The position numbers were made by a program, and so were the translations under genes. DNA of 43,054 bases from Phycisphaerales bacterium (lineage in GTDB: Bacteria; Planctomycetota; Phycisphaerae; UBA1845), in contig JABFSN010000002.1 in NCBI GenBank assembly GCA_013140575.1, positions 1 to 43,054 on the forward strand, read 5' to 3'. Numbering within the stretch: the first letter of the stretch is position 1; every line of letters starts with the position of its first letter. Under the pieces are notes generated by a model. It was not told where the DNA came from and did no database searches. It saw nothing but the letters and a program-made list of their open reading frames with translations. Below, piece after piece: positions 1 through 43,054 of the stretch.

Positions 1-4
1 GAAC

Positions 5-199
5 ATGTCGAATCACAATGACTGGGGGCGGCAGGCCCGCGAGCTTGCCGGGTGGGGCCGGGAGGACATTCTGTCGCAGTTGTTGAATCACGATTCACGA
101 CCGCGGCTGGATTTTACGCCGGAATACCTGTCCAAATTGACGACCGAACAGCTGCGCCACCTGTTGTTGGCCGCCATGCTGACCATGAATCGCAATTGA
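5..199 (+). CDS. small hypothetical protein (64 aa)
   Basis: A short frame begins with ATG at the window edge and encodes 64 residues with no signal peptide or membrane segment. It is rich in charged residues and leucine, and the C-terminal half (LSKLTTEQLRHLLLAAML) looks like an amphipathic helix pair. I do not recognise the family. Any upstream ribosome site lies outside the window, so the start is unproven and the true gene could begin earlier. It converges with the DUF4838 gene, and the two are separated by a spacer carrying two perfect hairpins. The composition looks protein-like rather than random, but the call is moderate. Confidence 0.5.
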   Translation: MSNHNDWGRQARELAGWGREDILSQLLNHDSRPRLDFTPEYLSKLTTEQLRHLLLAAMLTMNRN

Positions 200-258
200 G
201 CGCCCGCCGATCCGCCTTGTCTTCCCGGTGCCGTGACACGGCTGATTTTTCGGGTTGG

Positions 259-290
259 GTGGCACGGACAACGGTACCCCGTTGTCCGTG
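259..290 (+). repeat. REP-like hairpin, copy 1
   Basis: After GGTGG, a perfect 12-bp inverted repeat (arms 263-274 and 279-290, CACGGACAACGG and its complement) encloses a 4-nt loop, TACC. It lies between two convergent genes and has no T-tract. The same architecture recurs inverted at 341-373 with paired base changes, so this is best read as a palindromic repeat element that may also help end transcripts. Confidence 0.75.
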
Positions 291-340
291 GACCGAGGGC
301 GTCGCTGATGAATCCAGACGGATGCGCCGAGGGCTGAAAA

Positions 341-373
341 CACCGGCAAGCGAGTACGCTTGCCGGTGCCACC
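341..373 (-). repeat. REP-like hairpin, copy 2 (inverted)
   Basis: A perfect 12-bp inverted repeat (arms 341-352 and 357-368, CACCGGCAAGCG) has a 4-nt loop, AGTA, and is followed by CCACC. Read on the minus strand it aligns with the hairpin at 259-290, sharing the leading GGTGGCAC and a central GTAC. The two form a head-to-head pair downstream of the DUF4838 gene. Confidence 0.75.
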
Positions 374-397
374 CTAAAACACGGATGTGTCGGACTG

Positions 398-2269
398 CTA
401 GGGCGCCCCATCGGTCGGCCCGCGAAGTCGGCTGCCGGGCCGTAGGGGCGAATCTGATCCTTCATCTCCCCCGCGCACCCATTCCACAAGTTGCTGGCCG
501 TACGACGACGCCATCTTGTCCAGCAGTGCATCCCGTTCCCCTGCCAGTTTTTTCAGTTCCGCAAGCGCCGCCGCCCTGTCCGAACGACTGGCCTCGTAGT
601 CCGCCGCGTACTGCAGCCCCCGGATCGTCGTGAACGTCAGCCTGAAATTGTCGCGGATGCGCTCCACGCGCTGCCGAACCTGTTCGTCACCGCCGGTCAA
701 GGACTCGGCGTCGGCCACGCATTCCTCCAGTTCAGTCAGTCGCGGACCGTAGCCCAGAATCAGATTGGCCAACCGCCGATCCGATCCGCTTCCGCTCTTG
801 ATGTTCGCGGCCAGGGCCCGCGACGCGGCCTTGTCCACGATGACCGTCGCCCGCCAGCAATCCTCCGCGATTTCGAAATAACGACGAACCGGAGGCGCCG
901 CTCGCTGATACAGCAACCCGTAGTATTCGTCGCCGATCCGCTCGACGTCCGCCTCCGGATTCCACAATAGCTTCGTCAGAACATACGCATCGGCCCCACC
1001 GGTCTCCCACGTGGGGGCGATGTACAAATAAGCACCGCGGAATCCGATGGTTGCGTACGATTGGACCAGGTCCACGGCCGGCTGACCGATGGGTACGGGC
1101 AGCCCCCAGTGCAGGCTCACCAGGTAAAACGTGTCGTAGGCATAGACTTCATCGTGCAGCCCCGCCCATGTCGCGTTCAACTCATCCGATTGGCGACGGC
1201 GGTTTGGATCGGACAAATAGGTGGCACTGTTGGGAGCGACGACCAGCGCCATCATCGGATGAATCCTAATCGGCCGTGCGGGGGGTTGGATATACTCCGA
1301 ATAGACGTAGCCGCCAAGCTTCCGATCGCCGAATTCGCCGGCCAGCGATTCCGCCACCTGGTTATAGAAATGAAATACCCGGCTGGCCCTGTTTTTTTCA
1401 TCGCCTGCGGTGTCGAGCGCCATGCACTGCGCGCACGTGCAGAAATCGTGCCCGTCGGGCAGCGAAATGGACATCATGTTCAGGTTGGGTTCTCGCCTGA
1501 ACGCCCTTGCGGACTCTCCGGCGACAATCCGCACCACCTCCGGATTGGACAGGCAGACATGCTCGCCGTCGGTCTTGCGCCGCCCGTCGATCAACGCCGC
1601 GTACTCCGGATGACCGCGTCGCGCCCAATCAGCGACTTTCAACAGGCGGTGGACGTAATGCCCGTGGTGCATTCCGCGATCCGCCCCCAAGCGATTGCGC
1701 CGCGCCCATTCGCCGTGAAGCGTGCCCGGCGGACCATTCGCCAGCGCCCGATACGCGAACGCCGGCGCCTGCCGGACTGAAATGCCCCGCGGAACGGTCA
1801 GCCGCCGCGACGGGGGCACGATCTCGCCCAGCGGCTCGTTCCAAAACCATCGCACGCCGGCGAACCGCTCCAGGAATTCGTACACCGCGTGACAGGTGCC
1901 GCGCAGGACGGGTCGGGCGTTATCGACCCCGGGGTCCGTTCCCGGACCGTCATGCCCGCGCAACACAATGTCCCCGTCGTCGGTGGCATCGATGGTGAAC
2001 CCGTTCCGCGGCAATTCTGCGTCGGACCGTACATGAATGGCGTGGCGTCCGGACCGTGGCGATGAAACCAGCTCCAGCGCGACGCCCGTCGCCCTTCCGA
2101 TGTATTCCCGCAGTTCCGACGCCGCCAAGCGCGTCGTCGGCAGCGCGTCCTCGGCGACGACGATGTCGTAGCTGCTGTGGCCGTCGTGGACAATGATCCA
2201 CGACGCGTCCGGCGACACGGCGAGGACCGTTAGACACGGAAGGATTACATGCGTCAAAACCGATTGCAC
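398..2269 (-). CDS. DUF4838 domain protein (glycoside-hydrolase-like)
   Basis: From the GTG at 2269 this gives 623 residues. That start is preferred over upstream ATGs because GGGAGGGGG lies a few bases before it and the residues that follow (MQSVLTHVILPCLTVLAVSP) form a hydrophobic export-like segment. An N-terminal part resembling the non-catalytic domain of GH67 alpha-glucuronidases includes GTCHAVYEFLERFAGVRWFW. The DUF4838 core follows, with its hallmark cysteines (C277, C279, C282 in HDFCTCAQC). DUF4838 proteins are thought to act on polysaccharides, but activity is unproven for most. It is the last gene of the glycan operon, 43 nt after the membrane-protein gene. Function in an extracytoplasmic polysaccharide pathway is inferred from domain and context. 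Confidence 0.88.
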   Translation of the reverse strand: MQSVLTHVILPCLTVLAVSPDASWIIVHDGHSSYDIVVAEDALPTTRLAASELREYIGRATGVALELVSSPRSGRHAIHVRSDAELPRNGFTIDATDDGDIVLRGHDGPGTDPGVDNARPVLRGTCHAVYEFLERFAGVRWFWNEPLGEIVPPSRRLTVPRGISVRQAPAFAYRALANGPPGTLHGEWARRNRLGADRGMHHGHYVHRLLKVADWARRGHPEYAALIDGRRKTDGEHVCLSNPEVVRIVAGESARAFRREPNLNMMSISLPDGHDFCTCAQCMALDTAGDEKNRASRVFHFYNQVAESLAGEFGDRKLGGYVYSEYIQPPARPIRIHPMMALVVAPNSATYLSDPNRRRQSDELNATWAGLHDEVYAYDTFYLVSLHWGLPVPIGQPAVDLVQSYATIGFRGAYLYIAPTWETGGADAYVLTKLLWNPEADVERIGDEYYGLLYQRAAPPVRRYFEIAEDCWRATVIVDKAASRALAANIKSGSGSDRRLANLILGYGPRLTELEECVADAESLTGGDEQVRQRVERIRDNFRLTFTTIRGLQYAADYEASRSDRAAALAELKKLAGERDALLDKMASSYGQQLVEWVRGGDEGSDSPLRPGSRLRGPTDGAP

Positions 2270-2312
2270 CGGATTCCCCCTCCCACGCCGTCGCCAGCGC
2301 CCGCCCCGTCCG

Positions 2313-3521
2313 TCACGCCGCCGCAGGCGCGGGGGGCGCGGCGCCGGCCGGATCGTATACCTCGTCGAGCGGCAAAAACTCCGTAGGCTCAAATCTGCGT
2401 ATCCCCGCGTGAACGATCCAGCTCACGAACACCGGGCACATCACAAATCGTTTCCGCGGCCCGGAATCGCCCAAAAGCCCGCCCACGATCAGCGCCACAA
2501 TCATCACCACGTAAAGTTTCCAATCCAGGTTTCTCCGAAACCGCATGAAGAAACCCATCAGCGCCGGTATCAACAGGATCAAATAAAAGGTATGTCCGAC
2601 CGCGAGCACCGGTCGGGCGTATTGCCAGGGCAACGGCGTGACGAATACCTTAAAGATGCCGCCGATGTTGGACATCGCCGCTGCCATCGCCCCCGCGCCG
2701 CCGTGCGACTGCGCCATCTCGCCGCCGGCGGTCCCCATCAGGAACACCATCCCTGCCGCGATGACCCCGCCCAGTCCCACCCGCGTCACCCATTTCACGC
2801 GGTGACCGGTCACCAGATGCAGGCCCAGCGCGACAACAACGGTAGCCCCCAGATAAAAACGGATGGTCGACATGATCCAGATCACGAAACCGATCATCAG
2901 CCACGTCAGCCAGACCCGGGCTCGCGAGGTGCGGACGGCCGCATGGTCCGATGGCGTCAGAATTCGATCGACCGCCCCCATGACGATCATGAACAGCGAC
3001 AGGAGCATGTCGTCCTTCAGATTGCGGAACGTATAATAGAAAAACTGGTAAAGCAGAACGCCCAGCAAAAGGTAGGCGGCGAATGCCCGACCCTCCGTCG
3101 TCTGTTCCCGCCACAGCGACGTCACCATCCCCAACCCGACGTGAAACAGCATCAGTTTGAACAACCGCAACAACAGCATCGGGTCGTCCGGCGCCAGTTT
3201 GAACGCCAGCACATTCGCCACGAAATACCCCAGATGGGCAGTGCTCCCGCGCTCGTCCGCCAGATCGGCCGTGGTGATGTTCCATAACGGTTGCTCCGCG
3301 AACGCCACTCCGAAATCGTAATACCGCTTTTCGTCTTGCGATTCGTCGAGAATGATCGGAAGTCCGGTCTCCTTCACCAGCGAAATGTGCCACACGATCA
3401 AGAAGACGGTCTTGATCAGCACAATCGAGACGATCGCAATGCGAATGGAAGCCGAAAACCCCCGGCTCAATCGATACGGGGCGTAGAGCAGCAACAGTAG
3501 CGCAGCGCCGATCGCGATCAT
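2313..3521 (-). CDS. multi-pass membrane protein, GT-C/GT39-like
   Basis: 402 residues with roughly eight to ten membrane segments. The first loop contains an acidic motif (ILDESQDEKRYYDFG), and a later segment (YYTFRNLKDDMLLSLF) resembles the second loop of ArnT/PMT-type GT-C glycosyltransferases, which move sugars from lipid carriers at the outer face of the membrane. Similarity is by pattern only, so a polymerase or other glycan membrane protein is also possible. The start is the ATG at 3521, whose ATGA overlaps the stop of the upstream glycosidase gene and implies translational coupling. The C-terminus is rich in Ala and Pro. It sits in the middle of the glycan operon. Confidence 0.75.
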   Translation of the reverse strand: MIAIGAALLLLLYAPYRLSRGFSASIRIAIVSIVLIKTVFLIVWHISLVKETGLPIILDESQDEKRYYDFGVAFAEQPLWNITTADLADERGSTAHLGYFVANVLAFKLAPDDPMLLLRLFKLMLFHVGLGMVTSLWREQTTEGRAFAAYLLLGVLLYQFFYYTFRNLKDDMLLSLFMIVMGAVDRILTPSDHAAVRTSRARVWLTWLMIGFVIWIMSTIRFYLGATVVVALGLHLVTGHRVKWVTRVGLGGVIAAGMVFLMGTAGGEMAQSHGGAGAMAAAMSNIGGIFKVFVTPLPWQYARPVLAVGHTFYLILLIPALMGFFMRFRRNLDWKLYVVMIVALIVGGLLGDSGPRKRFVMCPVFVSWIVHAGIRRFEPTEFLPLDEVYDPAGAAPPAPAAA

Positions 3522-4726
3522 GTTCGTCTGCTTCCGGCGGCCGCCCCGTCCCACGCCGCCGATCGAATTCCGTCGAAAAAGGGTGTCTCACCCCGTTCGA
3601 CGCATTCGACCGCGTACAGATACATCGCCGCCGACCAGGTCTGCCAGTCCTGCCCCCGCGGACGCCCTTCAATGGCATCGAACCACTCGTTGAATCCGAA
3701 CGCGACATCTCGCTCGCCCGCCGGCCGCACCAGTTCCGCCAGTTGTTTCAATCGCAACCTGGCCAATTGCCTCCGCCCCGCAGCCACCAGTGCGGCTACA
3801 TAGAAGCCGCAAACAAAAGGCCAGACCCCGCCGTTGTGATAGTCGCCCGGCCGGTTGAACTGTCCGTATCGGTCGCGCCAATCCGGGTCGCCGGGTTCGA
3901 TGTACGGAAAGAAGCAGGGCGGCAGGGGCAACGCCAGTCGGCCCGCCCGGCGCAGGGCGTCGCATTCCGATTCGACCCAGTCGACGATCCGCCGCGCGCG
4001 ACGCCGCGGCGCCAGACCGGACAAAACAGCCAGGCAGTTGCCCAACAGATCGAATCGTTCACTGCCGTACATTTTGTACGACCACAGTGCGTAATACGGT
4101 TTGTCCCCAACCGCAAGCCCATTATGAACGTATTCCTGCCGCCCGTCGCGGGGGATGTCAAACCGTGTCATCAATCGGCACAATTCATCGGCCTGGTCGT
4201 GCATGCCGTATTGCCGCAGGTAGCAATGGACCAGTGTATTGACGTACAGTCCATATCCCATGACCCACTGCTCGTCGCGCCAGTCCGTCGTGGGCTGCTG
4301 CGCCGTCAGCACATTGTCTTCCGGGCTTTGAAAACGCATCCACGTGAGCGCACGCCCCACCGCACTCTTCAAATACGACGCCCGACCCGTCTGCCGCCGA
4401 TAACAGGCCGCGCCGATCAGAAACAACGGCGTGGTGTCACTGGCCCCCAGATCGGCCGGATTGTGCGCCAGCGACGAAATCATCCCATTCCGCGATTGCG
4501 TCCGGGCCAATGCGTCCAGCACGCGCCGAACCACGCGAATCAGTTCGTCGTCCCCGCTGGACAGAATGCCCAGCGCCGAAATCATCCAGTCGCGGGTATA
4601 CGGTTCGGGATATCCCCAGCCGGCCGTCCGCGGCAGACCGTCGCACGGACCCCGCGCGTTGTGCCGCAACACCTCCAGCGCCGCCCGCCGCGCTTCCTCA
4701 ACGACGTTTCCGCCCGATTGCTTCAT
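3518..4726 (-). CDS. (alpha/alpha)6-barrel glycosidase (amylo-alpha-1,6-glucosidase / GH100-like)
   Basis: 402 residues. Motifs fit the barrel shared by glycogen-debranching C-terminal domains and GH100 invertases: GYPEPYTRDWMISALGIL near residue 40, SDTTPLFLIGAACY near 95, then YHNGGVWPFVCGFY and QDWQTWSAAMYLYA towards the end. It has no signal peptide, so it is probably cytoplasmic. The family acts on alpha-glucans or sucrose; the substrate here cannot be read from sequence. The gene starts 3 nt after the GT4 gene and its stop overlaps the start of the membrane-protein gene, so all are co-transcribed. A role in trimming or recycling the glycan made by the neighbouring enzymes is an inference. 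Confidence 0.82.
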   Translation of the reverse strand: MKQSGGNVVEEARRAALEVLRHNARGPCDGLPRTAGWGYPEPYTRDWMISALGILSSGDDELIRVVRRVLDALARTQSRNGMISSLAHNPADLGASDTTPLFLIGAACYRRQTGRASYLKSAVGRALTWMRFQSPEDNVLTAQQPTTDWRDEQWVMGYGLYVNTLVHCYLRQYGMHDQADELCRLMTRFDIPRDGRQEYVHNGLAVGDKPYYALWSYKMYGSERFDLLGNCLAVLSGLAPRRRARRIVDWVESECDALRRAGRLALPLPPCFFPYIEPGDPDWRDRYGQFNRPGDYHNGGVWPFVCGFYVAALVAAGRRQLARLRLKQLAELVRPAGERDVAFGFNEWFDAIEGRPRGQDWQTWSAAMYLYAVECVERGETPFFDGIRSAAWDGAAAGSRRT

Positions 4727-4729
4727 CGA

Positions 4730-5872
4730 TCAATCAATGCCGAGTTTGCGATGGATGATCTCGACGAATTTCTTCGCCACCACGCGGTAATCGAAATGTT
4801 CCACGACCCGTTTCCGCCCGGCCTTGCCCAGTCGCGCCCGCAGGCTTGGATCGGTCATCAGGTCCATCAGGTAATTGGCGATGTCGTGAACGCTCGCTCG
4901 ATAGTCGACCGTGCGCGGCGGGTCGAACACGATCCGATGCCCGTCCTGATAGCCCGATTCCCGACCCACCATCGCCTCGCCGACGTGAATCTCCTGGCCC
5001 ACCCCCGCCAGAAATCCCGTCTCGCCGTGAATCATCGTGTCCAGCAGACCCATCGCCCGAATTCCAATCACCGGTTTGCCGCACGCATTGGCCTCGATCT
5101 GAATCATCCCGAACCCCTCCAGCCGCGACGGGGCCGCGTAAATGTCGCACGCCGCCAGCAGATAGGGCATGAAATTCCGCGAAATCACGTTCGTGGTGTA
5201 GACCACGTTCTGCTCGATGCCCAGTTGGGCGGCCAGTTGCAGATCGATCATATTCTGCTGCATCGTCCGCGGCTGCGGCCACACCTTGCAGATGTACTTC
5301 CAATCGGGCGCTTTGGTGTCGTTGATGGCCAGCGCCTGCATCACCTCCTGCGCCCCCTTGGACGTGGCGTCGCCCCCCACCGTCAAAATCATGATCTGAT
5401 CGGCAGCCACGCCCAGCGCCTCGCGCACGCTCGCGACCTTGACGTCCGACCGATCGCGGGGAATGAACCCATCCGTGTCGCAGCCCACCGGCAGCACTTC
5501 GATGTTCTCCCCGTCGATGCCGTCGCGGATGTAGATTTCCTTGACCCATTGGGACGTCACCAGAATCAACGGCAACGCGTTCAACACCTCGTGATAGTTG
5601 GCGATGTATCCGTCGGCCACCAGCCACGGCACCGGCAGCCGCCCCGAGCGCTGCGGGTGCAGCACCAAATGCGGCGTGTGCCCCCAGTAGCCGATGCCCA
5701 CCACCACGTCCGGTTCGAGCCAGCGGTAGTACCATTCCTTCTCCTGCGCCGACTCGAAATGGCATGCGTGAACGTCCACCCCCAGGTGTTTCAACCCCTT
5801 GAACAGCAGATCGCCCTGCGTGGCCAACCCCCCCGGCGACGGCGGGTAATCGTACAACACCAGCACCTTCAT
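4730..5872 (-). CDS. glycosyltransferase family 4 (GT-B fold)
   Basis: 380 residues, a typical GT4 length. The N-terminal Rossmann-like half opens with MKVLVLYDYPPSPGGLATQG, where the glycine loop follows the first strand. The C-terminal half carries a donor-site helix entrance (LTVGGDATSKGAQEVMQAL) and the family EX7E motif in PSRLEGFGMIQIEANACGKP. GT4 enzymes are retaining and use nucleotide-sugar donors; donor and acceptor are not predictable here. It lies 13 nt downstream of the PIG-L deacetylase. That pairing recalls BshA/BshB and MshA/MshB, but the rest of the operon points to glycan synthesis rather than thiol biosynthesis. Confidence 0.93.
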   Translation of the reverse strand: MKVLVLYDYPPSPGGLATQGDLLFKGLKHLGVDVHACHFESAQEKEWYYRWLEPDVVVGIGYWGHTPHLVLHPQRSGRLPVPWLVADGYIANYHEVLNALPLILVTSQWVKEIYIRDGIDGENIEVLPVGCDTDGFIPRDRSDVKVASVREALGVAADQIMILTVGGDATSKGAQEVMQALAINDTKAPDWKYICKVWPQPRTMQQNMIDLQLAAQLGIEQNVVYTTNVISRNFMPYLLAACDIYAAPSRLEGFGMIQIEANACGKPVIGIRAMGLLDTMIHGETGFLAGVGQEIHVGEAMVGRESGYQDGHRIVFDPPRTVDYRASVHDIANYLMDLMTDPSLRARLGKAGRKRVVEHFDYRVVAKKFVEIIHRKLGID

Positions 5873-5885
5873 CCGTTCAGCCCCT

Positions 5886-6545
5886 TCAAACGTCCAGCCC
5901 CTGCTGCTGCTCCCTGATCCACGTCCTCGCGTCCCGGGGATCGGTGAATCGCCAAAACGCTTCCGACCGCGGCGTCGCTCGCGCCTCCCAGCTCGATTCG
6001 GCGAATCCGTAAACCCCAGTCATCAACCGATGCTTTTCATTCCACACCGCGTCCGAAAGCCGCTCGTGAATGTCCACGCCCGGAATCGCTCGCGGCAGAT
6101 ACTCCCGCCCGCCGTCTTCGAACGCGAACATCCACAATTCATCGGTTCGGATCGTTCCGCCGGTCCACATCAAACCCACCGCCCGGCACACCTCCTCGTG
6201 CCTCCGGTGCCGCGTGTACTCCCCCCGCGGCCCGTGCGTCAGCACGACGTCGTACGGTTCATCGCCGACGATTCGCTCAAGTTCCGTCCGAACCACGTCG
6301 TCCGCCAACGGCCGCTGCTCCGGCCCATCGTCGGCGTCACCCATCGCGCCCGTCGCGCCCAATTGTTCGATCACCCGCTGGAATTTCGGCGACCGATCGG
6401 CATCGCTCGCCCGACACAACGTGACCACCCCCCACGACCACGCCGGCCGCGCCAACATCGCCCCGCCGCACCACAACACTTCATCATCGGGATGCGCCAC
6501 CACCACCAACGCCCGCCTGCGACGATTTCCCTCGACCAATTCCAT
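5886..6545 (-). CDS. PIG-L family N-acetylglucosaminyl deacetylase-like protein
   Basis: 219 residues. The PIG-L zinc motif AHPDDE is at residues 17-22, and the third zinc ligand lies in YTRHRRHEEVC near residue 115. The family removes N-acetyl groups from GlcNAc-type glycosides or lipids; the substrate here is unknown. It is the first gene of the five-gene glycan operon. Its upstream side borders a decayed methyltransferase gene and a repeat island, so the promoter must lie in rearranged DNA. The ATG at 6545 has no strong Shine-Dalgarno sequence, but starting here keeps the complete motif-bearing domain. Confidence 0.9.
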   Translation of the reverse strand: MELVEGNRRRRALVVVAHPDDEVLWCGGAMLARPAWSWGVVTLCRASDADRSPKFQRVIEQLGATGAMGDADDGPEQRPLADDVVRTELERIVGDEPYDVVLTHGPRGEYTRHRRHEEVCRAVGLMWTGGTIRTDELWMFAFEDGGREYLPRAIPGVDIHERLSDAVWNEKHRLMTGVYGFAESSWEARATPRSEAFWRFTDPRDARTWIREQQQGLDV

Positions 6546-6594
6546 GGCCAGCCATTATCCCCCCGCCGGCCGGCTCCGCCACAAGGGACAAGCG

Positions 6595-6846
6595 GCGGCC
6601 GCGTTCGGACAATGCCCGGTGCATCTGCCCGCACCGCGGACGCAGGAAGGCCAGGTAGGCGTCGATGGACGCACCGACGCGGTCGTCGAAGCCCGCGGCG
6701 TCGCGCCCGGTGATGCGGCGGCGTTCGGTCATGTACGGCGGGTCGGCGTAGAACAGACCGCACGAGGCGTCAGGCAGCGATTGCATGAACGCCTGATTGT
6801 CGCCGAGGGCCGGCGTGCCGGTGTCGTCGCGGTGGACGATCGTGAA
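6595..6846 (-). pseudogene. remnant of an N4/N6 DNA methyltransferase (N-terminal part)
   Basis: About 84 codons resemble the start of beta-class DNA methyltransferases: a GDNQAFMQSLPDASCGLFYADPPY stretch holding the DPPY catalytic motif, then GFDDR and SIDAYLAFLRPRCGQMHRAL, which normally precedes a strand such as GSLYVH. After this point the similarity stops, in a sequence that runs on towards the PIG-L start. No S-adenosylmethionine motif or target-recognition part remains. A second, shorter copy of the same 5' end is at 7642-7715. This is a broken gene, not a functional enzyme. Confidence 0.72.
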
Positions 6847-6884
6847 CGGATTCCCCCACCCCGCGCTGCGCGAGGGACGGGGCG
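6777..6884 (+). repeat. 108-bp direct repeat, copy A (methyltransferase 5' end)
   Basis: This stretch aligns end to end with 7642-7749. Shared blocks include GCGATTGCATGAACGCC, GATTGTCGCCGAGGGCCGGCG and a C-rich block followed by CGCTGCGCG. The divergence between the copies (several mismatches) means the duplication is not recent. Confidence 0.75.
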
Positions 6885-6968
6885 ACAACGGGTCACCCGG
6901 CGGGCATTCGGAATCGTGGGCCAAGGCAACCCGAAGCTATCCCAAAACGCGGGCTGTCTCTTTCTTTC

Positions 6969-6992
6969 CCCTCTCCCCCAAGGGGGAGAGGG
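6969..6992. repeat. G/C-rich palindrome CCCTCTCCCCC / GGGGGAGAGGG
   Basis: An 11-bp perfect inverted repeat with a 2-nt centre (AA), followed by GTAGGGTGAGGGGG. Palindromes of this type are found scattered in many bacterial genomes as intergenic repeats. No gene overlaps it. Confidence 0.7.
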
Positions 6993-7116
6993 TAGGGTGA
7001 GGGGGTTCTGGGATAGGTTCCCGTCAGATCGCGATGACCCGTCGGGGGCGCGGCCAACGTCCGCGCCTCGACCCACGACGACCCCATTGGGGTCGGCTCC
7101 GGCGCGGCGCTGATTC

Positions 7117-7154
7117 CCGGGGGTGACGGTCGCAGGCGCGACCTCCACCCCCGG
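7117..7154 (+). repeat. 38-bp hairpin element, copy 1
   Basis: Outer arms CCGGGGGT and CCACCCCCGG, inner arms GGTCGC and GCGACC. A second 38-bp element with the same outer arms but a different paired inner stem (GTCCGC/GCGGAC) is at 25553-25590. Confidence 0.75.
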
Positions 7155-7230
7155 CTACGGACGAACAGGCCTTCGGCCTGAAGGGTCGCACGCTCGGCAC
7201 GTTCCAACTGATTGCAAAGCGGGGAACGGG

Positions 7231-7252
7231 TAGGTCGGGTCATCGACCCGAC
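7231..7252 (-). repeat. self-complementary repeat GTCGGGTCGATGACCCGAC, inverted copy
   Basis: Read on the minus strand it is identical over 22 bases to the copies at 7336-7358 and 25501-25523. The core is nearly a perfect palindrome. Confidence 0.8.
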
Positions 7253-7335
7253 GGTTGCCCGGCCGGCCGAAACACGCCATAACGGGGAAGTGTCACGCTG
7301 ACGCCGTGACCCGGTCAACGTCGTGGTGACGGTGT

Positions 7336-7358
7336 GTCGGGTCGATGACCCGACCTAC
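7336..7358 (+). repeat. self-complementary repeat GTCGGGTCGATGACCCGAC, direct copy
   Basis: Identical over 23 bases (the palindromic core plus CTAC) to 25501-25523, which lies 18 kb away in another intergenic spacer. Confidence 0.8.
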
Positions 7359-7410
7359 AATCTGCGCGGCGTCATGGGCAGGCGGGATTCTCGCACAAGC
7401 GGGTTCACGC

Positions 7411-7516
7411 AATCGAGACCGACGCGGCCCGACTTATGCAATCGGAGCCGACGCGAGCCGATGCACCCATCGGAGGCCGACGCGGGCCGATTCACCCATC
7501 GGAGGCCGAAGGCCTC
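7411..7516 (+). repeat. 29-bp tandem repeat, about 3.6 units
   Basis: Units start at 7411, 7440, 7469 and 7498. The consensus begins ATCGGAGGCCGACGCGGGCC and ends in a C-rich tail. Units differ at several positions. There is no spacer and no unit conservation of the CRISPR type. Confidence 0.75.
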
Positions 7517-7641
7517 ATCGTTCGTAGCCGGGGGTCAAGCGCAGCGCGACCCCCGGAGCGGAAGCGTCACCATGAAGTCCACCCCGAAGGGGTGGTCCCA
7601 CCACGGCATGCGCCGGGGCGGATCGCACGACCTGTGGGCCC

Positions 7642-7749
7642 GCGATTGCATGAACGCCAGATTGTCGCCGAGGGCCGGCGGGCCGAGCGGGTCGCGGTGG
7701 ACAAATCTGAATTAGCTTCCCCACCCCTCGCTGCGCGCGGGATGGGGCG
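7642..7749 (+). repeat. 108-bp direct repeat, copy B (methyltransferase 5' end)
   Basis: Second copy of the element at 6777-6884. On the minus strand its first part still reads VHRD...PALGDNLAFMQS, matching the methyltransferase remnant, and then switches to unrelated sequence. Confidence 0.72.
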
Positions 7750-7923
7750 CCATCGGCCGGCACGGAAGACTGAGCGTATGGAAAAACCATGGAAGGAAAG
7801 CAGAATTCCCATGGTGACGATTCACTATTCAAATCATCGCCCCCCCCCTTTAATAGGGCGGCGTTTTCGGTTGAACCCGCCGTGGAAGCCACAATTCCGC
7901 TTTATTCGGACGTGCTGCGCGGG

Positions 7924-7929
7924 TATGAT
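7924..7929 (+). promoter_or_regulatory. possible -10 element (TATGAT)
   Basis: TATGAT lies 54 bases before the propeller-protein ATG at 7983. No convincing -35 box is visible at the right distance, so this is a weak call. Confidence 0.3.
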
Positions 7930-7982
7930 GGGGGTTCATGTTGTTCTCGAAACCACTTTGTCACGTCACTGGAGAGTCAACC

Positions 7983-9623
7983 ATGAGCAACTCGGAACGA
8001 GATTCCCGTGGATTTCGATGCGTCCTTGCGATCACCGGATTCCTATGCTTCGCCCATTCGGCGCCCGGTCAGGAATGCGTGCTCAGCAACTTCAAGCTAC
8101 TGCCCTCCGACGGACCAGGCAATGACGCCGGCTCGGCCGCGGCGATCGACGGCGACACAGCGGCGATCGGCTCTTCTGGCGATCATGACTTGGCCGAGTT
8201 TTCCGGGGCCGTCTACGTTTTCATTGGCCCGGATACGCCCTGGGTTGAACAAGCGAAACTGAAGGCCGGCGATCCGGAGAGCTTCGACCACCTGGGACAT
8301 TCCGTAGCGGTTGACGGCGACACCCTCGTCGCCGGGGCTTTCGGCGATGACGACGGCGGTGCGAACGCCGGATCCGCGTATGTGTTCGTTCGAAACGCCG
8401 GGGTCTGGTCGCAACAGGCGAAACTGACGGCCGCCGACGCCGGCGCCGATGATCAATTCGGCGGGTCGGTGGGAATCAGCGGGGACACGGTGATCGTGGG
8501 CAGCAGAAACGATGACGACGTGGCGCCCAACTCCGGTGCGGCCTACGTGTTCGTGCGTTCGGGCACCGTGTGGAGCCAGCAGGCAAAGCTCAAGGCGTCG
8601 GACAGCAACGCCTCCGATTTCTTCGGGGAGTCCGTTTCGATTGACGGCGAGACGGCGCTCATCGGCACGCCCGACGACGATGAAGCGGCGGGCGGCGCCG
8701 GCGGCGCCTACGTCTTCACCCGCTCGGCCGGAGTCTGGTCTCAAACGGCGAAGCTCATCGCCGGCGATGCGGCCGCAGGCGATAAATTCGGCACCGCCGT
8801 TTCCCTCGACGCCGATTCCGCGATTATCGGCGCCCCCTTTGACGACGGCGTTGATTTTAACCACGGTTCCGCCTACGTGTTCGTGCGCACCGGCCCCGCG
8901 AGCTGGATTCAGCAGGCCAAGCTGACGGCGTTCGACGCGGAGCGCGACGATTACTTGGGCGAATCCGTCGCCATCCGCGGCGACGCGGCCGTCGTGGGCG
9001 CGCCTTCGCATTGGGACCATCGCGGTGCGGCCTACAGTTTCATCCGATCCAGCGGGATTTGGACTTCCGGCGCCCGGATCGTGGGCTCGGACATCAACGT
9101 CGTCGGCACACGCATTTTCGCCCAGTCGGTTTCCATGACCGGCACGATGGTGCTGGCCGGCGAGCTGACAGCGGCTTACGTCGTCGATCTGACCGCCCCG
9201 GGATCTACGACCGATTGCAACAACAACAGCCTCGGTGACGCGTGTGAAATCGCGGGTTGCGAAGACGGCGATTCCATTTGCCGGGATTGCGATCGCGACG
9301 GAACGATCGACGCCTGCGGCTCCTGTACGGACCCGTGTCACTGCCCCGACGGCAACGCCTGTACCGACGACGTCTGCGCCCTTGGCGTCTGTTCCCACCC
9401 CGTTGTGCTTTACGGCGACGCCAATCGTGACGGCTTCGTCGATATCTTTGACATTCTTTGTGTACTGGACGGTTTCGCCGGCGTCTTTGACTATTGTGCT
9501 GCCAATGCGGTGGACCTGGTGCCTTGCAACGCGCAGGATGGAATCGTCGACACGTTTGATATCCTCTTTGTGCTCGATGCGTTCGCCGGTGTCGACTTCT
9601 GCAATTGCCCCGGGGGACCATAA
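7983..9623 (+). CDS. secreted FG-GAP beta-propeller protein with dockerin-like C-terminus
   Basis: 546 residues from the ATG at 7983, chosen because GGAG lies 8 nt upstream. A hydrophobic export segment (VLAITGFLCFAHSAPG) is followed by seven FG-GAP-type repeats. Each has a 'DGDT-x-x-IGA' strand and an 'AYVFVR..WSQQAKL' strand, with Asp-rich calcium-like loops between them; seven such units suggest a closed seven-bladed propeller. A Cys-rich spacer comes next, then two dockerin-like EF-hand repeats at about 475-546 (DANRDGFVDIFDILCVLDGF and DGIVDTFDILFVLDAFAG). Such proteins are extracellular. The dockerin-like end probably serves anchoring or assembly rather than a cellulosome; that is an inference. 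Confidence 0.9.
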   Translation: MSNSERDSRGFRCVLAITGFLCFAHSAPGQECVLSNFKLLPSDGPGNDAGSAAAIDGDTAAIGSSGDHDLAEFSGAVYVFIGPDTPWVEQAKLKAGDPESFDHLGHSVAVDGDTLVAGAFGDDDGGANAGSAYVFVRNAGVWSQQAKLTAADAGADDQFGGSVGISGDTVIVGSRNDDDVAPNSGAAYVFVRSGTVWSQQAKLKASDSNASDFFGESVSIDGETALIGTPDDDEAAGGAGGAYVFTRSAGVWSQTAKLIAGDAAAGDKFGTAVSLDADSAIIGAPFDDGVDFNHGSAYVFVRTGPASWIQQAKLTAFDAERDDYLGESVAIRGDAAVVGAPSHWDHRGAAYSFIRSSGIWTSGARIVGSDINVVGTRIFAQSVSMTGTMVLAGELTAAYVVDLTAPGSTTDCNNNSLGDACEIAGCEDGDSICRDCDRDGTIDACGSCTDPCHCPDGNACTDDVCALGVCSHPVVLYGDANRDGFVDIFDILCVLDGFAGVFDYCAANAVDLVPCNAQDGIVDTFDILFVLDAFAGVDFCNCPGGP

Positions 9624-10075
9624 GCACGGCCGAAGGGGGCCATGCCACCGATCCGGCCTGCCCGCCCCCCCCGCTGTACGTCCACCTCGACCGCTTCGAA
9701 GGCCGCGATGCGGACCCGTGCAAGCAGATGATCTGATCCATCCGAAAGCGCGCGCTCGGCGCGTTGGACGATACGAAGGAAAAGTCCCAACTTTCGGCGG
9801 CTACGCATCAGTGCGCGTCCCTTCAACTTGCCTGTCGCATCCACTTTTGTCACTTTGTCCGTTGGTTGGGCCAGCCAAACTGCGGAACGCCCCGCCCCAT
9901 CTGCGGGCGTCCCCGAACACCTGTCACCCATGTCCCCGGTCAAAACACGCCGCAAGGGATGGGGCACCTATGCTTCCCCGGCTCAATCGGGCCGTTCTTC
10001 AGCGGGAGCGGGCACACGCGGACAACCGGGGGAGCTTCTCGACCGGGTCCTTCCCGCAGTTGCCCGGTTGGACGA
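9624..10075. other. intergenic stretch, no gene recognised
   Basis: This lies between the convergent propeller and CTP synthase genes. I see no credible gene or terminator. On the plus strand at about 9664-9741 a short frame reads PLYVHLDRFEGRDADPCKQMI and stops. The YVHLD core resembles the strand that follows the methyltransferase fragment at 6595-6846 in intact enzymes, but the match is too short to call. Confidence 0.5.
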
Positions 10076-12016
10076 TTATGTCAGAACGGACGGGCGGTCG
10101 GCGGCGACGGCCGATAGGGGGGCTCGCGTCGGCACATCGGCGGTATCGGTTCGGCCGGGCCGCCCGGTGGCCGGAAGTTGCTGCGACGCCTCGTAAACAG
10201 TGGAGCGCGTTGATTTTCCCGTGGCGCGGATCGCGTGGTCACCACTGCCGTCGGATGCAGGGGGTCGAGTTTCGGAATCCGGCACCGGCAGCCCGGCGAA
10301 GATCATGGCCGCGCGGACCAAGCCGACGAACATGGGATCGGGGCGTAGCGGCCGGCTGGTCAGTTCGCAGTGGGCCTGCGTGCCGATGAAATAGGGATGC
10401 ACATCGCGCGGTAACTCCAGCACCTGCATGATGGGTTGCTTCGGCGCGTAGCCGGAAAAGACCATGCCCCCGCGCGACAGCGTCTCGACGTAGTTGGGAT
10501 CGACCTCGTAGCGATGCCGGAACCGCAGACGAATGCGATCGGCCCCGTCGTACAGTTCCGACAACAACGTATTCGGTCGGACCGCCACGTCGTGCCCACC
10601 CAGACGCATCGTCCCGCCCAGGCTTTCGATCCGCAATTGTTCGGGCAGCACGTCGATGACCGGATGCGGCGAGTGGGCGTCAATCTCCGTGCTGCTCGCC
10701 CCTTCCAGCCCGCAGACGTTGCGCGCATGCTCGATCACCGCGAGCTGAAATCCATAGCACAACCCCAGATAGGGCAACTTCCGCTCGCGAACGTATTGAA
10801 TGCACGCGATCTTGCCGTCCACCCCGCGGGTGCCGAAACCGCCGGGCACAATCACCCCGTGCACGTGCTTCAACTGCTCGGCCGCCGTTTCGTCATTCAA
10901 TTGCGCGCTGTCGATCCACGCGATCTGCACATTGGCGCCGAGCCGCACCCCGGCGTGTTCCAATGCCTGGATAATGCTCGCGTAGCTGTCCCGCAGCGAC
11001 GTGTATTTGCCGGTGACACCGATGGTCACGGGGTTCGGCGTCTGCCGGTAGCGCATCATGTAGTCGTGCCACACCGCGGCATGGCGAACCTCGGAAACCG
11101 CGTCCACGCGGTCGCACAGCCCCAGCAACTTCAACGCGGCCTGGTCGATGCCGGCCTCGCGGAGCATCTCGGGGATGACGTAGACGCTGTCGCAGTCGTG
11201 CATCGAGAAGATGCGTTCCATGGGCACGTTGGAATACATGGCGATCTTTTCGCGCACCTTCTTGGTCACCGGATGCCGCGCCCGGCAGGCGATGACGTGT
11301 GGATGGATGCCCGCGGCCATCAACTGCTTCAAATTGAGCTGCGCGGGTTTGGATTTCTGCTCGCCGAGCATGGCCGGCTCGACGACGTAAGTGAGCGCGA
11401 CGGCGCAGACCGAGCCGGGGCCCTCTTCAAATGACAGCTCTTTAATGGATTCAATGAAATAGGCGTTTTCCAGATCGCCGACCGTGCCGCCGATCTCCAC
11501 GAACACCACGTCGGCCCCACTGGTGACGGCCAGCTCCCGCAGACGGCTCTTCACCTCGCCGGTTACGTGCGGCACCATCTGCACGTCGCGGCCCAAATAG
11601 CCGCCGCGGCGCTCCTTCTCGAGCACCCGCGAGAAAATCTGCCCGCTGGTGCAGAAGTTCATCCGCGTCAGGTTCTGGTTGAGCATCCGTTCGTAGGTGC
11701 CCAGGTCCATGTCGCATTCCATGCCGTCGTCCAGCACGAACACTTCGCCGTGCCGGTAGGGGTTCAGCGTGCCGCTGTCGCGGTTCAAATACCCTTCCAG
11801 TTTCAGCGGCGCGACCTTCAGACCCTTGTCCTGAAACACCTTGGCCAGCGAACTGGCGAAGATGCCCTTGCCCAGCCCGCTCATCACCGTGCCGAACACG
11901 ACCACGTATTTGCACTGACCGATGCGGTAACCCGCCGGCATCGGCGTATAAAACTCGGTCTCGTCGGACATGCCCGCCAACGAAGACAATATTGGGTTTT
12001 GCTGGTTAGCGTCCAT
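10076..12016 (-). CDS. pyrG: CTP synthase (divergent, with C-terminal extension)
   Basis: 646 residues against about 535-550 usually. It makes CTP from UTP, ATP and glutamine. The synthetase domain has an N-terminal extension of about 30 residues and the P-loop GTVMSGLGKG (42-51). The motif around 80-105 is unusual: GYLNRDSGTLNPYRHGEVF in place of the common PYINVDPGTMSP. EIGGTVGD is at 174-181. The glutaminase domain has GGFGTRG at 392-398, nucleophile C420 in YLGLCYGFQ, and H549 with E551 in AHCEL where HPE is normal. All catalytic residues are present. Residues from about 580 to the end are a Ser/Thr/Pro/Arg-rich tail without recognisable fold. It lies downstream of kdsB, a common pairing because KdsB consumes CTP. 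Confidence 0.93.
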   Translation of the reverse strand: MDANQQNPILSSLAGMSDETEFYTPMPAGYRIGQCKYVVVFGTVMSGLGKGIFASSLAKVFQDKGLKVAPLKLEGYLNRDSGTLNPYRHGEVFVLDDGMECDMDLGTYERMLNQNLTRMNFCTSGQIFSRVLEKERRGGYLGRDVQMVPHVTGEVKSRLRELAVTSGADVVFVEIGGTVGDLENAYFIESIKELSFEEGPGSVCAVALTYVVEPAMLGEQKSKPAQLNLKQLMAAGIHPHVIACRARHPVTKKVREKIAMYSNVPMERIFSMHDCDSVYVIPEMLREAGIDQAALKLLGLCDRVDAVSEVRHAAVWHDYMMRYRQTPNPVTIGVTGKYTSLRDSYASIIQALEHAGVRLGANVQIAWIDSAQLNDETAAEQLKHVHGVIVPGGFGTRGVDGKIACIQYVRERKLPYLGLCYGFQLAVIEHARNVCGLEGASSTEIDAHSPHPVIDVLPEQLRIESLGGTMRLGGHDVAVRPNTLLSELYDGADRIRLRFRHRYEVDPNYVETLSRGGMVFSGYAPKQPIMQVLELPRDVHPYFIGTQAHCELTSRPLRPDPMFVGLVRAAMIFAGLPVPDSETRPPASDGSGDHAIRATGKSTRSTVYEASQQLPATGRPGRTDTADVPTRAPLSAVAADRPSVLT

Positions 12017-12058
12017 AACGCCCGCCCTAGATCAACATATCGCCACAGCAAGAATGAT

Positions 12059-12205
12059 CCGCAGATTGCGCAGATTAACGCAGATTAGGTCAACCGGAAA
12101 ATGTCAAAACAACTCCGGCAATACGCATGCAGTCTGATTCTCAGTTCTTAAATTTCGTTTCTTAATTCCCAATTCTTAATCTGCGATAATCTGCGCAATC
12201 TGCGG
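12059..12205. repeat. AT-rich element bounded by 29-bp inverted repeats
   Basis: The left arm (12059-12087) and right arm (12177-12205) match at 28 of 29 positions when one is complemented. Each arm is built of three GCAGATT-like units (begins CCGCAGATTGCGCAGATTA). The 89 bp between them are markedly AT-rich, with repeated TTCTTAA words, in a GC-rich neighbourhood. It fills nearly the whole space between the kdsB stop and the pyrG start. No open frame is present. Confidence 0.8.
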
Positions 12206-12206
12206 A

Positions 12207-12968
12207 CTATTCCTCCTCGGACGCAACGAAGACGCCCTGTCGTTTAACGAACGCCGCGTAGTCCTCGGGCGTGTCGATGCCCACGGCCGCCCGTCCGACG
12301 ATTGCGATCGCAATCGAATGCCCGTTTTCCAGCACGCGCAGCTGCTCCAACCCCTCGATGCGTTCCAACGCCGTTGGCGCCATTTCGGCCATCTGCAACA
12401 GGAACGAGCGTCGGTAGCCGTATATTCCCAGGTGCAGGAACGGCCCGTCAAACTCCGCGACCCGGTTCCGTTCAAACGGGATCGGGCTGCGCGAGAAATA
12501 CAGCGCCCGATCGCCGCCGATCACCACCTTGACCCGGTTCGGATCCCGCGAATCGGCGGGCATCCCCAATTGCGCCAACGCCGCGAAGGGGCACGCCAGC
12601 GTCCCCATCGGATGTCGCGTTTCGCCCATCAGCCGGGCCAGCGTTTCGATCGATTCCGGTTCGATCTCCGGCTCGTCGCCCTGAACGTTGATCACCACGT
12701 CGCAATTCAAACCGCGGGCAACTTCGGCCACCCGATCCGTCCCCGACGCGTGGTCGCCGCGGGTCATCACCCATTGACCGCCGAACGAATCGACTGCGTC
12801 CGCGATCCGCCGGTCGTCGCAGGCCACGATGACCCGGTCAATCCCCCGGGCGTCGGCCGCGCGTTCATAAACGTGTTGGACCAAAAACTTCCCGGTTTGT
12901 CGGGCGATGGGTTTTCCGGGGAAGCGGACGGCGCCGAAGCGAGCCGGAATGACGACGACGGCGCTCAA
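12207..12968 (-). CDS. kdsB: 3-deoxy-manno-octulosonate cytidylyltransferase
   Basis: 253 residues, normal for the family. It activates KDO as CMP-KDO for lipopolysaccharide inner-core synthesis in the cytoplasm. The N-terminal nucleotide-binding motif VIPARFGAVRFPGKPI is followed by ASGTDRVAEV near residue 73, NVQGDEPEIEP near 93 and GIYGYRRSFLLQM near 178, all typical. The start codon is TTG at 12968 with GGAGG six bases upstream. The presence of kdsB implies a KDO-containing outer membrane. pyrG lies downstream on the same strand across the AT-rich inverted-repeat element. Confidence 0.95.
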   Translation of the reverse strand: MSAVVVIPARFGAVRFPGKPIARQTGKFLVQHVYERAADARGIDRVIVACDDRRIADAVDSFGGQWVMTRGDHASGTDRVAEVARGLNCDVVINVQGDEPEIEPESIETLARLMGETRHPMGTLACPFAALAQLGMPADSRDPNRVKVVIGGDRALYFSRSPIPFERNRVAEFDGPFLHLGIYGYRRSFLLQMAEMAPTALERIEGLEQLRVLENGHSIAIAIVGRAAVGIDTPEDYAAFVKRQGVFVASEEE

Positions 12969-13182
12969 CCGGTGCCTCCGCGTTGATCGTCGACGTGAAA
13001 CGCCTGCATGACGCGAATATCCTAAACGGACACACGCGTCCTGTCAAAGCGCCGAGTCGGTTTTCACCGACGGATTATCATGCAGGCTGTGAATTGGCGA
13101 TGGGGGACCGACGCGGACAGGTCGCCGGCATCTGCCCGGCAAGGGGGTCAACGTCCGGACGCACCGCGCCGCCGACGGATCG

Positions 13183-13518
13183 TCACGACGCCGACGGTGC
13201 GCCGGCCACGATTCGCGGGATGATGGCCGCCAGTTCGTCGAGCGCCTTGCGGCATTGATCGATGCTGCGATCCACGGCATGGGCCTCCAATCCGCCGGCC
13301 ACCGCGGTCAGAATGGGGTATCCGTGCCCGCCGCCGGACCCCTTCAACTGGTGGGCCAGCGCGCGCACACGATCCAAATCCTGCGATTCAATCGCCTCGT
13401 GCAGGCTCTCGACGCGCTCTTGCAGCGCGTGGATGTAGGCCTGGATCAGGTCGGCGTACGACGGGTCTTCGTCGACCAGTTTGGATCGAATGGGTACGTC
13501 GCCGGTACTCGTCGCCAT
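13183..13518 (-). CDS. orphan histidine phosphotransfer (Hpt) protein
   Basis: 111 residues from the ATG at 13518, which has GAGGAG nine bases upstream. The Hpt signature ALAHQLKGSGGGHGYP carries the phosphorylatable H56, and helices before and after it fit a four-helix Hpt bundle. Such proteins relay phosphate between receiver domains. No histidine kinase or receiver gene is adjacent; the nearest receiver is the HTH-REC protein at 28772-29341. Partners cannot be assigned from this window. Confidence 0.87.
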   Translation of the reverse strand: MATSTGDVPIRSKLVDEDPSYADLIQAYIHALQERVESLHEAIESQDLDRVRALAHQLKGSGGGHGYPILTAVAGGLEAHAVDRSIDQCRKALDELAAIIPRIVAGAPSAS

Positions 13519-13662
13519 GTCGTTTCGCTCCTCGGTGGTTGGGGGACGTCGCCCGCCGGGTGACCGCAGTCCCCGGGCATTCATCGGCACGTTCAACTTG
13601 TCGCTTCTGACTTGCATGGTCAGGTAGTCAACGTGGCAGCGGCTTCCAGACCATGTTTGACG

Positions 13663-13702
13663 ACGGGCGGGACGCCCGTTGCACGTCCGGCTACGCCGGA
13701 TG
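13663..13702. repeat. two short hairpins at the 3' end of the VWA gene
   Basis: ACGGGCG/CGCCCGT (13663-13679) is followed by TCCGGC/GCCGGA around 13686-13700. The second overlaps the last codons of the VWA gene. No T-tract follows on either strand. Confidence 0.5.
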
Positions 13703-14824
13703 CGTTCGCCGCTTCCGGCCCGTCATATAGGACTCCATAATGGCGCTCGCCAGATCGCTTCCCGTGCAATAGAACGCCACCCCTCGCGTCAGCCGGGTCA
13801 ACTGATCCACAAACCCCACCCAGTCCATATAAAAGTAATCCTCAATCAGCGCGAACGTCGAAAACCGGATGCCCCGCCTGGCCAGCTGCAACGCCTCTCC
13901 CAGCGTGGCCATCACCGACGGCTCCGACGGCGGGTAGATCAGGTGGATCATCCCGTCCTGGACGTGGGCGGTGGGCTGACCGTCCGTGATGATGAACACC
14001 TGCCGATTGCGTCCGCCGCGGCGCGCCAAAATCTTCCGGGCGGTCATCAGACCCATGTGCAGATTCGTGAAGTGCTGCGGCGCGTCCTGAATTCGGTCGA
14101 TCGGAACCCGCATGCGTATCTGCGGAGCCCCGCTCGAAATCGGCTTCGGCATGGCCAGTGCCAGCTTGTGCTCGGGAATGATCTCGGCCGCCGAGTGAAA
14201 CCCGACCACGTCCACCGTGTCCAGCGCGAACCGTTGCCGGATCAGGGCGAACAACGCCATGGCGCAACGCTTGGCCGACGCGAACCGCTGCCAGCGCGAC
14301 ATGGACCCGGACATGTCCAGCAGAATCACCGTGCTGCACGTCGCCCGGCTTTCCGACAGACGCACTTCGAAATCGGATTCATCCATGCGGATCGGTGAAC
14401 CGACGCCGCGCCGGCCGATCGCGTTCCGCAGCGTCTGGTGCATGTCCAGCTCGCTGACCGGATCGCCGAACGCATACGGTCGGCTCCCCTCGCTCGGATC
14501 GCCCCCGCGTCCGATGCGCTCCGATTCATGACCCTCGGCCGAATCAGGATGCAGGTTTCGAAACACCTCCATCAACGCCTTGCGCTGCAAGGAGTTGATC
14601 GCCCGCGGCGTCAGCTCGAACCGCGCCCCCACCCGCTCCAGCAGCCCGTCCGCAATCCATTGTTCGAGGATTGCCCGCTGCTCGTCATCCAGCTCCAGTT
14701 CCTTGAGCGCCTCCAGCGCGTCGGCCCCGTGCTCGATGACGAAATCGAGGAAATGCTCGAACTGCTTCAGATGGGCCTGCGTCTCAAACTCCCGCCCGTC
14801 CCATTCCTGATAGATGTATCGCAT
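13691..14824 (-). CDS. VWA domain protein, partner of the AAA ATPase
   Basis: 377 residues from the ATG at 14824; an upstream TTG start is possible but less likely. The N-terminal half is helical and charged (EALKELELDDEQRAILEQW). The C-terminal half is a von Willebrand A domain with the metal site DMSGSMS at about 170-176, a downstream TNLHMGL threonine and FIITDGQPT. VWA proteins act as metal-dependent partners of MoxR or magnesium-chelatase ATPases in protein maturation or remodelling. The ATPase gene is upstream on the same strand, with a divergently oriented DUF433/DUF5615 pair in between. The target is unknown. Confidence 0.88.
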   Translation of the reverse strand: MRYIYQEWDGREFETQAHLKQFEHFLDFVIEHGADALEALKELELDDEQRAILEQWIADGLLERVGARFELTPRAINSLQRKALMEVFRNLHPDSAEGHESERIGRGGDPSEGSRPYAFGDPVSELDMHQTLRNAIGRRGVGSPIRMDESDFEVRLSESRATCSTVILLDMSGSMSRWQRFASAKRCAMALFALIRQRFALDTVDVVGFHSAAEIIPEHKLALAMPKPISSGAPQIRMRVPIDRIQDAPQHFTNLHMGLMTARKILARRGGRNRQVFIITDGQPTAHVQDGMIHLIYPPSEPSVMATLGEALQLARRGIRFSTFALIEDYFYMDWVGFVDQLTRLTRGVAFYCTGSDLASAIMESYMTGRKRRTHPA

Positions 14825-14975
14825 GATGTCACCGGGGCGTTCCGTCCCAGCTCCGCCCAATCACAATCGTTGCGCCTTGCCGCCCGGCTTCACGATGAAA
14901 GATGTTATACCAGGACGGCACATTGGGGTCCAAAAATATGGCGTCCAAACGGCGGCGCAACTGGCCGTGGCAGGG

Positions 14976-15004
14976 TTGAGCGACCCCCTCCCCGCTGGTA
15001 TGAT
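14976..15004 (+). promoter_or_regulatory. sigma70-type promoter of the DUF433/DUF5615 pair
   Basis: TTGAGC, a 17-bp spacer, then TATGAT (14999-15004). A start point about 7 nt after the -10 box coincides with the A of the DUF433 ATG at 15011, which predicts a leaderless transcript. No Shine-Dalgarno sequence precedes the ATG, which agrees. Confidence 0.6.
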
Positions 15005-15010
15005 GCACCT

Positions 15011-15235
15011 ATGAATCAAAACCCCGCTATTACCATCGAACCCGGCAAGCGCGGGGGCAAGCCGTGCATCCGCGGGCTGCGCATCACCGTCTACGACATC
15101 TTGGAGTATCTCGCTTCTGGAATGACCGAGGAGCAGATTCTCGCCGATTTTCCGGACATCACCCGCGATGATATTCGCGCCTGCCTTACCTTCGCCGCCG
15201 ATCGCGAGCGCCGCCTGGTGAGCCTGCCGCCGTGA
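15011..15235 (+). CDS. DUF433 family protein, probable antitoxin
   Basis: 74 residues, typical for DUF433. It contains the family pattern GKPCIRGLRITVYDILEYLA and MTEEQILADFPDITRDDI, a compact helix-turn-helix-like fold. DUF433 genes are commonly found directly upstream of PIN-like DUF5615 genes and are regarded as antitoxins. Its stop overlaps the GTG start of the next gene (GTGA), so the two are translated together. The ATG at 15011 is chosen because of the matching N-terminus and the promoter directly upstream. Confidence 0.88.
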   Translation: MNQNPAITIEPGKRGGKPCIRGLRITVYDILEYLASGMTEEQILADFPDITRDDIRACLTFAADRERRLVSLPP

Positions 15236-15561
15236 AGTTGTTATTCGACCAGAACCTCTCGCATCGGCTGGTTGTGGCACTTTCCGATATTTTTCCCGAT
15301 GCCGCCCACGTTCGCGACCGGAACATGGAGCGCGCCGCCGACGCGACCATCTGGGACTTCGCCGGAACCAACGGCTACACGATTGTTTCCAAGGACGGCG
15401 ATTTTCACCAGCGTAGTTTCCTCCACGGCCCGCCCCCGAAGGTTGTGTGGCTTCGCATGGGAAACTGTTCGAGCGAACAAATCGCCGAAGCTCTGCGACG
15501 CAACGCGGTGCAGTTGTTCGCGTTCGAACGGGACCCCGACGCGGCGTTACTCGTTCTTTAA
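15232..15561 (+). CDS. DUF5615 PIN-like protein, probable toxin
   Basis: 109 residues from a GTG that overlaps the DUF433 stop. It has the family start MKLLFDQNLSHRLV with an acidic D6, a central RAADATIWDFA, and IVSKDGDF, all acidic positions expected in a PIN-like nuclease fold. The C-terminus has the usual LFAFERDPDAALLVL strand. DUF5615 proteins are predicted RNases of VapC type; activity here is inferred from the family. It ends 53 nt before the convergent 3' end of the AAA ATPase gene. Confidence 0.87.
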   Translation: MKLLFDQNLSHRLVVALSDIFPDAAHVRDRNMERAADATIWDFAGTNGYTIVSKDGDFHQRSFLHGPPPKVVWLRMGNCSSEQIAEALRRNAVQLFAFERDPDAALLVL

Positions 15562-15614
15562 TGGTCGCCGGCGCAGGAGTCCATTCCCACAATTGCACCG
15601 TGCGTACGAATCCG

Positions 15615-17033
15615 CTACCGCTTGTAATACGTCCGCCCGTGGTGCGCGTACTTCGTCACCCGGTTCGTAACATAGAGCGCCTCCAGAATGAACTCGGCCG
15701 CGCTGGCCAGATTCGACGCGTCTTCCGGCGACAGATCGTTGTGCCGGCAGACGCCCGCCGCCGCAGATTTCAACCCCTCGATCTTGTTCATCGCGTCAGC
15801 GAGATTATCGCTGGCGATTTCGTCGCCCACCTCCAGCGTGGCCTTGCGGTCCGAAAACGCCGCCACGATCCCCTCGAGTGCGTTCGCGTCCGCATGATTG
15901 GCGAACACGTTCTTAACCGCCTCGCCGAGCAACGCGGTGATCAACTTGTCTTCCGCGCGTTCATCGTCGGCCAGCATCAATTCCAGTTTCCCCCGGCAAC
16001 TGGCCGACACGTTGGGCAGGTCGCTGATGCGCGGCACCACCCGCCGTTCGCCGGTCAATATCGCCCTCCGTTCGGCATTGGACACCATGCTCTCCGTGGC
16101 CGCGATGGACGTGCGAACCGAAACGCCCGACTGTTGATTGATATGCGGGCTCTCCCGCGCCAGACGCACCATCTCCTCGATGATCTCGTGCATGAATCGC
16201 GGAATGACAACCGTGTATTCGCCGTCGCCGCGGACCAGCCACGCGTTCTGTTTGGTGATGTCGATGGCCTGCTCGACCCGTTGGGGGTAGTGCGTGCGGA
16301 TCACCGACCCGATGCGATCCTTCAACGGCGTGATGATCCGTCCGCGGTTGGTGTAATCCTCCGGATTGGCGCTGAACACCACGCACAGATCAAGATTCAA
16401 CCGCACGGCGAATCCGCGAATCTGCACGTCGCGCTCCTCCAGCAGATTCAACAGACCCACCTGAATCCGCGGCGGCAGATCGGGCAATTCGTTGATCGCG
16501 AATATCCCGCGGTTGGAACGCGGCACCAGCCCGAAATGCAGAATCGATTCATCCGACAAATGCCGCCCCTCGGCGTGCTTCACCAGGTCGATCTCGCCGA
16601 TCAAATCCGCGATGGTCACGTCCGGCGTCGCCAGCTTTTCATTGTATCGCTCGTCGCGATGCACCCAGTGCACCGGCGTGTCATCCCCCTGCCGTTCGAC
16701 GATCCCCCGCGATTCGCGGAACTGCGCCGCCATCGGGTCGTCACGCAATTCCGCCCCTGCGATCGTCGGAGTGAACTCATCCAATAACAGCGGAAGCGAT
16801 CGGATGATCCGCGTCTTGGCCTGCCCGCGCAATCCCAACAGCAAAATGTCGTGCTTGCTCAGCAGCGCGTTGACCAACTGCGGCACAACGGTGTCGTCAT
16901 ACCCCACGATCCCCGGAAGAATCGGCTCGCCGGCGCGCAGCTTGGCGATGACGTTGCGGCGCAGCTCCTCCTTCACCGTGCTCGGCCGGTGGCCGCTCTC
17001 GCGCAATTCCCGCAATGTCCTGGGTCGGTCCAC
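15615..17033 (-). CDS. MoxR/magnesium-chelatase-like AAA ATPase
   Basis: 472 residues from GTG 17033; a purine-rich AGAGGGGG lies about 13 nt upstream, slightly far. The Walker A site is GLRGQAKTR (67-75) with Ala where Gly is usual. The Walker B region is GIFAINELPDL, with Asn-Glu where Asp-Glu is common. The sensor strand is VVFSANPEDYTNRG, followed by a C-terminal helical lid. Proteins of this type hydrolyse ATP to remodel partners together with a VWA protein, here encoded downstream at 13691-14824. Substrate unknown. Confidence 0.87.
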   Translation of the reverse strand: MDRPRTLRELRESGHRPSTVKEELRRNVIAKLRAGEPILPGIVGYDDTVVPQLVNALLSKHDILLLGLRGQAKTRIIRSLPLLLDEFTPTIAGAELRDDPMAAQFRESRGIVERQGDDTPVHWVHRDERYNEKLATPDVTIADLIGEIDLVKHAEGRHLSDESILHFGLVPRSNRGIFAINELPDLPPRIQVGLLNLLEERDVQIRGFAVRLNLDLCVVFSANPEDYTNRGRIITPLKDRIGSVIRTHYPQRVEQAIDITKQNAWLVRGDGEYTVVIPRFMHEIIEEMVRLARESPHINQQSGVSVRTSIAATESMVSNAERRAILTGERRVVPRISDLPNVSASCRGKLELMLADDERAEDKLITALLGEAVKNVFANHADANALEGIVAAFSDRKATLEVGDEIASDNLADAMNKIEGLKSAAAGVCRHNDLSPEDASNLASAAEFILEALYVTNRVTKYAHHGRTYYKR

Positions 17034-17379
17034 CGAAATGAATGCCCCCTCTCAATCCCCCGTCGCGCCATCCTAAACAAAACCGCAATATAGGGAAACC
17101 GATTCCATCATGACCCGCGAATCTTCGCCCGGATTATGACGCTCGTATCTTCGCCTGGATTATGATGCTCGTATCTTCGCCCGGAGGGCGCACGACCTTA
17201 GCCAGGGACTTCAGTCCCTGGATCGGGTTCCCCATTTCTTCCCGCCCGGAGGGCGGGCGAAACCCGGTTTCCCTTCTGTGTGTTCTAATTTAGAAATCAC
17301 CCTCCGCCCCGTCAACGCAAACGGATCGGGTGGCGGGGCCCACGCTTGCTCGGCCACGCTCACGCGCCGCCGCCCGATC
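17034..17379. repeat. spacer with 26-bp tandem repeat and two hairpins
   Basis: About 2.7 copies of a 26-bp unit start at 17118, 17144 and 17170 (core ATCTTCGCCCGGATTATGA). They are followed by CCAGGGAC/GTCCCTGG (17202-17221, loop TTCA) and CCCGCCC/GGGCGGG (17241-17257). The latter is nested inside a wider CGGGTT/AACCCG pair (17224-17229 and 17262-17267). No gene is visible. The nested structure may end the nadC transcript. Confidence 0.7.
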
Positions 17380-18363
17380 TCATTCCGCTGTTCGCTCCAG
17401 CGCCAGGTCAATCGCCGGCGCGGAATGGGTGATGGCCCCGACGGAAATGCGCTCGACGCCGGTGGCGGCCACGGTGCGGACGTTGTGCAGCGTGATGCCG
17501 CCGGACGCCTCGAGTGCGACTTTGCCCCGCAGGTTCCGACGGTCGCGAAGCTCGACCGCCTGACGCATCTTCGCCGGCAGGAAGTTGTCCAACAGGATCA
17601 CGTCAATGCCGACGACCGTCAGCAACGCCTCGACTTGTTCGAGCGTGTCGGCCTCGACCGCGATGAAGGATGGTCGCTCGCCCCGGGCTTCGCCCGGCCG
17701 CGGGCTCAACCCCGCCGTGAATCGCGGACCACCATGGTCGTGGACATTCGACCGGGTATTGCGCGCGGCCAGCGCATTCAGCATCCCGAACACATGACCG
17801 GCCAATCGTTCCGTGGACACACCGACGATGTGGTTGTCCTTGATCAGTACGGCGTCGTACAGCCCCATGCGGTGGTTGCACCCGCCGCCGCAACGGACCG
17901 CGTACTTCTCGAGCGCCCGCCAGCCCGGCGTCGTCTTCCGCGTGTCGAAGATGGCCGCACCGGTCCCGGCCACCGCGTCGACGAACTCCCGCGTCAGCGT
18001 CGCGATGCCGCACAGGCGTTGCAGGAAATTCAGCAGCACGCGTTCGGCCGCCAAGACGTCGCCGGCCATTCCGCGCAGGACCGCCAATTCACTGGGCACG
18101 TCGTTCCAATGCGTCCCGTCGCCGATGCCGTCGCGCCAACACATCTCGATTTGATCGCTGTAAACCGCGAGTACCTGGTGCGCGATCTCCCGGCCCGCGA
18201 GCACACCCGGCTGCCGGGCGATCAGGCGCGCGGTCAAGGGCTCGTCCGGCCGCGGGTTCAGCGCCGCGGTGACGTCCCCCGCGCCGAGGTCCTCCTCGCG
18301 GGCCAGCCGGGCGAGAATCGTCGCGCGCGACCGAAGTTCATTCAGCATCAACTCGTCGGTCAT
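17380..18363 (-). CDS. nadC: nicotinate-nucleotide pyrophosphorylase (carboxylating)
   Basis: 327 residues against about 280-290 usually. It makes nicotinate mononucleotide from quinolinate and PRPP in NAD synthesis. Catalytic and binding segments are present: REEDLGAGDVT, TRKTTPGWRALEKYAVRCGG (140-160), NHRMGLYDAVLIKDNH, VEADTLEQV, LLDNF, LEASGGI and SVGAITHSAPAIDL. The extra length comes from residues about 202-231, a Pro/Gly/Arg-rich stretch lying in a surface loop between two core strands and encoded by palindromic DNA (17671-17760). The insertion keeps the frame, so the enzyme is probably active. The gene lies 51 nt downstream of the UbiB-family gene on the same strand. Confidence 0.94.
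   Translation of the reverse strand: MTDELMLNELRSRATILARLAREEDLGAGDVTAALNPRPDEPLTARLIARQPGVLAGREIAHQVLAVYSDQIEMCWRDGIGDGTHWNDVPSELAVLRGMAGDVLAAERVLLNFLQRLCGIATLTREFVDAVAGTGAAIFDTRKTTPGWRALEKYAVRCGGGCNHRMGLYDAVLIKDNHIVGVSTERLAGHVFGMLNALAARNTRSNVHDHGGPRFTAGLSPRPGEARGERPSFIAVEADTLEQVEALLTVVGIDVILLDNFLPAKMRQAVELRDRRNLRGKVALEASGGITLHNVRTVAATGVERISVGAITHSAPAIDLALERTAE
17671..17760. repeat. palindromic element inside nadC
   Basis: It contains CCCGGGCTTCGCCCGG, GCGGGCTCAACCCCGC and a third pairing around GGACCACCATGGTCGTGG. It encodes residues about 202-231, which have no counterpart in ordinary NadC proteins. Boundaries are approximate. Confidence 0.6.
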
Positions 18364-18414
18364 GGCTTGGCGCCAATACGCTCGCGTCGGACCCGTCGCG
18401 CGGTTCTCAGCAGA

Positions 18415-20100
18415 CTACGACAACCGTCCGCTGCGTAGAATCGCAATCAGTAGCCCCAGCCCCAGCACCCCCGCGATCAGGTAGCCGAAAAAGCCGTACG
18501 TCTGCAAACGAACCCCGAACAACACCGCCCCCGAATCGGACGTGACCACCATCGAACTGGCCACCACGATCGCCGCGATCATGATCGAAAACGCCAGCCG
18601 GTTGCTCGAACGGTCGATTTCCCGGCCCAGCGATTCAATATTCTCGTGTCGCACGTTGACCTGCCACTGGCCCGACGAAAACTGGGTCAACACCTCCCGC
18701 AATTGCTGCGGCGCGGATCGCAGAAAACTAACCAGATGCCACAACGTCACGCCCGCCGCCCGCGCCAGTCGCGGCGGGGACAGCCGTTCGCGTATCACGT
18801 GCTTCAATCTTGGCTTTAGGATTTCCGCGGGGTTCAGGTCCGGGTCCAGCCGCAGCACCGTCCCCCAAATCGTGGCCATTGACTTCAACATCATCACCAC
18901 GTCGCGGGGCAATGCCAGCTGATGACGCCGGATCATTCCGGTCACTTCCAGAAAAACGGCCCCCACGCGCAACCGCTGCGCCGGCTGACCATGGTAGCGG
19001 TCCAGCAGCGCCTTGATGTCCCGCGTCAATTGCGCGCGATCCGTCTTCATCGACGACGCCCGCATCTCCGAAAGCGCGTCCACGATCAATTCCGGATCGC
19101 GGGCCACCGCGCCCATCACCATCACCAGCAACTGACTCGCGGCCGTCTCGCTGATGACCCCCGTCTGTCCGAAATCGATCAATCCGATCTGCGCCGGCGG
19201 CATCACCAGAATGTTCCCCGGATGGGGGTCCGCATGAAACACGCCGATCTCGAAAAACTGCCGCAGGAACACGTCGGCCAAGCGCGACGCAATCTGCTTG
19301 CGGCTGAATTGCACGCCGTCCGCGCGCAACGCTTCGTCGATGTTCCGCCCGCCCACGCGCTGCAGCGTCAGCACCCGCGCCGTGGTGTGCGACCAGATCA
19401 CCTCCGGGATGATCACCTGCCGTTCGTCCTGCAACGCCGTGCGCACCCGCGCCGTCACCGACGCCTCGTAGGTGAAGTCCAGCTCGTTGGACAGCGTGCG
19501 CGCGAATTCCTCGACGATGGCCCGTGGATGATAGGCGTGGGCCTCCGGAACCCACTTCTCGAGCGCGTCGGCCAGCCATTCCAGCAGATACACGTCGGCG
19601 CGGACCTCCTGCTCAATCCGCGGCCGCTGCACCTTGATCACCACCTGCCGCCCGTCGGGCAACGTCGCGTAGTAGACCTGTCCGATCGAACCCGACGCGA
19701 TCGGTTCCTCGTCGACGTGACCGAACGCTTCCGCCACCGGCTTTTGCAGTTCCTCGGCGATGATCCGCCGCGCTTCATCGCTGTCAAACGGCTCCACCCG
19801 GTCCTGCAGCGTGCGCAGTTCATCAAGTATGTCCGGCGGCAGAATGTCCGGGCGCGTGGCCAGCATCTGCCCCAGCTTGACGAACACCGGACCGAGTTCG
19901 CCGGCCACCATCTTCAGCCGCCGCCCCACGCTCGCCGGCGCCGCCTCCGCGGCGCGCTCCCGCCGCAGCCACAACGGCACGAAGCGCCCCAGGTTGACGC
20001 GATCGACGACGTGTCCGAATCCGTGCTGCGAAAGCACGCGCGCGATGCGTTGCAACCGGTGCAGGCTCTGCACGCCACGGGTGATGCTGCGCGGAGTCAT
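18415..20100 (-). CDS. UbiB/AarF/ABC1 family atypical kinase
   Basis: 561 residues from the ATG at 20100, which has GAGG upstream; longer forms run into repeat DNA and are rejected. The signature KLGQ is at 75-78, the Ala/Gly-rich loop ASGSIGQV at 135-142, lysine K156 in VVIKVQRP, HADPHPGN at 289-296 and DFGQTG from 309. The last 60 residues form two membrane helices. The family binds ATP and supports ubiquinone or other isoprenoid lipid metabolism at the membrane. No ubi or men gene is nearby, so the exact role is open. It is followed by nadC in the same direction. Confidence 0.93.
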   Translation of the reverse strand: MTPRSITRGVQSLHRLQRIARVLSQHGFGHVVDRVNLGRFVPLWLRRERAAEAAPASVGRRLKMVAGELGPVFVKLGQMLATRPDILPPDILDELRTLQDRVEPFDSDEARRIIAEELQKPVAEAFGHVDEEPIASGSIGQVYYATLPDGRQVVIKVQRPRIEQEVRADVYLLEWLADALEKWVPEAHAYHPRAIVEEFARTLSNELDFTYEASVTARVRTALQDERQVIIPEVIWSHTTARVLTLQRVGGRNIDEALRADGVQFSRKQIASRLADVFLRQFFEIGVFHADPHPGNILVMPPAQIGLIDFGQTGVISETAASQLLVMVMGAVARDPELIVDALSEMRASSMKTDRAQLTRDIKALLDRYHGQPAQRLRVGAVFLEVTGMIRRHQLALPRDVVMMLKSMATIWGTVLRLDPDLNPAEILKPRLKHVIRERLSPPRLARAAGVTLWHLVSFLRSAPQQLREVLTQFSSGQWQVNVRHENIESLGREIDRSSNRLAFSIMIAAIVVASSMVVTSDSGAVLFGVRLQTYGFFGYLIAGVLGLGLLIAILRSGRLS

Positions 20101-20481
20101 GGCACGCCTCGTGTGATGCATCGAAGTGTCATAGCATGGCACGACGCGACGCCGAATCAGAACCCAAGCCGGGAATCCGGGGCCGGCGTCGGAACCCCGG
20201 CCGCAGTATGTGATTAGCGTGCGAAGGACGACATCAGAGCCGTGGGCGCAAGCCCACGGACGACGACCCGGTGCGATATTCGTCGCCGCACCAAAGCCCT
20301 GCCATCGCCGGGCTTGCGCCCGGTGCTCTGAATGGCAACGGCGTACGCTAATCCCGTACCGGCCGCAAGGCCGGGGGGCGAATGCCAACCGCCCCGCGTT
20401 TTCTCCGTGGTTCGCCGTCGGTTCCGCGCAGCCCGCAGCTCCCGCCGCGAATTCTGACGCCCGCAACCTCCCGGTCACGAT
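20101..20481. repeat. composite inverted-repeat element upstream of the UbiB gene
   Basis: Between ATTAGCGTGCG (about 20213) and its near complement CGTACGCTAAT (about 20342) lie two facing hairpins that share the word TCAGAGC. One is CCGTGGGCGCAAGCCCACGG (20240-20259); the other, inverted, is built on CCGGGCTTGCGCCCGG near 20310-20325. Further G/C palindromes sit at both ends. No gene is credible here; long frames on either strand translate to repeat-derived sequence. Confidence 0.7.
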
Positions 20482-20898
20482 CCCGCACGCCGGCGGAGTG
20501 GTCGGTCCGATCGCGACCGCTGATTACCGGGCATCAATCGTGCCCGAATATCGGCGTTTTCGCCATTGCGGACGCCGATATCTTACCGGACGCTTCGTCG
20601 CGGCGGTCCGAAAGGCGACCGGGGGACCGGAATTCGCGGTCGGCAGTCTTGAATCGCGGTCGCGGGTCGGCTATAAACGGGCGTACGCGACGGGGTGGGA
20701 GGAGAAAGAAGACCATCCACCCGGTCTTTCACAATTGAGCAAATGGGGTGGTTTTCCGCTCGCCACGGCCGGGTTCCCCCGGCTATAATGGGCCGACCGC
20801 CGGGGTAGGCGGGGAATCGTGGTCGTCGTAGCGGGGGGGCACGCGGGGGAGTCAGAAAAACGCTTTTTTTGGAAGGCGGTCTCGTCCCGGCGATATTC
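20482..20898. other. intergenic stretch, no gene recognised
   Basis: About 400 bases between the repeat element and the promoter at 20899. Frames exist on both strands but show no domain, no plausible start signals and Arg/Pro-rich composition typical of GC-rich noncoding DNA. Confidence 0.5.
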
Positions 20899-20927
20899 TT
20901 GACTCGGTGGGCAGCGCGCGATACGAT
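20899..20927 (+). promoter_or_regulatory. sigma70-type promoter before the secreted-protein gene
   Basis: TTGACT, a 17-bp spacer, then TACGAT. It would give a 5' leader of about 100 nt before the ATG at 21034. Both boxes and the spacing are close to consensus. Confidence 0.6.
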
Positions 20928-21033
20928 GGCCCTTGCGGCCGGGGTTATCGTGGCGTCACTCGCCGGGGGGTCGTGACACAAGGGTTCAGGATTCCGGAGG
21001 AATCCAAAAAACTTCCGGGGATGGAGTTTGGGA

Positions 21034-22329
21034 ATGAAAACGTCCAAGTTGATGAGCGTCGTGGCGGGGTTGATGGTGGCGGGCGCCGCGTCCGCCGAAA
21101 CATTTACGGCCAACGTGGTGCTGACCGGCTCACCCAACGTCGCGCCCGGGGGATCGACCACGCTGGAGATCCGGGGAACGTTGACCAACGAGAGCGTGAA
21201 CAGCGGTCTGTGCTTCTTCGCGTACGACACGCGGGTGACCGGTCCGCGTCCTGTCAATCTATCGACTGCGGCGCTGATCGCGCCCGGGGACGACGTCGAT
21301 GAGTTCGTCTCGCCGTTGGGCTACAGCATCAACTTTAACGGCACGCCCAGCGGCAACAACTTGGCGCAAATGGGCGGCGGCACCAATACAATTAAGAACG
21401 TCCCCAACGCGGCACCGTTCGTTCCGATACCCAACTGCTATCCCCCGTTCAACGGGTGCAACATTCCATTGAACGTCGGTCACGGCGGCGGGGCCGAGCT
21501 TCACCAGATCACGCTGTCGCTTCCGGGCGATTGCGAGTCGGGCGAGGAATACACCTTTCAGCTCATCCCGGGCAGCTTGTTCGCCAACTACATCGATTCA
21601 GTGTCGGGCGTGGTCCCGAACGAGACGTATGCGGTGAATGCGGTCGAGACCCTCGTGATCGGTAGCAGCGTCGTGCTGACCTGCGGCTGCGAGGACCCCA
21701 ACATGGCCGCCCCGGCACTGGTGCACGGCAACGGCGGGGCCGGTCAGGTTCAGCCCTGTTCCGGTTATCGCGACCCGCGTATCGAGACCACCGGCCCGGA
21801 TCGCGTAGTCATGCAGTTCAATGAACCGGTTCGTGGCATCGGTGGATTCCCGGTGGGAGCCGAGTCGTTCATCCCGACCGAGACCGGCGGCGGAGCGCCC
21901 CCGGTGGTGATGGCGGTCAATCAACTGGCCCCGATGGACGGGTCGAGATACGAGGTGGTCTTGAACCGCGTCATGACGCTGCAGCAGTGGACCACGATCC
22001 GTGCGACCGTGGAGGACCTGTGCGGCAACCCGATCACGAACAATGGCAGCTTGGGCCTGGCGAACGAACCGGACCGGGTGGACATCGCCCGTCTGCCGGG
22101 TAACGTGAACCAGGATTTGGCCACCCAGCCGGTGGACTTGATCAATTTCCGGCAGGCGTTCGCCGGGGGATTTGCCGCCCCGTGCCTGCCCGCGACGCTT
22201 TACTTCGACATCGATCGCAACGCGACGGCATTGCAACCAAACGACCTGATCCGGTTCCGCCAGATTCTGGCGGGTACGGCTCCGGCCACGAAGATCTGGC
22301 TGAATCAGACCATCCCGGCGAGGCCGTAG
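21034..22329 (+). CDS. secreted protein with dockerin-like C-terminus
   Basis: 431 residues from the ATG at 21034, with GGAG seven bases upstream. A clear signal peptide (MKTSKLMSVVAGLMVAGAASA) precedes a beta-rich region with several cysteines and an Ig-like middle (RVVMQFNEPVRGIGGFPVG, YEVVLNRVMT). Two dockerin-like repeats end it: GNVNQDLATQPVDLINFRQA near 360-380 and FDIDRNATALQPNDLIRFRQ near 392-412. The core family is not recognised. It is probably a surface or extracellular protein. Two PEP-CTERM genes follow, suggesting a cluster of exported proteins, though each has its own spacer. Confidence 0.85.
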   Translation: MKTSKLMSVVAGLMVAGAASAETFTANVVLTGSPNVAPGGSTTLEIRGTLTNESVNSGLCFFAYDTRVTGPRPVNLSTAALIAPGDDVDEFVSPLGYSINFNGTPSGNNLAQMGGGTNTIKNVPNAAPFVPIPNCYPPFNGCNIPLNVGHGGGAELHQITLSLPGDCESGEEYTFQLIPGSLFANYIDSVSGVVPNETYAVNAVETLVIGSSVVLTCGCEDPNMAAPALVHGNGGAGQVQPCSGYRDPRIETTGPDRVVMQFNEPVRGIGGFPVGAESFIPTETGGGAPPVVMAVNQLAPMDGSRYEVVLNRVMTLQQWTTIRATVEDLCGNPITNNGSLGLANEPDRVDIARLPGNVNQDLATQPVDLINFRQAFAGGFAAPCLPATLYFDIDRNATALQPNDLIRFRQILAGTAPATKIWLNQTIPARP

Positions 22330-22563
22330 TCGGCGCGACGGGGCGGGTACACGGTTTCGAGGGAGCAGAAAGAAGTCTGTCGGTTACATGGGTGACACGC
22401 ACGCCGCGCGATTCGACTTGAATCGGGGACGTGTGACGAATCATGGGGTGCGGGCGAATCCGACGGTGCGATTCGTCCAGATGGAATCAAGGTCGCAAGC
22501 AGGAGCGTTCGAGGCGAGGCTCCGATAGGCTTGCCGCAGTACAGGAAGATGGAGGCTGTGGAG

Positions 22564-23340
22564 ATGGTGAAACGAAGTTTTGGAGCGTTGTTGGTGGTGG
22601 GTATGGTGACCTCGCTCGCATCGGCGGGCTCGGCGCCCTACGAGTTGTTGTACAACGGTCACACCGGTCAGGCGGACGACCCAGTGATGATGATGCCGGG
22701 GGTGGCGCAGCCCTTGACGATTTCGCTGAGGAACAACACGCCCGCCACTCAGTTGCGCATCGGCGGCGCGTCTTTCGATTTCAGCTCGCCGGGCAATATC
22801 GGCTTCGATTACGACGGCGCGGACAATGTGTCCGATCCGTTCAGCCGTCCGACGCTGGCGGACGACGGCTGGCAGTGGGGCGGCCCGGTGGGCGACCCGT
22901 TTGATGCCAACGGTAATGCGGCGCCCGCATACTCGCAGTTCGGGGGTGGAATTCGTCGGACGGGAAACGAGGAGGACGGGTTCTTCTACCCGCAGCCGTA
23001 CCTGTTTTCGAATTCTCCGCCGCAGACGGCGTTCGGCGAGGGCAGCGACGCGTTGACCGTCCGGGCGAATGCCGGCGCGACGGTGGAGCTGGGCACGCTC
23101 ATGATCACGCCCAACTTGGCGCCGGGGCCGGGCAATTTTGTGTTGGCGAGCAACGGTGCCATTTTCCACGGCGTGACCCAGGGGTTCCGCGACATCACTC
23201 AGCCGCGCGACGGCTTTCCGAACGAGCCGTTCGGATTGGACAACGCGGCGTCGGTGCATCTGGTGGTGCCCGAGCCGGCGACGCTGGCTTTGATGGCCGT
23301 CGGCGGACTGTTGGGTCTGCGTCGTCGTCGTCAGGCGTAA
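22564..23340 (+). CDS. PEP-CTERM sorting-signal protein (258 aa)
   Basis: 258 residues from the ATG at 22564, with GGAGG eight bases upstream. The signal peptide MVKRSFGALLVVGMVTSLASA is followed by a beta-rich body resembling cohesin or carbohydrate-binding sandwiches (QPLTISLRNNTPATQLRIGG). The C-terminus, VPEPATLALMAVGGLLGL followed by RRRRQA, is a textbook PEP-CTERM tripartite tail recognised by an exosortase, which is not in this window. The mature protein is expected at the cell surface or in the extracellular matrix. The body is otherwise unassigned. Confidence 0.9.
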   Translation: MVKRSFGALLVVGMVTSLASAGSAPYELLYNGHTGQADDPVMMMPGVAQPLTISLRNNTPATQLRIGGASFDFSSPGNIGFDYDGADNVSDPFSRPTLADDGWQWGGPVGDPFDANGNAAPAYSQFGGGIRRTGNEEDGFFYPQPYLFSNSPPQTAFGEGSDALTVRANAGATVELGTLMITPNLAPGPGNFVLASNGAIFHGVTQGFRDITQPRDGFPNEPFGLDNAASVHLVVPEPATLALMAVGGLLGLRRRRQA

Positions 23341-23723
23341 GTTGAGGCGGGGATAGAACTCGCCTCCGCACAGTCTCCTGTGGGAGCGGGACCCGCGATT
23401 CGGGTCCCGCTCCTCACAAACACGCTTCCCGTTTATTACGGACCGTGACCGGGAGCGAAGGTTGGAACGGGCGATGACCGATGCGTTCAGACGCGTCGGC
23501 GAGTGGTCGGGGGACCGCGAAGCCCGTAACGCAGCGGATGGGGAGACCGACGGCAACCGCAAAGATCCCGAACGACATCGGGTCGTCGGGCCGATCGTGG
23601 GAAAGAAGCCCAGCGGACGTCCGATACGGGAATCAACCCGATTCGCCGCCAATCCACGACGAAACAGAATGACGTGAATTTGGGGGAACACCACTGTGGA
23701 ATTCGTCCAGCCGGTGGCGTAAC
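23341..23723. other. spacer with one hairpin, otherwise nothing seen
   Basis: Apart from the hairpin at 23383-23413 I see no gene or repeat here. A minus-strand frame covers part of it but is antisense-like with no domain. Confidence 0.5.
23383..23413 (+). terminator. strong hairpin after a PEP-CTERM gene
   Basis: A perfect 13-bp stem (GGAGCGGGACCCG and its complement) with loop CGATT begins about 40 nt after the stop at 23340. There is no T-tract, so it may stabilise the mRNA end or act as a repeat element rather than a classical terminator. Confidence 0.5.
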
Positions 23724-24293
23724 ATGGATATGATGGATAAGCGCGCGAAACATTTGTGGCTCGTCGGGCTGATGGCCGCCTTGATTACCTCGGCCGCATC
23801 GGCGGATGCGATTATCACGTATGCACCGACGGGCGTGGTTGCGGGCGAGTCGACGGCGGTGACCATCAGCGTCACCGACGCGACGGGCGCCGGATTCGGC
23901 CTCGGCCAGGTGCGGTTCAATTTCACGGCCGACCCGGGCATGACCATCGACAGTTTCGCGTGGATGAGCGGACTGAACGGGGTGCATTATTCACATACCG
24001 ACGCGCTGGCCAACCCCATGACCCTTTTGGGCTCGCTCTTCAGCGTACAGGTGCCGGCGAGCGGCACGATCCCCATCGCCCAAGTGATGGTGACCGTGGA
24101 CGAGAACGCCAACGTGGGCGATCATTTCACGCTGGTTAGCAGCGTCATGGTCAAGAAATTCCCGACGTTTGCCCAACTGCCCATCGCCGGCGACGGCATC
24201 GACACCGAAATTCACGTCATCGTTCCCGAACCGGCCACCATGATGCTGCTCGCCTCCGGCGGGCTGCTGATGCTGCGGCGTCGGCGAGCCTGA
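23724..24293 (+). CDS. PEP-CTERM protein with cohesin-like fold
   Basis: 189 residues; ATGs at 23724, 23730 and 23733 are all possible. The export segment HLWLVGLMAALITSAASA is followed by one beta-sandwich domain whose pattern (GVVAGESTAVTISVTDATGA ... IAQVMVTVDENANVGDHFTL) resembles cohesin-type modules. The tail VPEPATMMLLASGGLLML followed by RRRRA is a PEP-CTERM signal. A cohesin-like module near dockerin-like proteins is suggestive, but binding is not shown by the sequence. Confidence 0.88.
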   Translation: MDMMDKRAKHLWLVGLMAALITSAASADAIITYAPTGVVAGESTAVTISVTDATGAGFGLGQVRFNFTADPGMTIDSFAWMSGLNGVHYSHTDALANPMTLLGSLFSVQVPASGTIPIAQVMVTVDENANVGDHFTLVSSVMVKKFPTFAQLPIAGDGIDTEIHVIVPEPATMMLLASGGLLMLRRRRA

Positions 24294-24325
24294 CAGGCGT
24301 TCACAACATCCCGAGATTCGGCGCC

Positions 24326-24358
24326 GGCGGGGATCCCAGCGATCGCCGCTTTTTTTTG
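24326..24358 (+). terminator. putative intrinsic terminator
   Basis: CGGCG (24326-24330) pairs with CGCCG (24345-24349), followed by eight Ts (24351-24358). The stem is only 5 bp around a loop that contains GGGATCCC, but the T-tract directly after a gene end supports it. Confidence 0.5.
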
Positions 24359-24580
24359 CGCCATGCGTACAGGTCATCGATGACGCCGCAAGCGTCCCGG
24401 TCCTGCGGGCGGCCGACGGTCGTGCGCGTTCGGCCCCGGTTTTGCGGCCGGGGTTCTGATGCCTGATCCGCGGGGCTGGGACCACAACGGCATCCTGTCC
24501 GCAGGCTCCCCCGGAGCATCGGCGTTCGGGGTGACAGGGCGGGACCCGCGGGTTAGCGTGTGTGCGGGAGGCCGCGGGAC

Positions 24581-25486
24581 ATGGATCGCGCTACCGTCGG
24601 ATTGATCGGCACGGGGATCATGGGTGTGCCGATGGCGTTGAATCTGATCAAGGCCGGGCATCCCGTTCGCGTCCATTCGCGGACCCGGGCGCGGGCCAAA
24701 CCGGTACTCGACGCCGGGGCGTCATGGTGCGACTCGCCGCGGCGGGTGGCCGAGTCGGCGGACGTGGTCATCACCGTTCTGCCGGATTCGCCGGACGTCG
24801 AGGCGGTGTACCTTGGCCCGGACGCTGTTTGCGCAGGATTGCGGTCGGGCGGTTTGGCCATCGACATGTCCACGGTGTCGCCGGAGACGGCCCGGCGGGT
24901 GGACGAGGCCGTTCGGCGGCGGGGCGGTTCATTCCTCGACGCGCCGGTATCGGGCGGAAAGACCGGGGCCGAGGCCGGCACGCTGGTCATCATGGCGGGC
25001 GGCGAGCCGGACGCGCTCGAACGGGCGATGCCGGTGCTGCAGGCCGTCGGAAAGACGGTGGTGCACTGCGGCCCGTGCGGGTCGGGGCAGTTGACCAAGC
25101 TGTGCAATCAGATCATCTGCGGGTTGAACCTGCTGGCCGTCGGCGAGGCGATCGTCTTCGCGAAGAGCGTGGGGTTGGACCCCACCGTCATGCTGCGGGT
25201 GGTGTCGGGTGGCGCCGCCGGATCGTGGGCGGTGGAGCACCTGGGCACGCGGATGGTGCGCCGCGATTTTGCCCCCATGTTCATGATCGATCTGCAGCAG
25301 AAGGACCTGCGCCTGGCATTGGAGGCCGCGCGGGGCGGTCCGGTGCCATTGCCCGGCACTTCGCTGGTTCATCAACTGCTGGCGTCAAACCAGGCGATGG
25401 GCGAGGGCCGGGAGGGCACGCAGGCGCTGGTCAAGACGCTGGAACGCCTGGCGCGGATGGGCGACGGCGACTCGCCGGAGTCGTGA
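24581..25486 (+). CDS. 3-hydroxyisobutyrate dehydrogenase family NAD(P)-dependent oxidoreductase
   Basis: 301 residues from the ATG at 24581, with GGGAGG nine bases upstream. The N-terminal Rossmann motif is GLIGTGIMG (7-15). The substrate loop DMSTVSPETARRV is at 95-107, the second signature FLDAPVSGGKTGAEAGTL at 118-135, and the catalytic lysine K173 in LTKLCNQI. The family reduces or oxidises beta-hydroxyacids such as tartronate semialdehyde or 3-hydroxyisobutyrate; the substrate cannot be told from sequence. It has no operon partner: the kinase gene follows after about 250 bp of repeat-bearing DNA. Confidence 0.92.
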   Translation: MDRATVGLIGTGIMGVPMALNLIKAGHPVRVHSRTRARAKPVLDAGASWCDSPRRVAESADVVITVLPDSPDVEAVYLGPDAVCAGLRSGGLAIDMSTVSPETARRVDEAVRRRGGSFLDAPVSGGKTGAEAGTLVIMAGGEPDALERAMPVLQAVGKTVVHCGPCGSGQLTKLCNQIICGLNLLAVGEAIVFAKSVGLDPTVMLRVVSGGAAGSWAVEHLGTRMVRRDFAPMFMIDLQQKDLRLALEAARGGPVPLPGTSLVHQLLASNQAMGEGREGTQALVKTLERLARMGDGDSPES

Positions 25487-25500
25487 CCGGAGCAGGAAGC

Positions 25501-25523
25501 GTCGGGTCGATGACCCGACCTAC
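25501..25523 (+). repeat. self-complementary repeat, third copy
   Basis: Identical over 23 bases to 7336-7358. It starts 14 nt after the oxidoreductase stop and might also act at the transcript end. Confidence 0.8.
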
Positions 25524-25552
25524 GGAGGCTGGATTCGATGGGGCGGACGAAT

Positions 25553-25590
25553 CCGGGGGTTTCGTCCGCTGTGGCGGACTCCACCCCCGG
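25553..25590 (+). repeat. 38-bp hairpin element, copy 2
   Basis: Outer arms as in 7117-7154 (CCGGGGGT and CCACCCCCGG), with inner arms GTCCGC/GCGGAC replacing GGTCGC/GCGACC, so pairing is kept despite base changes. Confidence 0.75.
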
Positions 25591-25732
25591 CCAATGACCG
25601 CCGTCACGCAGGGGCTGGAAAGGGCGATGTGCCACCACCGCCCATGATCCGCCGATCGCGCCCGGAAGCGTGATGGCGTTTTAGAATTCGTTGCCGGCGA
25701 GGGGGAATCGGCGGCGATGCTAGGTCGAATGA

Positions 25733-27988
25733 ATGCCCGAAGCGCGCGGCGATAATCAGCGGGAAGACCTGGACGGACCGGATGATCCGTCGAACGCACC
25801 GACGGAGACGGCCGATTCGGGATCGACGCCATCGCCCGGACGGGATTCGGCGCCGCCCGGGCTTATTCCGGGATACGAACTGAAGCAGGTGATCGGCCAG
25901 GGCGGCGCGGGCGTAGTCTACAAGGCGCTGCAACTCTCGATGAAAAGGAGGCAGGTGGCCGTCAAGGTCCTGCGCATCGACCGGTCGGCGTCGAGAGAAT
26001 ACGAGAAGCGGTTCGAGCGGGAGATCGACATTGTCGCGGGTCTGGATCACCCGAACATCATCAAGGTTCACGACTCGGGCACGACGTCGGACGGCCGGCG
26101 CTTTTTCGCCATGGACTATGTGTCCGGTGAGCCGCTGGATGCGTACGTGCGGACGCATGCCCTGGGTTTGGACGAGACGCTTTCGCTGTTCGAGTCGGTA
26201 TGCGACGCCGTGGACTTCGCGCATCACCGCGGCATCATCCATCGGGACCTCAAGCCGTCCAACCTGATCGTGGACACCAACGGGCGCGTTCGGGTGCTGG
26301 ATTTTGGGATTGCCAAGTCGACGCACGCGGGACCGGACGGGGACGTGACCGAGGCGGGGCAGGCCGTCGGCACGCGTCGCTACATGTCCCCGGAGCAGGC
26401 GCGGGGGCGGGCGGAGCTGATCGACGCGCGGAGCGACGTGTATTCACTGGGCGTGATTTTGGAAGAGCTGGCCAGTGAACGGGGCGGGGTCGATGACGAT
26501 CTGGCGGCCATCGTGCAGTACGCCCGTCATCCGTCGCCGGAGGGGCGGTATGCGACCGCCCGCGCATTGCGGGACGATGTCGCGTTGTACCGTCAAGGAG
26601 AATCGCCGCGGGCGCTGACGGAACGATCCGGAGGCTCGACCCGGCGATGGGTGCGACGGTGGGCGGAGCGGCACACGGTTGCGAGCCGGGGGGTCATTGT
26701 CGTCGCCGTGGTGCTGATCGTCTGGACGGTGGGAGCGACCGTCATTTATCGGTGGACGCCGCTGAACGCATGGTATGAGCGCTGGGTCACGACGAAGGTG
26801 ACGCCGAGCACACGACTTCCCCCCCTCAGCAGCGTGGCCATCGTGGCGATCACCGATCAGACGCCGATTGAGGAATTGGCGGCGGAGTCGGGGCTGGCGG
26901 GCGTCCGCCGATCGGAACTGTTCAGTTGGCGGCGACTGCACGGACGATTGATGTCGCGCCTGGCCGAGAGCGGGTGCCGTTGCGTGGCATGGGATATCGC
27001 CTTTCCCTCGCCGACGGAATACGACGAGGATTTCGTCGCGGGCGTGGAGGCGTTGCAGTCGGTGGGCGTGGACGTGGTGGTGGGCGTTCGCGCCTGGTGG
27101 TTCGGCGGCGAGGGCGTGCCGCCGATCAGTTCGACGATCGCGGAGCACGTGCGTTGGGGTTGCATGGGCGCGGGGCTTGACGAACGGTCGCCGTGGAGCG
27201 TGCACCTGCTGGCGCAACGGGGAATGAACGATCCGCTGCCGTCGCTGTCGTTGGCCGCGTTTTCGAACGTTCGCCATCCCGGCGCCGAGTTCGGAATCCG
27301 GATCGAGGACGTTCCGCCGTCGATTCATCTGGTTTATTGGGAAGTGGGTTTGGCGCCGGCGGCGCGGCGGCCGTTGGGCGACCCGGACGTGATCGAACCC
27401 TCCCACCTGTGCGAATGCCCCGGGGATGATCGAGTGTGCTCGCCGCTTCTGGGAATACAGGACGGAGACCGAGTCGCGCTCCTGAACACGCCGATGCCGG
27501 CGGACGACGTTCTTCGTGCCGCCACCGTTGACTATGGCGATGTGTTCCGTCAGACCAAGGAAGAACTGACCCGACGGTTCGAAGGCAGGACGGTGGTAGT
27601 CGCGGACCACCGGTCGGATCAGGATCTTTTCGCCTACCCCGATGGTCGCCGACTGCATGGTTCGTACGCCCAAGCCGCGGCCATCGATTCGCTGGTGGGC
27701 CGATCCGTGATCAAGTATCCGCGTCTGGCGGGGGAGATGATGTGGCCGGCGGCGGCGGCATTGCTGGGATGCGGCGTCGCCGGGGTGGTGCGCGGCGGTC
27801 TGGGCAGACGGGTGTTGGCGTGGGCGGTCGTCGGGGTTATGGTGTGCGTGTTCTGCGTGGCGGTCTATCACCAGGCGCGGTATCTGGTCAACCCGTTCCC
27901 GATGATGTTCGCGGCCGTCTTGGCCGGCGAATGGACCGGTTTCGTCGTTCGGCCGTCGACGCGACGTGCGTCGCACCCCAGCCAGTAA
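25733..27988 (+). CDS. Ser/Thr protein kinase with CHASE2 sensor domain
   Basis: 751 residues. After a disordered N-terminus, the kinase domain spans about 48-290: glycine loop GQGGAGVVY (55-63), K78 in VAVKVL, HRDLKPSN (170-177), DFG (190-192) and GTRRYMSPEQARG. A membrane helix at about 319-339 leads to an extracytoplasmic CHASE2 domain (about 350-660, opening SVAIVAITDQTPIEEL). Two or three closing helices are near 673-737, the usual CHASE2 topology. It should sense an external signal and phosphorylate cytoplasmic proteins. Start and stop follow the repeat-bearing spacer; the lipoprotein gene begins 12 nt after its stop. Confidence 0.94.
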   Translation: MPEARGDNQREDLDGPDDPSNAPTETADSGSTPSPGRDSAPPGLIPGYELKQVIGQGGAGVVYKALQLSMKRRQVAVKVLRIDRSASREYEKRFEREIDIVAGLDHPNIIKVHDSGTTSDGRRFFAMDYVSGEPLDAYVRTHALGLDETLSLFESVCDAVDFAHHRGIIHRDLKPSNLIVDTNGRVRVLDFGIAKSTHAGPDGDVTEAGQAVGTRRYMSPEQARGRAELIDARSDVYSLGVILEELASERGGVDDDLAAIVQYARHPSPEGRYATARALRDDVALYRQGESPRALTERSGGSTRRWVRRWAERHTVASRGVIVVAVVLIVWTVGATVIYRWTPLNAWYERWVTTKVTPSTRLPPLSSVAIVAITDQTPIEELAAESGLAGVRRSELFSWRRLHGRLMSRLAESGCRCVAWDIAFPSPTEYDEDFVAGVEALQSVGVDVVVGVRAWWFGGEGVPPISSTIAEHVRWGCMGAGLDERSPWSVHLLAQRGMNDPLPSLSLAAFSNVRHPGAEFGIRIEDVPPSIHLVYWEVGLAPAARRPLGDPDVIEPSHLCECPGDDRVCSPLLGIQDGDRVALLNTPMPADDVLRAATVDYGDVFRQTKEELTRRFEGRTVVVADHRSDQDLFAYPDGRRLHGSYAQAAAIDSLVGRSVIKYPRLAGEMMWPAAAALLGCGVAGVVRGGLGRRVLAWAVVGVMVCVFCVAVYHQARYLVNPFPMMFAAVLAGEWTGFVVRPSTRRASHPSQ

Positions 27989-28000
27989 GGAGCCACCCTC

Positions 28001-28696
28001 ATGTTTCGGCATTGTGCCGCGGTTCTTGCCGGATGCCTGTGCGTGAATTGCAGTTGCTCAATCGACAAGATCGGGAAAACAACCGCCCCGGTCTTCTGGT
28101 TGGACGGCGTGGCGGCGACGGCGCCCGCGGCCGCGACGACGAATCGTCTGTCCGGTCTGAACGGGGTCCGCGTCAATCAGCGATCGCTCGCCCGTCGGGT
28201 CTACGCGAAAGACGATCTCCAGACCGACCAGATCGTCCGGCTCTCGATCGAGCAGACCGTTGACGACATTCACTACGACTACGACGTGCTGATGGGGCCG
28301 TGGGCGGGCAGGGACTCATGGGCCGAGGCGGAACTGCACAACTCGGCGCCGACGCTGTTTCTGCGGCGCGGCTGGGGTTTCTTCTGGGGCAAGATGCCGG
28401 TGGCCGAAACCACGTGGGTCGTCGCCGGCGGAATCGGCACGATCATGGCCGTCGAAATCGTGAGCGACGATCGACAACGCATCTACTTCCCGCTGGGGAA
28501 CGTCGCGTATGCAAAGGTGAACGTAAAGTGCGTCAGCGGGACCGGCGCGATCGAGTTAAAAACTCCCGGCAAGTTTGTGGAGGTCTCCAGCGGCTGCACG
28601 ATCGGCCCGGAGAAGGACATCTCCGCGGATCCCGACGCGACGGCGTTCATCACACGGGTGACGGAAACCGCGGGGACGGCCGGCTTCGCTCCCTGA
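28001..28696 (+). CDS. lipoprotein linked to the CHASE2 kinase
   Basis: 231 residues with a strong AAGGAG eight bases before the ATG. A short signal ends in a canonical lipobox (LAGC, cysteine 12), so it is probably lipid-anchored in the periplasm. The body contains an amphipathic region and a beta-rich C-terminal part rich in Gly, Thr and Val (VNVKCVSGTGAIELKTPGKF). I do not recognise a family. The 12-nt spacing from the kinase gene implies one transcript. A role as ligand, regulator or sensor partner of the extracytoplasmic CHASE2 domain is an inference from position and predicted location. Confidence 0.82.
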   Translation: MFRHCAAVLAGCLCVNCSCSIDKIGKTTAPVFWLDGVAATAPAAATTNRLSGLNGVRVNQRSLARRVYAKDDLQTDQIVRLSIEQTVDDIHYDYDVLMGPWAGRDSWAEAELHNSAPTLFLRRGWGFFWGKMPVAETTWVVAGGIGTIMAVEIVSDDRQRIYFPLGNVAYAKVNVKCVSGTGAIELKTPGKFVEVSSGCTIGPEKDISADPDATAFITRVTETAGTAGFAP

Positions 28697-28771
28697 TGCG
28701 GGAAATCTTCGTGGCACCCATGCGGGCGGAAGGGCAGCGCGGATGGTCCGGCTGATGCCCCCCGATCGAAG

Positions 28772-29341
28772 CTATGCCAGCGCCTTGCTGACCGTGTCGA
28801 TGAATTGGGCGGCGTGAAACGGCTTGGGGAGCACGCCGCAGAAACCGGCCTGCAGCATCGCCTGGCTTCGGCCCTCGGTCAGCCCCGAACCGGTGGCGAT
28901 CAGTTTCAACGACGACATCCCCGGGTGGTGACGCAGATCGCGGCAGACCTGCGCCGGCTCGACGTCGGGCAGCGACACGTCCACGACCATCACCGACGGC
29001 TTGACGCTCTCAGCGGCGACGCCGGCCTCGAACGCCGACCGCGCCCAGATCACCTCGAACGCGCCGTGGGACTCGATCGATTCGCGCAGCGCACCGTTCG
29101 TCTGCGGGTCGCCGTCCAGTACCAGCACGCGCGTCCTGCCCGTTTCCATGCCGTTCAGCGGGATGCCGTGGACCTTCATGAATGAAATCAACTCCGGCAC
29201 CGGAATGCGGCGGTCCTTGCTACCCGGAATGCGATAGCCGCGGAGTTGGCCGGCGTCGAACCACTTGCTCACCGTGCGCGGGGCCACGTTGCAGATTCGG
29301 GCGACCTGTCCGGTGGTCAGCACGCTTTTTGGTTTGGTCAT
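28772..29341 (-). CDS. excisionase-type HTH fused to a receiver domain
   Basis: 189 residues from the ATG at 29341. The N-terminal 60 residues are a MerR/excisionase-like helix-turn-helix (LTTGQVARICNVAPRTVSKWFDAG, then YRIPGSKDRRIPVPEL). A receiver domain follows from residue 70 with acidic pocket D76/D78, phosphoacceptor D121 in VVDVSLPD, T150 and K173 (KPF). The order, DNA binding first and receiver second, is the reverse of common response regulators and is seen in Planctomycetota. It should bind DNA in a phosphorylation-dependent way. No histidine kinase is adjacent. Confidence 0.9.
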   Translation of the reverse strand: MTKPKSVLTTGQVARICNVAPRTVSKWFDAGQLRGYRIPGSKDRRIPVPELISFMKVHGIPLNGMETGRTRVLVLDGDPQTNGALRESIESHGAFEVIWARSAFEAGVAAESVKPSVMVVDVSLPDVEPAQVCRDLRHHPGMSSLKLIATGSGLTEGRSQAMLQAGFCGVLPKPFHAAQFIDTVSKALA

Positions 29342-29803
29342 GTTTCGTGTCTCGATCGCCGTCGGCGCGACGGGGGTTGGAGGCGCCCCATTACCGCCCG
29401 ATCCGCACCGGTCTCCGGCGTGCGGCCGTCCTTCGGCGCGCCGCGGGATGCTGTCGCGAGTATCGGTCCGTGCGCATCCGATGTTCACCAAGTGCGAGAC
29501 GCGAACGACCGGCCGAGCCGTTTCGCAAGCCTGAACCCCGCCGGCGCGCGCAACGTCGATCCGGAAGGTCCCAATTCGTGTGGGGCCACGGGCCCTGGCG
29601 CATGCGTTCCCCTCGCGATAATAGGAGCCGAAATCAGGGTTCTCAACCAGACGACGGCACCGCGATCAGAACCCGCCACGCGAGTGGCGGGCCGAACGGA
29701 GTGGGTGTTCCTTGCAAGGCGCGCCTCGGCTCGGTCGCGGTTCGGCCCCGCACTCTCGCCCGAGGTTTTGATGTTCGCGCCGCGAAACAAGATCCACCGA
29801 CGT
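29342..29803. repeat. spacer with dispersed repeat (29665-29696)
   Basis: No gene is credible. A 32-bp stretch containing CCCGCCAC, GCGA and GTGGCGGG is identical to 37205-37236, and similarity continues patchily for about 80 bases beyond it (CTCGGT...CGGCCCCG). Confidence 0.65.
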
Positions 29804-30727
29804 TCACAGCAGGGATTCTGGAAACGACTTCGATCGGTCGGTGATTGAATCCAATGCCGGGTAATGAGCGCCCAGCGCCTCGGGAACGGCCACCGGGCCA
29901 CCCTCGATCATGGCCCGCAACTGCAACGCGTTGGCCGGCGCCTGGCCGCGGTAGTGGTTGTTGGTGAACACGTAAACGCGGTCGGCTTGGTCCCCCACGT
30001 CGTGGATGCGCGGGACCCACTCGCGTAACTCGTCCTCGGCGTACAGGTAGTTGTAGCGTTCGTGGGCCGCGATTCCTTCCGCGAACCAGGTGTCCGAACG
30101 CCGTCCGTGCAGCCGAATGTAGCCGATCGGTGATGTGGCCACTGCGGTCGGTCCGACGCAATGGACCAGCGGGGGCTGATCGATGTTGCACCAGGCGATG
30201 CCTGCGTCCTTCAGCCAGGCGTGGGTGTCCGCGACGGACCAGGAATCGTGCCGCAGCTCGACGGCGAGCGGGATGGATTCGAAATCGCCGGCCAGCCGCC
30301 GCAACCAGTTCAGCGAATCAGGTCCGCGCCGAAACGACCACGGAAACTGCATCAGCACGCAGGCCAATCGCCCCGCGTCGACCACGGGCCGCACGCCGTC
30401 CACATAGGTTCGCACGGCATCGGCCGAATAGCGGCCGCGTTCGTGGGTGAACGATTGATGCAGCTTGAACGCGAAACGAAACCGTGCGTGCGACGCCACG
30501 CGGCGGATCCACGCGGCGGACATTCGCGGCGGCACCGGACGGTAGAAACTGACGTTCACCTCGACCGCGTCGAAATAGCGGGCCAGATACTCCAACGCGT
30601 CGAATCGCCGCGAAACACCCGACGGATAAACGATGCCCGCCCAGTCCGGGTAGCTCCACCCGCACGGGCCGAAATAGAATCGCCGCGCAAACTCGCGGTG
30701 GGACGGGATCGCCGCGGCGTCCGTCAT
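29804..30727 (-). CDS. DUF72 family protein (YecE-like)
   Basis: 307 residues, a TIM-barrel family. The N-terminal signature FGPCGWSYPDWAGIVYP is followed by VEVNVSFYRPVPP, FAFKLHQSFTHERGR, LMQFPWSF and LAVELRHDSW, then IRLHGR and VYVFTNNHYRGQAPANALQL at the end, all typical. The molecular function of DUF72 is unknown; a phosphatase or nuclease-like role has been suggested by fold only. The ATG at 30727 overlaps the stop of the LysM gene (ATGA), so the two are translationally coupled. Confidence 0.92.
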   Translation of the reverse strand: MTDAAAIPSHREFARRFYFGPCGWSYPDWAGIVYPSGVSRRFDALEYLARYFDAVEVNVSFYRPVPPRMSAAWIRRVASHARFRFAFKLHQSFTHERGRYSADAVRTYVDGVRPVVDAGRLACVLMQFPWSFRRGPDSLNWLRRLAGDFESIPLAVELRHDSWSVADTHAWLKDAGIAWCNIDQPPLVHCVGPTAVATSPIGYIRLHGRRSDTWFAEGIAAHERYNYLYAEDELREWVPRIHDVGDQADRVYVFTNNHYRGQAPANALQLRAMIEGGPVAVPEALGAHYPALDSITDRSKSFPESLL

Positions 30728-31734
30728 CGCGACGGAATCTTCAGCACCTGACCGACCTTGACCTGCGCCGGATCACCGCCGATGACCGTCTTGTTCAGTT
30801 CGTAGATTTCCTTCCAACGCGTGCCGGCCGACAGTTCCGCGCGGGCAATCGCGTACAGTGAATCTCCTTCGCGGACGGTGTAAATCTTCATCGACGCGGG
30901 GGTGGGGGGCAACGAGGCGTTCGTCGCAACCGGAACCGCGCCGCGCACGGGGGCGGATCCATCACGGCCGCCCGGAACGGCGCCCGCCACTCGCTCGGGC
31001 TGCGCACGCGGTAACGCGGGTAACGGCTGAACGTCGGGGATCACGACGGCGGCACCGGCGGCCAGCGACCGCTCCGGTTGCAACGACGGGTTCGCCGAGC
31101 GGATGGCCGCCGCGTAACGTGCGTCGCCGTAGTACAACTGCGCCAACTGCTCGAACGTGTCACCAGCCTTGGACGTGTGTACCTCGGTCGATGTTTTCGG
31201 CTTTTCGTTTCCCACCATCGGCAGCGCCGAAACGGCCGGCGCATTCGCGCGCCCGTCGGTCAGCGCAGGCGTCGACTCGTTGCCGCGCGTCCCGTCACCC
31301 GCCGTCCGGCCGATCGAGTCGCCGCCGGCCGGCCCCGGCGCAACGACGCTTCCGGCGCCGGGCGCGTTCGACGGATTCGACGACGCCACACGCGAATCGG
31401 TCGGTTGACCACCGGGCGCGGTGGTCGACGGCGGAGGCGCGGATTGCGTCGCCGGCGAGGACGTCGACGAGCGCGGTGCGGTTGACGCGGGCGACGGTCG
31501 CCCGGCGTCCGCCTGCGCCGGGCGATTCGTGGACGGATTCGTCCGGTTTCCACGAGACGGGTTGGTGGCCGGCGCCGGCGGCGTCGACTTGTCTCCGCCG
31601 CCCATGGACAACACCCCATCACTGCCACTTAATGGCACTTGCGTCGCGGGCGTGTCGGATCGCGAAAAATACCACCCCGCCCCCACCGTCAACGCCAGCG
31701 CCACCGCCAGCCCCAACTTCACGTCCGTGCGCAT
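30724..31734 (-). CDS. membrane-anchored protein with two LysM domains
   Basis: 336 residues from the ATG at 31734, with GGAG upstream. A membrane helix at 5-23 is followed by a long disordered Pro/Ser/Thr/Gly-rich linker (about 30-180). Two LysM modules follow at about 184-235 (VHTSKAGDTFEQLAQLYYGD) and 283-334 (IYTVREGDSLYAIARAELSA). LysM binds GlcNAc-containing glycans such as peptidoglycan. The linker would span the periplasm. No catalytic domain is present, so it is probably a structural or tethering protein. Translation is coupled to the DUF72 gene downstream. Confidence 0.9.
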   Translation of the reverse strand: MRTDVKLGLAVALALTVGAGWYFSRSDTPATQVPLSGSDGVLSMGGGDKSTPPAPATNPSRGNRTNPSTNRPAQADAGRPSPASTAPRSSTSSPATQSAPPPSTTAPGGQPTDSRVASSNPSNAPGAGSVVAPGPAGGDSIGRTAGDGTRGNESTPALTDGRANAPAVSALPMVGNEKPKTSTEVHTSKAGDTFEQLAQLYYGDARYAAAIRSANPSLQPERSLAAGAAVVIPDVQPLPALPRAQPERVAGAVPGGRDGSAPVRGAVPVATNASLPPTPASMKIYTVREGDSLYAIARAELSAGTRWKEIYELNKTVIGGDPAQVKVGQVLKIPSR

Positions 31735-32041
31735 GACCCACTCCTTCGTGAAATGCCGCGCCACCCTTGCCGGACATCGCCGCCGCGCCACCAATCGACG
31801 CGCGACGCATGCCACGGTTCCCGCGCGATGCTACAAAACGCGGTCACCACGGTCAACGTCATTCACGCCCCGGCGCCGTATGTTTCGGTAATGATTGAAT
31901 GCGACCGACGGCCCCGTCCGGATCGTGCCGGCGACGGTCGCCCCGTGAACGCCGCTTGTGAATTCTTCGAATCGTCCGCCGCGGCGGGGGAAACCCGCGC
32001 TACGAGGACCCGATGGGACGCGGACGGGCAAACGGAACTGC
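31735..32041. other. spacer, nothing recognised
   Basis: About 300 bases between the ClpS stop and the LysM gene start on the same strand. It is moderately GC-rich with no repeat or clear promoter match. Confidence 0.4.
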
Positions 32042-32377
32042 CTATGCGTCCGGCTCCATCGTGGCCGTCATTTCAAACGTCTGGAATTGTTCGCAGTACA
32101 GCTCGGCCCGCTCGCGGTGCGTGACCACCAGTAACGCAACGCCGGTCTGATGGGCCTCGAACATCCGCTCGATCGCCTCGTCGGTGGACAGTGGCGTCAA
32201 CTCCACGATCACCCTGACGACGTGCATCATGTCGTTCACGTCGTCGTTGTGAAGCAACACACGATACGGCGGCAGCATCCGTGCCGCCGGACGAGTCTCG
32301 ACCGGGGCCACGGCCGTCGCTGTCGAGCCGCCGGTGTCCGCTGAATCGATCACGATCGCTTGTTCAAGTTGGTCCAT
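32042..32377 (-). CDS. clpS: ATP-dependent Clp protease adaptor ClpS
   Basis: 111 residues from the ATG at 32377. The ClpS fold starts at PYRVLLHNDDVNDMMHVV, with the substrate-pocket and ClpA-contact residues N-D-D and the following helix. It continues with TPLSTDEAIERMFEAHQTG and LLVVTHRERAELYCEQF. ClpS delivers N-degron substrates to ClpAP. The clpA and clpP genes are not in this window. The gene is 70 nt downstream of a coiled-coil lipoprotein gene on the same strand. The N-terminal 36 residues form a flexible tail, as usual. Confidence 0.93.
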   Translation of the reverse strand: MDQLEQAIVIDSADTGGSTATAVAPVETRPAARMLPPYRVLLHNDDVNDMMHVVRVIVELTPLSTDEAIERMFEAHQTGVALLVVTHRERAELYCEQFQTFEMTATMEPDA

Positions 32378-32447
32378 AGCTTTTTCGTCCGCCGTGCGGC
32401 TCCTGAATTGCCTCAATCGGCCATTTTCCCAGAATCGCGTCGAGGAA

Positions 32448-33104
32448 TCAACCCCCGCCGTCTGCATCCGACCGGATGGCCTCCACCGCAATGGTCTTGG
32501 TCGCGGTAAACGGCCGGCCGGTCGCCAAATCCACGAATTCCATCCAGATGTCGATTTCCTGCCCCGGTTTGGGTTCGAATCCGGCGGTGAACGGCACCTC
32601 CACTTTGTAATGATTCGTCCAGAACCGTCCGTACCACGCCTTGCGGATGAAATCCGCGTCAGTCAGAAGCGCGAACCCCACCGTCCGCGTCTGCCCCGGC
32701 TCCGCATGGTCGAGCAGCTTGATGGTGATCGGCCCGCCGACTTTCAGCACGTCGCCGTCAGCATCGACTGGACGGAAATAGACGGCGACGCCGTCGTCTC
32801 CAGGCCGGTCGTCCAAATTAACGCCGTCGCTAATGTCCAGAATGACGACCTTCTCGATCTCGAACAGCGGCGACGGCGGCAGCCTTCCTTCGGTCTGGAG
32901 GTTTCGGATTTGCCCGGTCAACGATTCGATTCGCGCGTCACGACCGGCCAGTTGCTCCTCCAGCTCGATCGTCTCGACCTTCAGGCGGTTGATCTCCTGG
33001 GACAGGACGCGAAACTTCTCTTGCTCGGTCGGACCGCATCCTCCGCCGGCGACAATTCCGAACCACCCCGCAACGGCCACGATCGTGAAACGAGCACGTA
33101 CCAT
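32448..33104 (-). CDS. coiled-coil lipoprotein-like protein
   Basis: 218 residues from the ATG at 33104. A signal peptide ends in GGGC (C23); the -3 position is Gly, so the lipobox is not ideal. A coiled coil at about 28-72 (EINRLKVETIELEEQLAGRD, then RIESLTGQIRNLQ) leads to a beta-sandwich domain (VVILDISDGVNLDDRPGDDG ... FTAGFEPKPGQEIDIWMEF). The family is not recognised, though this layout recurs in planctomycete lipoproteins. It is probably periplasmic. It is followed by clpS in the same direction, although the two have no evident functional link. Confidence 0.8.
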   Translation of the reverse strand: MVRARFTIVAVAGWFGIVAGGGCGPTEQEKFRVLSQEINRLKVETIELEEQLAGRDARIESLTGQIRNLQTEGRLPPSPLFEIEKVVILDISDGVNLDDRPGDDGVAVYFRPVDADGDVLKVGGPITIKLLDHAEPGQTRTVGFALLTDADFIRKAWYGRFWTNHYKVEVPFTAGFEPKPGQEIDIWMEFVDLATGRPFTATKTIAVEAIRSDADGGG

Positions 33105-33194
33105 GCCGTGGCTATACCCAACCCCGCCGTCGCCTGCAAGTTGATTCCCGACCTTCGACGCGATCGCGTCAGCCGGCGCGGAGCGCAACAAGAA

Positions 33195-33224
33195 GGACCA
33201 CACCCGCCGATGCGGATGTGGTCC
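33195..33224 (-). terminator. intrinsic terminator of the Cys-rich gene
   Basis: An 8-bp stem (GGACCACA and complement), one mismatch, a further 4-bp stem (CCGC/GCGG) and a loop CGAT. Read on the minus strand it is followed by TTCTTGTT, about 58 nt after the stop at 33282. Confidence 0.65.
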
Positions 33225-33281
33225 CCATCAAATCACTCGTCCGACGGACCCGCGGGAAAGCGGGTCACCCCGGAAGGCGAA

Positions 33282-33914
33282 CTAGCTCTTGGCCGGCTTG
33301 CCGTCCTTGAACGCCGTGTTGCAGGCCTTGCAGGTGCCGTCCGTCAAACGGGCGGTCGCACAGCCTTCGCACTTGGCGCTGTCCTTCACCGCGGCCTGGA
33401 CGGTCGCATACGCCGCCACGGCGTCGTCGTAGGATTCCTTGCTGTTATACTGGTGGTGGCCGACGAATCCTTCCTTGCAGTGGTCGCAGAAACCACCGGT
33501 CTTGAAGGCCTCGGCGCAGGTCGAGCAATGCGACTCGATCCCCGCGACCGCATCCGGGGCGATCAGCTTGCCCTTGGCAAGCACGAACGCGGGCTTGGAC
33601 TGGAACGTCCGTCCCTCGGCCACGAACGTCTTGCAGTGATCGCAGGCGCCGCCCTCGGTCGCGGCCTTCTTGCAACCCGGGCACTTCGACTCCTTCAACT
33701 TGCCGGTCATCTCCGTGCTGCCCGCGAGCAGGTCGTAGAGCGCCTGGCTGTTAACCTCCAACGCAAACACCTTGCCGTGCTTGCAGCCGCCGCAGAATCC
33801 TTCACCCGCCTTCTCGATCTTGCCGCAACCGGCGCAATCCGGACCCGCGAACGCCGCCGACGACAACGCGGCCACCGACAATCCACAGACCACCAACATT
33901 ACTAGCCGACGCAT
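33282..33914 (-). CDS. secreted protein with four CxxC pairs (zinc-ribbon-like repeats)
   Basis: 210 residues from the ATG at 33914 (GGAG eight bases upstream). The signal peptide MRRLVMLVVCGLSVAALSSA continues to an AFA cleavage site. Four paired motifs follow: C27/C30 with C41/C44, C78/C81 with C91/C94, C130/C133 with C143/C146 and C182/C185 with C195/C198. Each pair of CxxC motifs is 9-10 residues apart, and the repeat period is 51-52. This looks like four metal-binding knuckles on a helical scaffold. Exported zinc ribbons are unusual, and disulphides are an alternative. No family is recognised. The gene stands alone, with its own terminator. Confidence 0.87.
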   Translation of the reverse strand: MRRLVMLVVCGLSVAALSSAAFAGPDCAGCGKIEKAGEGFCGGCKHGKVFALEVNSQALYDLLAGSTEMTGKLKESKCPGCKKAATEGGACDHCKTFVAEGRTFQSKPAFVLAKGKLIAPDAVAGIESHCSTCAEAFKTGGFCDHCKEGFVGHHQYNSKESYDDAVAAYATVQAAVKDSAKCEGCATARLTDGTCKACNTAFKDGKPAKS

Positions 33915-34355
33915 CGACTTTCTCCAAAAATGCAAAGACCCAGCGATTTGCCTAAAACCCCGTCCGCACCGTGCTTCCGGAGTCGATCTTTCCAGCTTAA
34001 TCTATCGGCGACTTGATCCTCCAGGATCGAAACGTAACCGCTTGCCGCACGGACGTACGCTTGGCCCGGGTCAGCATGGTCCTTCACGCTCGATTACCGG
34101 TTGGGACAACTGTGCGGCGGGCGGAATAGTGCCACAACGCCGATCAGCCGTCAAATCCCAGCCCACAGGCTGTTACACGTTTGTTATAGGATAGGACGCA
34201 TCAACGGGGCTCCGTCCTGCGCTGGGCGAAATCCGCTGACACGGCAGAAAAAGCTAAAACAACTGTAACGACATTGAAAATATGATGTTACGATGCTACG
34301 CACCAAATCTGTGCCGACAACTTCCGACAGATTGGCAGTGTGAATGCGGCGGTCG
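33915..34355. other. spacer, no gene recognised
   Basis: About 440 bases, noticeably more AT-rich from 34240 to 34330 than the surroundings. A promoter for the Cys-rich gene should lie here, but I found no box pair with correct spacing. Confidence 0.4.
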
Positions 34356-36242
34356 CTAATCCGCAACCAGCGGCGCCAGCGAGTTGATGGCCGCATAAAT
34401 CCGCTGCGTGGCGGCATCAAGATTGCCGCGACCGCCCTCGGCCGCGAAATCCGACAGGTCGACCGGTCGACCGTATGCAATGCGCGCATGATGGCGGGAG
34501 AATACCGATTTGAAGGTGCTGTCCCGGTCGCTGACCCCGGCGATGAACGCGGGGATCACGGCCGCGCCGGTTCGCAGCGCCAACAAGGCCACACCATTCT
34601 TCAGTTGCTCGTCGGTTTCCTTGTTGCGGATGCCGCCCTGAATGAACATGCCGATGACTTCGCCGTCGCGCAGGCGGCGGATGGCCGTCTTGGTCGCGCC
34701 AACGTCGTTCTCGCCGCGGCGGACCGGAATGCACCGGGCCAATCGAATGAACCAGCCGAAAACCGGCGCGTTGTAATATTCGGCCGCGATCATGAACGCC
34801 GGGCGCCGATAATCGCATGTACCATAAACCAGCAGCGGATCGACCGGGGACACGTGGTTGGCGGTCACGATGACCGGTCCGCTGTGCGGGATTGTGCAGC
34901 GCGTACGCGGTTCCAACCGGTACCAAAACTTGACCATCAGCTCGCACAGGTTGCGGACGAATGCGAATTGCCGATCGAACGGGAACCCGAACGAGCGCAC
35001 CCGATAGGTCATGGCGGCGGTGCTCAGCAGGATGAACACGATCAGCATCAGAATGAAACCCGCCCAGCGGTCCAACGCCGTCCATTTCGGCAACGCCAGC
35101 GCTCCCGTAGCCACTAGCAACCCGCCGACCGTGGCCACGTTATAGATTCCGTAGACGCGTCCTCGTAACCGGTTGGGCGTCATGCGTTGAATCATCGCGT
35201 CGTAGCTGGCCGCCAATCCGGCGCCGAACACGCCGGCCATGAACACCGACGCCGCCCCCCAAACGTGGGCGAATGTTGGTCCTACGGGAACAAACACGCT
35301 ACCCGTCAAACTGCTGATGGCCGCGCCAATTCCCACCAGGCACCAGGTGATGGCCACATCGCTGCGCAATGCCCGTCCCAGGATCGACACCAGCACCGCG
35401 CCGCCGGCCAGTCCCAGCCCCAGCCATGCCGGAAACCGGGCGATGTCCCGGAAATCGCCTCCGTATACATTCTTTACGATCGCGGGGATGACGCTGCGGA
35501 CGGTGGCGCCGGAAAACCAGAACACCACGGCCACCCCGATCAACCGGGCCACCCGCCGGTGCGTCACGACGTAGCCCAGTCCAGCGCCCCATCGCGCATG
35601 TCCGGCCGGGGAATCGCCGATTCGCGAACGGACCCGCTGCGCGGCAGTCCGAATAAACAACAAGCAGAATGCGCTCAGCGCAAACGTCGCGGCGTCCAAA
35701 TGGAATGCCGTCTGAATCCTGCCCTGCTGGGCCAGTTCGCCGCCGACAACGGCCGCGAACATGGTGGCGATCAGGCCCATGCCGCCGATCAATGCGTTGG
35801 CCGGCACCAGGTCGCGTGCATCCACCAGTTCCGGCACCATGGCGGAGCGGGCGGGGGCGAACAGGGTGGCGAAGATGCCGACGAATCCCAGCGGGATATA
35901 GGCCCCCCATTGGCGGCCGGCAATTCCAGTGAAGTAGTCGATCAGCCCCAGGAAACCGAACATGATCGCCACGCGGACCAGGTCCGCGCCGATCATGACC
36001 CACTTCCGCGGCAGCCGATCGGCCAGCGCCCCGCTGAACGCTCCGAACAGGAAGAACGGCAGCATGAACGAGAACGTCATGCGGGCCTGCAACGGCGTCA
36101 CGTCCACGTCCGGGTTCAGGGCGCCCAGATGGGCCAGAATGGCCATTTCCGACAGATGGTCGCCCAGCGCGCTGATCCCGTACGCGCACCACAACAGCAT
36201 GAACCCGCGGTTGGACAGGAGCGATCGAATGGAAGGTTGCAC
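34356..36242 (-). CDS. MFS transporter fused to a PlsC-type acyltransferase
   Basis: 628 residues from a GTG at 36242 (GGA upstream); an in-frame TTG at 36320 would add 26 residues. The first 425 residues form an MFS permease resembling LplT (NRGFMLLWCAYGISALGDHL, GALADRLPRKWVMIGADLVR, RLRGRVYGIYN). The rest is a 1-acylglycerol-phosphate acyltransferase-like domain with NHVSPVD (H-x4-D, 462-468), a middle RGEND, and GMFIQGGIRN where FPEGTRS is usual. The LplT-Aas combination recycles lysophospholipids in the inner membrane, so that role is inferred. Loss of the motif-III glutamate is odd. Confidence 0.9.
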   Translation of the reverse strand: MQPSIRSLLSNRGFMLLWCAYGISALGDHLSEMAILAHLGALNPDVDVTPLQARMTFSFMLPFFLFGAFSGALADRLPRKWVMIGADLVRVAIMFGFLGLIDYFTGIAGRQWGAYIPLGFVGIFATLFAPARSAMVPELVDARDLVPANALIGGMGLIATMFAAVVGGELAQQGRIQTAFHLDAATFALSAFCLLFIRTAAQRVRSRIGDSPAGHARWGAGLGYVVTHRRVARLIGVAVVFWFSGATVRSVIPAIVKNVYGGDFRDIARFPAWLGLGLAGGAVLVSILGRALRSDVAITWCLVGIGAAISSLTGSVFVPVGPTFAHVWGAASVFMAGVFGAGLAASYDAMIQRMTPNRLRGRVYGIYNVATVGGLLVATGALALPKWTALDRWAGFILMLIVFILLSTAAMTYRVRSFGFPFDRQFAFVRNLCELMVKFWYRLEPRTRCTIPHSGPVIVTANHVSPVDPLLVYGTCDYRRPAFMIAAEYYNAPVFGWFIRLARCIPVRRGENDVGATKTAIRRLRDGEVIGMFIQGGIRNKETDEQLKNGVALLALRTGAAVIPAFIAGVSDRDSTFKSVFSRHHARIAYGRPVDLSDFAAEGGRGNLDAATQRIYAAINSLAPLVAD

Positions 36243-36556
36243 GTACGATTCCAGCGGGCTTCCGGTCGGATTATCAGAACGAACGGCGCGGATTGAAACC
36301 GACAATCCGCGGCCGGGCAAGGCGGGGTCGATGGCGTGGGAGCGCCGACGCGCCCCGTCGGCTCGTCCGGCGCATCCGCTGTTCGACGTGCGCGGGTCCG
36401 ATCCTGAGCGCGGCGATGGACCCGCGTCGGGTTCGTCACTTGAGAAAAAAAGCGTCCGGCCGGTCGGTTAACTCAAGCGGTGTATTCACGGCACCGATGA
36501 TTGCCGCAAATGTTCGTTTTTTCGGCGCGTCACGTCGAAGCAAAGGGAGACAGCGT
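36243..36556. other. divergent spacer, no gene recognised
   Basis: This separates the divergent MFS-acyltransferase and Ser/Tyr/Gly-rich genes and must hold both promoters. I could not identify either with confidence. Confidence 0.4.
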
Positions 36557-37006
36557 ATGCAAGGTTCCAGTTCCTACGGTTACAGTTACGGAAGATCGTC
36601 CTGGGGTTCGAGCTCCACCGGTCGCGCCAAGCGCGCCGCCGGCGCGAGCACGTCGGGGTACAAGGCCGTCTGCGCCGCGTTCACTCACAAGATCGCGTCG
36701 TATCGCACGCTTTGCAGCCAGGCGACCGGCTCGGCCGCGAGCCATCGCCCCTCGCCGACCACGCTGAATCAGTTCGGCAGATGGATTGAAAAGGGAGCGG
36801 TGGTCCGCCAGGTCAGCGCCGCCCAGGTCCGCCGCTGGGCCAAGGCCCAGCGACCGGTCGCGAGCGCCGGTGCGGCCAAAACGGCCCTGACCCGTTGCTT
36901 CGGCAAGAGCGCGATCAAGGCGGTGGCGACGGCCAAGGCCAATAACAGTTTCCTGGTCGCCTGCGCGCCGACCGTGAACGGACGCAAGTTTAACCTTCCG
37001 CGGTAA
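36557..37006 (+). CDS. small basic protein with Ser/Tyr/Gly-rich N-terminus
   Basis: 149 residues from the ATG at 36557, with GGGAGA upstream; the longer frame is rejected because this start has the ribosome site. Residues 1-24 are low-complexity (SSSYGYSYGRSSWGSSSTGR). Two helical segments follow (YKAVCAAFTHKIASYRTLC; LNQFGRWIEKGAVVRQVSAA), then an Ala/Lys-rich part ending in VNGRKFNLPR. Three cysteines at 39, 53 and 114 plus one near 136 are scattered. It has no signal peptide. The family is not recognised; the positive charge suggests nucleic-acid or polyanion binding, which is inference. A strong terminator follows. Confidence 0.8.
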   Translation: MQGSSSYGYSYGRSSWGSSSTGRAKRAAGASTSGYKAVCAAFTHKIASYRTLCSQATGSAASHRPSPTTLNQFGRWIEKGAVVRQVSAAQVRRWAKAQRPVASAGAAKTALTRCFGKSAIKAVATAKANNSFLVACAPTVNGRKFNLPR

Positions 37007-37492
37007 CTCGCCGATCCGTTTGACCCGGCGCGACCGCACGCCCGCGTGCCCACCCGCCGAGGCCACGAACGAGAAAGACGCCCACGAACGGGCAACCAGA
37101 CGTGACAAGCCAGGGGCGGCTCGAGTGTTTCGAGCCGCCCTTTCCTTTTGACGTGGGGCGTCCGCGCCCGAACTGAGATCGAGTCCCGCGGCCCAATTAA
37201 TCCAATCAGAACCCGCCACGCGAGTGGCGGGCCGAATGGCATCGACTTCGCAGATCGACTGGGACTCGGTTCTGAATCGGCCCCGGACTTGCGTCCGATA
37301 CGTGTCTCGTGCCGAACCGCGAATCGGAGCCGCGGGCGCAAGCCCGCGGACAGGTGAAACCGTCATGGTCACCGAACATCGAAATCTGAAACGAGTGGCG
37401 GACGCCAATGACATCGTGCGTCCGGGGTTCTGATTCGGCGCATCAAGCAACGCGAAGCCGCCGAACCGTCCAATTCGCGCCCTGGATTACCG
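37007..37492. repeat. spacer with terminator and dispersed palindromes
   Basis: After the terminator at 37114-37149 it carries the 32-bp repeat 37205-37236, identical to 29665-29696, and a hairpin CCGCGGGCGCAAGCCCGCGG at 37330-37349, related to 20240-20259. No gene is credible. Confidence 0.7.
37114..37149 (+). terminator. intrinsic terminator of the Ser/Tyr/Gly-rich gene
   Basis: A perfect 11-bp stem (GGGCGGCTCGA and its complement) with loop GTGTT is followed by TTTCCTTTT. This is the clearest terminator in the window. Confidence 0.85.
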
Positions 37493-38170
37493 TCACGACG
37501 CCGACGCGATCAGCATCAGCACGAAAGCCCCGATCACGCCGCCCACCGCTAGTCCCGACAGAAACCGCAGCCAACTGAATTCGTTCGTCGTTTCGCGGGG
37601 CGGTCGACCGACCGCGAACCGCCCCTGCCGCGTTGCGGCGCGGGATTGAACCGATCCGGTCGCCGCCCGTTGCGATGGCCGTGCGATGTTTCGGGGGGGC
37701 ATTCGCGCCGGAGCCGCCGAGATCGCCGGGGTCGGCCTAATTGTCGAGATTTGTTGTTCCGCGACCGCGGCGCCGTGCTCCATTGAGCGGGCGACTGATG
37801 CGTCAGCAGTTGGCACTCCATCGGCGGGAAACCCCGCGACGGTCGGCGCGTCGAAAAGCGACGGCTGAATCCAACGAGGGCGGGCCGGTGCAAAGTTGCC
37901 GTCTTCATATCTTAAGGCGGGCCATTCACGCCGCTCGTCCGTCACGTTGTCCGCGCGCGGGGTGCCGGCGGGTTTGTCCGCCGCCAGTACGTACGCACCG
38001 CTGTCGTCGGACGGATCGACCAGCTGATCGTGGCGGTATTGAATCCGAATCGCCCGCCGGTCGAATGGATCCGCCGGCTCGATGCCCAGAACATCTTCCA
38101 CCCAAGCCTCGTCCAACCGCCGTCGCACGCCGTCCCGTTCCTTCAGCAATCGTGCTTTTCCGCTTAGCAT
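37493..38170 (-). CDS. tail-anchored hypothetical protein
   Basis: 225 residues with AGGAGG eight bases before the ATG at 38170. The N-terminal third is charged and helical (KARLLKERDGVRRRLDEAWV). The middle is disordered and Pro/Ala-rich. A single membrane helix at about 199-221 (FLSGLAVGGVIGAFVLMLIA) sits just before the end. It has no signal peptide, so the bulk would face the cytoplasm. The family is not recognised. It is flanked by repeat-rich spacer on one side and the MBL hydrolase gene upstream, with about 200 bp between. Confidence 0.75.
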   Translation of the reverse strand: MLSGKARLLKERDGVRRRLDEAWVEDVLGIEPADPFDRRAIRIQYRHDQLVDPSDDSGAYVLAADKPAGTPRADNVTDERREWPALRYEDGNFAPARPRWIQPSLFDAPTVAGFPADGVPTADASVARSMEHGAAVAEQQISTIRPTPAISAAPARMPPRNIARPSQRAATGSVQSRAATRQGRFAVGRPPRETTNEFSWLRFLSGLAVGGVIGAFVLMLIASAS

Positions 38171-38367
38171 GGCCGATCCTCCTGTTCGATTTCACGGACC
38201 CACGCGACTACCGGCGACCAACTCGCCGTTCGCGCAGGTGATTGCTCGCGCCTGCAAATGCCATCGGCGCGCGCCTGTCGATCGCCGCACCCCTGTTTGC
38301 CGTGACAAAGAAGTCCGCGAATCCGTTAAAATAGGAGTTATGGGTATAGTGGGATGTTTGTACCTGA

Positions 38368-39270
38368 CTAGCGCTCGGTTCTCGCGGATTCCCGCGGTTC
38401 CCCGACGTTTCGCGGCCGCGGCGGGCGGTCCATCAGGAATTGCACGCGATCCAGATCGCCCGGCGAAATCGCGTCACGCAGAATCTGTTTGGCCTGCCGC
38501 AGGTCCGTACGCCGCGTCACATGGGCCAATACAACGTGCGGGCTGCGAACGCGACCCAGCACTTCCCGAAGGTCGGAAACGTGCATGTGGTTGCCCTGCC
38601 GGGCTCGCGACAGGTGTTCGTGCTCAAAAAACGTGCATTCGATGACCAGAATGTCGGCGTCCCGCACGTGCGGAAGCGCGAGGAAGCCGCCCAGCGCCGT
38701 ATCCCCGGTAAACGTCACCAGCGACACCTCGACGTGGTCCTCGATGGCCACGCCCTGCTTCTTCATGGCCACCAACTGCGGCCCGGACTTGCCCACGAAC
38801 TCGGGTTTCAGCTTGTGCCGCGTTTCCACGATCGAAAACCCCAACGCCCACGCGTGATGGGCGACCTCGAACGACCGAACGGCCAACCCGCGCCGAATCG
38901 GCACGTCCTCGCCCGGATCGACCCCCACGACGTGTCCGGGCGCGTGGTGCCCCTCGATATCCGCCCAGACGGCCATCAGTCGTTGGATGTTCTGGGCTTG
39001 GGCGCGATGGATGATCACCCGCCCGGGCGGCGCCCCGATGAATCCGCGTTGCGACAGGTAGTAGGCGACCCCGGCGGCATGATCCATGTGCCCGTGGGTG
39101 ATGCACACGTTGTCGATGGGGATGATCTCCCGCGGCGCCCGTCCGACGTCAAAACAGACGTTCAGTTCGGGGACCGCGACCACCGACTCCTCACCGGCGA
39201 GGCTGTAGCCGACCAGCGTCGTCGAGCCGACCCGGCAGGTGTTCATCCACGTGGGCATGAACGACACCAT
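38368..39270 (-). CDS. MBL-fold metal-dependent hydrolase (RNase Z-like)
   Basis: 300 residues from the ATG at 39270; a TTG at 39294 is an alternative start. The metallo-beta-lactamase motif THGHMDH is at 58-64, with further ligands in FTGDTA and the C-terminal HMHVSDLREV and VVLAHV. The arrangement resembles RNase Z, which matures tRNA 3' ends, but the full RNase Z exosite is not obvious, so general hydrolase is the safer call. It is divergent from nrdR with about 150 bp between the starts. Confidence 0.88.
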   Translation of the reverse strand: MVSFMPTWMNTCRVGSTTLVGYSLAGEESVVAVPELNVCFDVGRAPREIIPIDNVCITHGHMDHAAGVAYYLSQRGFIGAPPGRVIIHRAQAQNIQRLMAVWADIEGHHAPGHVVGVDPGEDVPIRRGLAVRSFEVAHHAWALGFSIVETRHKLKPEFVGKSGPQLVAMKKQGVAIEDHVEVSLVTFTGDTALGGFLALPHVRDADILVIECTFFEHEHLSRARQGNHMHVSDLREVLGRVRSPHVVLAHVTRRTDLRQAKQILRDAISPGDLDRVQFLMDRPPRPRNVGEPRESARTER

Positions 39271-39423
39271 AGGGCCGCGATCTTGGTTCTCCAAGCGCCC
39301 CGGAAGCGCGTCGCCACGGTATCGCAGGCTCTACAACCGCGACCGCCGCGGTACAATCCCGACCGACCCGGGCTTGCCGCGCGAACAGGGATGCGACCGG
39401 CCCGGCCGCAGGAGCGACCCAAC

Positions 39424-39927
39424 GTGCGATGTCCGGGCTGCCGTGAAAGCGATCGCGACCACGTCATCGATTCGCGGATGACCGAGGGCGGTTCGGTCAT
39501 TCGCCGCCGCCGCGAATGCGCGGCGTGCCGCCGGCGGTTCACCACCAAGGAGCGCGTCGAGGAGGAACTGCGTCTGACGGTCATCAAGCGCGACGGCTCC
39601 CGGGTCGCGTACGATCGCGACAAGATTCGCAACGGGGTGGCCACCGCGTGCTACAAGCTGCCCGTGGGGGACGCGGAAATCGATCGGCTGATCGACGACG
39701 TGGAGGGCGACATCTTCGCGGGGTTCGATAAACAGATCACCACCGCGCAGATCGGCGAATTGCTGATGCGCCGCCTGCGATCACTGAACGCGGTGGCCTT
39801 TGTTAGATTCGCGGCCGTGTTCCGCCAATATCAGGACGTCGCCCAGTTCGTCGACGAGGTGCAGCAGGTCAAGGAATTGGCCGCCATTCAGGATCCCGAG
39901 CAGGCCTCGCTTTTTGAAGACGAATGA
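39424..39927 (+). CDS. nrdR: transcriptional repressor NrdR
   Basis: 167 residues from the GTG at 39424, with AGGAG nine bases upstream; this start gives the canonical beginning. The zinc ribbon has C3/C6 and C32/C35 (VRCPGC, ECAACRRRF), followed by the ATP-cone (TVIKRDGSRVAYDRDKIRNG) and helices to residue 150. NrdR senses nucleotides and represses ribonucleotide reductase genes; none lie in the window. The tail after about 150 is acidic (DPEQASLFEDE). Its last 59 bases overlap the convergent end of the GT39-like gene. Confidence 0.95.
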   Translation: MRCPGCRESDRDHVIDSRMTEGGSVIRRRRECAACRRRFTTKERVEEELRLTVIKRDGSRVAYDRDKIRNGVATACYKLPVGDAEIDRLIDDVEGDIFAGFDKQITTAQIGELLMRRLRSLNAVAFVRFAAVFRQYQDVAQFVDEVQQVKELAAIQDPEQASLFEDE

Positions 39928-41224
39928 TCGCCGCCAGCCCGATGGCGGCCAGGATTTCCAGGAACGGCATGGCCGGCAGGCGATAGCGCATGCTGCCCAC
40001 GAAAACGGCATGCACGAGCGTGAAATAGGCGGCTGGAAACAGCAGCGCGATCGCCGTCTTGCGATCGGACCACACGTTTACCACGCCGACGACGGTCAGA
40101 ACATAGATCGGGAGCATCCAGCCGGCGCTGACCACCCGGAACAATCGCGATTGATACGACTCGGCGTTGGGCAGCGGATTCCACGTGCGGGCCATCTTGA
40201 TGAACGCCAGGCGCAGGATGCGCCCCGGCTCGTCACGGATGAATCGCCAGGACTCGCGCCGGAAATACTCGTTCCACTCCGTTTCGCTCAATCCGCGCAC
40301 GGCGCTCATCTGTTTGATGTCCGCGAGATTGCTGGCCCCGGGCGCCTGCGGTCCGACGCCGTCGTACAACGAGATACCGCCGCGATTGGTCAGCCAGCAC
40401 GTTTGCCCGGTGACGCGGTTATTTCGAATCGCCCAAGGCGCCAACGACGCAACGATCAACGCCACCGCCACGATCGCCCCGATGAACGCCCGTCCCCGTC
40501 CATGCCGGCGTCCGACCGCCGCCATCATCAGCGCCGCCACGACCAGCCCCAGCGACGATTCGCGCAAGTACACGCAAATCGCGCCCACCACGCCGGCGAT
40601 CGCCCACCCTAACCACTGCGGGCGGCAATCTCCCGGGCTTCCCGTCGCGGGCCTGCGTGCGGCGTCACCCGTAGGGCGGGTTTCACCCGCCGATTCCGCC
40701 GCGGGGTAGGTCTCCCCTGCCCGATCGACCAATGGCCACATCGCCAGCCCGAATCCCACCAGCGCCGCCACGAACGGCGTTTCGGTCAACAACAGGGATG
40801 AAAAAAAGACCTGAAACGGGTCGATCGCCACGATCAAACCTGCAATCGTCCCCACCCGCCGCCCGCCGATCCGCGCACCCAACACCCCCGTCAGCACCGC
40901 GGTCGCCGACCCGATCAGCCAGTGCGCCGCCTTGGCCGCTCCGATGCCGTGGTCGAAATGCGTGAACGCGGACAGAAAACCCGGATACAGCGGCATCCGC
41001 ATGGCGCGGAATCCATGTTCGCCGACCAGCTCTCCATGCCGGGCCAGCGACGCGGCCAGATTCCAATAGCCCTCTTCATCGGGGAATTCGAGCCCGCCGC
41101 CGACACGGACGATACGGAACAGTCCCCATGCCACCCGCGCGCTCAGCGCCACCACGAATAGGGCCGCAAACGTTCGACTGGACAGGACCGAGCCATGCAG
41201 GTGTGCCGACGGACCCGATCGCAA
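39869..41224 (-). CDS. GT39/ArnT-like membrane glycosyltransferase
   Basis: 451 residues starting with TTG at 41224, supported by GGTGGAG six bases upstream. About eleven membrane helices. The first external loop carries the catalytic acidic motif EFPDEEGYWNLA (46-57), and a later loop has FFSSLLLTETPF (140-151), both typical of PMT_2/ArnT enzymes that transfer sugars from polyprenyl phosphates. Residues about 168-203 are a Pro/Gly/Thr-rich insertion encoded by palindromic DNA (40616-40723) between two helices, without a break in frame. It begins 2 nt after tilS ends, so the two are one transcript. Confidence 0.88.
   Translation of the reverse strand: MRSGPSAHLHGSVLSSRTFAALFVVALSARVAWGLFRIVRVGGGLEFPDEEGYWNLAASLARHGELVGEHGFRAMRMPLYPGFLSAFTHFDHGIGAAKAAHWLIGSATAVLTGVLGARIGGRRVGTIAGLIVAIDPFQVFFSSLLLTETPFVAALVGFGLAMWPLVDRAGETYPAAESAGETRPTGDAARRPATGSPGDCRPQWLGWAIAGVVGAICVYLRESSLGLVVAALMMAAVGRRHGRGRAFIGAIVAVALIVASLAPWAIRNNRVTGQTCWLTNRGGISLYDGVGPQAPGASNLADIKQMSAVRGLSETEWNEYFRRESWRFIRDEPGRILRLAFIKMARTWNPLPNAESYQSRLFRVVSAGWMLPIYVLTVVGVVNVWSDRKTAIALLFPAAYFTLVHAVFVGSMRYRLPAMPFLEILAAIGLAAIIRLQKARPARDPEWRPIP
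40616..40723. repeat. palindromic element inside the GT39-like gene
   Basis: It contains GGGCGGGTTTCACCCGCC, GGGGTAGGTCTCCCC and GGGCTTCCC-type pairings. It encodes residues about 168-203 in a loop between two membrane helices. Boundaries are approximate. Confidence 0.6.
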
Positions 41225-41226
41225 CT

Positions 41227-42699
41227 TCAGGCTCCACCTCGATCACGCTCGTCCTCAAGCTGACGAGCGCGCATGTGCAGAACAGTTCGGGTGACGCTCC
41301 GAATCCGCACCCGATCGTCCAGCCGGTGCCCGATCACCCACACCGGACCCAACTGATCGCACAGGACGGCCACCCGGTCGCGCTCGTCCGGGTCCACCTT
41401 GGCGTCGATCAGGAATTCGGACAGCCGTTTCGACCCCGGCGCGCCCAACGGCCAGAACCGGTCGCCGCTGCGCCGGCCGCGAATGATCAGCGGCACGTGC
41501 ACCTGCTCAAAATCGGCCCACTCGTCCATCCGGCTCTGTTTCGATCGCCAGTCTCCCTGCGGCGCTCGCCCGACCGGTTTCACTTCGCAGATCAGTTCCA
41601 TCCGCCGCACGGGAAGATTCGTCCGGCCCGGCACGTGCACCGCGATTTCGCTGGCGATGGTCTCCCGCGGCTCCTCCGTGGGCATGGACAGCACCAGCCG
41701 ATCGTACAACTTGGTCACCAACATGCCGCCGGGCAGTTGAATCCGCTTGCCGCTCGACGGATCGGACGCCAGGTCCAGCACCGCCCGCATGTGCGCGAAC
41801 GTCAAATCCTGCTGCCCCACGTCGAACGAAACAATCGCCCGCCGGATCAACTCCGTCTGCACGATGCGGCTCTTCTTTCCCAGCGCGGCGGCGTTCAACG
41901 TCAGCATCTGGTCGTTCCGGCTGATGATCAACGTCTCGAACGCCCGCTGGGCCGTCTCGAACAGATACTCCTCGACCCACCCCGCCTGCTCGCCCAGACG
42001 CACCAGCGCGTCGCGCACCTGCGGGTTCACATCCTGTTCCAATTGCGGCAGGATGACGTTGCGGATGCGGTTGCGCATCGGCTCGTTCGACGCGTTCGAT
42101 TGATCCTCGCGATACGGAATTCCCTCGTCCGACAGGTAGCCCAGTATCTCCCGCCGCGAATGCCCCAGCAGCGGCCGCACCACGTGCACATCGCTCAACG
42201 GGCTGATCGATCGCTTGGCCGGAATGCCCCGCAGACCGCGCAACCCCGTCCCGCGCAACACGCGGTGCAGAATCGTCTCCGCGTTGTCGTCGCGATGATG
42301 CCCGACGGCCGCCACGTCCGACCCCACCTGAATGCAGATCCGTTCCAAAACGTGATACCGTTCGACCCGCGCCGCCTCCTCGATCGACTTGCCCAGTTCC
42401 GCGGCCCGCGCCCCGACGTCCCGTTCGACGACCGTGCATCCGATGCCCAAATCGTCCGCGGCCGCCTGCACGAACGCCGCGTCTTTCTCGGCCTCGTTGG
42501 GTCGCAGTTGGTGATTCACGTGGGCGACGTGCAACGTAAGCGAATACCCGGCGCCGTTGTTCAGCGCGACCAACCCGTGTAGCAACGCCATCGAATCCGG
42601 TCCGCCCGATACCCCGACGACGACGCGTCCGTCACGCGGGAAAAGCGACCCAGCTTCAATCCGCTCGGCCAATGCCTTCACAAATGGCGACGTGGACAT
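41227..42699 (-). CDS. tilS: tRNA(Ile)-lysidine synthase
   Basis: 490 residues from the ATG at 42699; the longer frame is less likely. The PP-loop ATPase motif SGGPDS is at 31-36, followed by HVNHQLRPNEAEKDAAFV and GHHRDDNAETILHRVLRGTG, which bind the tRNA substrate. RPLLGHSRREILGYL and SNASNEPMRNRIRN follow, with a C-terminal domain ending in WPLGAPGSKRLSEFLIDAKV. It modifies C34 of the AUA-decoding isoleucine tRNA using ATP and lysine, and is essential in most bacteria. The GT39-like gene starts 2 nt after it, a co-transcription without clear functional link. Confidence 0.95.
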   Translation of the reverse strand: MSTSPFVKALAERIEAGSLFPRDGRVVVGVSGGPDSMALLHGLVALNNGAGYSLTLHVAHVNHQLRPNEAEKDAAFVQAAADDLGIGCTVVERDVGARAAELGKSIEEAARVERYHVLERICIQVGSDVAAVGHHRDDNAETILHRVLRGTGLRGLRGIPAKRSISPLSDVHVVRPLLGHSRREILGYLSDEGIPYREDQSNASNEPMRNRIRNVILPQLEQDVNPQVRDALVRLGEQAGWVEEYLFETAQRAFETLIISRNDQMLTLNAAALGKKSRIVQTELIRRAIVSFDVGQQDLTFAHMRAVLDLASDPSSGKRIQLPGGMLVTKLYDRLVLSMPTEEPRETIASEIAVHVPGRTNLPVRRMELICEVKPVGRAPQGDWRSKQSRMDEWADFEQVHVPLIIRGRRSGDRFWPLGAPGSKRLSEFLIDAKVDPDERDRVAVLCDQLGPVWVIGHRLDDRVRIRSVTRTVLHMRARQLEDERDRGGA

Positions 42700-43054
42700 A
42701 GCCCCGTATCTTAGCTGTTCGACGCAGAAAAAAAACGCCAAAAGTGCCGATGGCTAAGTGGTTATCGAATAACGACTTACAATAAAACGGGCTTGCGCTA
42801 ATTGCCAAAAATCCGGGCGGCTTATCGCTGGTGGGTGAAAAATTAACGGCTTTAGTGAAAAGGAGTCCGTGGCGTTCAAGTCTTGTAAGTGCCATTCAAA
42901 AGACGAGTTACGGCTGTTTCCGCCGCCGTGTTGAAGTGTGGGTGTATCGGAAATCGGAATCCCTATCGGAAGCGTTCTTGCGAAAACTCGGCGGGTTTTG
43001 GGCGGTTTGCGAAAAATCGGGTCATGGTTTCGGCCGCCTTCAGAGGGTCAGGGG
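42700..43054. other. AT-richer terminal spacer, no gene recognised
   Basis: Upstream of tilS to the end of the window. It is more AT-rich than the rest and contains AAAAGGAGTCCGTGG, a ribosome-site-like word without a following credible frame. A promoter for tilS should lie here, but none is convincing. Confidence 0.4.

Follow-up and report, generated by a model that had tools for sequence, protein, structure and literature searches.

An undescribed Planctomycetota family of exported proteins with tandem four-cysteine units that may be ordered by zinc

Zinc modules built on four cysteines are normally cytoplasmic. Among the described families, the double zinc ribbons DZR_2 (PF18912), Zn_ribbon_6 (PF07191) and DZR (PF12773) come closest to the proteins reported here, as they share tandem units of the type CxxC-x(about 10)-CxxC. 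The cysteine-rich domain of DnaJ likewise carries several CxxC pairs on structural zinc, and metallothioneins and periplasmic metal buffers are rich in cysteines that serve as metal-type ligands. We analysed a stretch of 43,054 nucleotides from a Phycisphaerales bacterium (GCA_013140575.1, contig JABFSN010000002.1, positions 1 to 43,054), hereafter "the window", which encodes a protein that resembles the double zinc ribbons in having CxxC knuckles about 10 residues apart and four ligands per unit. Its scores lie below the curated Pfam cut-offs of all three ribbon families (DZR_2: 26.3 vs 27, Zn_ribbon_6: 20.8 vs 25, DZR: 12.9 vs 27.3 bits), and Zn_ribbon_6 weakly matches 18 of the 23 members compared (best E 3e-6). 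No model from Pfam, NCBIfam or PHROG reaches its cut-off, a sequence search of the PDB gave no match to the family, and our searches of the open-access journal literature returned no description of it. We regard this repeat family as undescribed.

By profile search, the family is present in about a third of the genomes of its Phycisphaerae order (38 of 114), and in a sample of 392 genomes of the phylum 19 have it; its named records are mostly Phycisphaerae MAGs, Phycisphaerales UBA1845 among them. A single-sequence search of the genome contigs gave no matches, and the family matches in these contigs came from a closer seven-row alignment. One record (JANQQE010000005.1, 219285 bases) is titled Alphaproteobacteria; it has the same gene and size as G004:C23, from the planctomycete family of the window, and the title looks wrong. 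In a tree of 55 members there is a clean division (100/99) between branch A (26 members, including the window protein) and branch B (29 members), the latter marked by a DAHGH-type motif past unit 1. The genome of the window has one copy from each branch, with the B copy at G000:C6:12723-13328.

The ORF at 33285..33914 on the minus strand (210 aa; ATG at 33914, stop 33282-33284) is a real gene: apart from its start codon it has a GGAG, read in the sequence as Shine-Dalgarno-like, 11 nt upstream of the ATG (33922..33925, minus strand), GC by codon position of 0.56/0.51/0.86 with the third-position value of the coding type, and homologues. Folding revealed a terminator-like hairpin of 15 pairs with a T-rich tail downstream of it (33193..33226, minus strand; fold z -4.7 for the region 33170-33284), so the gene and the next one downstream are probably transcribed separately. 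This next gene (32451-33104, minus strand) encodes a coiled-coil lipoprotein without a family match and is located between ClpS (32045-32491) and the repeat gene. The window also encodes an MFS transporter fused to an acyltransferase (34359-36320, minus strand; Pfam MFS_1 and Acyltransferase). Residues 1-23 of the repeat protein, MRRLVMLVVCGLSVAALSSAAFA (33846..33914, minus strand), read by eye as a signal peptide with probable cleavage after AFA, and the same pattern is kept across the branch A homologues, while several branch B members have a lipobox-like start (both by eye). These features strongly suggest that the protein is exported, in agreement with the earlier sequence-only reading, in which it had been called secreted.

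Behind the signal peptide follow four tandem units, each with the pattern CxxC-x9/10-CxxC, all on the minus strand and defined by alignment and unit comparison, with the additional help of a model of units 3-4 for the last two: unit 1 (residues 25-76, 33687..33842; putative ligands C27, C30, C41 and C44), unit 2 (residues 77-128, 33531..33686; C78, C81, C91 and C94), unit 3 (residues 129-180, 33375..33530; C130, C133, C143 and C146) and unit 4 (residues 181-210, 33285..33374; C182, C185, C195 and C198), which ends past its hairpin. The first cysteines at 27, 78, 130 and 182 (steps of 51, 52 and 52) and the 10 (unit 1) or 9 (units 2-4) residues between the paired motifs agree with the figures first read from the letters. 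The period of 51-52 residues, then called strict, is indeed so in the window protein, but not in the family, whose members mostly have 45-54 residues from one unit to the next; branch B keeps two of its three steps fixed, at 49 and 52. All 16 cysteine columns align over 23 homologues with 24-49% identity, save for CC, CxC and CxxH variants, so the pattern is no product of chance. In hhalign, the unit profiles derived from these homologues match one another with 92-98.6% probability. Against 300 shuffles that moved every residue except the cysteines, the real score of most unit pairs of the window protein was reached 0 to 4 times, the exception being the weak pair of units 1 and 4. Thus, the likeness of the units is more than cysteine spacing alone, which supports their homology and the tandem duplication proposed at the outset. 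Other homologues have 2, 3, 6 and 7 or more units, an answer to the suggestion in the sequence-only reading that homologues with other repeat numbers be sought.

AlphaFold2 with alignment A1 (pLDDT 90.6, pTM 0.83) predicted ordered helices and hairpins, in which the first CxxC of each unit begins a short helix, the second lies in a beta-hairpin and a further helix follows in all but the last unit, which ends with the hairpin; units 3-4 modelled alone keep the same fold. For both the whole model and units 3-4, Foldseek found no PDB match under E 1 and VIA none with Z of 2 or more, searches in which small zinc domains are easily missed. The conserved non-cysteine positions, together with this confident ordered model, suggest a rigid fold that would not be metallothionein-like. 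Within the units the spacing of 9-10 residues is near-constant and between them it is variable, which argues that the ligands would pair within a unit and not between neighbours. The proposal of a zinc ribbon stands in part: the CxxC ligand pattern agrees with it, but there is no clear sign of a classical ribbon, as the Pfam ribbons score below their cut-offs and the predicted unit has no PDB match in these searches.

Evidence on the nature of the cysteines comes from units that have lost one. We listed the units of 59 members (about 230 units), and nearly all have four cysteines. Ten units have three, and in eight of them a His occupies exactly the fourth position (CxxH; unit 1 of L017, L018, L090, L002, L171, L025 and L082, and unit 4 of L042). 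In unit 3 of L163 the His is located one residue beyond the missing cysteine (CxxDH), which brings the units with His in or beside the fourth place to nine of the ten; the tenth, in L099, has Ser. By our reading of the tree, from which L090 is absent, these losses are about seven separate events. Two bases must change to turn a Cys codon (TGY) into one for His (CAY); hence the His swaps are not what drift gives. The spacing of the pairs itself drifts (CC, CxC, CxxC), but the number of ligands stays at four per unit. A unit of three Cys and one His is a standard zinc site, and would be a poor site for disulphides. The recurrence of His at or beside the missing cysteine in spite of the two base changes strongly suggests that the cysteines are metal ligands and not disulphides, as the idea of a duplicated metal-binding unit had implied, and the metal itself is likely to be zinc.

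Exported cysteines could be oxidised in these organisms, since they carry VKOR, which we found in 20 of 20 related genomes (DsbB in 0 of 20), and envelope disulphide formation in these relatives probably runs on it. VKOR and weak matches to EGF_laminin (E 0.05) would suit an extracellular repeat of the EGF/laminin type, stapled by disulphides and free of metal, but the recurring units with three Cys and one His would leave one cysteine unpaired, and we consider such a repeat very improbable. It also seems improbable that the CxxC motifs cycle between thiol and disulphide in a relay or in electron transfer, possibly together with DUF255 (PF03190), a thioredoxin-fold family that adjoins three branch A members and three relatives with shorter units (see below). 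The presence of CxxC motifs and of VKOR in all 20 relatives fits thiol-disulphide chemistry too; on the other side, CxxH, CC and CxC all occur, which is unexpected for a redox CxxC, and the near-constant spacing between the motifs of a unit is that of a shared site.

We propose, at about even odds, that the window protein is a zinc-ordered adaptor or scaffold of the envelope with four metal-binding units. The two CxxC motifs of each unit would together hold one metal ion, most likely Zn2+; the metal, whose role is probably structural, would link the helix start to the beta-hairpin, and the helices between the sites would pack unit on unit, giving a short rigid rod on which other exported proteins of the cell envelope could be held. 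The adaptor role is suggested by the neighbourhood of branch B, where in 26 of 29 loci an exported partner is encoded no more than 1 kb away, on one strand or the other (two of the three loci without it are at contig ends), as against none of 30 branch A loci, the window included. Across the order the partner is present in 18 of 19 genomes with branch B and in 6 of 95 others. It has the N-terminal pattern GsHxWxxNExFSNxDGTIQFxE and no match in Pfam or the PDB, and the tails of some copies are IPTL-CTERM-like or dockerin-like; an assignment to the lamin-tail domain was dropped, as there was no Pfam match. Beside the branch B paralogue of the window genome (L046) there are two tandem partner copies (G000:C6, 13388-14671 and 14923-15945, minus strand). 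Branch B would thus have a single dedicated partner, the product of a neighbouring gene. Such adjacency of genes does not prove binding, and the adaptor function suggested by this tight pairing reaches branch A only by homology. Branch A would serve another client, which in a minority of relatives may be the exported, thioredoxin-like DUF255 protein, linked in places to an RND efflux pump.

The latter association is also seen in exported proteins from elsewhere in the phylum that have 26-28-residue units in 2 to 7 or more copies. Their units match those of the window family in hhalign with 97-98%, and the homology extends beyond the cysteines: per unit, between 18 and 23 of the 23 members score above every one of 100 shuffles with fixed cysteines (mean z 5.8-8.5), with the exception that the window protein's own unit 1 fails to do so. 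In two loci (L114 and L115) the gene order is ECF sigma factor, short-unit repeat protein, DUF255, RND permease and adaptor; a third short-unit relative (L161) adjoins an exported DUF255, and RND-adaptor genes are located near the repeat protein in L116 and L217. The protein at L114 (7793-8692; listed also as L095), between the ECF sigma factor and the DUF255-RND genes, is a short CxxC repeat protein of seven units with a terminal HMA-like domain (E 1.4e-4, slightly short of the Pfam cut-off) that lacks CxxC. Three branch A members (L080, L150 and L078) adjoin an exported DUF255, cut short in L078, and in L080 an RND permease and adaptor follow behind it, giving the operon type of L114 and L115. 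Most branch A members are beside neither DUF255 nor an RND pump, and within 10 kb branch A has no conserved neighbourhood except DUF255 at these three loci. The window gene itself has no conserved neighbours and is not adjacent to ECF, DUF255 or RND genes.

The main rival to the adaptor is a metal buffer tied to efflux, whose four sites would load and release Zn2+ (or Cd/Cu), protect the envelope and feed efflux. It draws on the operons of L114 and L115, the similar one of L080, the RND-adaptor pair near L116 and L217 and the HMA-like end. However, the RND permease scores higher with multidrug models than with CusA/CzcA (no cut-off reached), the HMA-like tail lacks CxxC, and the conserved non-cysteine core would be needless for buffering. 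Furthermore, the repeat protein was not seen in 39 of 40 further loci of the RND clade, some with short flanks, which indicates that the link is to the exported DUF255 and not to the pump; the repeat protein is an optional companion of DUF255. We find the buffer rather unlikely. Of the three roles considered initially, the scaffold or adaptor is thus the favoured one, buffering retains a minor share, and the His swaps speak against the redox relay.

If the adaptor reading is extended to all these proteins, which we do tentatively and with more doubt than for the window protein, the family could be a new extracytoplasmic class of zinc-ordered adaptors, modular in the number and length of units, that arose by evolution within Planctomycetota for holding particular exported clients, i.e. 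the partner in branch B and elsewhere the RND-linked exported thioredoxin-like protein. In any case, a four-cysteine module occurs here in a conserved exported family in which the repeat number is an evolutionary variable. The tightly paired partner of branch B offers a testable route to the function of such a module outside the cytoplasm, and the family is a concrete case for asking how thiolate zinc sites acquire their metal and stay reduced there. It also gives a handle on many unnamed exported proteins of Planctomycetota.

Against the known systems, the window protein differs from the DnaJ cysteine-rich domain in that it has no CxxCxGxG, uses other spacing and is exported, and from metallothioneins, which are flexible and cysteine-dense chains, in being a predicted ordered repeat with a conserved non-cysteine core. 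Related to it are the short-unit proteins of other Planctomycetota (L095, L092, L097 and L093), for which we found no known family and which have in common with it export and a CxxCxxAxxxDGWCxxCKVGYxxG core; they lack the helical insert between units, have 2 to 7 or more units, in one case bear the HMA-like tail and in several are encoded near DUF255/RND genes. Compared with the double zinc ribbons, the window family adds a helical segment of 20-25 residues to each unit, is exported, and is predicted to place its first CxxC at a helix and its second in a hairpin.
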